Below the pieces are notes generated by a model. That model worked only from the letters and a program-made list of their open reading frames with translations. It was not told the DNA's origin and did no database searches. Positions 1 to 43,717 of a stretch of DNA of 43,717 nucleotides are shown piece after piece (the stretch's first letter is position 1; the number at the start of each line of letters is the position of its first letter). Source of the stretch: Chlorobiota bacterium (GTDB lineage: Bacteria; Bacteroidota; Bacteroidia; Bacteroidales; Prolixibacteraceae); NCBI GenBank assembly GCA_013152355.1, contig JAADGO010000199.1, forward strand, positions 1 through 43,717, in the 5' to 3' direction. The position numbers and the translations under genes are program-made.

Positions 1-1673
1 CCATTGCTCAATGCTTCTTTAAACCCTTTTTCTACTGAAGGTATGTATTCTTTCGGGATATTGCCTCCCTTTACTTTATTTTCAAACACCAACCCTGAAG
101 TATAGTCTTCTACGGGTGCAATACGGACAATTATATCGGCGAACTTACCACGCCCCCCAGTTTGTTTTTTGAATACTTCGCGTAATTCAACTGGTTTGCT
201 TAATGCTTCTTTATAGGCTACCTGTGGTGCCCCCTGGTTACATTCGACTTTAAATTCACGCCTTAACCTGTCGATAAGTATTTCCAGGTGGAGCTCTCCC
301 ATTCCCCGGATTACGGTTTGCCCCGATTCGTCATCGGTATGAACCTGGAATGTAGGGTCTTCTTCAGCCAGTTTTGCCAAGCCGTTTGAAAGCTTGTCAA
401 GGTCTTTTTGTGATTTTGGCTCAACTGCGATCCCTATTACCGGCTCGGGGAAAATCATACTTTCCAGTTTGATCGGATGTTTTGAATCGCAAAGCGTGTC
501 GCCTGTACGTATATTTTTCAAACCCACGGCAGCACAAATATCCCCCGCTTCAATAACGTCTTTTGGGTTTTGCTTATTAGAATGCATTTGGTACAAACGT
601 GAGATACGTTCTTTTTTACCTGTACGTGAGTTGTATACTTGCGAACCTGCTTCGATTTTCCCGGAATAGACCCTCATATAACACAAACGGCCCACAAACG
701 GGTCGGTAGCAATTTTGAAAGCCAAAGCAGAAAAAGGTTCATCTACATCAGGTGTACGGATAATTTTGTTTTCCGTCCCCGGTTCATAACCTACGATCTT
801 GTCTTTATCAAGCGGGCTTGAAAGGAATGCACAAACGGCATCCAGCAAACGCTGAACTCCTTTATTCTTAAACGCTGAACCACACATCATCGGGATAATA
901 ACCCCTTCGATGGTTGCACGGCGGATAACCGAAAGCACTTCTTCTTTGGTAATAGAATCAGGGTCTTCGAAGTAGCGTTCAAGTAAATCATCGTCTAATT
1001 CGGCGGCCGATTCTACCAGTTTACCCCTCCATTCTTCTGCTTGCTCAATTAGTTCGGCAGGAATATCTTCCAATACATAGTTGGTACCCATGGTTTCATC
1101 ATCGTACCACCTTACTGCTTTCATTTCAATAAGGTCGATGACGCCTTCGAAAGTCTCTTCTGCACCAATAGGGATTTGAAGCGGTACCGGGTTCGCGCCT
1201 AGTTTTTCTTTGATGTCGTTATACACATTAAAAAAATCGGCACCCTGGCGGTCCATTTTGTTTACGAATGCAATACGAGGCACACTATATTTTTCGGCCT
1301 GCCTCCATACAGTTTCTGATTGAGCCTCGACACCGCCAACTGCGCAAAACAGCGCAACTGCACCGTCAAGTATCCTTAACGAACGTTCAACTTCAACAGT
1401 GAAGTCAACGTGCCCGGGGGTGTCTATTATATTTATTTTATGGTCAATACCTTTATATTCCCAAAAAGTAGTAGTAGCCGCAGATGTGATCGTAATCCCC
1501 CTCTCTTGCTCCTGTTCCATCCAATCCATTGTGGCAGCGCCATCGTGTACTTCTCCGATTCGATGAGTCAAACCGGTATAATACAGGATACGCTCCGTAA
1601 CGGTTGTTTTCCCCGCATCAATGTGTGCCATGATGCCTATATTCCTTGTATATCTCAGATCTTGCTTAGCCAT
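1..1673 (-). CDS. fusA: Elongation factor G, canonical copy (C-terminus outside window)
   Basis: Translation elongation factor G, the GTPase that drives ribosomal translocation. The reverse strand reads from an ATG at 1673 to the window edge without a stop, about 557 codons out of the usual 700 or so. The P-loop AHIDAGKTT, the switch I region ending RGITI, the switch II motif DTPGHVDF with its catalytic His, and NKMD are all intact, so this is the working housekeeping copy. It follows rpsG by 55 bases in the usual str-operon order rpsL-rpsG-fusA and is probably cotranscribed from the promoter upstream of rpsL. Its intact motifs are the reference for judging the divergent second EF-G at 15298-17459. 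Confidence 0.97.
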
Positions 1674-1728
1674 TACTAAAAAACTGTTTCTTTCCTCTTT
1701 TTGATATTGTAAATCAAATCTGCCTCAA

Positions 1729-2205
1729 TTAAAACCGGAAATGTGCGAAGGCACGGTTGGCTTCAGCCATACGGTGGGTGTCTTCTTTTTTCTTGAAAGC
1801 GCCACCCTCTTCGTTAAATGCCGCAACAATTTCTGCAGCAAGTTTATCGGACATTGACTTCCCTGACCTCTTGCGGGCAAAAGTTATCATATTTTTCATG
1901 CTTATAGCATTTTTCCTTTCAGGACGTATTTCCATAGGTACCTGAAAAGTAGCGCCACCAATCCTGCGGCTTTTGACCTCTACCATCGGAGTAATTTTCT
2001 CCAGGGCTTTTTTCCATACTTCAAGCGGAGGAAGCTCATTGTCTTTCATCCTTTTTTCAACCAGGTCGAGCGAGTCATAAAATATAGTATATGCTACTGA
2101 TTTTTTCCCATCCAACATGAGGTTGTTTACAAATACTGTTACCAGGGTGTCTCCAAATTTCGGATCCGGTAACAAATGCCTCTTCTTTGGTTTCGATTTC
2201 CTCAT
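1729..2205 (-). CDS. rpsG: 30S ribosomal protein S7
   Basis: Primary 16S rRNA-binding protein that nucleates assembly of the 30S head. The 158-residue product has the normal S7 length and order: a basic N-terminus (MRKSKPKKR), the conserved [15 protein letters not shown] segment, [11 protein letters not shown], and a C-terminus ending FAHFRF. It lies between rpsL and fusA in a single-direction str operon. The ATG at 2205 matches the family N-terminus. In enterobacteria S7 represses its own operon by binding the S12-S7 spacer; here that spacer is about 120 bases. Confidence 0.97.
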
Positions 2206-2325
2206 TTTATGTTTTCTTAGTGTTATTTGAATTGGTTGCCCGTTGGGCCTTCAGATCATCCCCGGAAGACGTGGGGAGTTATTTACTCAACCAAACCACT
2301 ACACAAATAACCAGTTATTAATTTT
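2206..2325 (-). promoter_or_regulatory. rpsL-rpsG intercistronic spacer, possible S7 feedback site
   Basis: This 120-base spacer is longer than the other spacer in the operon (55 bases). On the coding strand it can form a GCCC-AAC-GGGC hairpin near 2240-2260. In E. coli the equivalent spacer is the translational operator for S7. That this one has the same role is inference; no S7 consensus was identified. Confidence 0.3.
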
Positions 2326-2700
2326 TTATTTCTTTGGCATTTTAGTGCCATATTTCGAACGACGTTGCAAACGCCCTTCAACACCTGCTGTGTCAAGAGC
2401 CCCACGAATTAAGTGGTAACGTACCCCGGGAAGGTCTTTTACCCTTCCACCACGTACAAGCACTATTGAGTGCTCCTGCAGGTTGTGCCCCTCTCCGGGT
2501 ATATAAGCATTTATTTCTTTACCGTTTGTCAACCTCACCCTGGCTACTTTACGCATTGCAGAATTTGGTTTTTTCGGAGTGGTTGTATACACACGGATAC
2601 ACACGCCACGGCGTTGTGGGCATGAGTCTAATGCAGGAGATTTACTCTTTTCTGCCTTTGTTTGTCTTCCTTTTCTAACTAATTGTTGAATAGTTGGCAT
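2326..2700 (-). CDS. rpsL: 30S ribosomal protein S12
   Basis: Decoding-centre ribosomal protein. The 124-residue product carries the hallmark segments [23 protein letters not shown] and [14 protein letters not shown]. The lysine in TPKKPNS (residue 43) and the one in RVKDLPG, where substitutions give streptomycin resistance in other bacteria, are both wild type. The ATG at 2700 gives the standard start [12 protein letters not shown]. It is the first gene of the str operon and is followed by rpsG and fusA on the same strand. Confidence 0.98.
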
Positions 2701-2746
2701 AAATACCTGTTTTTCTTATTAAAATAATGTTTAAAAAAACGGACTG

Positions 2747-2776
2747 CAAAAGTATCCTATTTTTTCATAATAACAA
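2747..2776 (-). promoter_or_regulatory. Bacteroidota-type promoter for the str operon
   Basis: On the reverse strand a -33 TTG (2774-2776) is followed after 19 bases by TACTTTTG (2747-2754), a perfect match to the Bacteroidota -7 consensus TAnnTTTG. It lies about 47 bases upstream of rpsL. A second TACTTTTG at 2821-2828 lacks an obvious -33 box and could be a weaker upstream promoter. Confidence 0.65.
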
Positions 2777-2870
2777 TGAATTTCAGTCCTATTTTCATAA
2801 TGTCTCTAAAATTCGGCAGGCAAAAGTACTAATTTTCAGAAAAGAAAAATAAAATAATGAAAATAAATTC

Positions 2871-2910
2871 AAAAAAAGAATCCCGAAGGGAAAAAAAGAA
2901 TCCCGAAGGG
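2871..2910. repeat. Exact 20-bp tandem duplication with TCCCGAAGGGA hairpins
   Basis: The 20-mer AAAAAAAGAATCCCGAAGGG occurs twice back to back (2871-2890 and 2891-2910). Each unit can form a small CCC-GAA-GGG hairpin. It lies upstream of the str promoter in the spacer 2701-3004, which otherwise holds only the promoter and the heptad repeat next to the HlyD stop. Confidence 0.75.
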
Positions 2911-2975
2911 ATACAATATTAGAGGGCTCCATTTTAAATAAGCAACTTCAGGCACTTAACCTCAGGTATGTTTTG

Positions 2976-3003
2976 TAGCTTGTGGCTTGTGGCTTGTAGC
3001 TTT
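2976..3003. repeat. Four tandem 7-bp units (TRGCTTK)
   Basis: TAGCTTG, TGGCTTG, TGGCTTG and TAGCTTT run in tandem and end one base before the stop codon of the HlyD-family gene. Short heptad repeats of this kind can vary in copy number. No function is evident. Confidence 0.7.
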
Positions 3004-3004
3004 T

Positions 3005-4315
3005 CTATTCTTTCATAAGCCTCTCTTTCCAAAGGGCCTTTAAGGGGTTGAAGAAACGTTGGATGAGCCTCAATTCTTCGGTTACAATTTCGGCGTTGCC
3101 TACAATCTGGTTTTGTAGTTTAAGAGTATACCCGTAATTGGTAACCAATCCGTTTGGGAAGCCTATCTCAACCATATAGAAGTTATTTTCAGGCACTAAC
3201 GAAATATTTTTCACAATCCCTTTCACCATGCCGTATTCCATGTACGGGTAATTATCGAATTTTATGTTTACCCTCAATCCTGGTTTCACTTTCCCTGAGC
3301 CACGGATGGGTAGCTTAACCCTTCCAACCAGTTCGCCGGCATCATCGGGGATGATGGTCAGCACCCTGTCGCCCTCTTTCACATTCTGGTTTTCGCTCCA
3401 GAACTTATTAAATGTAACAGTACCGTCAATTGGTGCTTTCAGCACATAACTGAGTTCCCAGTGGCTTATTGCCCCGGACAGGTTAATGTATGCCTGGTTT
3501 AAATTCAGCTCCAACCTGGTTTTCTTATCCTGGTGGTTTTTCTGGTTTTCAATAATTTTTTGGTCTAATCCGATAATACCCATTTGTATCTTAGCCAAAG
3601 AAGTGCGCACCTCTTCAAACTCCCTCTTTTTCAACAGCATTTCCGATTTTGATTTTTCATAGTCGAACAAGGAAATAACACCACTGGCAAACAGCGTGGA
3701 ATCACGTTTTGTTTTGTTAATAGTTAACTGATAATCGTTTTCCATGATCCCCCGTTGTACCCATAGCCGGTCATAATATATTTTCGACATGTTTCTTTGT
3801 TCCTCCAGCGACTTGTTCAACCTGGGGTAATAATCCAGGTTAAGGAAACTGGAGTAATCGTTGTATGCTTTTATGAATTGGGAATATTCATCCTGGATGG
3901 AGCCCAGTTGCAGGTACTTGTTGAATTCGACCTGCTTGCCCCGGTTAAAATCAATCAGGAATTTTTCAAAGAGCCCCACCTGTTTTTTTAATTCAAGTAC
4001 ATCGTCATAATTGGCAGGGTTTTCAATAAGGGCGATAATTGCCCCTTTTTTAACTTTCTGGTTGTCGACAACCAGCAGTTTTTCTATTTTACCCGAAGCC
4101 CTTGCAACTATTGTTGCAGGAGGCCTTTCGGTAGTGACCTCAATTTTTGAATAAATAATATCGGGGTACTGGAAAACCCAACTGCCAATAAAGATTAAAA
4201 GGAAGACGACAAAAACAGCCAATACCCCATAGCGGATGATCCGGGACGGAATACTGCCAAGTATATCTTGTACTTCGTTGCTTCTTATTTCTATGTGTTT
4301 TCCTTTCTTATTCAT
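3005..4315 (-). CDS. HlyD-family periplasmic adaptor (membrane fusion protein)
   Basis: Adaptor that links an inner-membrane ABC exporter to an outer-membrane channel in type I secretion. After a short basic N-terminus there is one membrane segment (GVLAVFVVFLLIFIGSWVF), then the first lipoyl half (IEKLLVVDNQKVKKG), a long coiled-coil-prone region rich in K/E/L/Q, the second lipoyl half (KAPIDGTVTF) and a beta-barrel domain. The open frame extends to a TTG at 4330, but the ATG at 4315 (MNKKGKHIEIRSNEV) is the more credible start. It lies 85 bases downstream of the C39 ABC transporter, so the two probably form one export unit. No outer-membrane TolC-like gene is nearby. Confidence 0.88.
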   Translation of the reverse strand: MNKKGKHIEIRSNEVQDILGSIPSRIIRYGVLAVFVVFLLIFIGSWVFQYPDIIYSKIEVTTERPPATIVARASGKIEKLLVVDNQKVKKGAIIALIENPANYDDVLELKKQVGLFEKFLIDFNRGKQVEFNKYLQLGSIQDEYSQFIKAYNDYSSFLNLDYYPRLNKSLEEQRNMSKIYYDRLWVQRGIMENDYQLTINKTKRDSTLFASGVISLFDYEKSKSEMLLKKREFEEVRTSLAKIQMGIIGLDQKIIENQKNHQDKKTRLELNLNQAYINLSGAISHWELSYVLKAPIDGTVTFNKFWSENQNVKEGDRVLTIIPDDAGELVGRVKLPIRGSGKVKPGLRVNIKFDNYPYMEYGMVKGIVKNISLVPENNFYMVEIGFPNGLVTNYGYTLKLQNQIVGNAEIVTEELRLIQRFFNPLKALWKERLMKE

Positions 4316-4400
4316 AACTTTGGAATACAAATGCCCCGGATGTTATATATATTATCACTTATATGTCTTTTAACCTAAAGGTTTAATTTATAATTAATGC

Positions 4401-6590
4401 CTACCCCCCCAGTTCCAGCTGGTCTTTTACCAGATGATAATATTTCCCTTTCAATTTAATTAATTCATCGTGTTTGCCTTTTTCAACTATTTCGCCTTTA
4501 TCAATTACAACAATCTGATTGGCATTTTTAACGGTGCTTAGCCTGTGTGCCACTACAATTGTTGTTTTTCCTTTTGTAAACTCCCCGAGGTTTTTCATAA
4601 TTGCCTTTTCATTGTTGGCATCCAAAGCGTTTGTTGCCTCATCGAAAAAGAGGAAGTCGGGGTTTTTATAAATAGCGCGTGCTATCAGTATCCGTTGTTT
4701 CTGCCCCTGGCTAAGCCCCACACCTTCCGGCCCTATTTTTGTATTGTAACCCAGTGGCAGCGATTCGACAAAATCCTGGATGTTTGCCATCTGAACAGCA
4801 TTTAACAACCTTTCCTTATCTATGTTTTCGCTACTAACAGTAATATTTTTTGCGATTGAATCGGAAAATATATACCCGTCCTGCAAAACTACGCCACATT
4901 TCTGCCTCCATACCTTCTGCGAAAAGTTTTGCAGGCGTATCCCCCCTACCTTGACCTCGCCTTCAACCGGGTTGTAAAACCCAAGGAGTAACTTCACCAG
5001 TGTGGTTTTCCCACTGCCGCTTACCCCAACTATTGCGGTTGTCTCATTTGCCTGGATTTCCAGGTTGATATTATTTAAAACTTTTGGCGAACGTGGCCCT
5101 TCGTACTGGAATGTCAGGTTTGAAATCGAAATTGAATGGTTTTCGGGAAGGATGGTTGCTTTGTCTTCGCCAAACTTCTCCTCATCTTCTTTTTCGTGGA
5201 TCTCGCCCAGCCTTTCGAGGCTTATTTTGGCATCCTGGGCACTGTGCATAAACCTGACCAACTGTTTTAAGGGAGTATTTAGCTGCCCGATTATGTACAT
5301 TATCGCCAGCATCATACCCAGTGTAATGCCTCCGCTAATGACAGATGTTGCTGCAATAATGGTAATAAAAACATTTTTTGTTTCGTTTATAAATACCGAA
5401 CCTGCATCCTGGTACTGTTCCAGTGCCAGGCTTTTTACATTAACCCTGAATAAGCGTGCCTGTATCCGTTCCCACTCCCACCGCTTTTCTTTTTCATAAT
5501 TATTTAGCTTTATTTCCTGCATCCCATGAATAAGCTGAACTATCTTGCTTTGATTGTCAGATAGTTGTGCAAACCGTTTAAAATCGAGCTGGCGGCGTTT
5601 ATTCATAAACAGGTAAACCCAAAGGAAGTACAGGACTGAGCCTATTATGAAGATCAAAAATATTTTTACACTGTAAATAATCAGGACGATTGAAAAAATA
5701 ACTAAGCTGAAGGTTGAAAAAAGGATACTGATCGACTCGGCTGTCAGGAATCGTTCTACCCGGCGGTGGTCGTCAATACGTTGCATTATATCCCCCACCA
5801 TCTTAGTATCAAAGAAACCCAATGGCAGTTTCATCAGCTTGGCCAGGAAATCGGAAATAATAGAAATATTAATCCTTGTACTAATATGAAGCAATATCCA
5901 TGAACGGATGAACTCAACTGACATCCTACTAATAATAAGGACTAACTGGGCTATTAAAACCAGGTGGATAAAACTTACATCCTGGTTGTTTATTCCAATA
6001 TCAACAATACTCTGTGTTAAAAACGGGAGGATCAACTGGATGATACTTCCCAATAAAAACCCCAGCAGGAGCTGCACAGTAAGTTTCCTGTAGGGCCTCA
6101 TATAGTTGAACAAAAACCGGAACCCCGTACGGTTTACCTCCTCATCTTCTGCTTTGTAAAATTCGGGAGTAGGCTGCAATAAAAGGCAAATCCCTTTTTG
6201 CTCGCCATCGGTAACAGTTGCCAGCCAGTGTTCTTTAAATTCCGGTTCGGTATAGGTTATTTTCCCAAATGCGGGGTCTGAAACGAATACTTTGCCTTTC
6301 TTAATTTGGTAAACTACTACAAAATGCTCTTGGTCCCAATGGACTATACATGGTAAAGGAGCCTGTGTTTTCAATTGTTCAAAAGTGGTGCGGATTCCCA
6401 TCGTGCGGAAGCCAATTGATTCGGCGGCATCGCTAATACCCAGGAGTGAAACCCCTTCGCGGGTAATAAATGAGCGGGCACGGAGGTCTTCAAGGGTAAA
6501 GTTCTTGCCGTAGTATTTAGCAACCATCCTGATGCAGGTCGGGCCGCAATCCATAGCATCGTGTTGTTGGAAACTCGGAAACTTTATCAT
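4401..6590 (-). CDS. Peptidase-C39 ABC transporter (cleaves and exports double-Gly leader peptides)
   Basis: A 729-residue bacteriocin/peptide exporter with three modules. Residues 1 to about 130 form a C39 cysteine protease with catalytic Cys15 (HDAMDCGPTC), His89 (HFVVV) and Asp105 (VSDPAFG). About 155-440 is a six-helix ABC membrane domain. About 480-729 is the ATPase with Walker A GVSGSGKTT, signature LSQGQKQR, Walker B FLFFDEATNALD and H-loop AHRLS. C39 exporters remove a leader ending in GG while exporting the peptide. The HlyD gene follows directly. No peptide gene with a Gly-Gly leader was found next to it, so the substrate is unknown. The protease triad is intact, so processing activity is expected. 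Confidence 0.93.
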   Translation of the reverse strand: MIKFPSFQQHDAMDCGPTCIRMVAKYYGKNFTLEDLRARSFITREGVSLLGISDAAESIGFRTMGIRTTFEQLKTQAPLPCIVHWDQEHFVVVYQIKKGKVFVSDPAFGKITYTEPEFKEHWLATVTDGEQKGICLLLQPTPEFYKAEDEEVNRTGFRFLFNYMRPYRKLTVQLLLGFLLGSIIQLILPFLTQSIVDIGINNQDVSFIHLVLIAQLVLIISRMSVEFIRSWILLHISTRINISIISDFLAKLMKLPLGFFDTKMVGDIMQRIDDHRRVERFLTAESISILFSTFSLVIFSIVLIIYSVKIFLIFIIGSVLYFLWVYLFMNKRRQLDFKRFAQLSDNQSKIVQLIHGMQEIKLNNYEKEKRWEWERIQARLFRVNVKSLALEQYQDAGSVFINETKNVFITIIAATSVISGGITLGMMLAIMYIIGQLNTPLKQLVRFMHSAQDAKISLERLGEIHEKEDEEKFGEDKATILPENHSISISNLTFQYEGPRSPKVLNNINLEIQANETTAIVGVSGSGKTTLVKLLLGFYNPVEGEVKVGGIRLQNFSQKVWRQKCGVVLQDGYIFSDSIAKNITVSSENIDKERLLNAVQMANIQDFVESLPLGYNTKIGPEGVGLSQGQKQRILIARAIYKNPDFLFFDEATNALDANNEKAIMKNLGEFTKGKTTIVVAHRLSTVKNANQIVVIDKGEIVEKGKHDELIKLKGKYYHLVKDQLELGG

Positions 6591-6689
6591 AAAAAGGCTT
6601 TCGTTTCAAACAAAAATAACAAGATACATTTATTTTATTCCAATTCCCCAATAAGTTTTTATCACATTCTTATAAACATATTTTATTTA

Positions 6690-6846
6690 GTCTCTGCAAG
6701 AAAACTCTGCAAAATCAGAAATGTTTCTTTTGGCGATATTTTTATTTTTCTCAATTCACTGATGCTCAGGCATCACTTCTCCAAAAAGTAAAAATCTCAT
6801 CCCAAATAATTCATTTCATAAAATTCGACAGTTTTCTTGCAGAGAC
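6690..6846. mobile_element. MITE-like palindromic element, family A copy 1
   Basis: A 157-bp element bounded by perfect 17-bp inverted termini, GTCTCTGCAAGAAAACT on the left and its complement on the right, flanked on both sides by TA. The whole sequence folds as one long imperfect hairpin with TGATGC-TCAG-GCATCA at its tip. A near-identical copy lies at 26585-26751. It has no coding capacity. It fills most of the gap 6591-6895 between the C39 transporter and cobA; nothing else is seen there. TA flanks suggest mobilisation by an IS630/Tc1-type transposase, which is inference. Confidence 0.8.
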
Positions 6847-6895
6847 TATTTAATAAGAAACTAATACTTCCTCACCCCATTTAACCGGCATGTCT

Positions 6896-7642
6896 CTAAA
6901 TTTCCGATTTCTTGATCCTTTCGGCATGTTCCCCGATAATTATTATTGCCGGCATAGCTGGCTGGTTTTCTTCTAAACAAGTACTGGTACTGCCCAGCAG
7001 TGTTTCAAATGTGGCCTGCCCGGGTTGGGAGATTTTACTTAAAATATGGACGGGTATTTTTTTATTTACCCCCATCCCTATTAATTTTTCTGATAAGTTG
7101 GGCAGGTTGGCTAAGCCCATATACAGAATTACCGGAGAGCCTGTTTTTAAAACCTGCGAAACTATTTCAATGTCTTTGAAAGTCCCATCGTGGCTATGCC
7201 CGGTATAAAGAAGGGACAGGCTGTTTTTACCCCTTTCGGTGACCGGGATGCCAAACAGCGAAGCAGCAGCCAACCCGGCTGTAACCCCCGGGATTATTTC
7301 GTAGTTTAAATGGTGCTCTTCACAAAACCTTATCTCTTCAGCTCCCCGCCCAAATACCATTGGGTCGCCTGCTTTCAGCCGCACTACTTTTTTGTTTTGT
7401 TGTGCCAACTCCAGTATCATCCTGTGTATCTCGGTTTGCCTTTGTTCCTGCTTTTGCCCGTCTTTGTACAATTTCCCCACGTATGTTTTAGTTGCACTTT
7501 TCTTAGTGTTTACCAGTATTTCTTCCCCTAAAAGGGCATCGTACAAAATAGCGTCTGCTTCCTGCAACCGCTCCGATGCTTTTACTGTTAACAGTCCGGG
7601 GTCGCCAGGGCCAGCCCCTATAATTGAGATTAAGTGGCTCAT
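6896..7642 (-). CDS. cobA: Uroporphyrinogen-III C-methyltransferase
   Basis: SAM-dependent methylation of uroporphyrinogen III at C2 and C7 to precorrin-2, the first committed step to siroheme. The 248-residue protein has the family landmarks GAGPGDPGLLTVKA at the N-terminus, VRLKAGDPMVFGRGAEE, IIPGVTAG and the TGHS segment. The length fits a stand-alone CobA/SumT rather than the fused CysG. It is the last gene of a reverse-strand run starting at DUF2061, together with the precorrin-2 dehydrogenase that catalyses the next steps. Siroheme is needed by the sulfite reductase encoded at 32003-34336. Confidence 0.95.
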   Translation of the reverse strand: MSHLISIIGAGPGDPGLLTVKASERLQEADAILYDALLGEEILVNTKKSATKTYVGKLYKDGQKQEQRQTEIHRMILELAQQNKKVVRLKAGDPMVFGRGAEEIRFCEEHHLNYEIIPGVTAGLAAASLFGIPVTERGKNSLSLLYTGHSHDGTFKDIEIVSQVLKTGSPVILYMGLANLPNLSEKLIGMGVNKKIPVHILSKISQPGQATFETLLGSTSTCLEENQPAMPAIIIIGEHAERIKKSEI

Positions 7643-7708
7643 TTTGATGTTTTATATTTGTTTTGCTACACTACACACTTTATTATCATTGTAGAATACT
7701 GGTTACCC

Positions 7709-8551
7709 CTACTGCCCATTCCCAATTTCCCTCAAATAATCCATCGGGGTGCTGTATTTAAACCTGTAATCCAGGAGCTTTACCAGTTTGCTGCTGTCTA
7801 CAATTTTATAATTCCCATCCTGTGCTTTGAAATCGGGGAGGGGTTTGCCCGAAACCTTTGCCGCATATTCGTAAAAATCTTTTTTAGCAGGGTGTTCGGG
7901 GCAACAGGCATTGAATACTTCGCCCCAGGCATTTTTTTCAATTATCGTTTTAATAATCCCTATACAATCGTCCTGGTGGATAAGGTTTAACGGGTTTCCA
8001 CCATCTACCGGGTTTGTCTTCCTACTTAGAAAACGGGAGGGGTTGCGGCCGGCACCAATTAACCCGCCAAACCGTAAAACAGTGGTTTTGGTATTTGCAT
8101 TGTCGCGAAAAAGCCTTTCCACCTTCAACAATGCTTCCCCGCTTGCCTTCCCGGGGTTTATGGCATCTTCTTCTTTTACAATCTTGTTTTTTTCGGGGTA
8201 AACCGATGTGGACGAAATAAACAGTACTTTTTGTACTTTTTCGACCCCATGTTTTATAATGAATGGTATGATTTGTTTTAACTGATTGGGGTAAACATCT
8301 TCGATATTTTCTATTCGTTTGGGCGGGATTGAAACGACCAGGATACCTGTTTCAAAAAAATCTTCATCTTCAATAAAAATACTTTCCGGGTTTAAATTGA
8401 TTGTAAAAGGAATTATCCCAGCTACCTTAAGCCCCTTTTTTTTTGAAACAGAGGCAACAGAGCCTTTTACCCTGCAACCGCTTTTCAGGAGTGCCTTTCC
8501 TAAAGGGACTCCAAGCCATCCACACCCCAGTATTGAAATTGTTTTTGCCAT
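7709..8551 (-). CDS. SDR/NAD-epimerase-like protein (YeeZ type)
   Basis: A 280-residue Rossmann-fold protein with an N-terminal nucleotide motif (ILGCGWLGVPLGKALL) and a later segment LFISSTSVYPE typical of extended short-chain dehydrogenases; RFGGLIGAGRNP resembles the substrate-loop region of that family. The canonical YxxxK pair is not clear, so catalytic activity is uncertain. It sits between the precorrin-2 dehydrogenase and cobA in the siroheme operon, which suggests a link to that pathway or to sulfur assimilation, but no specific substrate can be assigned. Confidence 0.75.
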   Translation of the reverse strand: MAKTISILGCGWLGVPLGKALLKSGCRVKGSVASVSKKKGLKVAGIIPFTINLNPESIFIEDEDFFETGILVVSIPPKRIENIEDVYPNQLKQIIPFIIKHGVEKVQKVLFISSTSVYPEKNKIVKEEDAINPGKASGEALLKVERLFRDNANTKTTVLRFGGLIGAGRNPSRFLSRKTNPVDGGNPLNLIHQDDCIGIIKTIIEKNAWGEVFNACCPEHPAKKDFYEYAAKVSGKPLPDFKAQDGNYKIVDSSKLVKLLDYRFKYSTPMDYLREIGNGQ

Positions 8552-8656
8552 CAGGTTTAAACGAATTAGAAAATAAACATGTTAAAAAAGGCCTCTGAAA
8601 TTTCACGTAAAGGTCGTGAAACAAATACAAAAAATGCAAAGAGTTACTCGCAGTTT

Positions 8657-9109
8657 CTAATAGAACTCGGGTTGCAAATAATTTTTAATTATATCCCTCA
8701 CCCGTATTGATTCAGAAACATCCCTGCCATTCGAGCTGACTGCCACCGTCACTTGTCCGTATTGAAATATTGCGGGCGATATAAACTGGCACATCCCTGG
8801 TTGGTCGTGTATATTAACCAGTACCCCCGATTCTCTGGCATCTTTAACAATCTGCTTATCCACCTCTTTGTCGTTGGTGCACGAATAAACCATTAAGCAA
8901 CCTTGCAGGTCGTTTTTATCGTACTCTTTTTCGCGATACTCCACACCACTCCTCTTGATCTCATCGCAAACAGTTAATGCAACCACCTTTATTTCGGCAT
9001 TAAACTGCTTTAGTAGTTCAAGTTTCTTAAAAGCACTCTGCCCTCCTCCGACAATCAATATTTTTTGCCCGGATATTTCAATTGAAATTGGTAAAAAGGA
9101 TTTCTTCAT
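8657..9109 (-). CDS. Precorrin-2 dehydrogenase / sirohydrochlorin ferrochelatase-like (CysG N-terminal domain)
   Basis: The 150-residue product corresponds to the N-terminal half of CysG and to Met8/SirC: it oxidises precorrin-2 with NAD+ and, in bifunctional members, inserts iron to give siroheme. The Rossmann motif VGGGQSAFKKLELL is near the N-terminus, followed by NIHDQPGMCQFISPAI and a VAVSSNGRDVSESIR segment typical of the family. At this length it lacks the extra C-terminal region of CysG-type enzymes. A separate chelatase is not seen in the window, so it may carry out both steps or rely on one encoded elsewhere. It lies 12 bases downstream of the DUF2061 gene. Confidence 0.9.
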   Translation of the reverse strand: MKKSFLPISIEISGQKILIVGGGQSAFKKLELLKQFNAEIKVVALTVCDEIKRSGVEYREKEYDKNDLQGCLMVYSCTNDKEVDKQIVKDARESGVLVNIHDQPGMCQFISPAIFQYGQVTVAVSSNGRDVSESIRVRDIIKNYLQPEFY

Positions 9110-9121
9110 TTTTTATAGTTT

Positions 9122-9358
9122 TTAAATTTCATATTCTATAGGCGATGTTTCGGTCTTCCCGAACTTAATCCGGTTCCATGCTCTTTCATGCAGGAAATAA
9201 AGCAGCATTTTCGTAAAAAACTCCACCCCTCCGATGGCTATTGCAAAATTTAACTGCCCAATTACCAGCCAGGCAATAAGAATCGTGTCAATTGTACCAA
9301 TAGTCCTCCATGAGATACTTTTGACTAGGCTCCTGTAAGATTTTTCTTTCATATTCAT
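9122..9358 (-). CDS. DUF2061 small membrane protein
   Basis: A 78-residue protein with the DUF2061 pattern: SLVKSISWRTIGTIDTILIAW at the N-terminus, then FAIAIGGVEFFTKMLLYFLHERAWN. Two hydrophobic segments (about residues 22-36 and 40-58) suggest a small inner-membrane protein. DUF2061 genes recur next to sulfate-assimilation genes, but their biochemical role is not known to me. It is the first structural gene after the Cys-rich leader and its terminator, so it would be the first gene under attenuation control. A start at 9358 is assumed; an in-frame ATG at 9352 is also possible. Confidence 0.85.
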   Translation of the reverse strand: MNMKEKSYRSLVKSISWRTIGTIDTILIAWLVIGQLNFAIAIGGVEFFTKMLLYFLHERAWNRIKFGKTETSPIEYEI

Positions 9359-9370
9359 ATTTTTTTAACC

Positions 9371-9432
9371 TTTTGCATATTTACAAACTGTGGCAAAGCC
9401 ACCGCCTTTATATACTACAGCTATATGCAAAA
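9371..9432 (-). promoter_or_regulatory. Inverted repeat around the DUF2061 translation start region
   Basis: In the RNA of the reverse strand, TTTTGCATAT (9423-9432, overlapping the U-tract of the terminator) is the exact complement of ATATGCAAAA (9371-9380), 12 bases upstream of the DUF2061 ATG. A GTGGC-TTT-GCCAC hairpin (9390-9402) sits inside. On read-through transcripts this could hold the ribosome-binding region in a stem, adding a translational layer. This is inference from base pairing alone. Confidence 0.4.
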
Positions 9433-9458
9433 AAAACCCCTCTGCTTTTGCAGAAGGG
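9429..9458 (-). terminator. Strong intrinsic terminator between Cys leader and DUF2061
   Basis: The reverse strand has CCCTTCTGC (9450-9458), loop AAAA, GCAGAGGGG (9437-9445) and then eight T's (9429-9436). The 9-bp stem has a single G-U pair. It lies 30 bases after the leader stop codon and about 70 bases before the DUF2061 ATG. A terminator inside an operon between a short ORF and the structural genes is the hallmark of transcription attenuation. Confidence 0.9.
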
Positions 9459-9526
9459 CTCAACTTTTGATTAATATATCAATGTCTTTTAAATAATCAT
9501 ATCCTCCTGCATAGCACTATTTGCAG
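9449..9526 (-). promoter_or_regulatory. Predicted antiterminator and pause hairpins of a Cys attenuator
   Basis: Four segments on the reverse-strand RNA: segment 1 CTGCA (9522-9526), segment 2 TGCAGGAGG (9503-9511, inside leader codons 27-29), segment 3 CCTTCTGCA (9449-9457) and segment 4, the 3' terminator arm (9437-9445). Segments 2 and 3 form nine continuous pairs with one G-U, which excludes the 3:4 terminator. Segments 1 and 2 pair over five bases. The Cys codons lie 15-30 bases before segment 2. A ribosome stalled there would leave segment 2 free to pair with 3; one reaching the stop would mask segment 2 and allow termination. Confidence 0.7.
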
Positions 9527-9590
9527 CACAACACATACAGCACATGATGTTAACTACTTTTAGTGTTATCTCAGAAGTTTGTTTTTTCAT
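9489..9590 (-). CDS. Cys-rich leader peptide (33 aa), putative cysteine-sensing attenuator ORF
   Basis: A 33-codon ORF from the ATG at 9590 to TAA at 9489. It begins MKKQTSEITLKVVN and has Cys at positions 17, 18, 20 and 21 (CCMCC), followed by AANSAMQEDMII. It lies between a consensus promoter (9626-9654) and an intrinsic terminator (9429-9458), directly ahead of siroheme genes that support sulfite reduction and so cysteine synthesis. The layout matches amino-acid leader peptides in which codons for the end product sense charged tRNA. There is no signal peptide and no Gly-Gly export motif. The alternative, a small metal-binding or thiol peptide, cannot be excluded from sequence alone. Confidence 0.75.
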   Translation of the reverse strand: MKKQTSEITLKVVNIMCCMCCAANSAMQEDMII

Positions 9591-9625
9591 TTTAATATCA
9601 ATATTGATGAATTCCTTTCAGCATA

Positions 9626-9654
9626 CAAAAGTAGGTTCTATTTTTACATTACAA
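9626..9654 (-). promoter_or_regulatory. Promoter of the Cys leader / siroheme operon
   Basis: Reverse strand: -33 TTG (9652-9654), 18-base spacer, then TACTTTTG (9626-9633), a perfect TAnnTTTG -7 box. The leader ATG at 9590 is about 36 bases downstream, giving a short 5' UTR. This is one of the two best full promoter matches in the window. Confidence 0.75.
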
Positions 9655-9754
9655 AAGAAAAATAGATTTTTTTTACTCAGAAGCTGCCTAAATTTTAAAC
9701 AACTTCAAATACACTGGCCGCCATACAACTATACAAAGCAAAAAATGTAAATTA

Positions 9755-9783
9755 GGTTTTTAAAAAACCGTAATGTAAATTTG
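9755..9783 (+). promoter_or_regulatory. Promoter and palindrome ahead of the orphan LytTR gene
   Basis: TAAATTTG at 9776-9783 matches the Bacteroidota -7 box. The palindrome GGTTTTT-A-AAAAACC at 9755-9769 overlaps the position expected for the -33 region and could be an operator. The regulator starts 100 bases downstream. No good -33 TTG was found at the right distance. Confidence 0.4.
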
Positions 9784-9882
9784 TGCCAAACAACGGCATA
9801 GGGGAAAATAGTTTTTCGAGGCTCTTTTAAGGAAATGCCAGGTAGTCATTATAAAAAACAAAATACGACATAAACAATAGTT

Positions 9883-10611
9883 ATGAATTGTATTATACTT
9901 GACCATGAGCCATTATCACAAAATATTATAGCCGATTATATTGAGCAGGTCCCTTTCCTAAAGCTAAAATCAAAATGCACATCGGCATTCCAGGCTTATG
10001 ATATTTTACAAAATTATAAGATAAGCCTCATATTTTTGGATACTAGGATGCCCCAGGTTTCGGGTATCGACTTTATTAAAAGCCTGGAAGATAAGCCAAT
10101 GTTCATATTTACCTCAGCCCATACGGAAGACGCAATTGAAGGGTTCAACCTAAATGCGCTGGATTTCCTCGTCAAGCCGGTTGCTTTCGACAGGTTTTTA
10201 AAGGCTAGTAATAAAGCATACGAATACTTTAACCTGAAAGAGCTCAAAGCAGATAAAATCAGAGGGCGGAACGAAGCTACGTTAAATTCAGGGTTTATCC
10301 TGGTAAAATCCGATTATAAAACAATCAAAATAAACCTGAAGGACATTCTTTATATCGAAGGGCTTAAAGACTATATAAAAATTTACACCCTGACATCGAA
10401 CAAGCCGGTAATAACGCTTAATTCATTAAAAAATATGGAACAGACTTTACCGTCCGAAAAATTCCCAAGGATCCATAAATCATATATTATTTCACTCGAC
10501 CACATAAAAATAATCAACAAAGCCCAGGTAATAATTGGGGAAACATATATCCCTATTGGTGAAAGTTATAAGAATTATTTCCTAGCCGAAATGGAAAATA
10601 GGAGGCTTTAA
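9883..10611 (+). CDS. LytTR-family response regulator (orphan, atypical receiver)
   Basis: A 242-residue two-domain regulator. Residues 1 to about 120 form a receiver with phosphoacceptor Asp53 (IFLDTRMP) and the conserved Lys in FLVKP. About 140-242 form a LytTR DNA-binding domain (ILYIEGLKDYIKIY, PRIHKSYIISL, IPIGESYKNYF). The acidic pair that normally binds Mg2+ reads D7-H8 instead of D-D (ILDHEP), so phosphorylation may be weak or altered. No histidine kinase gene is adjacent, unlike the paralogue at 24231-24941. It is convergent with the outer-membrane protein gene. Its targets are unknown; the DUF4270/Kelch genes next door are candidates. Confidence 0.9.
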   Translation: MNCIILDHEPLSQNIIADYIEQVPFLKLKSKCTSAFQAYDILQNYKISLIFLDTRMPQVSGIDFIKSLEDKPMFIFTSAHTEDAIEGFNLNALDFLVKPVAFDRFLKASNKAYEYFNLKELKADKIRGRNEATLNSGFILVKSDYKTIKINLKDILYIEGLKDYIKIYTLTSNKPVITLNSLKNMEQTLPSEKFPRIHKSYIISLDHIKIINKAQVIIGETYIPIGESYKNYFLAEMENRRL

Positions 10612-10669
10612 ACAACTTCATTCTACTTTCCCTGTGTTATGGCATAATCTCGGAAGAATAGTAAAACTA

Positions 10670-11908
10670 TTAGTAATATATTTTCTTGAAGAACCAAATT
10701 TCATTAATACTGAAGTTCAGGTGAAACATAAAATAGTTTTCCTTTATTTGATTGTGGGCAGTAGATCCTTTTTCCCCGTATTTAAATGCCATATTCATAT
10801 ACGACCCACTGGTACGAAGCGGTATGCCCAGGCCAATACTCACACTTTTTTCATCAAGGACATTATTCCGTACATTAAGGTATGATGAATGGTAATTTAC
10901 CCCAATCCTGTAAAGCCAGTTTTTATAAAACGCATTGGTTATGCTTATGGGCCAGGGCCTGAATTCTGCACCTACTGTGAAATCATGGGAGTCAACAAAT
11001 TTATCTAACCGGTTAGGGTAGTCGACAGACGACCATTTTTGAAATTTATAGTCGGCAGCCAGAGTAAACCGGACTCCGTTTTGTATGCCAATCCCGATAC
11101 CATAGATAGAAGGTATTTTTAAGTAATCGGTTTTGCTCTCTTTTGTTTGCATCAGGTTATAACTTTCATCCGAAATTGAAACCACATGCTTTGAGTTCAG
11201 GCTCTGTTTGTTGCTGTAAATTATCCCGATTGAATAGCTCAATGCCTTCTTTAGTTTAAATGAATATTGCAGGCCGTAATCGAAATAAAAACTGTGCAGG
11301 TAATCGGTGCGCCCGATGATAAAAGACGGCAGCAATGCCTGGGAAACGAGTTCTTCCTGAATCAGTGAGCCGAACATATAAGAAGTATTGATACCAAATG
11401 CAAGGTTTTTGGCAATTTTTATAGAATTGGAAATGTAAGCCTGATTAATCCCGCCACTGCCGGTATATTTTGACGTGTAAGTCAGATTCGACCCTTCAAT
11501 ATAATTTTTCGTCATAATATTATACCCCACGTTACTAAACGGAGTCAACCCAAGTGAACTAGACCACCAGCCGGTAACCCTAAAACCCATGGCCAGGTAT
11601 TTCAGGTTGGCAAAATGTGCAGCCTGGTATTTACCCTGAGATTTAAACCCCGAGAATTTCCCTTCGATACCCATTTCAAAGATAAAGTGCATACTATCTA
11701 TCCCGGTATACGATGCGGGGTTAAGGTTGTTAAGGTTGTTCCCTGATTGTAATGCAATACCGGCGTTACCCATCCCCAAAGATCTTCCAAACCCTTTGGA
11801 TTGCAACTCACCCGGGCCAAATATTGAATACGGCGATGTAGTGTTTTGCGCTTGTGCAAGAAAACCCATGCATATAAAAAGAAAAAATATTATCCGGTAT
11901 CTGGCCAT
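10670..11908 (-). CDS. Putative outer-membrane beta-barrel protein
   Basis: A 412-residue protein with an N-terminal signal peptide (IIFFLFICMGFLAQAQ) and then alternating polar/aromatic strands with many Y/F/G residues, ending in an aromatic-rich segment with IWFFKKIYY at the C-terminus. The early segment SKGFGRSLGMGNAGIAL and NNLNPASY resemble FadL/PorV-like barrels of Bacteroidota. It lies 15 bases downstream of the DUF4270 lipoprotein gene and is presumably cotranscribed with it. Substrate or role is unknown. Confidence 0.75.
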   Translation of the reverse strand: MARYRIIFFLFICMGFLAQAQNTTSPYSIFGPGELQSKGFGRSLGMGNAGIALQSGNNLNNLNPASYTGIDSMHFIFEMGIEGKFSGFKSQGKYQAAHFANLKYLAMGFRVTGWWSSSLGLTPFSNVGYNIMTKNYIEGSNLTYTSKYTGSGGINQAYISNSIKIAKNLAFGINTSYMFGSLIQEELVSQALLPSFIIGRTDYLHSFYFDYGLQYSFKLKKALSYSIGIIYSNKQSLNSKHVVSISDESYNLMQTKESKTDYLKIPSIYGIGIGIQNGVRFTLAADYKFQKWSSVDYPNRLDKFVDSHDFTVGAEFRPWPISITNAFYKNWLYRIGVNYHSSYLNVRNNVLDEKSVSIGLGIPLRTSGSYMNMAFKYGEKGSTAHNQIKENYFMFHLNFSINEIWFFKKIYY

Positions 11909-11923
11909 TATCTTAGTTGAAGG

Positions 11924-13231
11924 TTAGTTGTAATAAACGTAGTAAAGTTTAAGTTGAGGTTTAAACCTGGTATTTGCCCGGCCGTCAAAAATAACACGGT
12001 CTAACAAAACACCCATCGAGTTGTTTGTCACTCCGACCAAAAGTGCATGGTCAACGTCAAAAAAAGCATCTGATAACTCCTCTGTGATAAAATCGGTTAT
12101 ATTAAACATATAATACGTGTCTTCATTGTAAACCTTATCGATATACAGTTTGGCAGGCAACGCATTATTCTTGCTGTCGGTTCTTTCTTTTACTACCTGG
12201 TTGTATTTATTCGATTCGTAAAGAACCAGGGACGATGGCAATGGGAACTTTTTATAACTGAAAGGCACCGGCTTTAATATCAATTCAGCCTTAACCAGGA
12301 GGTAATTCTGAGTGCCTTCAAGCAATGTCCCCAAACTTGGGAATTCAAGGCGTGTCATTAAACCTGTACCCGCCTGCATAAAACTCCTGTTGCCGGTTGC
12401 ACCCGAAGGCAGGTCTATAAACTTGTCGTTAAGGTTTTGAAGTTGTGTACCCGTCCTGTCAGCCGATATCTGGTTAAACTGGTATTGAGGGTTTATCATC
12501 TGGAATTTGAAGCTGATATCTGTATTTTCATCATCGACCTTATGCGTATGTAAAACCAGGCTTACCTCGCCTTTCCCTGCTGCGAACGCTAAAACTGCAC
12601 CATCTTCGGTCTCCGGTACTATTACTAACCCTTTAAGGTAATCCAGGAATTCTTCGTTTAATACGAATTCATTAGCAGCCATTTCTTCAAAAAGCCCCAA
12701 TCCAAAACTGTAAGAAAGCTTGATTTTAACAAAATCTTTTTCCATTATCGGGGTGAACGTTTTTGAACCTACCGGCGACTCATCATACCTAAATGACGAT
12801 GTATTATATAATTTATCGTCATCATTTAACCTGATACCCTCTGCCAGCCTGTATACATTTAGTGTTTGTTGCTTTAAAGTATCTCCATAAACCAAATTTT
12901 TACGCTTTAGTACCAATACCAAAGAATCAAAACGGTCCTGGTCGGTTAGGCTTATGAATGAAGGTAAGCCGACCCGGAAATAACTCTTTGAGCTAATCAC
13001 ACCGAATTCGTCATCTTTATAGCTTCCGGCAAGAATGACTTCTTTCCCCGAAGTTGTAATTGAATCAATTAACATTGTCGACATTCGGACAGTATAGGTG
13101 TCAACGATAGCAATCGATGTTTCAGACTGGATAAACTCATCGCCTATTGAGAATGTCTTTAAATCATACCCTTGGTCACAGGCTACCAAAAAGGCTGTGC
13201 CAACCAAAATAAAGAATAAAAGCCTGTTCAT
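11924..13231 (-). CDS. DUF4270 family lipoprotein
   Basis: A 435-residue lipoprotein with a type II signal peptide, lipobox LVAC at Cys18 and an acidic residue next. The body shows features of DUF4270: an early segment with SETSIAIVDTYTVRMSTMLIDS, a GSYKDDEFGVISSKSYFRVG block, and a C-terminal KPQLKLYYVYYN. Function of DUF4270 is not established; members are surface or periplasmic proteins common in Bacteroidota. It is followed closely by a beta-barrel gene and faces a divergent Kelch lipoprotein gene across a 321-base spacer. Confidence 0.85.
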   Translation of the reverse strand: MNRLLFFILVGTAFLVACDQGYDLKTFSIGDEFIQSETSIAIVDTYTVRMSTMLIDSITTSGKEVILAGSYKDDEFGVISSKSYFRVGLPSFISLTDQDRFDSLVLVLKRKNLVYGDTLKQQTLNVYRLAEGIRLNDDDKLYNTSSFRYDESPVGSKTFTPIMEKDFVKIKLSYSFGLGLFEEMAANEFVLNEEFLDYLKGLVIVPETEDGAVLAFAAGKGEVSLVLHTHKVDDENTDISFKFQMINPQYQFNQISADRTGTQLQNLNDKFIDLPSGATGNRSFMQAGTGLMTRLEFPSLGTLLEGTQNYLLVKAELILKPVPFSYKKFPLPSSLVLYESNKYNQVVKERTDSKNNALPAKLYIDKVYNEDTYYMFNITDFITEELSDAFFDVDHALLVGVTNNSMGVLLDRVIFDGRANTRFKPQLKLYYVYYN

Positions 13232-13470
13232 TTCCCCAAGATAGTTTTAAAAATTGAGCTCAAAAAAAATGAAGATAATCCACAGGATAAAGAAATATAT
13301 ACTAAAGGGGGTATGCCATAGACGTATCAGGGTTAAGAGCGGGTTTTAGATAAAATTAACAGGAAAACGACCGTGCGATTTGAACTAATTACTCCCGAAT
13401 AGAGACAAACGCCTGTTTCATCTATTCATTTCCAACGTTCGTCTAGTTTCCTTTTTTTCCTTCGGGCTGA

Positions 13471-13510
13471 CTGATAGGTTTGTGTGAAAACTGATAGGTT
13501 TGTGTGAAAG
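13471..13510. repeat. Tandem 20-bp repeat carrying two TAGGTTTG -7 boxes
   Basis: CTGATAGGTTTGTGTGAAAA (13471-13490) is repeated as CTGATAGGTTTGTGTGAAAG (13491-13510), 19 of 20 identical. Each unit contains TAGGTTTG, a perfect TAnnTTTG -7 box, at 13475-13482 and 13495-13502. The Kelch gene starts 43 bases downstream, so both could be start sites for it. Direct repeats are also the form of LytTR binding sites. Apart from this the 321-base spacer 13232-13552 shows nothing clear. Confidence 0.7.
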
Positions 13511-13552
13511 AAATAGTGGTAATTCATTTAAATCAACAAATAAAAAAGGATT

Positions 13553-14569
13553 ATGATGATTAAGGAAATAAATTTGCGGGTTATGCTTTTGGCAATAATC
13601 AGTGTTGCATTTTTGGCAGTTGGATGTAAAAAAGATACTAAAGAAAGTTTATTAGGCGATTGGCAGGAACGTTCTGATTTTGACGGGATACCCAGGAGTG
13701 ATGCCGTTGGTTTTGCAATTAATGGGAGCGGGTATGTTGGCACAGGATATGATGGGGCAAACCGCTTGAATGATTTTTGGGAATACAATGTGGAGAAGAA
13801 TTATTGGGTGCAAAAAGCAGATTTCCCCGGCGCAGCCCGGAACGGTGCAGTTGGGTTTGCGATAGCCGGCAAAGGGTATGTCGGAACCGGTTTCGATGGT
13901 ACTACCAAACTGAATGACTTTTGGGAATTCGACCCGGTCAACAACAAATGGGAGCAAAAAGCCGACTTAGCCGGGCCAGGCAGGTATAGTGCAGTTGGGT
14001 TTGCGATTAACGACAAAGGATATATTGGCACAGGGTACGATGGCAACTATTTAAAAGATTTCTATGAATACTCCCCCTCTTCCGATACATGGAAGAAAAT
14101 CATTTTCAATGGTTCGAAAAGAAGGGATGCGGCGGCTTTTGTAATAGACGGGAAAGGCTACCTTGTATCTGGTATTGACAATGGCTCTTATGAAAAAGAA
14201 TTCTGGGCATACGACCAGTCCTCAGGAGAATGGATACAGTTGAGGGATATTGTCAACTCTGATAGTAACAATGACTACGATAATAATTATGAAACCATTA
14301 CCCGGATGAGCGGAGTGGGGTTCTCTGTCAATGGAAAAGGCTACCTGGTCTCAGGTAGTGGGAGTTCGTTGGTAAACAATGTATGGGAGTACGACCCTGC
14401 CACCGATTTATGGAAAGAAAAAACATCATTCGAGGGGTCGACCAGGACCGAAGCTGTTGGTTTTGGCATAGGTAATTACGGATACCTGACTACAGGAAGG
14501 AGCAGCAGCTATTACTTCGATGATATATGGGAATTCGACCCTAATGCAGAGTATGTTGAAAACCAGTAG
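13553..14569 (+). CDS. Kelch-repeat lipoprotein
   Basis: A 338-residue protein with a type II signal peptide ending in the lipobox LAVGC (Cys25) followed by KKD. The rest is six Kelch-type repeats of about 48-50 residues, each with a pattern like AVGFAINGKGYVGTGYDG, then NDFWEYDP and W-x-x-K. Repeats of this kind fold into a beta-propeller, usually for protein or glycan binding. The protein is expected on the outer membrane or in the periplasm. It is followed by the DUF4907-like gene and is divergent from DUF4270. The ATG at 13553 has another ATG one codon later; the start is uncertain by one residue. Confidence 0.9.
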   Translation: MMIKEINLRVMLLAIISVAFLAVGCKKDTKESLLGDWQERSDFDGIPRSDAVGFAINGSGYVGTGYDGANRLNDFWEYNVEKNYWVQKADFPGAARNGAVGFAIAGKGYVGTGFDGTTKLNDFWEFDPVNNKWEQKADLAGPGRYSAVGFAINDKGYIGTGYDGNYLKDFYEYSPSSDTWKKIIFNGSKRRDAAAFVIDGKGYLVSGIDNGSYEKEFWAYDQSSGEWIQLRDIVNSDSNNDYDNNYETITRMSGVGFSVNGKGYLVSGSGSSLVNNVWEYDPATDLWKEKTSFEGSTRTEAVGFGIGNYGYLTTGRSSSYYFDDIWEFDPNAEYVENQ

Positions 14570-14599
14570 CATAGGCTCCTGCATATTTTAAAATTACAA

Positions 14600-14622
14600 C
14601 CCTGTACCTTTAAAGTGCAGGG
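14600..14622 (+). terminator. Hairpin between Kelch and DUF4907 genes
   Basis: CCCTGTAC (14600-14607), a 7-base loop and GTGCAGGG (14615-14622) form an 8-bp stem with one G-U, followed by the T-rich CTTTAATATTT. It could reduce read-through into the next gene or stabilise the upstream message. Confidence 0.45.
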
Positions 14623-14639
14623 CTTTAATATTTAGTAAA

Positions 14640-15017
14640 ATGCTGAAAAAAGGGTTGTATTTACTTGTTTTCCTGGCCATCATTATCATTTACTTCAGTT
14701 ATAGGTCGTATAACCATTCAAAACAGTATGTGCCGAAGGATAAAGTGAAGCTTGAAGCATTCAGGTCAAAAGACGGGTGGGGATACAGAATAATAAAAGA
14801 CGGGCGGACATTTATTAACCAAAGTTATATTCCGGCAATCCCCGGGAATCATGTATTCCCTACTGAAGAGGATGCGCTCAGAGTTGGGAAGTTGGTACTT
14901 AGAAAAGTTAAAGAACTGGAAATCCCTTCGATTACTGTCCATGAACTAGATAGCCTGGGAATCAGTATTAATCTGTCAAAAACAGGCCAAAGCCCGCCTG
15001 TCGGCAGGCAGCAATAA
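14640..15017 (+). CDS. DUF4907-like membrane-anchored protein
   Basis: A 125-residue protein with one N-terminal hydrophobic segment (GLYLLVFLAIIIIYFSY) that may be an anchor or an uncleaved signal, then a soluble domain with GWGYRIIKDGRTFINQSYIPAIPG and FPTEEDALRVGKLVLRK. This pattern fits DUF4907, a small Bacteroidota family often found beside Kelch lipoproteins; the assignment is from memory and could be wrong. The last codons overlap a GCCTG-TCGG-CAGGC hairpin (about 14997-15010), which suggests the extreme C-terminus was added by a repeat. Function unknown. Confidence 0.65.
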   Translation: MLKKGLYLLVFLAIIIIYFSYRSYNHSKQYVPKDKVKLEAFRSKDGWGYRIIKDGRTFINQSYIPAIPGNHVFPTEEDALRVGKLVLRKVKELEIPSITVHELDSLGISINLSKTGQSPPVGRQQ

Positions 15018-15191
15018 CTTTCAGGCAGCTTCCGGGGATTGCCCTCTTTTTTTGTGATAAATCTTTCTTTTTGTGATTTTTCAGAGGACTGTATATCTGA
15101 CACAATCCTGATTTTCTTATAATCAAATAGTTGGTGTTTGTGTGTTAATTAATGAAAATCCCATAGCATTTTAAAGTAAAATGGGCCAACC

Positions 15192-15221
15192 TTGATTGTT
15201 AATAAATTATTACTAATTTTG
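15192..15221 (+). promoter_or_regulatory. Promoter for the EF-G paralogue
   Basis: -33 TTG (15192-15194), a 19-base spacer, then TAATTTTG (15214-15221) matching TAnnTTTG. The start codon at 15298 is 77 bases downstream. A promoter of its own indicates that this EF-G copy is expressed separately from the str operon. Confidence 0.65.
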
Positions 15222-15297
15222 GTCTCCTTCTTTTATTTAGGGTAGTTTATTACAATTGAATTTACGCATAACATTTAACCGAAAAAGCTAAATTAAA

Positions 15298-17459
15298 ATG
15301 AAAGTTTATAAATCTGATCAAATCCGCAACATCGCCTTAATAGGAAATGCCGGCAGTGGGAAAACCACCCTTGCAGAGGCTATGCTCTTCGAGGGTGGGG
15401 TAATTAACAGGAGAGGTGACGTTAACAGTAAGAACACTGTTTCAGACTACAATGCTATCGAACAGGGGTTTGGTAATTCCGTTTTTTCTTCCGTTTTGTA
15501 TACCGAATGCAACGAAAAGAAAATAAACATCCTGGACACTCCCGGCATGGACGACCTTTGCGGCAGTGTTGTTGCTTCACTTGAAGTTACCGGGCTGGGG
15601 CTAATGGTAATAAATACATCAAACGGGGTTGAAGCCGGCACTGAGGCTGCTGGCCGCCATGCCGACAAAACAAATACACCTTTGGTATTTGTTTTTAACC
15701 AACTGGACCATGAAAATACAAATTTCGACCAGGCATTAGACCAGTGCCGCTCTTCTTTTGGCAAGAAAGTAACTGTTGTTCAATACCCCGTTGACGCCGG
15801 GCCTGGCTTCAGTTCTATTATTGATGTGCTGAAGATGAAAATGTTCAAGTATGGACCCGATGGCGGGAAGCCTGAAATACTCGACATCCCTGAATCGGAA
15901 ATAGAAAAAGCTGGAGAGCTTCATAATGAGCTGGTCGAAATGGCTGCTGAAAATGAAGAAGCACTCATGGAGCTTTATTTCGACAAAGGCTCCCTTACCG
16001 AAGATGAAATGCGGCAGGGCATGAAACTAGGCATGCTTCAGCGCGACCTTTTCCCGGTATTTTGTACTTGTGCGAAAAAAAATATAGGCGTTGGCCGTTT
16101 ATTGGAATTCATCTCCAATATAGCCCCTGCCCCTGCTGAGATCCCTATGCGTAAAGTAATAAAAGGGAGAGAAGTGAAAATGGAAGAAGGTGAAAAACCA
16201 AGTATCTTTGTTTTTAAAACTTCCATAGAATCCCATGTAGGCGAAATAACCTATTTTAAGGTGATGTCGGGAAAAATTACGGAAGGACTTGACCTTATCA
16301 ATTCTAAAAATGGGAATAAAGAGCGTTTGTCTCAGATTTTTGTTTCAGCAGGGAAAAACAGGACTAAAGTCACAGAAATGGTTGCCGGGGATATTGGCTG
16401 CACCGTAAAACTTAAGGACACAAAATACAATAGCACACTTTCTGAAAAAGGCGATGAAATAGAATTTGTTCCGATAGATTATCCAGGCCCAAGAATTGAT
16501 ATTGCCATAAAAGCGGTTAACGATGCTGACGATGAAAAAGTCGGGGAAGTACTTAGCAGGATTAAATATGAAGACCCAACATACATTGTTGGATATTCAA
16601 AAGAATTGAAGCAGTTGATAGTTAAAGGGCAAGGCGAATACCACCTCAATATTTTGAAATGGATTTTCGACAATGTCTATAAAATCGATATTGAATTCAA
16701 AACCCCAAAAATCCCTTACCGCGAAACAATTACTAAAGCTGAACAGAACAGGCTGATTACCGCCACAAAAAACAATCGGGCGGAGCAGGGCAATTCGGAG
16801 AGGTGCACATGCTGATTGAACCATATACAGAAGGTTCAAAACCCAAATCATTGTTAGCCCTGAACGGTAAAGAATATAAATTGTCGTTACGCGATGTACA
16901 AGAGCACCAGCTCCCATGGGGAGGGAAACTGGTTTTCTGCAATTGCATTGTAGGAGGGTCGATCGATGCACGTTTCCTGCCTGCAATACTAAAAGGTATT
17001 ATGGAAAAAATGGAAGAAGGGCCTCTTACCGGGTCTTATGCCCGCGATATTTATGTTTATATATACGATGGCAAAATGCACCCGGTCGATTCTAACGAGA
17101 TTTCTTTCAAACTGGCAGGGCGGAATGCGTTCAGCCAGGCATTCAAAACTGCCGGCCCAAAAATCCTGGAGCCTATTTACGACCTGAATATCTGGGTGCC
17201 GTCCGACCGCATGGGCGATGTAATGAGCGACCTGCAAGGACGGCGTGCCTTGATTATGGGGATGGGTTCGGAAAAAGGGTTTGAGAAAATTACTGCCAAA
17301 GTACCATTGAAAGAGATGAATAGATACAGTACTTCGTTAAGCTCATTAACCGGTGGCCGCGGCTTATTCGAAATGTCATTCTCAAACTATGAGAAAGTCC
17401 CTGCCGATGTACAGGATGAATTGCTGAAAGCTTACGAAGCTGAACAGAAAGATGATTAA
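15298..17459 (+). pseudogene. EF-G paralogue (EF-G2-like), split by a frameshift
   Basis: Two frames together encode one EF-G-like protein of about 718 residues: 15298-16815 (GTPase domain to domain III) and about 16755-17459 (domains IV-V). They are separated by a 5-bp tandem duplication at 16741-16751; removing one copy restores the reading ITKA-EQADYRHKKQSGGAGQF without a break. The GTPase centre is also degenerate: P-loop GNAGSGKTT is present, but switch I lacks the usual RGIT, switch II reads DTPGM (Met84) where EF-G has catalytic His, and NKxD is NQLD (134-137). It resembles the EF-G paralogue without GTPase activity described in Bacteroides. It has its own promoter and terminator. Whether the break is real, an assembly error or tolerated is unresolved. 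Confidence 0.85.
16741..16751 (+). repeat. AACAG tandem duplication causing the EF-G2 frameshift
   Basis: GAACAGAACAG contains AACAG twice (16742-16746 and 16747-16751). With one copy the codons run gct-gaa-cag-gct-gat-tac, giving A-E-Q-A-D-Y and the conserved YRHKKQSGG at the start of domain IV. With two copies the frame shifts and ends at a TGA 16813-16815. A slippery heptamer A-AAA-AAC follows at 16767-16773 in the shifted frame. Confidence 0.85.
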
Positions 17460-17494
17460 TCATGTTCTTAAATATAACTAAACTGTTTATTATG

Positions 17495-17520
17495 CCCCGG
17501 ATACCTTATCCGGGGTTTCT
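17495..17520 (+). terminator. Intrinsic terminator after the EF-G paralogue
   Basis: CCCCGGATA (17495-17503), loop CCT, TATCCGGGG (17507-17515), then TTTCTTTTT. A perfect 9-bp GC-rich stem with a U-tract, 35 bases after the EF-G stop and before yebC. Confidence 0.9.
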
Positions 17521-17585
17521 TTTTGAAGATGCCAATTCAAGCATAAGAGTCTGTTTTTTTTGATAGTAGAATTAAAGCTTTAAAT

Positions 17586-18335
17586 ATGTCAGGACACAGT
17601 AAATGGTCAACCATAAAAAGGAAAAAAGGGGCAGCCGATGCCAAACGTTCGAAAATGTATTCAAAGCTCTCGAAAGAGCTCACCGTAGCGGCACAACTGG
17701 GTGGCCCCGATGAGAGTACTAATCCGCGTTTACGCCTTGCTATTCAGAATGCAAAAGGGGTAAACATGCCCAAAGATGTAATACAGCGGGCAATTAACAG
17801 GGCTGATAAAGACCTTTCCAATTTTGAAGAGATGAACTTTGAAGGGTATGGGCCCGGAGGGGTTGCGATATTTGTCGAATGCCTTTCGGATAATAAAAAC
17901 CGGACCGTTGGCAGCGTAAGGTCTTATTTTACCAAGCACAACGGGGCATTGGGCACGAACGGGTCGCTCAATTTTATTTTTGACAGGAAAGGGATTTTTA
18001 CGGTGTTGAAAACAGGTGATTTCGATTTAGAGGAATTTGAACTGGAAATGATTGATGCCGGGGCTGAAGACATTGAAGAAGTAGAAGGTACAATCATCAT
18101 AACCACTGCCCTTGAAGACTTTGGGAAGGTTTCAAAAAAACTGGAAGAAATGGGTATTGAGCCTGAAAGCCAAGAGCTGCAACGTATACCGAACAGCACC
18201 ACTACACTGGATGTTGAAACGGCAAAACAAGTATTAAAATTGATCGATAAACTGGAAGATGACGATGATGTGCAAAAAGTTTTCCACAACCTTGAAATGA
18301 CCGATGAATTATCGGAAGCCCTTGGTGAAGGCTAA
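17586..18335 (+). CDS. yebC: YebC/PmpR/TACO1-family protein
   Basis: A 249-residue member of the YebC family with the signature N-terminus MSGHSKWSTIKRKKGAADAK, then RLRLAIQNAKGVNMPKDVIQRAI and EGYGPGGVAIFVECLSDNKNRT. Members act as transcriptional regulators or, for TACO1 and some bacterial YebC proteins, as translation factors that relieve ribosome stalling at proline runs. The start ATG at 17586 fits the family exactly. It follows the EF-G paralogue after a strong terminator; both neighbours act in translation, which may be chance. Confidence 0.95.
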   Translation: MSGHSKWSTIKRKKGAADAKRSKMYSKLSKELTVAAQLGGPDESTNPRLRLAIQNAKGVNMPKDVIQRAINRADKDLSNFEEMNFEGYGPGGVAIFVECLSDNKNRTVGSVRSYFTKHNGALGTNGSLNFIFDRKGIFTVLKTGDFDLEEFELEMIDAGAEDIEEVEGTIIITTALEDFGKVSKKLEEMGIEPESQELQRIPNSTTTLDVETAKQVLKLIDKLEDDDDVQKVFHNLEMTDELSEALGEG

Positions 18336-18438
18336 CCAGGTTGCAAGAAGAGGTATTCGGAGTATCAGATATGAGGATGGCATCTTTCACCCGGTAATTT
18401 AAACAGCCCCGAAGTTATTTTTTTTGATCATTTTAAAT

Positions 18439-18446
18439 TATATTTG
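18439..18446 (+). promoter_or_regulatory. -7 box upstream of the SPOR-like gene
   Basis: TATATTTG is a perfect TAnnTTTG match, 20 bases before the ATG at 18466. No -33 TTG is found at the usual distance, so strength is uncertain. A start this close to the start codon argues against the TTG start at 18424. Confidence 0.45.
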
Positions 18447-18465
18447 CGACCTCAATCATTTATTG

Positions 18466-18933
18466 ATGATGAAGAAAGTTTTAGCCTTCTGCCTGGCTCT
18501 GCTGGCCAGCTATATATTGCTCGCACAACAATCCTTTACCGAAAAGGAAGGGGAATCAAAAAATTTGCCCGAAATTATTGAAAGACTGAATATAAAGCAG
18601 GACCCCCGCCTCACCAACATGCTTAAATGGCACATTGAGAACAACCTGAAAAAGAATGGTACTGACGGTTTCAGGGTTGAGATTTTTACTTCTTCGGATA
18701 GTGATGCACTGGAAAAATCACTTCAGGTAAAAAAAGAATTCTTAGTAATGTATCCCGAAACAGATGTCCATATAAAATATAATGCCCCCGATTTTAAAGT
18801 ACGGGTTGGGGATTTCAGGACCAGGAACGAAGCTTTGAGATTGCAAAAGCACCTGGACGGTAAATTCCCGAACTCCTTTATCGTTGAAGATATTATCAGA
18901 TTCCCAAAACTATATGGAGAAAGAATAAAATAA
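18466..18933 (+). CDS. Secreted SPOR-domain-like protein
   Basis: About 155 residues from the ATG at 18466 (or 18469). A cleavable signal peptide (KKVLAFCLALLASYILLAQ) precedes a helical linker and a C-terminal SPOR-like region (FRVEIFTSSDSDALEK to KVRVGDFRTRNEALRLQKHL), where F-R-V-E-I and R-V-G-D-F are the typical strands. SPOR domains bind denuded peptidoglycan glycans in the periplasm, often at division sites. Its position just upstream of purF, 10 bases apart, suggests cotranscription but not a shared function. Confidence 0.75.
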   Translation: MMKKVLAFCLALLASYILLAQQSFTEKEGESKNLPEIIERLNIKQDPRLTNMLKWHIENNLKKNGTDGFRVEIFTSSDSDALEKSLQVKKEFLVMYPETDVHIKYNAPDFKVRVGDFRTRNEALRLQKHLDGKFPNSFIVEDIIRFPKLYGERIK

Positions 18934-18943
18934 GCTTTTTGAG

Positions 18944-20845
18944 ATGAGTGAACTTATTAAACATGAATGTGGAATTGCTTTAATCAGGTTGTTAAAACCT
19001 CTTGAATATTACAAAGAGAAATACGGGACATGGGAATATGGCTTGAATAAACTGTATTTGCTCATGGAAAAACAGCACAACAGAGGGCAGGACGGCGTTG
19101 GGATTGTGAGCTTGAAAATAAATTTAGGGCCCGGCAATGAATACATCCATCGTTACCGTTCCATTAAGCAGAGCCCGATAAAAGATGTTTTTGATAAAGT
19201 TAATAAAAGCTATAAAAAAGCCCTAAAGGCCAAGGGAGCCGATATTGACAATAATGACTGGGCATATAAAAACCTGCCGTTCTCAGGAGAGCTGTACCTG
19301 GGGCATCTGAGGTACGGGACTTTTGGGCGAAACAGTATTTCCTTTGTACACCCGGTTACCCGCCAAAACAATTGGAAGTCGAGGAACCTGGTATTGGCAG
19401 GCAATTTTAACCTGACCAATACCGATGAACTCTTCCAACGGTTATTAGAATTGGGGCAGCACCCAAAAGCTTACACCGATACGGTAACGGTACTCGAAAA
19501 AGTAGGCCATTTCCTGGATGAGGCAAACCAGTTCCTGTTCAGGAAATATAAAAATGAAGGTTACAGCAATGAAGAAATATCTCCTTTGATTGAAGAGAAC
19601 CTTGACCTCCAGGATATTCTCGAACACGCTTCTAAAGATTGGGATGGGGGATACGCGATTGCCGGGCTTATCGGCCATGGTGATGCATTTGTGATTCGCG
19701 ACCCCTGGGGGATCAGGCCTGCACATTATTACTCCGACGACGAGATAGTCGTAGTCGCTTCCGAACGGCCGGTGATCCAGACCGTTATGAATGTCTCTTA
19801 TAATGCAATATGTGAAATAAAGCCCGGCGAAGCGTTGATCGTCAAAAAAGATGGCCGGATCAGTAACGAAATGATCCGGGTACCTCATAAAAGGAAGTCA
19901 TGCTCGTTCGAACGGATTTATTTTTCCCGGGGCAGCGACCGTGATATTTACCGTGAAAGGAAGGAATTGGGTAACCTGCTTACCCCAATCATCCTGGAAA
20001 CAGTGGACTATGATTTTGAGAATACCGTATTCTCATATATCCCAAACACATCGGAAACTGCTTTTTATGGGATGATGAAAGGAATACGCGAGTACCTGGT
20101 TGACTGGAAAATCCAACACATCAAAGAAAAAAACGGGTCGCTTACAGACGAACAGATAAAGGAGATAATCTCCATTGAGCCGCGTATGGAGAAAATCGCA
20201 ATAAAGGACGTGAAACTACGTACATTTATTGCCGATGATGCCAGCAGGGACGACCTGGTTGCCCATGTTTATGATGTAACTTATGGGATTATTAAAAATG
20301 GGGAAGATACCCTGGTAATCATTGATGACTCAATTGTGCGGGGGACTACCCTTAAAAACAGTATTATTAAGATACTTGACCGGCTGAGCCCGAAAAAAAT
20401 CATCGTGGTGTCATCGGCACCGCAAATCCGTTACCCCGACTGTTATGGTATCGATATGGCAAGGCTGGATAAATTCATTGCTTTTAATGCGGCAATAAAG
20501 TTGCTTGAAGATACCGGGCAGCAACAAATTATAGATGAGGTGTATAAAAAATGCAAAGAACAGGAGAACCTGCCCAAAGAGGAAATCGTCAACTATGTAA
20601 AAGAGGTATACCGGCCATTTACCGATGAGGAGGTATCAGCAAAAATAACGGAATTATTAAAACCCGAAGATTGTAAGGCTGAAGTGGAGATTGTCTATCA
20701 GTCGGTTGAAAACCTGCACAAAGCCTGCCCCAATGATAATGGCGACTGGTATTTCACCGGCGATTACCCAACACCTGGCGGCAACAGGGTTGTGAATGCT
20801 TCATTCATCAATTTCATAGAAGGGAAAGACCGGCGGGCATATTAA
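18944..20845 (+). CDS. purF: Amidophosphoribosyltransferase-type protein (PurF family, long form)
   Basis: A 633-residue protein with an N-terminal class II glutamine amidotransferase domain and a C-terminal PRTase domain. Cys9 in KHECGIA is the expected nucleophile after removal of a short propeptide; QHNRGQDGVGI and GHLRYGTFGRN are glutaminase landmarks. The PRPP loop is VIIDDSIVRGTTLKNSI. PurF makes 5-phosphoribosylamine from PRPP and glutamine, the first step of purine synthesis. It is about 130-160 residues longer than E. coli or Bacillus PurF because of insertions in both domains, a form seen in Bacteroidota. A second, standard PurF may exist elsewhere, so the in vivo role of this long form is less certain than its fold. 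Confidence 0.85.
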   Translation: MSELIKHECGIALIRLLKPLEYYKEKYGTWEYGLNKLYLLMEKQHNRGQDGVGIVSLKINLGPGNEYIHRYRSIKQSPIKDVFDKVNKSYKKALKAKGADIDNNDWAYKNLPFSGELYLGHLRYGTFGRNSISFVHPVTRQNNWKSRNLVLAGNFNLTNTDELFQRLLELGQHPKAYTDTVTVLEKVGHFLDEANQFLFRKYKNEGYSNEEISPLIEENLDLQDILEHASKDWDGGYAIAGLIGHGDAFVIRDPWGIRPAHYYSDDEIVVVASERPVIQTVMNVSYNAICEIKPGEALIVKKDGRISNEMIRVPHKRKSCSFERIYFSRGSDRDIYRERKELGNLLTPIILETVDYDFENTVFSYIPNTSETAFYGMMKGIREYLVDWKIQHIKEKNGSLTDEQIKEIISIEPRMEKIAIKDVKLRTFIADDASRDDLVAHVYDVTYGIIKNGEDTLVIIDDSIVRGTTLKNSIIKILDRLSPKKIIVVSSAPQIRYPDCYGIDMARLDKFIAFNAAIKLLEDTGQQQIIDEVYKKCKEQENLPKEEIVNYVKEVYRPFTDEEVSAKITELLKPEDCKAEVEIVYQSVENLHKACPNDNGDWYFTGDYPTPGGNRVVNASFINFIEGKDRRAY

Positions 20846-20871
20846 AGGGGCATCTAAAAATTATTTGTTTA

Positions 20872-22134
20872 CTATACTGTATTTATCGCCTCAACAGGGT
20901 TCATGCGTGCTGCTGCAAAAGCAGGGATCAGCCCTGCTATAAACCCGATAATACCGGAGATCAGTAATCCTAAAATAATGTTTGCTGCAGTTAATGAAAT
21001 GGACATATCAGAAAAATAACCGAATATTTTTGTCCCTATAAAAATTAAAAATAACCCGGCAAACCCACCAATAATGGACAGTACGATTGCTTCAAAAATA
21101 AATTCAAATAAAATGAAATACCGTTTTGCCCCTAATGCTTTTTGAATGCCAATAAGCTTGGTACGCTCTTTTACCGATACGAACATGATATTGGCAATGC
21201 CAAACCCGCCAACTACAATCGAAAAGCCGCCAATAATCCAGCCTGCCATGTTAATTATCTTAAAAAGCTTGTCGAAGTTATTGGAGATCAGGCTGACTTC
21301 GTTCAGGGCAAAGTTATTTTCTTCCATTGGTTTCAGGTTTCGTATTGCGCGCATTATCCCGGTTAGTTCAGCAATAAATTCATCCCGGCCACTATTGGCT
21401 TTTGCTTTAACACAAATAGTTTGCCCCCTGTTGCGGTTACGTATGTCGACCATTGTTAAAGCATGAAACGCAGAAATATGAATCCGTTTATCCATACTTG
21501 TGTTGAACATATCTTGCCCCGACCTGGTATAAACCCCTATAATCCTGAATTTATGCCCCTGGAACTTAATTATCTTGCCTACCGGGTCCACATTCTCAAA
21601 TAGTTTACCTGCAATTTCACTTCCTATAACTGCAACAGGTGCCCCCGAATTCATTTCCGATTCGGTAAAATACCGCCCCTTTTCAATATCCAGGTTCCAG
21701 ACATCCAGCAGAGAGTATGAAGTAGCTAATATTTCAGTATTTTCCACTTTACTGTTTTCGTAATGCACCGTGCGGTTATAGCCAAATAAAAAGGCAGCAT
21801 TGCCGGCCAGCTTCGACCGTTTTAGCAATTCTTCGTTCTCTTTAATTGTCGGTACCGGACGGTTCATGTATCTCCACCAGGGGTATTCAGTTTCACCTTC
21901 GGGAGGCGCCCATGGCCATTTTTGAATATAAGCCATGTTGTTGCCTAATGAGTTGAGGCTGTCCCTGATATACTTCTCAAGTGAGTCGATTACAGTAAAT
22001 ACAGATATGATAGCGAAAATTCCAATAGTAATGCCCAGCAAAGAAAGAAAAGTGCGTAATCTGTTTACTTTTAATGAGTTGTAAGCAAGATTAAAGCTTT
22101 CAGCAATCAACTTTATTAGTAAGATTATTTTCAT
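20872..22134 (-). CDS. ABC transporter permease, MacB/FtsX type
   Basis: A 420-residue permease: an N-terminal helix (LRTFLSLLGITIGIFAIISVF), a large periplasmic MacB-PCD domain (about 45-280) and three C-terminal helices (GWIIGGFSIVVGGFGIANIMF, FEAIVLSIIGGFAGLFLIFIG, ILGLLISGIIGFIAGLIPAF), ending in the conserved AARMNPVEAI. Such proteins work with a cytoplasmic ATPase in export of lipoproteins, peptides or macrolides, or in mechanotransmission. No ATPase or adaptor gene is adjacent, so its partner is encoded elsewhere. It is convergent with purF. Confidence 0.9.
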   Translation of the reverse strand: MKIILLIKLIAESFNLAYNSLKVNRLRTFLSLLGITIGIFAIISVFTVIDSLEKYIRDSLNSLGNNMAYIQKWPWAPPEGETEYPWWRYMNRPVPTIKENEELLKRSKLAGNAAFLFGYNRTVHYENSKVENTEILATSYSLLDVWNLDIEKGRYFTESEMNSGAPVAVIGSEIAGKLFENVDPVGKIIKFQGHKFRIIGVYTRSGQDMFNTSMDKRIHISAFHALTMVDIRNRNRGQTICVKAKANSGRDEFIAELTGIMRAIRNLKPMEENNFALNEVSLISNNFDKLFKIINMAGWIIGGFSIVVGGFGIANIMFVSVKERTKLIGIQKALGAKRYFILFEFIFEAIVLSIIGGFAGLFLIFIGTKIFGYFSDMSISLTAANIILGLLISGIIGFIAGLIPAFAAARMNPVEAINTV

Positions 22135-22451
22135 CTTTACCTGGAATTACATCTGTTGCCATCCAATAATCTTAACAATATTAGTATTAATTTTTAAACA
22201 GCCTCGAAATTTATGCCGAGAATTATTCAATACCCTCACAAATTAAGTGTTTATCTTTCTTCCCGGCATGTTGGCCGGAAAAATTATTCAGTCAGGTTAT
22301 ATTAAGTACTTTTATTCCTTGCGTTGTAGGCATTTGAAGGAATCATAAAATGAGAATGGAATAGAACAAGAAGTAACACTTCAACTTGAGGAAGCAATTG
22401 AATATCTGAACAATAATACAAACGATTAATGAGAAATAAAATAGTATAAAT
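22135..22451. other. 317-base spacer upstream of the permease and CMD genes
   Basis: A CCGGC-ATGTTG-GCCGG hairpin lies at 22263-22278, flanked by A/T-rich sequence. A stretch before the CMD gene (about 22350-22430) reads in one frame as EQEVTLQLEEAIEYLNN up to a stop but has no start codon, so it may be a decayed gene end. No clear promoter was found. Confidence 0.4.
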
Positions 22452-22775
22452 ATGAAAAATAAAGATCCACTACAATTATTCACAGAAGAAAGCCCGGAAA
22501 TACAGAAAGCTTATGCAGGCTTTATTCAATCATTGATTGCTGATGATGGCCTGGATAATAAGGCCAAGCAACTTATTTACATTGGGATGAAAATGGTTGC
22601 TGATGATGAGAGAGCTGTAAAAATGCATGTTCCAATAGCAAAAAATGCAGGTGCAACAAGAGAAGAAGTTAGAACAACAGTATTATTAGGATTGTCAGTT
22701 ATTGGTTTAAAAGCTGCTTCAAAATATTTGCCAATTGTTCTGGAAAGCTTCGATAAGATAGACAAACACTATTGA
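22452..22775 (+). CDS. Carboxymuconolactone decarboxylase (CMD)-family protein without CxxC
   Basis: A 107-residue all-helical protein of the AhpD/CMD fold. KAKQLIYIGMKMVADDERAVKMHVPIAKNAGATREEVRTTVLLG matches the central helices of the family. AhpD-type alkylhydroperoxidases have a CxxC pair in this region; here the equivalent stretch is ADDERAVKMH with no Cys at all, so peroxidase activity is unlikely. Related small CMD proteins include gamma-carboxymuconolactone decarboxylases and uncharacterised members. No operon partner is evident. Confidence 0.85.
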   Translation: MKNKDPLQLFTEESPEIQKAYAGFIQSLIADDGLDNKAKQLIYIGMKMVADDERAVKMHVPIAKNAGATREEVRTTVLLGLSVIGLKAASKYLPIVLESFDKIDKHY

Positions 22776-22827
22776 CAAATATTTATCAACATCATTCGAT
22801 CTTGTTTTTGATACTGCCGGGAAATTA

Positions 22828-22993
22828 AGAGACTGTTTAAAATTTGTTTTTGAGCAAGGTTTTTGATGAATTAAGTTCTCAGGCAAGGCAAAATTGACGC
22901 GACCCCGAGTGCTCGCGGGTTAAGGAAATTTTAACGCTGCATGAGGGCTTAAGGCGTAAAAACAAGCCAAAGGATAAAATTTAAACAGTCTCT
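22828..22993. mobile_element. MITE-like element, family B
   Basis: About 166 bp bounded by inverted termini, AGAGACTGTTTAAA on the left and TTTAAACAGTCTCT on the right, with TAA next to both ends in the form of a possible target duplication. The interior has palindromic CGCGACCCCGAGTGCTCGCGGG. It does not encode a protein. It occupies most of the gap between the CMD gene and the sensor kinase. Only one copy is in this window; its size and ends differ from family A. A run of eight G's follows at 23078-23085. Confidence 0.75.
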
Positions 22994-23168
22994 AAGTGTA
23001 TCCAAACTTGAAAAATTAGGTGGCTAATATGCTAAATATGCAACAACACAATATAGCAAGCATGAATGTGTCTAATTGGGGGGGGAGTCTCATTTCAACT
23101 TCATCCCGATTTGATAAGGAGTTACCCGCATTCCGCTTCATGCCATATTGCCAAACGTCTATAATACC

Positions 23169-24227
23169 ATGAGTTTTAAAAGTCGAGCAATTAGAATACT
23201 AACAAGCCTCACCCTATGGCATATTTTGTTTTGGTTATTCTTTTGCTTTCTTTTCACACTTCAATTTTTCCAAACGTATTTGCAAACAGGTGTGTTTGAA
23301 TTTAACAAACTAATTCCCGGTATAGCTTATGGGGTTAACCTTGCATTGATTGTTTATTTAAACTATTTCGTTTTTATACCACGTTTGGTGGCAAAAAAAA
23401 TGATATGGCAATATTTCCTTGCCCTTTTAATCTCTTTCATTGTAGTGGCAATATTATTTGCCATAACCTTTTATGGGCTCACAGGTATTTCTTTGAGTAA
23501 GTTAAATGTCCTTTCTTTTATTGCGCTTGAGATAGTTTACGTAATAATTACATCATTTTTTAAATTCTTTAAGGAATGGGTTGAACACCAGGGATTACAG
23601 TTAAAAATCATGGACATTGAGAAGCAAAAGGTTGAAGCAGAATTACATGCATTGAAATCACAATTGAACCCACATTTTTTATTTAATGTTTTAAATAGTA
23701 TTTATTCACATAGTTTACTAAAATCGGATACTGCACCCTCAATTGTGCTTAAACTTTCAGAGTTAATGAGTTATATATTATATGACTGTAAAACAGAAAC
23801 TGTCCCCTTGCAAAAGGAGGTTGAATTTATCAAGAACTATATAGAACTGGAGAAAATCAGGCTGGAAGAATATATAGATGTAACTTTCAGCATTAAGATT
23901 GCAAATCAGGCACTGGTTCCCCCTTTACTGTTTGTCCCATTAATTGAGAATGCATTTAAGCATGGGATTGGTTCACATCCTAAAAACAAATATATCTCGT
24001 TAACTATTGAAACCCATGAAGACACATTTTATTTCAACCTCAGGAATTCAAAAGGAGGAAGCTTAAAGCCGATTAAAAATAATACCAAAGGTGGTATTGG
24101 TATTGAGAATGTGAGAAAGAGGCTCAAATTATTATATCCTGAAGGCCATGAAATGGTACTAATTAATAAAGAAGGTAGCTTTGAAGTGGAAATAATTATC
24201 AATAATCTAAATAAAAATAATTCATAA
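23169..24227 (+). CDS. LytS/YehU-type sensor histidine kinase
   Basis: About 352 residues. Four membrane helices fill the first 150 residues (for example LWHILFWLFFCFLFTLQFF and YFLALLISFIVVAILFAITFY). A coiled coil leads to the His-kinase domain with the phosphoacceptor box LKSQLNPHFLFNVLNS and the ATP-binding N-box LIENAFKHGIG, then GGIGIENVRKRL. This is the PF06580 type that pairs with LytTR regulators. The frame extends to a TTG at 23148; the ATG at 23169 is the better start. The response regulator starts 4 bases after its stop, so the two are an operon. Confidence 0.93.
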   Translation: MSFKSRAIRILTSLTLWHILFWLFFCFLFTLQFFQTYLQTGVFEFNKLIPGIAYGVNLALIVYLNYFVFIPRLVAKKMIWQYFLALLISFIVVAILFAITFYGLTGISLSKLNVLSFIALEIVYVIITSFFKFFKEWVEHQGLQLKIMDIEKQKVEAELHALKSQLNPHFLFNVLNSIYSHSLLKSDTAPSIVLKLSELMSYILYDCKTETVPLQKEVEFIKNYIELEKIRLEEYIDVTFSIKIANQALVPPLLFVPLIENAFKHGIGSHPKNKYISLTIETHEDTFYFNLRNSKGGSLKPIKNNTKGGIGIENVRKRLKLLYPEGHEMVLINKEGSFEVEIIINNLNKNNS

Positions 24228-24230
24228 ATT

Positions 24231-24941
24231 ATGGAAATCAAATGCCTTATAGTTGATGATGAGCCGGCTGCTATTCGTATCGTTGTAAGTTTCCTGGAAA
24301 ACTTTAGCCATTTTAAACTTATAGGTAAGTGCAAATCGGCATTTGAAGCTATTAATCTGCTCAAAAACAATGAAATAGACCTGTTGTTTTTAGATATAAA
24401 TATGCCGGGGTTAAGTGGGATAGACTTTTTGAAATCGCTTAGGAACCCTCCGGTTGTTATTATCACAACTGCATACCGTGAATATGCAGTTGACAGTTAT
24501 GAGCTTGAAGTAATTGATTATTTACACAAACCTTTCTCTTTTGACAGGTTTTTCAAAGCCGTTCAAAGGGCCGAAGAAAAACTGCTGATCAATAAAAAGG
24601 AGAGTTTAATTATTACAAAGCCAAAGATACGGGAAAAAGACCACCTGTTTATTAAAGCAGATAAGAAGCATTACAAAATTAACTTCACCGACCTGTTGTT
24701 TATAGAATCAATGGGCGATTACTGCAAATTTATAACAGAAGGGAAGACTTATTTGTCTTATATCACATTGAAAAGACTTCTTGAATCATTGCCTGAGAAC
24801 TTTCTCAGAGTGCATAAATCCTTTATTGTCCAATTCGACAAAATTGACTTGGTTGAAGGGAACATGGTCAAAATATCGGGGCATAAGATACCAATAGGCA
24901 GTAGCTACAGAAAAGGCCTTTTTAATTTGTTGGATACATAA
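24231..24941 (+). CDS. LytTR-family response regulator
   Basis: A 236-residue regulator with a complete receiver: acidic pair D9-D10 (IVDDEP), phosphoacceptor Asp55 (LLFLDINMPGLSG) and Lys in LHKPF, followed by a LytTR DNA-binding domain (LLFIESMGDYCKFI, LRVHKSFIVQF, IPIGSSYRKGLF). It is the partner of the kinase directly upstream. It closely resembles the orphan regulator at 9883-10611 but has the normal Mg2+ site. It is convergent with fumC, 21 bases away. Targets are unknown. Confidence 0.93.
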   Translation: MEIKCLIVDDEPAAIRIVVSFLENFSHFKLIGKCKSAFEAINLLKNNEIDLLFLDINMPGLSGIDFLKSLRNPPVVIITTAYREYAVDSYELEVIDYLHKPFSFDRFFKAVQRAEEKLLINKKESLIITKPKIREKDHLFIKADKKHYKINFTDLLFIESMGDYCKFITEGKTYLSYITLKRLLESLPENFLRVHKSFIVQFDKIDLVEGNMVKISGHKIPIGSSYRKGLFNLLDT

Positions 24942-24962
24942 GTTATAAACCTTTGTCATGAT

Positions 24963-26363
24963 TTATCTTTTTATCGGGCCAATCATATTTTCAGGGTTAA
25001 CCCATTCGTCAAATTGCTGTTCTGTTAAAAGTCCTAACTCTAAAGCTGCTTCTTTCAAGGTTAAATTATCTGTATAGGCTTTATTGGCAATTTTTGCAGC
25101 GTTTTCATACCCAATATGCGTGTTTAATGCCGTTGCCAACATTAATGAATTATTCAGGTTCTCCCCGATGCGCGGCAGGTTGGGTTCTATTCCAACTGCA
25201 CAATTATCGTTAAATGACCTGCAGGCATCTGCTATGAGTGTTGCCGATTGCAATAATGCACTGATCATAACCGGTTTAAACACATTGAGTTCGAAGTGCC
25301 CGTTCGACCCTGCAACCGAAATGGTTGTATCGTTGCCCATAACCTGCGCACAAACCATAGTCATTGCCTCAGTTTGAGTCGGGTTTACTTTGCCCGGCAT
25401 AATTGATGAACCCGGCTCGTTGGATGGTATAATTACCTCTCCAATCCCGGAACGCGGGCCCGAGGCCAACATCCTGACATCATTGGCTATTTTCATTAAG
25501 CTAACAGCCAGTTGTTTAACCGCTCCATGTGTTTCTACAATTGCATCATGAGCCGCCAGCGATTCAAATTTATTGCCGGCAGTAACAAAAGGCAGCCCTG
25601 TTAATTGTGCGATAACCGCTGCAACATCACGGGCATAGCCCTGTGGAGTGTTTAACCCTGTCCCAACGGCAGTCCCCCCGATTGCTAACTCCGCAAGGTG
25701 GGGCAATGTGTTTTTCAATGCGTTTATCCCATGCTCCAGTTGCGACACATAACCTGAAAATACCTGCCCCAGTGTAAGGGGGGTGGCATCCATAAAGTGT
25801 GTACGCCCAATTTTGATAACCTCTGCCATGGCATCCGATTTTACAGACAAGGTATTTTTTAGCAGCTCTACCCCCGGAATAGTATCACCAACAATCTTTT
25901 TGTAGGCTGCAATATGCATGGCTGTCGGGAAAGTATCATTAGATGACTGCGATTTGTTCACATCATCGTTAGGGTCGATAAACCTTTCCCCTTCTCCCAG
26001 TTTATTGCCAAGCAATACATGGGCGCGGTTTGCGATTACCTCATTACAATTCATGTTTGTTTGAGTCCCGGAGCCTGTTTGCCAGGTAACCAATGGGAAC
26101 TGGCTGTCAAGCCTGCCCGCTATTATCTCATCGCAAACCAGGCAAATAATCTTCATTTTCTCATTGCTTAATACTCTGAGCCTGTTATTTGTAATTGCTG
26201 CAGCTTTTTTTAAATAACCAAAAGCATGGATAACCTCAATAGGCATAGATGCCGGCGGGCCAATGGGGAAGTTCTTGATTGACCGTTGAGTCTGAGCCCC
26301 CCAATACTTATCGGCAGGGACTTCCACTTCGCCCATGGAGTCTTTTTCGATCCTGTAATTCAT
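24963..26363 (-). CDS. fumC: Class II fumarate hydratase
   Basis: TCA-cycle enzyme interconverting fumarate and malate without an Fe-S cluster. The 466-residue protein has the superfamily signature [13 protein letters not shown], the [15 protein letters not shown] segment with the active-site His, and [19 protein letters not shown], all normal for fumarase C rather than aspartase or argininosuccinate lyase. The start ATG at 26363 gives the family N-terminus [20 protein letters not shown]. It is transcribed alone; the 549-base upstream spacer contains a MITE but no obvious consensus promoter. Confidence 0.96.
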
Positions 26364-26584
26364 TAGTAATTAGTTTAACCGGGGTTTCAACTCCTGTTAC
26401 CATTAGGGCTTTATGCCCTTGTTGGCAACGGTTGGCTGTTATGCCCCGTACTTTGTACCCGGCAGGGGTACAGTAACCAAGATACCGATTTTTTCTTTAG
26501 GGTGCAAACCCCTCATTTCCCCTTTCTGTTCCTAAGCTGTCATAAAATGTTTTTTTTGCCATTGTTCATTCAAAAGAATAAATA
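26364..26584. other. Hairpin-rich spacer upstream of fumC
   Basis: Contains AGGGC-TTTAT-GCCCT (26405-26419) and GTACC-CGGCAGG-GGTAC (near 26455-26472), plus several T-runs. These look like remnants of small palindromic repeats. No ORF or promoter was recognised. The rest of the 549-base gap holds the family A MITE and about 160 A/T-rich bases before the PAS gene. Confidence 0.4.
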
Positions 26585-26751
26585 GTCTCTGCAAGAAAAC
26601 TCTGCAAAATCAGAAATGTTTCTTTTGGCGATATTTTTATTTTTCTCAATTCACTGATGCTCAGGCATCAGGCATCACTTCATCTCCAAAAAGTAAAAAT
26701 CTCATCCCAAATAATTCATTTCGTAAAATTCGATAGTTTTTTTGCAGAGAC
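26585..26751. mobile_element. MITE-like palindromic element, family A copy 2
   Basis: A 167-bp near-copy of 6690-6846 with the same terminus GTCTCTGCAAGAAAACT and TA on both sides. It has 10 extra bases at the tip of the hairpin (GGCATCA duplicated and a second small insertion) and a few substitutions in the right arm. Non-coding, between fumC and the PAS-like gene. Confidence 0.8.
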
Positions 26752-26912
26752 TAAATAGGGAGGAGAAAGGGTATAAGAAAGCAAACCAATTACTACTTTG
26801 GAAAGAAGAATATGTTTATAACTTTGTGGCCTAACAACGAAAGCTATTTTAAGCAGGCCTCTGACAATTATATTAGATTGCATATCAAATATCAATTAAA
26901 CCCAACTGAGTT

Positions 26913-27329
26913 ATGCGCCTCGAATTTATTAGTATTGAAGAAGCAAACGACCTTCTGAATCAACTCATTGAAAACCACCCACATGCGATTCTTGTAACAA
27001 ATAATGATTTTAAGATTAAGTACTTTAATAAGTCGTTTCAGAAGTTGGCAAGGCAGGAGAAATACGAAATCCTGGATAAGGAGTTTTGTGAATTATTTGG
27101 GTGTACATCCCATGGGAAACCGGTAAACTCCAATTCGAAATTTTGCAATAATTGCCAGATGTGCAAACTGCTCGCAGGGTCAAGTGTTTCTGAGCTGGAT
27201 ATTATTCGCGAATTCAATATCCATAATGAGGTGATTACCAAGCATTTCTATTTTACGACTACCCGTGTAGTGATGAACGGGAAGAAACTTCGTATTGTTG
27301 TTATGGAAGACCGCACAAGCAAGCATTAA
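26913..27329 (+). CDS. PAS-like protein with a five-cysteine cluster
   Basis: A 138-residue protein. Residues 10-50 and 95-135 resemble a PAS fold (HAILVTNNDFKIKYFNKSF; FYFTTTRVVMNGKKLRIVVMEDRT). The middle holds Cys59, Cys64, Cys78, Cys81 and Cys84 in the pattern C-x4-C ... C-x2-C-x2-C, suited to binding metal or an Fe-S cluster. There is no output domain, no signal peptide and no membrane segment, so it may act as a small sensor or partner to another protein. PAS domains with similar Cys insertions occur in Bacteroidota and Deltaproteobacteria sensors. No neighbour indicates its signal. Confidence 0.7.
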   Translation: MRLEFISIEEANDLLNQLIENHPHAILVTNNDFKIKYFNKSFQKLARQEKYEILDKEFCELFGCTSHGKPVNSNSKFCNNCQMCKLLAGSSVSELDIIREFNIHNEVITKHFYFTTTRVVMNGKKLRIVVMEDRTSKH

Positions 27330-27435
27330 GACTGGTATTTGGGCTACAAACGGCAACGGGTCAGATGGGGAAGTTGTGGGGAAAGAACTTTTTCAAAAAG
27401 ACAAACACCCAAGTCGCAGTACGTCCTGATTTTAG

Positions 27436-27462
27436 ATTCCCTGCCTTCCGCAGGCAGGGAAT
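27436..27462. repeat. Perfect 11-bp inverted repeat between convergent genes
   Basis: ATTCCCTGCCT (27436-27446), loop TCCGC, AGGCAGGGAAT (27452-27462). It lies between the PAS-like gene and the radical SAM gene, which converge here. There is no U-tract, so it is a REP-like hairpin rather than a classical terminator. A shorter relative (GCCTG-TCGG-CAGGC) occurs at the end of the DUF4907 gene. Confidence 0.75.
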
Positions 27463-27541
27463 ATCCAAATAAGGGGCAGGTGCCAACTTTTAAGTTAAAG
27501 AATTCAATGACAACCGGCAACCAGAAACACACGGTGAAAAG

Positions 27542-28486
27542 TTATTGGGCAAATAATCTTCCCTGCCATGTATCGCGCAGGGCCAACTGCTTTTCAACTT
27601 TATCAATAAATTCAAAATTTTTCAACCCCCATTTAGGGGCAATGAGTAAACCGGGAGGTGCCTGGCTGATAAACCGTTCCACAATTATTCCTGGGTTCAG
27701 TAATTCGAGGTAATCAACCACCAAATCAATATATTCTCCGGCAGTGAAGAGATTAAATCTCTCAGGGTGTTCGTTGTACTGGGCTGCCAAAACCGTCTCT
27801 TTGTGAATTTGCAGCTGGTGCAGTTTTAAATTATTAACGGGCAGTTGCGAAACCACTTTTGCCTGTTCCAGCATCATTTCGCGGTTTTCGCCCGGAAGCC
27901 CTAAAATAAAATGGGCACAATTGTTAATGCCCCGTTTGCTGGTTTCCTCCAGGGCAATAACTGCCTCCTCAAAATTATGCCCCCTGTTGATCCGCCGAAG
28001 CGTTTCATCCCTGTGCGACTCTATTCCAAACTCTACCATAACGTAATATTTGGAAGACAATTCTTCCAGGTAATCCAATACCTCTTTGCCAACACAATCG
28101 GGCCTGGTTGCAATTACCAGCCCAATAATCTTAGGATGCCGCAGTGCTTCATCATAAAGGTTGCGCAAAATATTCACGGGTGCGTAGGTATTACTGTATG
28201 CCTGGAAATAGGCAAGGAACTGCATCGATTGGTATTTCCTCCCAAAAAAATCGACACCCTGCCGTATCTGACTCGTTATGCTTCTTTCAAGGCCGCAGTA
28301 AGTAGGCTTAAACGTTTTGTTGTTGCAATAGGTGCAGCCTCCCGTCCCGCGTACCCCATCCCTGTTTGGGCAGGTGAATCCGGCATCGACCGATACTTTT
28401 TGAACCCTGGTTTTAAATTTTCCCCTGAAATGGCTTGGAAAATCATTGTACCTTTTCAAATGCCCCCATGGAAATTGTCGACTCAT
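27542..28486 (-). CDS. Radical SAM protein, YhcC/TIGR01212 family
   Basis: A 314-residue radical SAM enzyme. The Fe-S/SAM motif is unusual in spacing, as in this family: a Cys in FTCPNRDG and a later GGCTYC pair. SVDAGFTCPNRDG and LVIATRPDCVGKEVLDYL are typical, as is GIESHRDETLRRINRGH. The family is widespread; its substrate is not established to my knowledge, though a role in tRNA or cofactor modification has been proposed. It is transcribed alone and convergent with the PAS-like gene. Confidence 0.9.
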   Translation of the reverse strand: MSRQFPWGHLKRYNDFPSHFRGKFKTRVQKVSVDAGFTCPNRDGVRGTGGCTYCNNKTFKPTYCGLERSITSQIRQGVDFFGRKYQSMQFLAYFQAYSNTYAPVNILRNLYDEALRHPKIIGLVIATRPDCVGKEVLDYLEELSSKYYVMVEFGIESHRDETLRRINRGHNFEEAVIALEETSKRGINNCAHFILGLPGENREMMLEQAKVVSQLPVNNLKLHQLQIHKETVLAAQYNEHPERFNLFTAGEYIDLVVDYLELLNPGIIVERFISQAPPGLLIAPKWGLKNFEFIDKVEKQLALRDTWQGRLFAQ

Positions 28487-28696
28487 ATTTATTTATTAAT
28501 CTCTGGCTTACAAAGGTATGCAAAAATTGATAGTGGTTTAATCCATTTGGCTGGGATAAATGTTTCAATTAATAAAACAAATTCTTAATTTTAAAAAGCT
28601 GTTTTCAGTATGTTTTGGGGGAGTTTTTCTTGAAAAACAAAATGACGCAGCCCGGGATATCCGGATTAAAAGATTTTAATAGATAAATAGAATAGT

Positions 28697-30247
28697 ATGA
28701 TTTCAGAAAAAGACAAAAGCCAGATTTCCAGCCGTGGTAGTAACCTGGAAAAGGTTAAAAAACAGATTGAAGATTTTAAAAAAGGGTTTCCTTATTTAAA
28801 AATAGAGAAGGCCGCATTGGTAGGAGACGGGATTATACAATTGAACACTACCCAAAAGGAAGAAGCTATCTCTTTTTATGAAAAAAAACTCAGCGAAGGG
28901 TTAAAACCCCTGAAATTTGTACCTGCATCGGGAGCAGCCAGCCGGATGTTTAAATCACTTTTTGCTGCTAAAGAAAAAATTGACAACGGAGTGCCACCCG
29001 AAAAAGTACTCGAAGAAAATAAAGAAGCCCGTCATTTCTTTGCAGAGATTGAAAAATTTGCATTTTATGAGGACTTAAAAACAGCCGTCCCGGAAGAATT
29101 TGAGGAAACCGCTGCCGGCACCATTATCAATTTTTTGCTTTCTGCGGAAGGGCTCAACTATGGGCAACTCCCCAAGGGTTTGCTAAAATTCCATAAATAC
29201 GCCAATGGCGAAAGGACGCCCTTTGAGGAACACCTGGTTGAAGGTGCACTTTATGCAAAAGATGCTGACAACAAAGTTAAACTGCATTTTACGGTTTCGC
29301 CCGAACACCAGGAGGCATTCGAGAGCCTGCTGCAAAAAGTTGGGAAATGGTATGAACAGCACTATAATGTTACTCTTGAGGTAGGGTTCAGCCACCAAAA
29401 ACCTTCAACTGATACCATTGCCGTAGACACTAACAATAACCCTTTCAGGAACATTGACGGGACATTGCTCTTCAGGCCGGGAGGACATGGTGCACTCATT
29501 GAGAACCTGAATGACCTGGATGCCGACATTGTTTTTGTGAAAAACATCGATAACGTTGTCCCCGATAAACTTAAAGCCCCTACTATTGAATACAAAAAAG
29601 CTTTAGCCGGGGTTTTATTGAAATACCAGGAACGGATATTCAGGTATCAGAAAGAACTGAATGAAAAACATTTCACAGCCCTGGAAAGCGCATTTTTAGC
29701 AGAGGCTGCAAATTTTATGGAATTCACCCTAAATACGAAACCCTCAGAAAATCAGTATTATACCGAGAAAGACGAATTGCACAAATATTTAAAGCATAAA
29801 TTCAACCGCCCGCTCAGGGTTTGCGGGATGGTGAAAAATGAAGGAGAACCCGGGGGAGGGCCGTTTTGGGTAAGGAATGCTGACAATACGGTTTCGTTAC
29901 AGATTGTTGAGAGTTCGCAAATAGATATGGGAAACCCCGTGCAACTGGATAAAGCCAGGCAGGCGACACACTTTAATCCGGTCGACCTGGTGTGTGGTAC
30001 TAAAAATTATAAAGGTGAGAAATACGATTTGCTTAAGTTTACTGACCCTGAATCAGGTTTTATTTCTTTAAAATACAGAGATGGCAAAGAATTGAAAGCA
30101 ATGGAACTCCCGGGTTTGTGGAATGGAGCTATGAGCAACTGGAATACCTTATTTGTAGAGGTGCCAATTGAGACATTTAACCCGGTTAAAACGGTGAACG
30201 ACCTGCTGAGGGGACAACATCAACAGGGAGGGAGCAATACCGGGTAA
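28697..30247 (+). CDS. DUF4301 family protein
   Basis: A 516-residue protein matching DUF4301 in length and landmarks: LKPLKFVPASGAASRMFKSL near residue 75, FRPGGHGALIENLNDLDADI in the middle and a C-terminal RVCGMVKNEGEPGGGPFWV. The first segment resembles the nucleotide-binding loop of sugar nucleotidyltransferases (GGxGTRM) and PGGHGAL recalls their sugar-binding region, so a transferase acting on an activated sugar is plausible but unproven. No signal peptide, so it is cytoplasmic. No operon partner is evident. Confidence 0.85.
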   Translation: MISEKDKSQISSRGSNLEKVKKQIEDFKKGFPYLKIEKAALVGDGIIQLNTTQKEEAISFYEKKLSEGLKPLKFVPASGAASRMFKSLFAAKEKIDNGVPPEKVLEENKEARHFFAEIEKFAFYEDLKTAVPEEFEETAAGTIINFLLSAEGLNYGQLPKGLLKFHKYANGERTPFEEHLVEGALYAKDADNKVKLHFTVSPEHQEAFESLLQKVGKWYEQHYNVTLEVGFSHQKPSTDTIAVDTNNNPFRNIDGTLLFRPGGHGALIENLNDLDADIVFVKNIDNVVPDKLKAPTIEYKKALAGVLLKYQERIFRYQKELNEKHFTALESAFLAEAANFMEFTLNTKPSENQYYTEKDELHKYLKHKFNRPLRVCGMVKNEGEPGGGPFWVRNADNTVSLQIVESSQIDMGNPVQLDKARQATHFNPVDLVCGTKNYKGEKYDLLKFTDPESGFISLKYRDGKELKAMELPGLWNGAMSNWNTLFVEVPIETFNPVKTVNDLLRGQHQQGGSNTG

Positions 30248-30364
30248 ATCAGGGGCAGGGGGCGGCTGGAATAATTTTATTGCGATTTTGTTGGAAATAA
30301 GCACAATGGCAAAATATTATTTAGCCATGCCGGGAATTTTAAAAGGTTATTCATATACATTTCG

Positions 30365-30372
30365 TACATTTG
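30365..30372 (+). promoter_or_regulatory. -7 box upstream of the TPR gene
   Basis: TACATTTG is a perfect TAnnTTTG match 23 bases before the ATG at 30395. A plausible but non-consensus -33 region (TTATTC) lies about 17 bases upstream. Confidence 0.5.
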
Positions 30373-30394
30373 CAGCTTAATATTTGAAACAGTT

Positions 30395-31813
30395 ATGAGT
30401 GAGGAAGCAAGGGATTATTTAGACGAGGAAGAGGTTTTTGATGCACTAAACCGATTCAAATATTCATTGATATCAGGGCAGAAACAGTATTTCGATATAG
30501 CTGTATTTGAAGATATTATCAACCAGTTGCTGGAAGAAGGGGATATTGAAACATCTGAATTGGCAGTTTTGCAAGGATTACAGATACACCCTTATGCCAT
30601 ACCGTTGCATATCAAAAAAGCCCAGGTGCTGATCAACAAAGGCAATACGGCAGAAGCACTTATAAGCCTCAGTTATACAGAACAAATTGAAAGTACAAAC
30701 CCGGATATCCACCTCTTAAAAGGCACTGCCTACTCCATTGAAGGGGATGATAAAAATGCCATAAAGGCTTTTGGGCTCGCTATTAAATATGCCGGGGGCG
30801 AACTGGATGAAATACTTTACCATATCGGAACGGTTTATATACAGGCAGGCAATTTCAAACTTGCAGCCATATTCCTGGAAAAAGGGTATAAAGCCAACCC
30901 CGAAAACGAAGAGATAATCTACGAACTGGGATTTATCTTCGACCAACTTGGGTTAAAGGCAAAAAGTATTTTTTATTACAACAGGTACCTTGATATTGAC
31001 CCGTTCAACAGTACGGCCTGGTACAATCTCGGTATTTCGTATAATAAATCAGACGAATACGAAGAAGCCATAAAAGCGTATGATTTTGCATTAGCTTTGA
31101 ACCCCGGACTCCATCAGGCGGTTTTCAATAAAGGCAATACATACGCCAATATGGGCAAATTTGCCGAGGCAATTGACTGTTACAACGAATACATTGAAGG
31201 CGACCCCAATAACGATGAGGCCTATTGTTACCTTGGCGAATGTTACTTCAACCTTGAAAATAAAAAAGTTGCCTTAAAATATTACCGGAAAGCTACAAAG
31301 ATCAACCATAAAAACGATAATGCATGGTTTGGCGCGGCTCTGATTATGCTGACAGAAAAACGTTACAGAGAAAGTATTGTTTACCTGAAAAAAGCGATCA
31401 AACTGGACGATATGGTTTCGGATTACTGGTTTTCGCTGGGTAAGGTATATGCCGAAACCAGTAAGCTCGAAAAAGCCATTGACTCCCTTGAGAATGCCCT
31501 GGTTATTGAACCGGGAAATACTGAAATGTGGATTTATTATGCCGAGTTACTCCACAACTCGGATAAACATAACGATGCCATCAATATCCTGAAAAAAGGG
31601 AGTGTATTAAATAATGACAATGCCGACATCAAATACTGGTTAACAGCTTACCTTTTAGAGGACAACAATGAAAAAGAGGCTTTCAACCATTTGGAGAAGG
31701 CTTTGATCCTTGATTTCAGCCGGCATGACAACCTTTTTGAGATATGCCCTAAAGCAGCAGAAAACGACTCTGTGAGAAAGCTTATCGGGGAGTACAACCC
31801 AATAAAATCTTAG
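30395..31813 (+). CDS. Tetratricopeptide-repeat protein
   Basis: A 472-residue protein made almost entirely of TPR motifs of 34 residues; about eleven can be traced from residue 60 to 450 (for example AWYNLGISYNKSDEYEEAIK and AVFNKGNTYANMGKFAEAID). TPR superhelices bind partner peptides. There is no signal peptide, membrane segment or enzymatic domain, so it is probably a cytoplasmic scaffold. The specific partner cannot be read from the sequence. It is convergent with the sulfite reductase gene across a palindromic repeat. Confidence 0.93.
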   Translation: MSEEARDYLDEEEVFDALNRFKYSLISGQKQYFDIAVFEDIINQLLEEGDIETSELAVLQGLQIHPYAIPLHIKKAQVLINKGNTAEALISLSYTEQIESTNPDIHLLKGTAYSIEGDDKNAIKAFGLAIKYAGGELDEILYHIGTVYIQAGNFKLAAIFLEKGYKANPENEEIIYELGFIFDQLGLKAKSIFYYNRYLDIDPFNSTAWYNLGISYNKSDEYEEAIKAYDFALALNPGLHQAVFNKGNTYANMGKFAEAIDCYNEYIEGDPNNDEAYCYLGECYFNLENKKVALKYYRKATKINHKNDNAWFGAALIMLTEKRYRESIVYLKKAIKLDDMVSDYWFSLGKVYAETSKLEKAIDSLENALVIEPGNTEMWIYYAELLHNSDKHNDAINILKKGSVLNNDNADIKYWLTAYLLEDNNEKEAFNHLEKALILDFSRHDNLFEICPKAAENDSVRKLIGEYNPIKS

Positions 31814-31817
31814 CCTG

Positions 31818-31984
31818 CATTATTCGTAAAGTTATTCTATTCCGAAGTCAAACTGCTTTGAATAAAGAAAATGCTCAACTTTCGTTCCTCAAAATAGCTA
31901 CGGCTATTTCTGCGAGACTCAACTCTGCGCTTCCCTTTATATCTTTGCATTTTGACTTCTCATAACGAAAATTTATGAATAATG
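31818..31984. mobile_element. MITE-like palindromic element, family C, between convergent genes
   Basis: About 167 bp bounded by CATTATTC (31818-31825) and GAATAATG (31977-31984). The outer arms continue as an imperfect inverted repeat through GAAGTCAAA and its complement, and the centre is AAATAGC-TACG-GCTATTT. The whole folds as one long hairpin. It begins 5 bases after the TPR stop and ends 18 bases before the sulfite reductase stop, so it may serve as a two-way terminator. Non-coding. Confidence 0.7.
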
Positions 31985-32002
31985 GCTTAGGCAGCTTCCT
32001 AA

Positions 32003-34336
32003 TTATCTTTTTTGTATTACAACTGACCAATAGTTCCCTATTCGTTCCTGCACCAATATTTTATGCCCTTCCCCCTTTACCGACCCTGGTACATTTTCGA
32101 TGGGCTCGCCATCGTCAAGTAATACTTCAAGGATATCGTCTGATTTTAGTTTCGACAGCTCTATCTTGGTCTTTACAAAATTCATAGGGCAGGCAACGCC
32201 TCTCAGGTCTTTTTTTAATGCCACCTTATTGGTTGCCTCCTCCTCTTTTGGCTGCTCTTTTTCTTTCTCGGCAGGGAACTGCAGTGAATCATCCATATTT
32301 TCATAAAGGTCGATAACATCTGCAGCAAGGTCAAGGACAAGGTTTTTTTGAGATGGCAGGCCTGCATAATCTCCGTTCTTCACTGCATCAACAACCTCTG
32401 AATATTTCCCGGAAACCAGCCCTGCTTTAATAAACCGCTCTGTAAAACCATCGAATATTCCGGCACTATCTTTCGGTTCAATCCCTTTTGTTATTAAAAG
32501 CATCCGTGAAGAAGCAGTTACAATCTTTGCCAGTAAAGATGCGGCCTTATTCTTATCAGTTATTTTTTTGATTTCATCCCTGCTCTGCCTTATTGTGTTG
32601 TAATCTACATCAATCATATCGAAAAGGCCGGCAGAACATTCACCTGTACCTTTTCCTGCCAAAGAAAATATCTGGTCGCTGCCCCAGTCAAAATAATAAT
32701 TCTTATCCTCCCTAAAATCAGGGATCTTACTATATTTTTGGCATAGGCTTTTAATCTCTTCTTTGCCTCCGGCTTTGAAATAATCGCTAAAGGAATGATT
32801 AGTATCCTTATTATTAAGGTAGCTGCGTAGAATATCTATTGTTAGGGCAGGCATATCCCATGCGCTCACCGAGCCAACAAGTTCGGCAAGTTGTGGGTTG
32901 CCATTGCCGATAACTGCACCTGCTACAACATTGTAAGCAGGGAACATACGGTCTGTACGGCCCACTTTACCATAAAACCCTATGTCGGCATTTGTTTGTT
33001 GCCCACAGGAATTGGGGCAGCCTGAGATATTAATGCGTATATCTTTTAACTGGTCCAGTCCAAGGCCTGAGGAGGCAAGCTTTTCCCGCAAACGTCCCGA
33101 AGCCCCTTTGGAAAGGCATATCCCAAGGCGGCAGGTATTGGCACCTGTACATGATACCAAAGAGTTCAGTATATACGACTGAGTCGTATCAACCCCTATT
33201 TCCTGAAGGAAATTGTAAACTGTAGCAATGTACTGTTTGGGGATATTACGGAGGTGGATATTCTGCCTCATGGAGAACCGGATAACATCTTCTCCGAAAG
33301 GGATTAGAAATTCGCCCAGGCTTTTAACAACCCCGGGTTCTACATCCCCATGTTCAAAAGGGATTAGTATACTTACATAACCGGCTTGTTTTTGCTGCGT
33401 AACATATCTTTCCTCCCACAAAGTAAATGCGCCCTTGTCAGCAGGTACTCCAACCGGGAGGTTTATTGTTGGCGATACGGATGGTAATAATGGCAATTCA
33501 AAATGTAATTGTTTTGACTGTTTTATCTCATCATAGATCTGGTTAAATAATTCAAAAACCTTTTCTTTCCCCAATTTGTAAAATACAAAGCGTAAGCGGG
33601 CTTTGTGTTTGTTGCGGCGATTTCCGTATCGTGAGAATAGTTTTTTTACCGCATCGGCAATGTACAGAATATCTTCGGCAGGGACAAAGTCAAACAGTAC
33701 ATGCCCTACCATTGGCTGCGACCCTAAAGAGCCTCCTATATATACTTTAAAACCTTTTTGCCCGTCTTTTACCCTGGCAATAAACCCCAGGTCGTTAAAG
33801 GCGGCAAAAGCATTGTCACTGTCAGAACCTGAAAAGGATATTTTATATTTCCTTGGCAGCGTCCACGAGTCAGGTTGTGCTATTAAATAGTTAGTTAACG
33901 CTATATTGTATGGGGTAACATCGAATACCTCATCATTTGATATGCCCGCATCAATCGATGCCATTATATTCCTCACGGTGTTGCCACCTCCACCGCGCGA
34001 TGCGAGTCCAATAGCATAAAGGCCCTGCAAAACATGGTAGGTATCTTTCAACTCCAAGTTTTGTATTTGCAGTTCCTGCCTTGTGGTAATATGAATAAGT
34101 TGGGAACCGTATTTTTGAGCAATTTCAGCAACTCTTTTCAATTGAGCAGGGGTGATAAACCCGGCCGAACACCGTACCCGCACCATATAGGTGCCGTCTT
34201 CACGCTGTTCGTAAATACCCATGGGAACCCTGAAAGCCTTAAACTCTTTAGGGTCAATCTTCTTAGACTGATACTCTTTAATCAGGTCATTATATTTCCC
34301 GATCTCCTGCTTTAATGTTGATGGTAATGTATACAT
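32003..34336 (-). CDS. Siroheme sulfite/nitrite reductase fused to a TusA-like domain
   Basis: A 777-residue hemoprotein. Residues 1 to about 500 carry the two ferredoxin-like halves of a siroheme reductase, with cluster-binding Cys396, Cys402 (SCTGANTC), Cys440 and Cys444 (GCPNSCGQ). About 555-690 is helical, similar to a HEPN-like insert annotated on other Bacteroidota sulfite reductases. Residues 708-777 are a TusA-like sulfur-transfer domain with Cys716 in GVACPMNFVKTKIELSKL. Reduction of sulfite to sulfide with transfer to the TusA Cys in the same chain is the likely design; choice of sulfite over nitrite rests on the surrounding genes. It is the last gene of the nine-gene sulfur operon. 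An acidic/lysine-rich linker (about 688-703) precedes the TusA domain. Confidence 0.9.
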   Translation of the reverse strand: MYTLPSTLKQEIGKYNDLIKEYQSKKIDPKEFKAFRVPMGIYEQREDGTYMVRVRCSAGFITPAQLKRVAEIAQKYGSQLIHITTRQELQIQNLELKDTYHVLQGLYAIGLASRGGGGNTVRNIMASIDAGISNDEVFDVTPYNIALTNYLIAQPDSWTLPRKYKISFSGSDSDNAFAAFNDLGFIARVKDGQKGFKVYIGGSLGSQPMVGHVLFDFVPAEDILYIADAVKKLFSRYGNRRNKHKARLRFVFYKLGKEKVFELFNQIYDEIKQSKQLHFELPLLPSVSPTINLPVGVPADKGAFTLWEERYVTQQKQAGYVSILIPFEHGDVEPGVVKSLGEFLIPFGEDVIRFSMRQNIHLRNIPKQYIATVYNFLQEIGVDTTQSYILNSLVSCTGANTCRLGICLSKGASGRLREKLASSGLGLDQLKDIRINISGCPNSCGQQTNADIGFYGKVGRTDRMFPAYNVVAGAVIGNGNPQLAELVGSVSAWDMPALTIDILRSYLNNKDTNHSFSDYFKAGGKEEIKSLCQKYSKIPDFREDKNYYFDWGSDQIFSLAGKGTGECSAGLFDMIDVDYNTIRQSRDEIKKITDKNKAASLLAKIVTASSRMLLITKGIEPKDSAGIFDGFTERFIKAGLVSGKYSEVVDAVKNGDYAGLPSQKNLVLDLAADVIDLYENMDDSLQFPAEKEKEQPKEEEATNKVALKKDLRGVACPMNFVKTKIELSKLKSDDILEVLLDDGEPIENVPGSVKGEGHKILVQERIGNYWSVVIQKR

Positions 34337-34418
34337 AATTGGTTTTTATCTTTTCTGTATCAGAGCAGAAAAAGGTATTGCTCTTATGCTGAAGAATATG
34401 GCTGTATTTGCCCTTATC

Positions 34419-34817
34419 CTATTCAATCACCTCTATTTTCTGCTGTGTAACAACTCCGTTTTTTATTTTAAATGACCTTATTGTCGGATTACCGGCAAGT
34501 GAAACTATAAAGTAGCTTATAGCGGGGTCATAAGCCAGGCGTATATCTTCCTGTGAAGGGCGCGCAGGCGTAGCCGGGTGGCTATGGTAATTTGCCATAA
34601 TTTCAAGTCCCTCATTTCGAGCCTGTTTTAATACATTAAACTGTTCTTCCGGGTCGAAAGAGAAATGCTCGGGGCTTTGGTCCACATTGGTCAATTCGTA
34701 ATGTTTTGTTATCACGCCATTTTTCCCGGCAAGGTAACCACAGGCCTCAACAGGGACCTCCTTTTCGGCATGTGCTACAATACGCTCTAAAACATGTTTT
34801 TTTATATTTATTTTCAT
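34419..34817 (-). CDS. JAMM/M67 metalloprotease, Mec+/HcyD/QbsD-like
   Basis: A 132-residue zinc isopeptidase of the JAMM family with a full active site: Glu24 (VEACGYLAG), His78 and His80 (NYHSHP), Ser88 and Asp91 (PSQED). Relatives in sulfur metabolism either cleave cysteine from a sulfur carrier (Mec+ with CysO) or remove residues after the carrier's Gly-Gly (QbsD with QbsE, HcyD with HcyS). The carrier encoded in this operon (37772-37990) ends GGGRYTD, so the second role fits well. The ATG overlaps the stop of the TusA gene by four bases (ATGA), implying translational coupling. Confidence 0.9.
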   Translation of the reverse strand: MKINIKKHVLERIVAHAEKEVPVEACGYLAGKNGVITKHYELTNVDQSPEHFSFDPEEQFNVLKQARNEGLEIMANYHSHPATPARPSQEDIRLAYDPAISYFIVSLAGNPTIRSFKIKNGVVTQQKIEVIE

Positions 34818-35041
34818 TTTTTCTTAATAATTACTTGATAAACATCTTCTTCAACCTGTGATATTTTAAGTACCTCATGCCCTTGTTCTGCTGCACTTCG
34901 AGGGACATTATCAAGAGGCTCTCCTTTTAATAAGTTTACTTCAAGTATATCGCCCCCGCTAAGTTTCGATAACTCTACTTTTGTTTTCACAAAAGTCATA
35001 GGGCAATGTTCTTTTGTTATGTCTAATTGATAGGTTGCCAT
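34814..35041 (-). CDS. TusA-like sulfur carrier protein
   Basis: A 75-residue protein with the TusA fold. The family's CPxP motif appears as CPMTFVKTKVELSKL, with the reactive Cys retained near residue 13 and Pro-x-Pro changed to Pro-x-Thr. The sequence closely resembles the C-terminal domain of the sulfite reductase at 32003-34336 (CPMNFVKTKIELSKL), so the two arose by duplication. It may accept sulfide or persulfide from the reductase and pass it on. It is coupled to the JAMM gene by an ATGA overlap. Confidence 0.87.
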   Translation of the reverse strand: MATYQLDITKEHCPMTFVKTKVELSKLSGGDILEVNLLKGEPLDNVPRSAAEQGHEVLKISQVEEDVYQVIIKKK

Positions 35042-35124
35042 AATATTTCTGTTTTAAAATCACTTGTTTTACTAAGTCCAAATCATTTGTCTGAAAAGAT
35101 TAAGGTGGATTTTTAGAGCTTACC

Positions 35125-35610
35125 TTAAATAAATATCCTGTCGCCACCTTCCGAGTACTCAAGGAAACGTGGTACGCCAAGCACCTCTTTTACCTCTTTA
35201 TCAAAATCTTTCAGTGTAAGGCCTAAAATGTGCATCGACATTTCGCAGGCATAGAGGTTTATTTTCAGTTCTTTTGCAGCCTGGTAAAGTTCATTTAGTG
35301 TAGCCACATTCCTTTTCTTCATAAGAGAGGACATCAACCTGGGGCTTGCCCCACAAAAATTCATTCTGCTCAAAGGCACATTCTTCCGTCCTCCCATAAG
35401 GAAATTAAAGAACCGTGCCAGGAAGCCGTTACCTATAAAAGACCTTCCTTCTTTCTTTTTAATAGCATTAAGCCCCCAGAAAGTGAAAAAGATATTCACT
35501 TCGTAGTTTACTGCAGCGGCCCCTGTTGCCAGAGTAAATGCTGCTACGAGTTTGTCAAAACTCCCACTAAAGACAATTAATGACATCTTTTTTGTTGTAC
35601 GGCCTTCCAT
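35125..35610 (-). CDS. DsrE-like sulfur-transfer protein
   Basis: A 161-residue member of the DsrE/DsrF family. The start MSLIVFSGSFDKLVAAFTLATGAAAVN, a central LMKKRNVATLNELYQAAKEL and the Cys motif LYACEMSMHILGL are typical of peroxiredoxin-like DsrE2 proteins, where the Cys carries persulfide sulfur. TusA and DsrE-type proteins work together in sulfur relay in other bacteria. It lies 12 bases downstream of the MoeB-like gene and 83 bases upstream of tusA. The hydrophobic N-terminal part might sit in or near the membrane. Confidence 0.8.
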   Translation of the reverse strand: MEGRTTKKMSLIVFSGSFDKLVAAFTLATGAAAVNYEVNIFFTFWGLNAIKKKEGRSFIGNGFLARFFNFLMGGRKNVPLSRMNFCGASPRLMSSLMKKRNVATLNELYQAAKELKINLYACEMSMHILGLTLKDFDKEVKEVLGVPRFLEYSEGGDRIFI

Positions 35611-35622
35611 AGTTTTTTTTTA

Positions 35623-36429
35623 TTAAAGTTGTTTTAAATCACAAGCCGGCATCTCAATATCCTGTAGTTCAGATATAGTGGGGTGCTTTCCGCAAACAGG
35701 GCAGTCGTCTGACCTTTTTACATCAATTGTCCTGTAATTATTTTTTAATGTGTCAAAATAATAGAGCCTGTTTGTTAACAGTTCACCTGTACCGGTCAGG
35801 TATTTCAGGGCCTCGGCAGCCTGAATCGTACCCAGCATTCCGGCTATTGCCCCAAGCACGCCTGCCTGCGAACAGGAGGGTACCGAGCCCTTTGGCGGCG
35901 GTTCATGGAATACGCACCTGTAACATGTATTCCCGGGTGTATAGGTCAGTGTCTGCCCACTAAACCTTATGATTCCGCCATGAGAAAATGCTTTGCCATT
36001 CAATACACAGGCATCATTAATAAGGAACTTGGTCGGGAAATTATCAGTGCCATCAATAATAAAATCATACTCACTGATATACTCACTGATATTTGAGGCA
36101 ACTACCAAATCCTGGTATGCATTTACTTTTACGTCAGGATTCATCAGTTCAATCTTTTCTTTGGCAGATATCACTTTGGGTTTTCCTATATCCGGAGTAA
36201 AATGGATAACCTGGCGTTGCAGGTTTGTCCTGTCTACGACATCTCCGTCAATAATCCCGATTGTCCCCACACCTGCTGCTGCAAGGTAAAGTGCTGCCGG
36301 CGAACCAAGTCCTCCGGCTCCTATGATCAGTACTTTGCCGTCCAATATTTTCTCCTGCCCTTCTACTCCTACATTCGACAGGATAATATGGCGGCTGTAT
36401 CGTTCAATTTGTTGTTCGTTCATAATCAT
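35623..36429 (-). CDS. MoeB/ThiF/HcyF-type sulfur-carrier activating enzyme
   Basis: A 268-residue E1-like adenylyltransferase. It has the ATP-binding GAGGLGSPAALYLAAAGVG, the Arg-containing DRTNLQRQVIH and the DGTDNF segment, zinc ligands CYRC and CPVC, and a Cys in PSCSQAGVLG. Such enzymes adenylate the C-terminal Gly-Gly of ThiS/MoaD-like proteins so that sulfur can be added as a thiocarboxylate. In this operon the substrate is very probably the ThiS-like protein at 37772-37990. The ATG at 36429 is 3 bases from the metY stop; an in-frame ATG two codons later (36423) is possible. Confidence 0.92.
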   Translation of the reverse strand: MIMNEQQIERYSRHIILSNVGVEGQEKILDGKVLIIGAGGLGSPAALYLAAAGVGTIGIIDGDVVDRTNLQRQVIHFTPDIGKPKVISAKEKIELMNPDVKVNAYQDLVVASNISEYISEYDFIIDGTDNFPTKFLINDACVLNGKAFSHGGIIRFSGQTLTYTPGNTCYRCVFHEPPPKGSVPSCSQAGVLGAIAGMLGTIQAAEALKYLTGTGELLTNRLYYFDTLKNNYRTIDVKRSDDCPVCGKHPTISELQDIEMPACDLKQL

Positions 36430-36431
36430 TA

Positions 36432-37664
36432 TTAATCTATTTTATTCAATGCCTGGTTTATATCGTCAATTAAGTCGCGGGCCGATTCGATACCAATAGC
36501 CATCCGTATCGTATTTTCACTAACCCCAAGCTGTACAAGCTCTTCCGGGGTGTATTCGCAAAAAATAGTCGATGCCGGATGTAATGCCAGTGTTTTGTTA
36601 TCGTTTAAATTGGTTGCCCGCCTGATAATCTTTAAATTATTGAGGAACAGGAAACATTCTTCTTTTGAAGCCAGGTCTAATGTTATTATCGCACCTGCAT
36701 ATTTCCCAAACTGCTTTTGCGATATATTATAATATGCCGAACTTTTTAGTCCCGGGTAATTTACCTTCCCGACCTTCGGATGTTTCTCCAGCCACTCTGC
36801 AATCTCCAGTGAATTAGCACATGATCTTTCTGCCCTTAAAGCAAATGTTTCTAACCCCAGGGTTTGTAAATATGCATTATGAGGTGATAAACAAGCACCA
36901 AGGTTTCTGTGTACCTCTTTTCTGAGTTTGGCAATAAAAGTAAAATGCCCGTATTTTTTTGCGTCATTGCTTAACTTCTCAGAATGTGACCAGTCGTAAG
37001 TCCCATAATCAATAACTATTCCTCCGGTAGATGTCCCTCCTCCTGAAATATATTTAGTGCCTGATATAATTTCTATATCTACATGGTGTTTTTTCGAATC
37101 AAAAAGATAAAGAGGGGTAAGGGTTGTATCAGCAATTAAAAGGATCTTATTTTCTCTCGCTATCTCTGATAAAGCACCGGCATCGGCAACTTCTAACATA
37201 GGGTTGGTAATAGTTTCGAGGAAGATGGCACGGGTATGCTTATCAATAGCCCCTTTTACACTCGTCAAATCTGTCAGGTCGGCGAAACGGAACTTAATCC
37301 CAAACGACTTCAATGTTTTATGAAACAACGAATAAGTGTTGCCAAACAAATGTTTTGTTGTGATAATATTATCTCCCGGCTGTACAAGTGCAAAAAATGT
37401 ATTTGATATAGCTGCCATTCCTGACGAGAAGCTTATAACGCCTAAAGCACCGGTTACCTCTTTAATAATATTCTCCAGGTGCTCTACCGTAGGATTCGTT
37501 AAGCGGGAATATACATGCCCGGGCTTCCTGTTTAAGAAAGCTGCTTCCAGGCTTTCTGCATCAGGGTATTCGAATGCAGCAGTATCGTAAACAGGCATCC
37601 GTAAAGCACCGTGAATATCGCTTTTATTATAAGGTGTGTTTAAAACTCTTGTCGTAAAGTCCAT
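36432..37664 (-). CDS. Cys/Met-metabolism PLP enzyme, O-acetylhomoserine sulfhydrylase-like (MetY)
   Basis: A 410-residue PLP enzyme of the cystathionine gamma-synthase superfamily. Landmarks are VYSRLTNPTVEHLE, FSSGMAAISNTFFALVQPGD, ETITNPMLEVAD and the PLP-Lys segment SGTKYISGGGTSTGG. The TNPT and G-T-S patterns favour O-acetylhomoserine sulfhydrylases over gamma-synthases, though the exact activity is not certain. MetY normally uses sulfide; in Wolinella a MetY-type enzyme uses a protein thiocarboxylate as sulfur donor, and the same gene set surrounds this one. A hairpin at 37737-37762 separates it from thiS. Confidence 0.88.
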   Translation of the reverse strand: MDFTTRVLNTPYNKSDIHGALRMPVYDTAAFEYPDAESLEAAFLNRKPGHVYSRLTNPTVEHLENIIKEVTGALGVISFSSGMAAISNTFFALVQPGDNIITTKHLFGNTYSLFHKTLKSFGIKFRFADLTDLTSVKGAIDKHTRAIFLETITNPMLEVADAGALSEIARENKILLIADTTLTPLYLFDSKKHHVDIEIISGTKYISGGGTSTGGIVIDYGTYDWSHSEKLSNDAKKYGHFTFIAKLRKEVHRNLGACLSPHNAYLQTLGLETFALRAERSCANSLEIAEWLEKHPKVGKVNYPGLKSSAYYNISQKQFGKYAGAIITLDLASKEECFLFLNNLKIIRRATNLNDNKTLALHPASTIFCEYTPEELVQLGVSENTIRMAIGIESARDLIDDINQALNKID

Positions 37665-37736
37665 AGTCTTGTCAATATTATGTAAAATACCTGTTAAGTC
37701 AGGCCTGGATAAGGTATATAGGTTAAAAATTGAAGA

Positions 37737-37762
37737 TCCGGTATAGAAATATTTATACCGGA
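37737..37762 (-). terminator. 9-bp hairpin between thiS and metY
   Basis: Reverse strand: TCCGGTATA, an 8-base loop and TATACCGGA, then TCTTCAATTTTTAA. The stem is perfect and a short T-run follows after 6 bases. It may be a weak terminator that lowers expression of the downstream genes relative to cysK and thiS, or a processing site. Confidence 0.55.
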
Positions 37763-37771
37763 CTCATTTGA

Positions 37772-37990
37772 TTAATCGGTATATCTTCCACCTCCCATAA
37801 AATACAGGTACTCAAACTCATCATTTTCGTTTACCTTCCTGGTTTCAAAATCTTCTTTCCTGACAAAAACGCCATTCAGCTGAACAGATACCATATCAAT
37901 CATTTCAACCTCGTTTAATACCAGTAGTTCTTTTACTGTAATCTCAGGCTTGTCGATTTCTTGTTCTTTGCCATTTATTTTTAATTTCAT
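37772..37990 (-). CDS. ThiS/HcyS-like sulfur carrier with a C-terminal extension after Gly-Gly
   Basis: A 72-residue ubiquitin-fold protein of the ThiS/MoaD type (MKLKINGKEQEI, ITVKELL, VSVQLNGVFVRKEDF). Carriers of this family end exactly in Gly-Gly, which is adenylated and turned into a thiocarboxylate. Here the C-terminus reads FMGGGRYTD, so four or five residues must be removed to expose Gly-Gly. This was checked codon by codon. The JAMM protease in the same operon is the obvious processing enzyme, as with QbsE/QbsD and HcyS/HcyD. It could supply sulfur to CysK or the MetY-like enzyme rather than to thiamine synthesis, since no thiamine genes are present. Confidence 0.9.
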   Translation of the reverse strand: MKLKINGKEQEIDKPEITVKELLVLNEVEMIDMVSVQLNGVFVRKEDFETRKVNENDEFEYLYFMGGGRYTD

Positions 37991-38046
37991 TCCATTTATT
38001 TTATTATGTTCGTAAATATTAATTTTATAACAGTCCGTAATAACGG

Positions 38047-38967
38047 CTAATCATAAAGCGATGTACTTAAATACCTTTCACCAGTATCGGGAAACACCAC
38101 AACAATCAATTTACCTTTATTCTCAGGGCGTTTAGCAACTTGCAAAGCAGCATAAGCAGCAGCCCCTGAGGAGATCCCGCAAAGTATACCTTCCTTGCTG
38201 ATTAATTGTTTTGTTGTATTAAAAGCATTGTCATTCGACACCTTTACCACCTCATCAATAATATTGGTATTTAGAATATCCGGTATAAAACCTGCCCCTG
38301 TACCCTGTATCTTATGAGGGCCCGGTTTGCCACCCGATAGTACGGGAGAGTCTTCCGGTTCAACAGCTATTGCCTTAAATCCAGGCTTCCTTTTTTTTAT
38401 AATTTCCGAAACACCTGTAATAGTCCCCCCGGTACCTACCCCGGACACCAGGATATCCACTTTCCCATCGGTATCATTCCATATTTCTTCAGCTGTTGTT
38501 TTACGGTGTATCAATGGATTGGCAGGGTTCTTAAACTGTTGAGGTATAAAAGATTTCTTATAGTGTTTTGCCAGTTCTTCCGCCTTTTCAATCGCTCCGT
38601 TCATTCCTTTCTCTGCCGGTGTAAGTACCAGCTCTGCACCAAAGCCTTTCAGTAACTTCCTACGCTCCATACTCATACTCTCGGGCATGGTTAAAATTAA
38701 TTTATAACCTTTGGCGGCACTGATAAATGCCAGCCCAATACCCGTATTCCCGCTTGTAGGCTCAATAATCACGGTATCTTTATCCAGCAAGTTGTTTTGC
38801 TCAGCCTCTTTAATCATCGAAAAAGCAATCCGGTCTTTAACCGAACCTGCCGGGTTGAAAAATTCAAGTTTGGCGGCTATTTGGGCAAAGCCCTCGTCAA
38901 TTATATTATTTAGTTTTACCAATGGGGTGTTCCCAATCAGCTCTATAATATTATTTGCTATTTTCAT
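38047..38967 (-). CDS. cysK: Cysteine synthase (O-acetylserine sulfhydrylase)
   Basis: A 306-residue PLP enzyme of fold type II that makes cysteine from O-acetylserine and sulfide. PLP binds Lys44 (NPAGSVKDR); TSGNTG, the phosphate loop GTGGT and the C-terminal [14 protein letters not shown] are conserved. Length and ending are those of CysK. In mycobacteria a related enzyme (CysM) takes sulfur from the thiocarboxylate of CysO, and the thiS-like gene next door makes that possible here too, but the sequence does not prove it. It starts 11 bases after the Rrf2 regulator stop. No serine acetyltransferase gene is in the window. Confidence 0.95.
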
Positions 38968-38978
38968 CCTGTTAAGTT

Positions 38979-39422
38979 TTATATATAAAACATATTTACA
39001 TTTTCTTTATTAATTTCGTCCTGCCTGGCAGCAAGGTTGTCAAGGGTCTCCGATTCCAGATAATTAATTATCTGGTCGTTTAAGCCCGTCCAGAATCCCT
39101 GTGCCGCACATTGGTATTCTCTGCTACAAGTCGAATTACTTCCAAGGCAGTCAATAATCCTCAAGTCCGATTCAAAAGCTTTGTATATATCATATACACT
39201 AATTTCCCCGGGTTTCCTTGTTAATAAATACCCACTCTTTTTACCTCCGGCATTTTTGATTAACCCGGCAGCCTTTAGTGATGATATAATCTGATCAAGG
39301 TATTTAATTGAAATGCCCTGATTTTTGGAAATCTCTTTCTGAAATATACCTTTTTCGTTTTTTTGCAGAGCCAACTCAACCATTGTTCTTATACCATATC
39401 TTATTTTTGTATTTATTCTCAT
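38979..39422 (-). CDS. Rrf2-family regulator with three Cys
   Basis: A 147-residue Rrf2 protein: an N-terminal winged helix ([51 protein letters not shown]) and Cys92, Cys99 and Cys105 in C-x6-C-x5-C. IscR has C-x5-C-x5-C at 92, 98 and 104 for its [2Fe-2S] cluster, so an Fe-S cluster is possible. CymR, another Rrf2 protein, controls cysteine metabolism in Gram-positive bacteria. As the first gene of the sulfur operon, next to a palindrome at its promoter, it is probably the operon's own repressor. Whether it senses Fe-S, O-acetylserine or a CysK complex is unknown. Confidence 0.92.
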
Positions 39423-39440
39423 AGACTTACATACTATTTG

Positions 39441-39476
39441 CTACCTATCCTACCAAATAGGTAGGGTACAAAAGTA
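39441..39476 (-). promoter_or_regulatory. Promoter and overlapping operator of the sulfur operon
   Basis: Reverse strand TACTTTTG (39469-39476) is a perfect -7 box. Just downstream lie two nested inverted repeats: CTACCTAT (39441-39448) with ATAGGTAG (39457-39464), and CCTACC (39449-39454) with GGTAGG (39460-39465). The site covers the expected +1 region and ends 18 bases before the Rrf2 ATG, as expected for autorepression. No -33 TTG is found at the usual spacing, so activation by another factor is possible. Confidence 0.6.
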
Positions 39477-39577
39477 TTAATAAATTTTATATCGTCCGAT
39501 TTTTTTTAGGAAAAAATAATAAATCACAAACAAAAGGAAGTGCTAAAATGAGAACAGGGACAACTACAATATTGATG

Positions 39578-39691
39578 CCGGAGGTATCATATATTTATAG
39601 GAACAGGCAAATATAAAGGAATCCGACCCCGGCTGGGGTCGAACATTTGGCAACATTGATTCCTTTGCTATAAATATGCAAACCCTCCGGG
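39578..39691. repeat. Nested palindromic intergenic repeat
   Basis: Four inverted pairs are nested in order: CCGGAGG/CCTCCGG (39578/39684), ATATTTATAG/CTATAAATAT (39591/39668), AAAGGAATC/GATTCCTTT (39615/39658) and CGACCCC/GGGGTCG (39624/39635). The whole would fold as one branched hairpin of about 113 bases. It is in the 624-base gap between the sulfur operon and the alpha-galactosidase gene, away from both. It is probably a repeat of the Bacteroidota palindromic kind. No ORF in the region is credible. Confidence 0.75.
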
Positions 39692-39942
39692 TTTGTACAT
39701 GAAATAGGGCGAAGAATGCCGGCATAAGGCGGAAGGGGAAAATATTCCGCAGGGCATAGTAGTTTTGTTTCTTAACAAAATCATCCATAAACTTAGTAGG
39801 GAACTAAAAATTAACACCTTGGCACAACAACTCCAAGAATTAGGGACAAAGGAACTGGAATAATAATTAAGCATTCGGATGCCCGGCATGGCCAAGCAAT
39901 TAAACGGTTGCACCACTGCATTAAGAGTGAAAGAGTGAGAGC

Positions 39943-40014
39943 TTCACTTTAAGTGAAACCCTCACTACTACTACCAAATATTACCCAAAAAAATAAATTT
40001 AAATATTATCTTTG
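39943..40014 (+). promoter_or_regulatory. Operator-like palindrome and -7 box ahead of the alpha-galactosidase
   Basis: The palindrome TTCACTT-T-AAGTGAA (39943-39957) is followed by TATCTTTG (40007-40014), a perfect -7 box, 33 bases before the ATG. The palindrome lies about 50 bases upstream of the -7 box, a position suited to an activator. No dedicated regulator gene is adjacent. Confidence 0.5.
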
Positions 40015-40046
40015 GATACTTAAGTTATAAACTAAATTGTTGTGAA

Positions 40047-41285
40047 ATGAATAAAATTTTTAGTACAACCCTTCTAATCCTGGTGCTTTTTTCCTGGAAT
40101 ATAACATTGGCTCAAAAGTATCAGGGAGTTGCACTTACCCCTCCAATGGGCTGGAATAGTTGGAATTGCTTCCACGCCGATATCAGCGAGGAGAAAATCA
40201 AGTCGATTGCAGATGCAATGGTCAGTTCGGGCATGAAAGATGCCGGATATGAATACGTTGTAATAGACGATGGGTGGATGACCGATAAACGTGATGAGGA
40301 TGGGCATATTATTGTTGACTCAACCAAATTCCCGAACGGGATTAAACCTTTGGCCGATTATATCCATAGCCTGGGGTTAAAATTCGGGATTTATTCTTCA
40401 CCCGGCTGTTACACCTGCCAAAAACTGATGGGAAGCCTGGGGCATGAACAAATCGATGCCAATGATTACGCATCCTGGGGTGTCGATTTCCTGAAATATG
40501 ACTGGTGCAGGTATCCAAAAACAATGGCTGAAGTAAAACAGACTTCTGAATCAGAATGCCGTGCTGCATTTGAATTAATGCGGGATTACCTTTATAGTAC
40601 CAATCGCCCGATTGTATACAGTGTACATGATAAGTGTACCGAAATGACGGAGGATAACTCATTGCCATGGGTGAAAGGTGTAGCACACATGCACCGTACA
40701 AGTAAAGACATCAAAGACAATTGGGACAGGATGTTATATTGCCTTGAAACAACTGTTGATTTATGGCAATATGCCGGGCCCGGGTACTGGAACGACATTG
40801 ATATGCTGGAGGTAGGAAATACAAATATCGAACAGGTATGGGGCAAAATCTCAAAAGTTAAAATGAACCTGAATGAATACCGCACCCATTTTGTTATGTG
40901 GTGCATGGTAGCTTCTCCATTGATGGCCGGAAACGACCTGCGGACAATGAAGCCTGAAATTACCGAAATCCTTACCAATAAAGGGATGATCGCCGTTAAT
41001 CAGGATCCATTAGGGAAACAGGCACAAAGGATTAGAGATGATGGGGATATTGAAGTCTGGGTAAAGGAGTTGTCTGGCAACCGTAAGGCTGTTGCTTTAC
41101 TTAACCGGAGCGACAAGCCTGCTGATATTAAAGTTGACTGGCAGGAATTAGGTTTGAATGGGGAACTAAATGTCAGTGATATTTGGGAACATAAAAATTT
41201 AGGGCTGTTTAAAGACTCGTTTACCGCAGAAAGTATCCCAAGCCATGGGGTTATGGTTTTACAGGTAATGAAATTACAGGAATAA
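40047..41285 (+). CDS. GH27 alpha-galactosidase
   Basis: A 412-residue secreted glycoside hydrolase: signal peptide IFSTTLLILVLFSWNITLAQ, then a (beta/alpha)8 barrel beginning TPPMGWNSWNCF. The nucleophile is Asp152 (LKYDWC) and, by alignment with human alpha-galactosidase A, the acid/base is Asp221 (RTSKDIKDNW). YVVIDDGWM and GYWNDIDMLEVGN are GH27 signatures. It should release terminal alpha-galactose from glycans in the periplasm or outside the cell. The next gene is a sulfatase, so the substrate may be a sulfated galactan. A C-terminal beta domain (about 310-412) completes the fold. No SusC/SusD pair is present in the window. Confidence 0.93.
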   Translation: MNKIFSTTLLILVLFSWNITLAQKYQGVALTPPMGWNSWNCFHADISEEKIKSIADAMVSSGMKDAGYEYVVIDDGWMTDKRDEDGHIIVDSTKFPNGIKPLADYIHSLGLKFGIYSSPGCYTCQKLMGSLGHEQIDANDYASWGVDFLKYDWCRYPKTMAEVKQTSESECRAAFELMRDYLYSTNRPIVYSVHDKCTEMTEDNSLPWVKGVAHMHRTSKDIKDNWDRMLYCLETTVDLWQYAGPGYWNDIDMLEVGNTNIEQVWGKISKVKMNLNEYRTHFVMWCMVASPLMAGNDLRTMKPEITEILTNKGMIAVNQDPLGKQAQRIRDDGDIEVWVKELSGNRKAVALLNRSDKPADIKVDWQELGLNGELNVSDIWEHKNLGLFKDSFTAESIPSHGVMVLQVMKLQE

Positions 41286-41340
41286 CCCCTGGTGTTTAGC
41301 CGGGTATGGAGGCTGCTTAAAAGGTTACAATTACCCATCT

Positions 41341-41383
41341 TTGAATTCCCTAAAGCCTGGCAATCAGGCTTTAGGGAATTCAA
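41341..41383. repeat. Perfect 19-bp inverted repeat with 5-base loop
   Basis: TTGAATTCCCTAAAGCCTG (41341-41359), loop GCAAT, then its exact complement (41365-41383). The stem is very strong but lacks a following U-tract on either strand. It lies between the alpha-galactosidase and the sulfatase and could be a transcript-end stabiliser or processing site. A run of eight G's follows at 41393-41400, 34 bases before the sulfatase ATG. Confidence 0.85.
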
Positions 41384-41434
41384 GGGTGTTAAGGGGGGGG
41401 ATAGTTTATAATAGTCGGAACAAATAAATAGTCG

Positions 41435-43006
41435 ATGATAAAGATTAACGTATTAGCAACTTTTTGTTTATTATTAGTCTCATTTGTAAGTTGCAATCAG
41501 GAAAAGGATCTTCAACGCCCCAATATTTTATTCTGTATAGCCGATGACCAGTCGTTTCCCCATGCCGGGGCCTATGGTTGTGAATGGATTAAAACGCCAG
41601 CGTTCGACTGGGTAGCAAGCCGGGGGCTCCTGTTTACAAATGCATACACACCTAATGCCAAGTGCGCTCCTTCAAGGGCATGTATTATTACCGGGCGTAA
41701 TTCGTGGCAGTTGGAAGCAGCAGCAAACCATGTCCCATTTTTCCCTGCTAAGTTTAAAACTTATGCCGAAGCACTCAGGGATAATGGTTATTTTGTTGGG
41801 TATACTGCCAAAGGCTGGGCACCCGGGAACCCGGGAGTGGTTAACGGGAAAAAAAGAGGATTACTTGGCCCTTCATTTAGCAAAATTAAAACTATACCTC
41901 CTACAGATGGTATCTCAAAAATCGATTATGCTTCAAATTTTAAAGCTTTCCTGAAAGCCAATAAAGAAGGAAAGCCGTTCTGCTTTTGGTATGGTTCAAC
42001 TGAACCGCACCGGGCTTACGAATTTAAATCGGGGGTGGATAAGGGTGGCAAAAGCCTGGATGAGATTGGCCATGTTTTTGGGTTTTGGCCTGATAATGAT
42101 ACGGTTCGTTACGATTTGCTCGATTATGCGTTCGAGATCGAATATTTTGACAAGCATTTAAGCCGGATGATAGAGGAGCTTAAAGAAAACGGGATGCTTG
42201 ACAATACGCTGATTGTGGTGACTGCGGACAATGGCATGCCTTTCCCCCGGGTAAAGGGGCAGGAATATGAGCTTTCCAATCATTTGCCGCTTGCGATGAT
42301 GTGGCCAAAAGGAATTGTAAACCCGGGAAGAGTGATTGAAGATTTTGTAAGTTTTACCGATTTTGCCCCCACTTTCTTAGACATTGCAGGGATACCTGAA
42401 AGTGAAAGTGGTATGCAGGAGATTGAAGGTAAAAGTCTGATGCCCGTATTATTTGATGAGCCCGGTGCCAAAGGGCGTGGTTTTATGGTGATCGGAAAAG
42501 AACGGCATGATGTGGGGCGGCCGAATGACCAGGGCTATCCGGTCCGGGGTATCGTTACTGGTGAGTTCTTGTATTTGAGGAATTATCATCCTGAACGTTG
42601 GCCTGCCGGAAACCCCGAAACAGGTTATATGAACTGCGATGGCTCGCCTACTAAAACATGGATTCTGAACGACCGGCGGAAAAACGGGGAAAGTTGGCTT
42701 TGGGACATGAACTTTGGTAAAAACCCTTCGGAAGAGTTGTATAAAATATCGGAAGACCCGGAATGCGTGAATAACCTGGCAGACGATTCTCAATATGCAG
42801 TTATAAAAGCCGGGTTGGTTGAACAAATGGACAATGAGCTCAAAGCAGAAGGCGACCCGCGGATTCTTGGCAATGGTGGCATTTTTGATACTTACCCTTA
42901 TGCGCAAAAAGCCACGCGTAATTTTTATAACCGTTTCATGGCGGGTGAGAATGTTAAAGCAGGGTGGATAAACCAAACGGATATCGAAAAAGAGAAGCTT
43001 GAATGA
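41435..43006 (+). CDS. Sulfatase, lipoprotein, sulfamidase-like (S1 family)
   Basis: A 523-residue type I sulfatase with a lipoprotein signal (lipobox FVSC, Cys20). Metal ligands D37-D38 lie in [15 protein letters not shown]. Cys77 in [12 protein letters not shown] is the residue converted to formylglycine by an anaerobic maturase (a radical SAM enzyme encoded elsewhere). [12 protein letters not shown] is the second metal site. The early segment and the lack of long inserts resemble N-sulfoglucosamine sulfohydrolase-like members, but glycan specificity is not certain. It lies 149 bases downstream of the GH27 gene on the same strand, so a joint function in sulfated glycan degradation is likely. 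Confidence 0.92.
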
Positions 43007-43191
43007 TATACTGAGCAACCCGGGTGTGGACTGATGATGAACCCGTGGCAGCCCTGGCAAATAAATATCCTTTTAACGAGGATAGGACATGTAGAAAAAA
43101 ACCTATCGGCTATTTTGAAAACATTTAGTATTTTAGTGGCTCTTTAGAATTTGTTTACAAGGAATCTTTCGGGAGAATAAGTACTTGAACT

Positions 43192-43717
43192 ATGATTACA
43201 TTCTTCGTCTGTTTGGCTGTATTGTTACTGGGATACTCTTTTTACTCCAGATTTGTTGAGCGTATTGCCCGGATTGACCCCAATCGTCAAACACCTGCCT
43301 ATTCGATGAATGATGGCGTGGATTATTTACCCATGCCCTGGTGGCGTATTTTCCTGATTCAATTTTTGAATATTGCCGGGCTGGGGCCAATATTCGGAGC
43401 TGTTGCAGGAGCCATGTGGGGTCCGGTTGCCTTCATCTGGATTGTGCTGGGGTCGATTTTTGCCGGGGCAGTCCATGATTATTTCTCAGGCATGCTTTCC
43501 ATTAAACACAAAGGGCTGAGTATTACCGAAATTGTTGGTATTTACATGGGGAATGGTACTAAACAATTTATGAGAGGGTTTACCGTCTTGTTAATGGTGA
43601 TTGTCGGGGCTGTTTTTATCATAGGCCCGGCTAAGATACTGGCAGGGCTGACCCCGGGCTTTGCATCCATGACCTTATGGGTATGGGTGGTCTTTATTTA
43701 TTATTTGCTGGCAACAA
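43192..43717 (+). CDS. cstA: Carbon starvation protein CstA family (5' part)
   Basis: The open frame runs from the ATG at 43192 to the window edge, about 175 codons. It begins MITFFVCLAVLLLGYSFYS, then DYLPMPWWRIFLIQFLNIAG, GPIFGAVAGAMWGPVAFIWI and FAGAVHDYFSGMLSIKHKG, all characteristic of CstA/BtsT inner-membrane transporters. The family takes up peptides or pyruvate under carbon limitation. At least four membrane helices are visible in this fragment. The remainder is outside the window. Confidence 0.9.
   Translation, partial: MITFFVCLAVLLLGYSFYSRFVERIARIDPNRQTPAYSMNDGVDYLPMPWWRIFLIQFLNIAGLGPIFGAVAGAMWGPVAFIWIVLGSIFAGAVHDYFSGMLSIKHKGLSITEIVGIYMGNGTKQFMRGFTVLLMVIVGAVFIIGPAKILAGLTPGFASMTLWVWVVFIYYLLAT

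Follow-up and report, generated by a model that had tools for sequence, protein, structure and literature searches.

The leader upstream of the siroheme genes in the window, i.e. the whole stretch of 43,717 nucleotides that was analysed (contig JAADGO010000199.1 of the Prolixibacteraceae assembly GCA_013152355.1), is very likely a trp-type, ribosome-mediated transcription attenuator read for Cys codons. The frame of its open reading frame (ORF), the Cys/Met core of the encoded peptide, the alternative stems, the terminator and the gene context are shown below; translation of the ORF, ribosome stalling, read-through of the terminator and the nature of the signal are inferred. It is likely that the leader also reads Met codons, again by inference, as there are no expression data. 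Genome comparison, without any bench test, strongly supports this interpretation. The leader is one member of a set of Cys/Met leader peptides, as a covariance model finds the same layout, with other arms, before further sulfur genes. Loci are designated by L numbers.

Organization of the leader and of the downstream genes

The features of the leader and of the genes that follow it in the window are listed here with the evidence for each.

9626..9656, minus strand: putative Bacteroidota-type promoter TTTTG-N18-TACTTTTG, of the TTTG/TAnnTTTG type, read from the sequence
9489..9590, minus strand: leader ORF of 33 codons, MKKQTSEITLKVVNIMCCMCCAANSAMQEDMII, read from the sequence, frame conserved in relatives
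9572..9578, minus strand: segment 1 (ACTTCTG), alternative partner of segment 2, 1:2 stem in the aligned leaders
9528..9542, minus strand: putative sensor codons Cys17-Cys18-Met19-Cys20-Cys21, read from the sequence, Cys/Met core in relatives
9503..9511, minus strand: segment 2, TGCAGGAGG, within the ORF and 3' of the Cys codons, 2:3 stem conserved
9449..9457, minus strand: segment 3, CCTTCTGCA, left arm of the terminator and partner of segment 2, 2:3 and 3:4 stems
9437..9445, minus strand: segment 4, GCAGAGGGG, right arm of the terminator, 3:4 stem conserved
9429..9436, minus strand: T8 tract of the intrinsic terminator, from the sequence and a terminator listing
9122..9358, minus strand: DUF2061 membrane protein, first gene past the leader, PF09834 (E 1.2e-21)
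8657..9109, minus strand: precorrin-2 dehydrogenase (CysG N-terminal domain), TIGR01470 over cut-off
7709..8551, minus strand: epimerase-like protein, PF01370 just over cut-off
6896..7642, minus strand: uroporphyrinogen-III C-methyltransferase (SUMT), TIGR01469 over cut-off

The original prediction, made from the sequence alone, had described a promoter at 9626-9654, a 33-codon ORF with Cys-Cys-Met-Cys-Cys at codons 17-21, a segment just after these codons able to form a nine-pair antiterminator, a terminator with a 9-bp stem and U8, and a siroheme operon downstream. All of these elements held. The promoter range was one base short, as the -33 box TTTG starts at 9655. The genes downstream are those for DUF2061, precorrin-2 dehydrogenase, the epimerase-like protein and SUMT. 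By eye, ORFs of ~280 aa resembling the epimerase-like one are found in the operon of relatives. A gene for a LytTR response regulator is divergent, running in the opposite direction from 9883.

The promoter consensus of Bacteroidota is TTTG/TAnnTTTG; the window leader promoter is absent from the output of a sigma-70 scan. The motif TTTG-N17-21-TAnnTTTG occurs no more than 110 nt from the leader ATG in 24/52 family leaders, compared with 5/1040 shuffles, and a looser N14-21 spacing, for which there was no shuffle control, raises this to 37/52.

The intrinsic terminator (9429-9461), which also figures in a program-made terminator list, has a 9-bp stem with one G-U pair followed by T8. The antiterminator formed by TGCAGGAGG and CCTTCTGCA comprises nine pairs, also with one G-U. 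Segment 2 starts 16 nt past the last Cys codon, and the stop codon starts 18 nt after the start of CAGGAGG; the last Cys codon lies 13 codons ahead of the stop, with the terminator downstream. An element beyond the original prediction is segment 1, near the start of the ORF, for which the CAGGAG of segment 2 is a possible partner. Folding of the window leader as RNA gave z = -4.1. At the gathering threshold, Rfam yielded no match in the window and none over the leader in 19 further loci.

A cluster of Cys codons is in itself weak evidence, because shuffled sequences yield such clusters, and it is conservation that carries the claim. Among 5000 dinucleotide shuffles of the 432-nt upstream region, 13 contained a short ORF with at least four Cys in five codons and 464 one with at least three Cys in eight codons. 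The latter pattern was also found in 16 of 274 control regions upstream of ORFs of at least 150 aa (L090-L129); four of six of these matches, taken at random, are the leaders themselves. A chance Cys cluster is rejected on the grounds of conservation, the shuffles alone being insufficient to settle the matter.

Conservation of the leader at DUF2061 loci

DUF2061 is present in 67 of 140 genomes of the family Prolixibacteraceae, with 79 matches listed; 67 loci were examined, and the other 12 matches are excluded from the counts. A leader lies upstream in 59/67 loci: 57 were identified by the covariance model R1, to which L113 and L116 are added, with leaders ~2.4 kb upstream of DUF2061. It should be noted that 51 of the 57 R1 sense matches trained the model and were thus bound to be found. 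In L010, L092, L094 and L111, the leader is ~1 kb upstream, with an intervening gene (by eye, glutamyl-tRNA reductase). In the genome of L116, this leader is found ahead of sulfate activation genes, namely cysD (PF01507) and a cysN-like gene. No leader was present in the fetched DNA of the remaining eight loci (L090, L118-L122, L124 and L125), of which L090 and L120 have a leader of the class b described below on the same strand, 6.3-6.4 kb upstream.

The species carrying the leader, from a scan of 55 of the 80 named loci, include Sunxiuqinia dokdonensis, Prolixibacter denitrificans, Mariniphaga sediminis, Draconibacterium orientale, D. sediminis, D. mangrovi, Maribellus sediminis and Maribellus maritimus. 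Sulfite reductase genes, i.e. CysJ-like and sulfite reductase hemoprotein-like genes (tblastn at 1e-20; Pfam for the L161 copies), lie downstream on the same strand in 27/27 leader-bearing DUF2061 loci of at least 9 kb. Thus, the leader of these relatives precedes sulfite reduction itself.

We initially chose 54 leaders by their Cys/Met pattern, which biases the collection towards Cys. The alignment (A1) contains 51 leaders, L007 being excluded for its divergent sequence. Common to them is a Cys/Met core, usually MMCMCC or MCMCMC; segment 2, read in frame, mostly encodes Gln-Lys. A single Cys is left in the core of L009, L022, L091 and L160. Met codons, starts included, number 320 compared with 198 Cys codons. 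A pure Cys reading is weakened by this, as Met codons outnumber Cys codons and a few members have one core Cys.

As a side observation, a palindrome like TGTGATAAAAGTCACA, which we take to be of the FNR/CRP type, is found just past the -7 box of the leader promoter in L095, L096, L097 and L102, near the likely start of the leader RNA.

Selection on frame and on pairing

The distance from the ATG to segment 2 takes nine lengths, every one a multiple of three, in 51/51 A1 leaders, while that between segments 2 and 3 takes 13 lengths in all three phases. As the first keeps phase and the second does not, frame and structure evolve independently, which is what the attenuation model demands. The leader ORF thus meets the criterion for selection on frame. 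Class b leaders have one common phase from ATG to segment 2 in 13/13 cases, with four lengths.

All three stems are kept in A1. The 1:2 stem (seven pairs) is paired in 88.5% of 357 cells, 2:3 in 97.6% of 459 cells and 3:4 in 98.4% of 510 cells, compared with 45-63%, 42-64% and 45-62%, respectively, when the partner is slid by one to three columns. Both sides are changed in 32 cells of 2:3 and 28 of 3:4. The covariation score of each stem was reached by 0/500 shuffles, a figure that the relatedness of the sequences inflates. Counted by pairs, double changes are unremarkable, as 231, 101 and 190 of 500 shuffles reach the numbers seen for 1:2, 2:3 and 3:4, and covariation is confined to three double-change pairs in 2:3 and three in 3:4. 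For 1:2, the seven double-change cells are not above the slid versions (up to 11).

The original prediction would have been refuted by a lack of conservation of the ORF, the Cys codons or the stems in relatives; the opposite was found. Covariation, which it had proposed as a check, gave a more limited answer: the stems are kept, both-side changes involve few pairs, and the double changes of 1:2 do not exceed those of the slid controls.

The segments of each leader also fit one another. Segment 2 was set against its own terminator arm and up to six arms of each other class (90/91 leaders usable). Class means are -9.2 to -18.4 kcal/mol for own arms versus -5.8 to -11.4 kcal/mol for foreign ones: -14.0 vs -9.3 for the siroheme class, -15.1 vs -10.2 for class b and -18.4 vs -9.2 for the first Met leader of the methionine operons described below. 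The own arm beats 91-100% of the foreign arms.

A set of leaders before other Cys and Met genes

Over the 140 family genomes, R1 matched in 102 at E <= 0.01, and the weak end of this list will include chance matches. Weaker R1 and R2 matches mostly lie outside this account, and the numbers of matches are lower bounds. Of 40 R1 sites away from the DUF2061 loci examined, one of them (L166) being the leader of L116, 37 have a Cys/Met-rich ORF. The other three (L194, L195 and L199) lack such an ORF and are false matches. No downstream gene was recognisable at L170, and those of L174 and L197 could not be judged because of contig ends.

Seven sites (L160-L164, L167 and L169) precede sulfite reductase operons without DUF2061, and L168 ends in cysJ. 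The leader lies directly before cysK in L187, L190 and L198, and before a carbonic-anhydrase-like gene, OsmC or DUF4395 in L165, L171, L172, L179 and L182. A further group, class b, comprises 13 distinct leaders, e.g. MNKSLSIANNIMCMCCCMFSKHVEGDTMR; L180, identical to L178, was dropped from the corresponding alignment (A3). Their arms differ (CACTTTCCA / TGTGGAGGG / CCCTTCACA) and the three-stem layout is unchanged. The next gene codes for OsmC in 12/13, a cysK-like gene is found in 6/13 (L181, L183-L185, L188 and L189) and a gene for a Cys/Met PLP enzyme in L178, L189, L191 and L192. The 1:2 stem of class b (nine pairs) is paired in 100% of 113 cells, 2:3 in 96.6% and 3:4 in 100% of 117 cells, with little variation for a covariation test.

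Leaders with Met runs, e.g. MRQFSENMMMSMMMAMFMMMWRGKLLRKD, precede O-acetylhomoserine sulfhydrylase-metX-thrA operons in L175, L177 and L193; thrA was recognised by eye and metX only as Abhydrolase in Pfam. Each of these three operons has two Met leaders, every one with its own hairpin and T run. Mean numbers of Met (start excluded) and Cys per peptide are 5.2/4.0 for the siroheme and sulfite reductase leaders (n=52), 4.2/4.2 for class b (n=13), 3.2/4.0 for cysK (n=4, with L197 at a contig end), and 6.3/0 and 10.0/1.7 for the first and second leaders of the methionine operons (n=3 each). In codon content, only the methionine leaders stand apart, and they come from just three operons. The siroheme set was itself picked by a Cys/Met pattern, and the model derived from it served to find all other leaders except the first Met ones. 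The original prediction had thus understated the range of the leader, which in relatives heads sulfite reductase genes and whose siblings head OsmC/cysK, cysD and methionine genes.

Tandem arrangements are not restricted to the methionine operons. Eleven loci of Marinifilum, Labilibaculum and Marinifilaceae (L201, L203, L207-L209, L212, L214, L215 and L217-L219) have two Cys leaders, at ~-390 and ~-170 from DUF2061; they were identified by a scan, and R1 finds both leaders in 11/11. In L354, an R1-type leader is followed by a second ORF that ends in CACCC and has no terminator.

Two side observations concern such arrangements. At the second tandem Cys leader of the four loci inspected, the antiterminator segment is at the stop codon. 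In L389, L390 and L391, two tandem Met-run leader ORFs, each with a terminator-like hairpin behind it, lie ~210-440 nt before the PF01053 match, ahead of O-acetylhomoserine sulfhydrylase-metX-thrA.

Ribosome positions and proposed mechanism

In the proposed mechanism, when Cys-tRNA (or Met-tRNA) is plentiful the ribosome would reach the stop codon and cover segment 2, segments 3 and 4 would pair, and transcription would end at 9429-9436. When it is scarce, the ribosome would stall at codons 17-21; segment 2, left free, would pair with segment 3 ahead of the synthesis of segment 4, and transcription would continue into the siroheme genes. Without translation, segment 1 may sequester segment 2.

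We folded the leaders with the ribosome footprint masked. Before segment 4 is made, the mean probability of 2:3 in A1 is 0.43 without ribosome, 0.70 with the ribosome at the Cys codons and 0.00 with the ribosome at the stop; it is higher in the stalled than in the stop state in 51/51 leaders and higher than without ribosome in 46/51. The stop-state value of 0.00 arises because the footprint was assumed to extend 18 nt upstream of the A site and so reaches segment 2. With the edge set at 15, 12 or 9 nt, the stop value becomes 0.02, 0.12 or 0.24, and the stalled state exceeds it in 51, 48 or 46 of 51 leaders. For the window leader, the values are 0.98 without ribosome, 0.99 stalled and 0.00 at the stop with the 18-nt edge; the last becomes 0.02, 0.05 and 0.94 with edges of 15, 12 and 9 nt. 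The high value without ribosome, and that at the stop with the 9-nt edge, count against the model. Its 1:2 stem is weak before segment 4 is made (probability 0.02). The class b values are 0.47, 0.63 and 0.39 (no ribosome, stalled and stop), with stalled above stop in only 7-9 of 13 leaders depending on the footprint, and hence the simple ribosome picture leaves the geometry of this class unexplained.

At equilibrium, the terminator of the full-length leader is favoured in all states (mean probability of 3:4 >= 0.96). The switch must therefore be kinetic, decided with RNA polymerase between segments 3 and 4. From the end of segment 1 to the first core Cys codon there are 24-51 nt in 49/51 leaders, and a single stalled ribosome would thus hardly cover segment 1.

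The attenuation reading of the original prediction is supported by these data; translation, stalling and the response to cysteine supply stay inferred. A bolder reading may be put forward, as a joint claim that we regard as slightly more apt to fail than to hold. It states that Prolixibacteraceae, Marinifilum and Labilibaculum control sulfur assimilation by a set of attenuators, that the proportion of Cys to Met codons in a leader determines the end product by which its branch is gated (mixed Cys/Met for sulfite reduction and Met runs for the methionine branch), and that tandem leaders ahead of one operon are gates for two thresholds or two amino acids.

Alternative explanations

The leader might sense the general speed of translation, or Met or initiation, with Cys codons incidental to a sequence rich in ATG and TGT. 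In favour of this, no residue is more frequent than Met in the 51 leaders, and TGTATGTGT is nearly invariant at the nucleotide level. However, Cys-rich peptides arise from different DNA (CCC in the cysK leaders, CCICC in L404 and CCMCC in the window), and the leaders ahead of methionine genes consist of Met runs and contain little or no Cys, which makes this explanation unlikely. A still weaker case can be made for the ORF coding for a functional small Cys/Met-rich peptide, such as a copper or zinc binder, followed by a leaky ordinary terminator. Its frame is conserved, and by inference MCMC motifs might bind metal; however, the ORF shares sequence with segments 1 and 2, which keep their pairing in relatives, and its C-terminal residues encode segment 2. 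Moreover, seven leader peptides have no Pfam or NCBIfam match at E up to 10, and the peptide varies with the downstream genes. We consider this alternative very unlikely.

A metabolite-binding riboswitch or a T-box driving the terminator, with an incidental ORF, would account for the strong fold (z -4.1). This possibility is all but excluded, as there is no Rfam match at the gathering threshold in the window, the stretch from the ORF to segment 3 is poorly conserved and the frame is conserved. Attenuation by a ribosome that reads Cys, and probably Met, codons remains the preferred reading.

Relation to known systems

Attenuators of the trp and his type consist of a leader ORF with codons for the end product, alternative 1:2, 2:3 and 3:4 stems and an intrinsic terminator. 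The window leader shares with them the codon-bearing ORF, the three alternative stems and the intrinsic terminator. The structural criteria are met by the 3:4 terminator with its T tract, the mutually exclusive 2:3 stem and the 1:2 protector hairpin, and the regulatory codons match the product of the operon save in the leaders with one core Cys. Behind some leaders, the genes (OsmC, carbonic-anhydrase-like and DUF4395) cannot clearly be classed as Cys genes. In contrast with the trp/his type, the proposed signal of the present leaders is Cys together with Met, the sensor codons lie downstream of segment 1 instead of overlapping it, and the leaders precede siroheme/sulfite reductase or OsmC/cysK genes of Bacteroidota, sometimes in tandem. 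The mechanism is very likely of this known kind. What is new appears to be, as far as the open-access literature searched goes, the phylum, the combination of Cys and Met, how many operons are involved and the use in tandem.

A short ORF that carries consecutive Cys codons and precedes a cys operon is a feature shared with Actinobacteria. In mycobacteria, the Cys runs of such leaders are close to the stop codon and a conserved terminator hairpin is lacking (PMC1262725), and Canestrari 2020 reportedly concerns Cys-codon leader peptides in mycobacteria. The present leaders, unlike these, have an intrinsic terminator and a conserved antiterminator, and the criterion for the actinobacterial type is not met. 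L034, L040, L066 and L067, in which an ORF ending in CCC has no terminator behind it, seem nearer to that type. The uORFC-8-2 motif before cysS in Rhodobacterales (PMC8632094) has tandem Cys codons in an upstream ORF and a terminator stem with a U run in common with our leaders, but differs in its phylum, in its cysteinyl-tRNA synthetase gene and in having two Cys codons.

In 2010, leader-peptide systems were described as known only from Proteobacteria and Actinobacteria, in addition to the Firmicutes cases of that study (PMC2965389). Leader-peptide attenuation has been proposed in Bacteroidota, which is the feature shared with our system: strong clues were reported at amino-acid operons of Flavobacterium psychrophilum (PMC9723704), and it was proposed in a study of sORFs of Bacteroides thetaiotaomicron (PMC7366714). 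The text parts of these two papers that bear on leaders, supplements aside, name no Cys or Met leader. More generally, the open-access literature searched, supplements and most subscription papers lying outside, yielded no description of a leader-peptide attenuator of Bacteroidota that reads Cys or Met; to that extent, the absence of a prior description in the phylum, as originally stated, held.

Knowledge of sulfur amino acid sensing in Bacteroidota appears to be limited. A conserved and complete RNA switch in Draconibacterium orientale, Prolixibacter denitrificans, Marinifilum and Labilibaculum makes this question directly testable. Methionine synthesis is known to be controlled by SAM riboswitches, T-boxes or repressors; methionine leader peptides would be unusual, as would tandem leaders. 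Working attenuation, if true, would imply tight coupling of transcription and translation in these bacteria.

Distribution beyond the family and other sulfur genes of the window

At the level of the order, a scan of the 1.5 kb upstream of DUF2061 for at least four Cys in 10 codons was positive only in L034, L040 and, doubtfully, L053 among 29 loci (L032-L060), and at that of the phylum only in L066 and L067 among 29 (L061-L089). An upstream ORF with at least three Cys in eight codons is present in 10 of 30 PF01507 loci; that of L340 corresponds to the L067 leader, those of L335 and L339 count as candidates, and the remaining seven were judged by eye to be chance occurrences. With so few positive loci in order and phylum, the leader is not phylum-wide at DUF2061 or PF01507 operons.

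R1 matched in 13 of 295 genomes of the order at E <= 0.001. Of 13 loci other than the window's own, one is a class-b leader of the family and three are leaders with codons matching the downstream genes: a His leader, MNNQLHHRHFNTGYQAR, before hisG (L408), an Asn leader, MRKNSLNNNSSNNALNNNYS, before an asparagine synthase gene (L406), and a Cys leader, MLVNKGFMHLCCICCWLPTSVGGGMSYVNRIEA (CCICC), before genes for a hexapeptide transferase, likely a serine acetyltransferase, and a cysK-like protein (L404). The other nine have no codon-matched leader.

Separately, polycysteine ORFs occur ~250-300 nt before the PF01053 match in L383-L388. Together with those of L034, L040, L066 and L067, most have Cys codons near the stop and resemble actinobacterial Cys leaders. 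L383-L388, L034, L040 and the second ORFs of L066 and L067 have no obvious terminator and were not counted as attenuators of the present type.

In the window itself, the genes for a TusA-fused sulfite reductase (32003-34336) and one CysK (38047-38967) belong to a separate cluster headed by an Rrf2 gene, upstream of which no Cys leader is visible. By eye, scan and model, the genome has no such leader before cysK, cysD or the other PF01507 gene; the scan left out one Cys ORF far upstream. The cluster (32003-39422, minus strand) groups genes for Rrf2, CysK, a Cys/Met PLP enzyme, ThiF, DsrE-like and JAB-like proteins and sulfite reductase-TusA. Such a cluster recalls the sulfur-carrier (thiocarboxylate) route to homocysteine. 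An inverted repeat, CTACCTATTTGGTAGGATAGGTAG, is found ahead of the Rrf2 gene.
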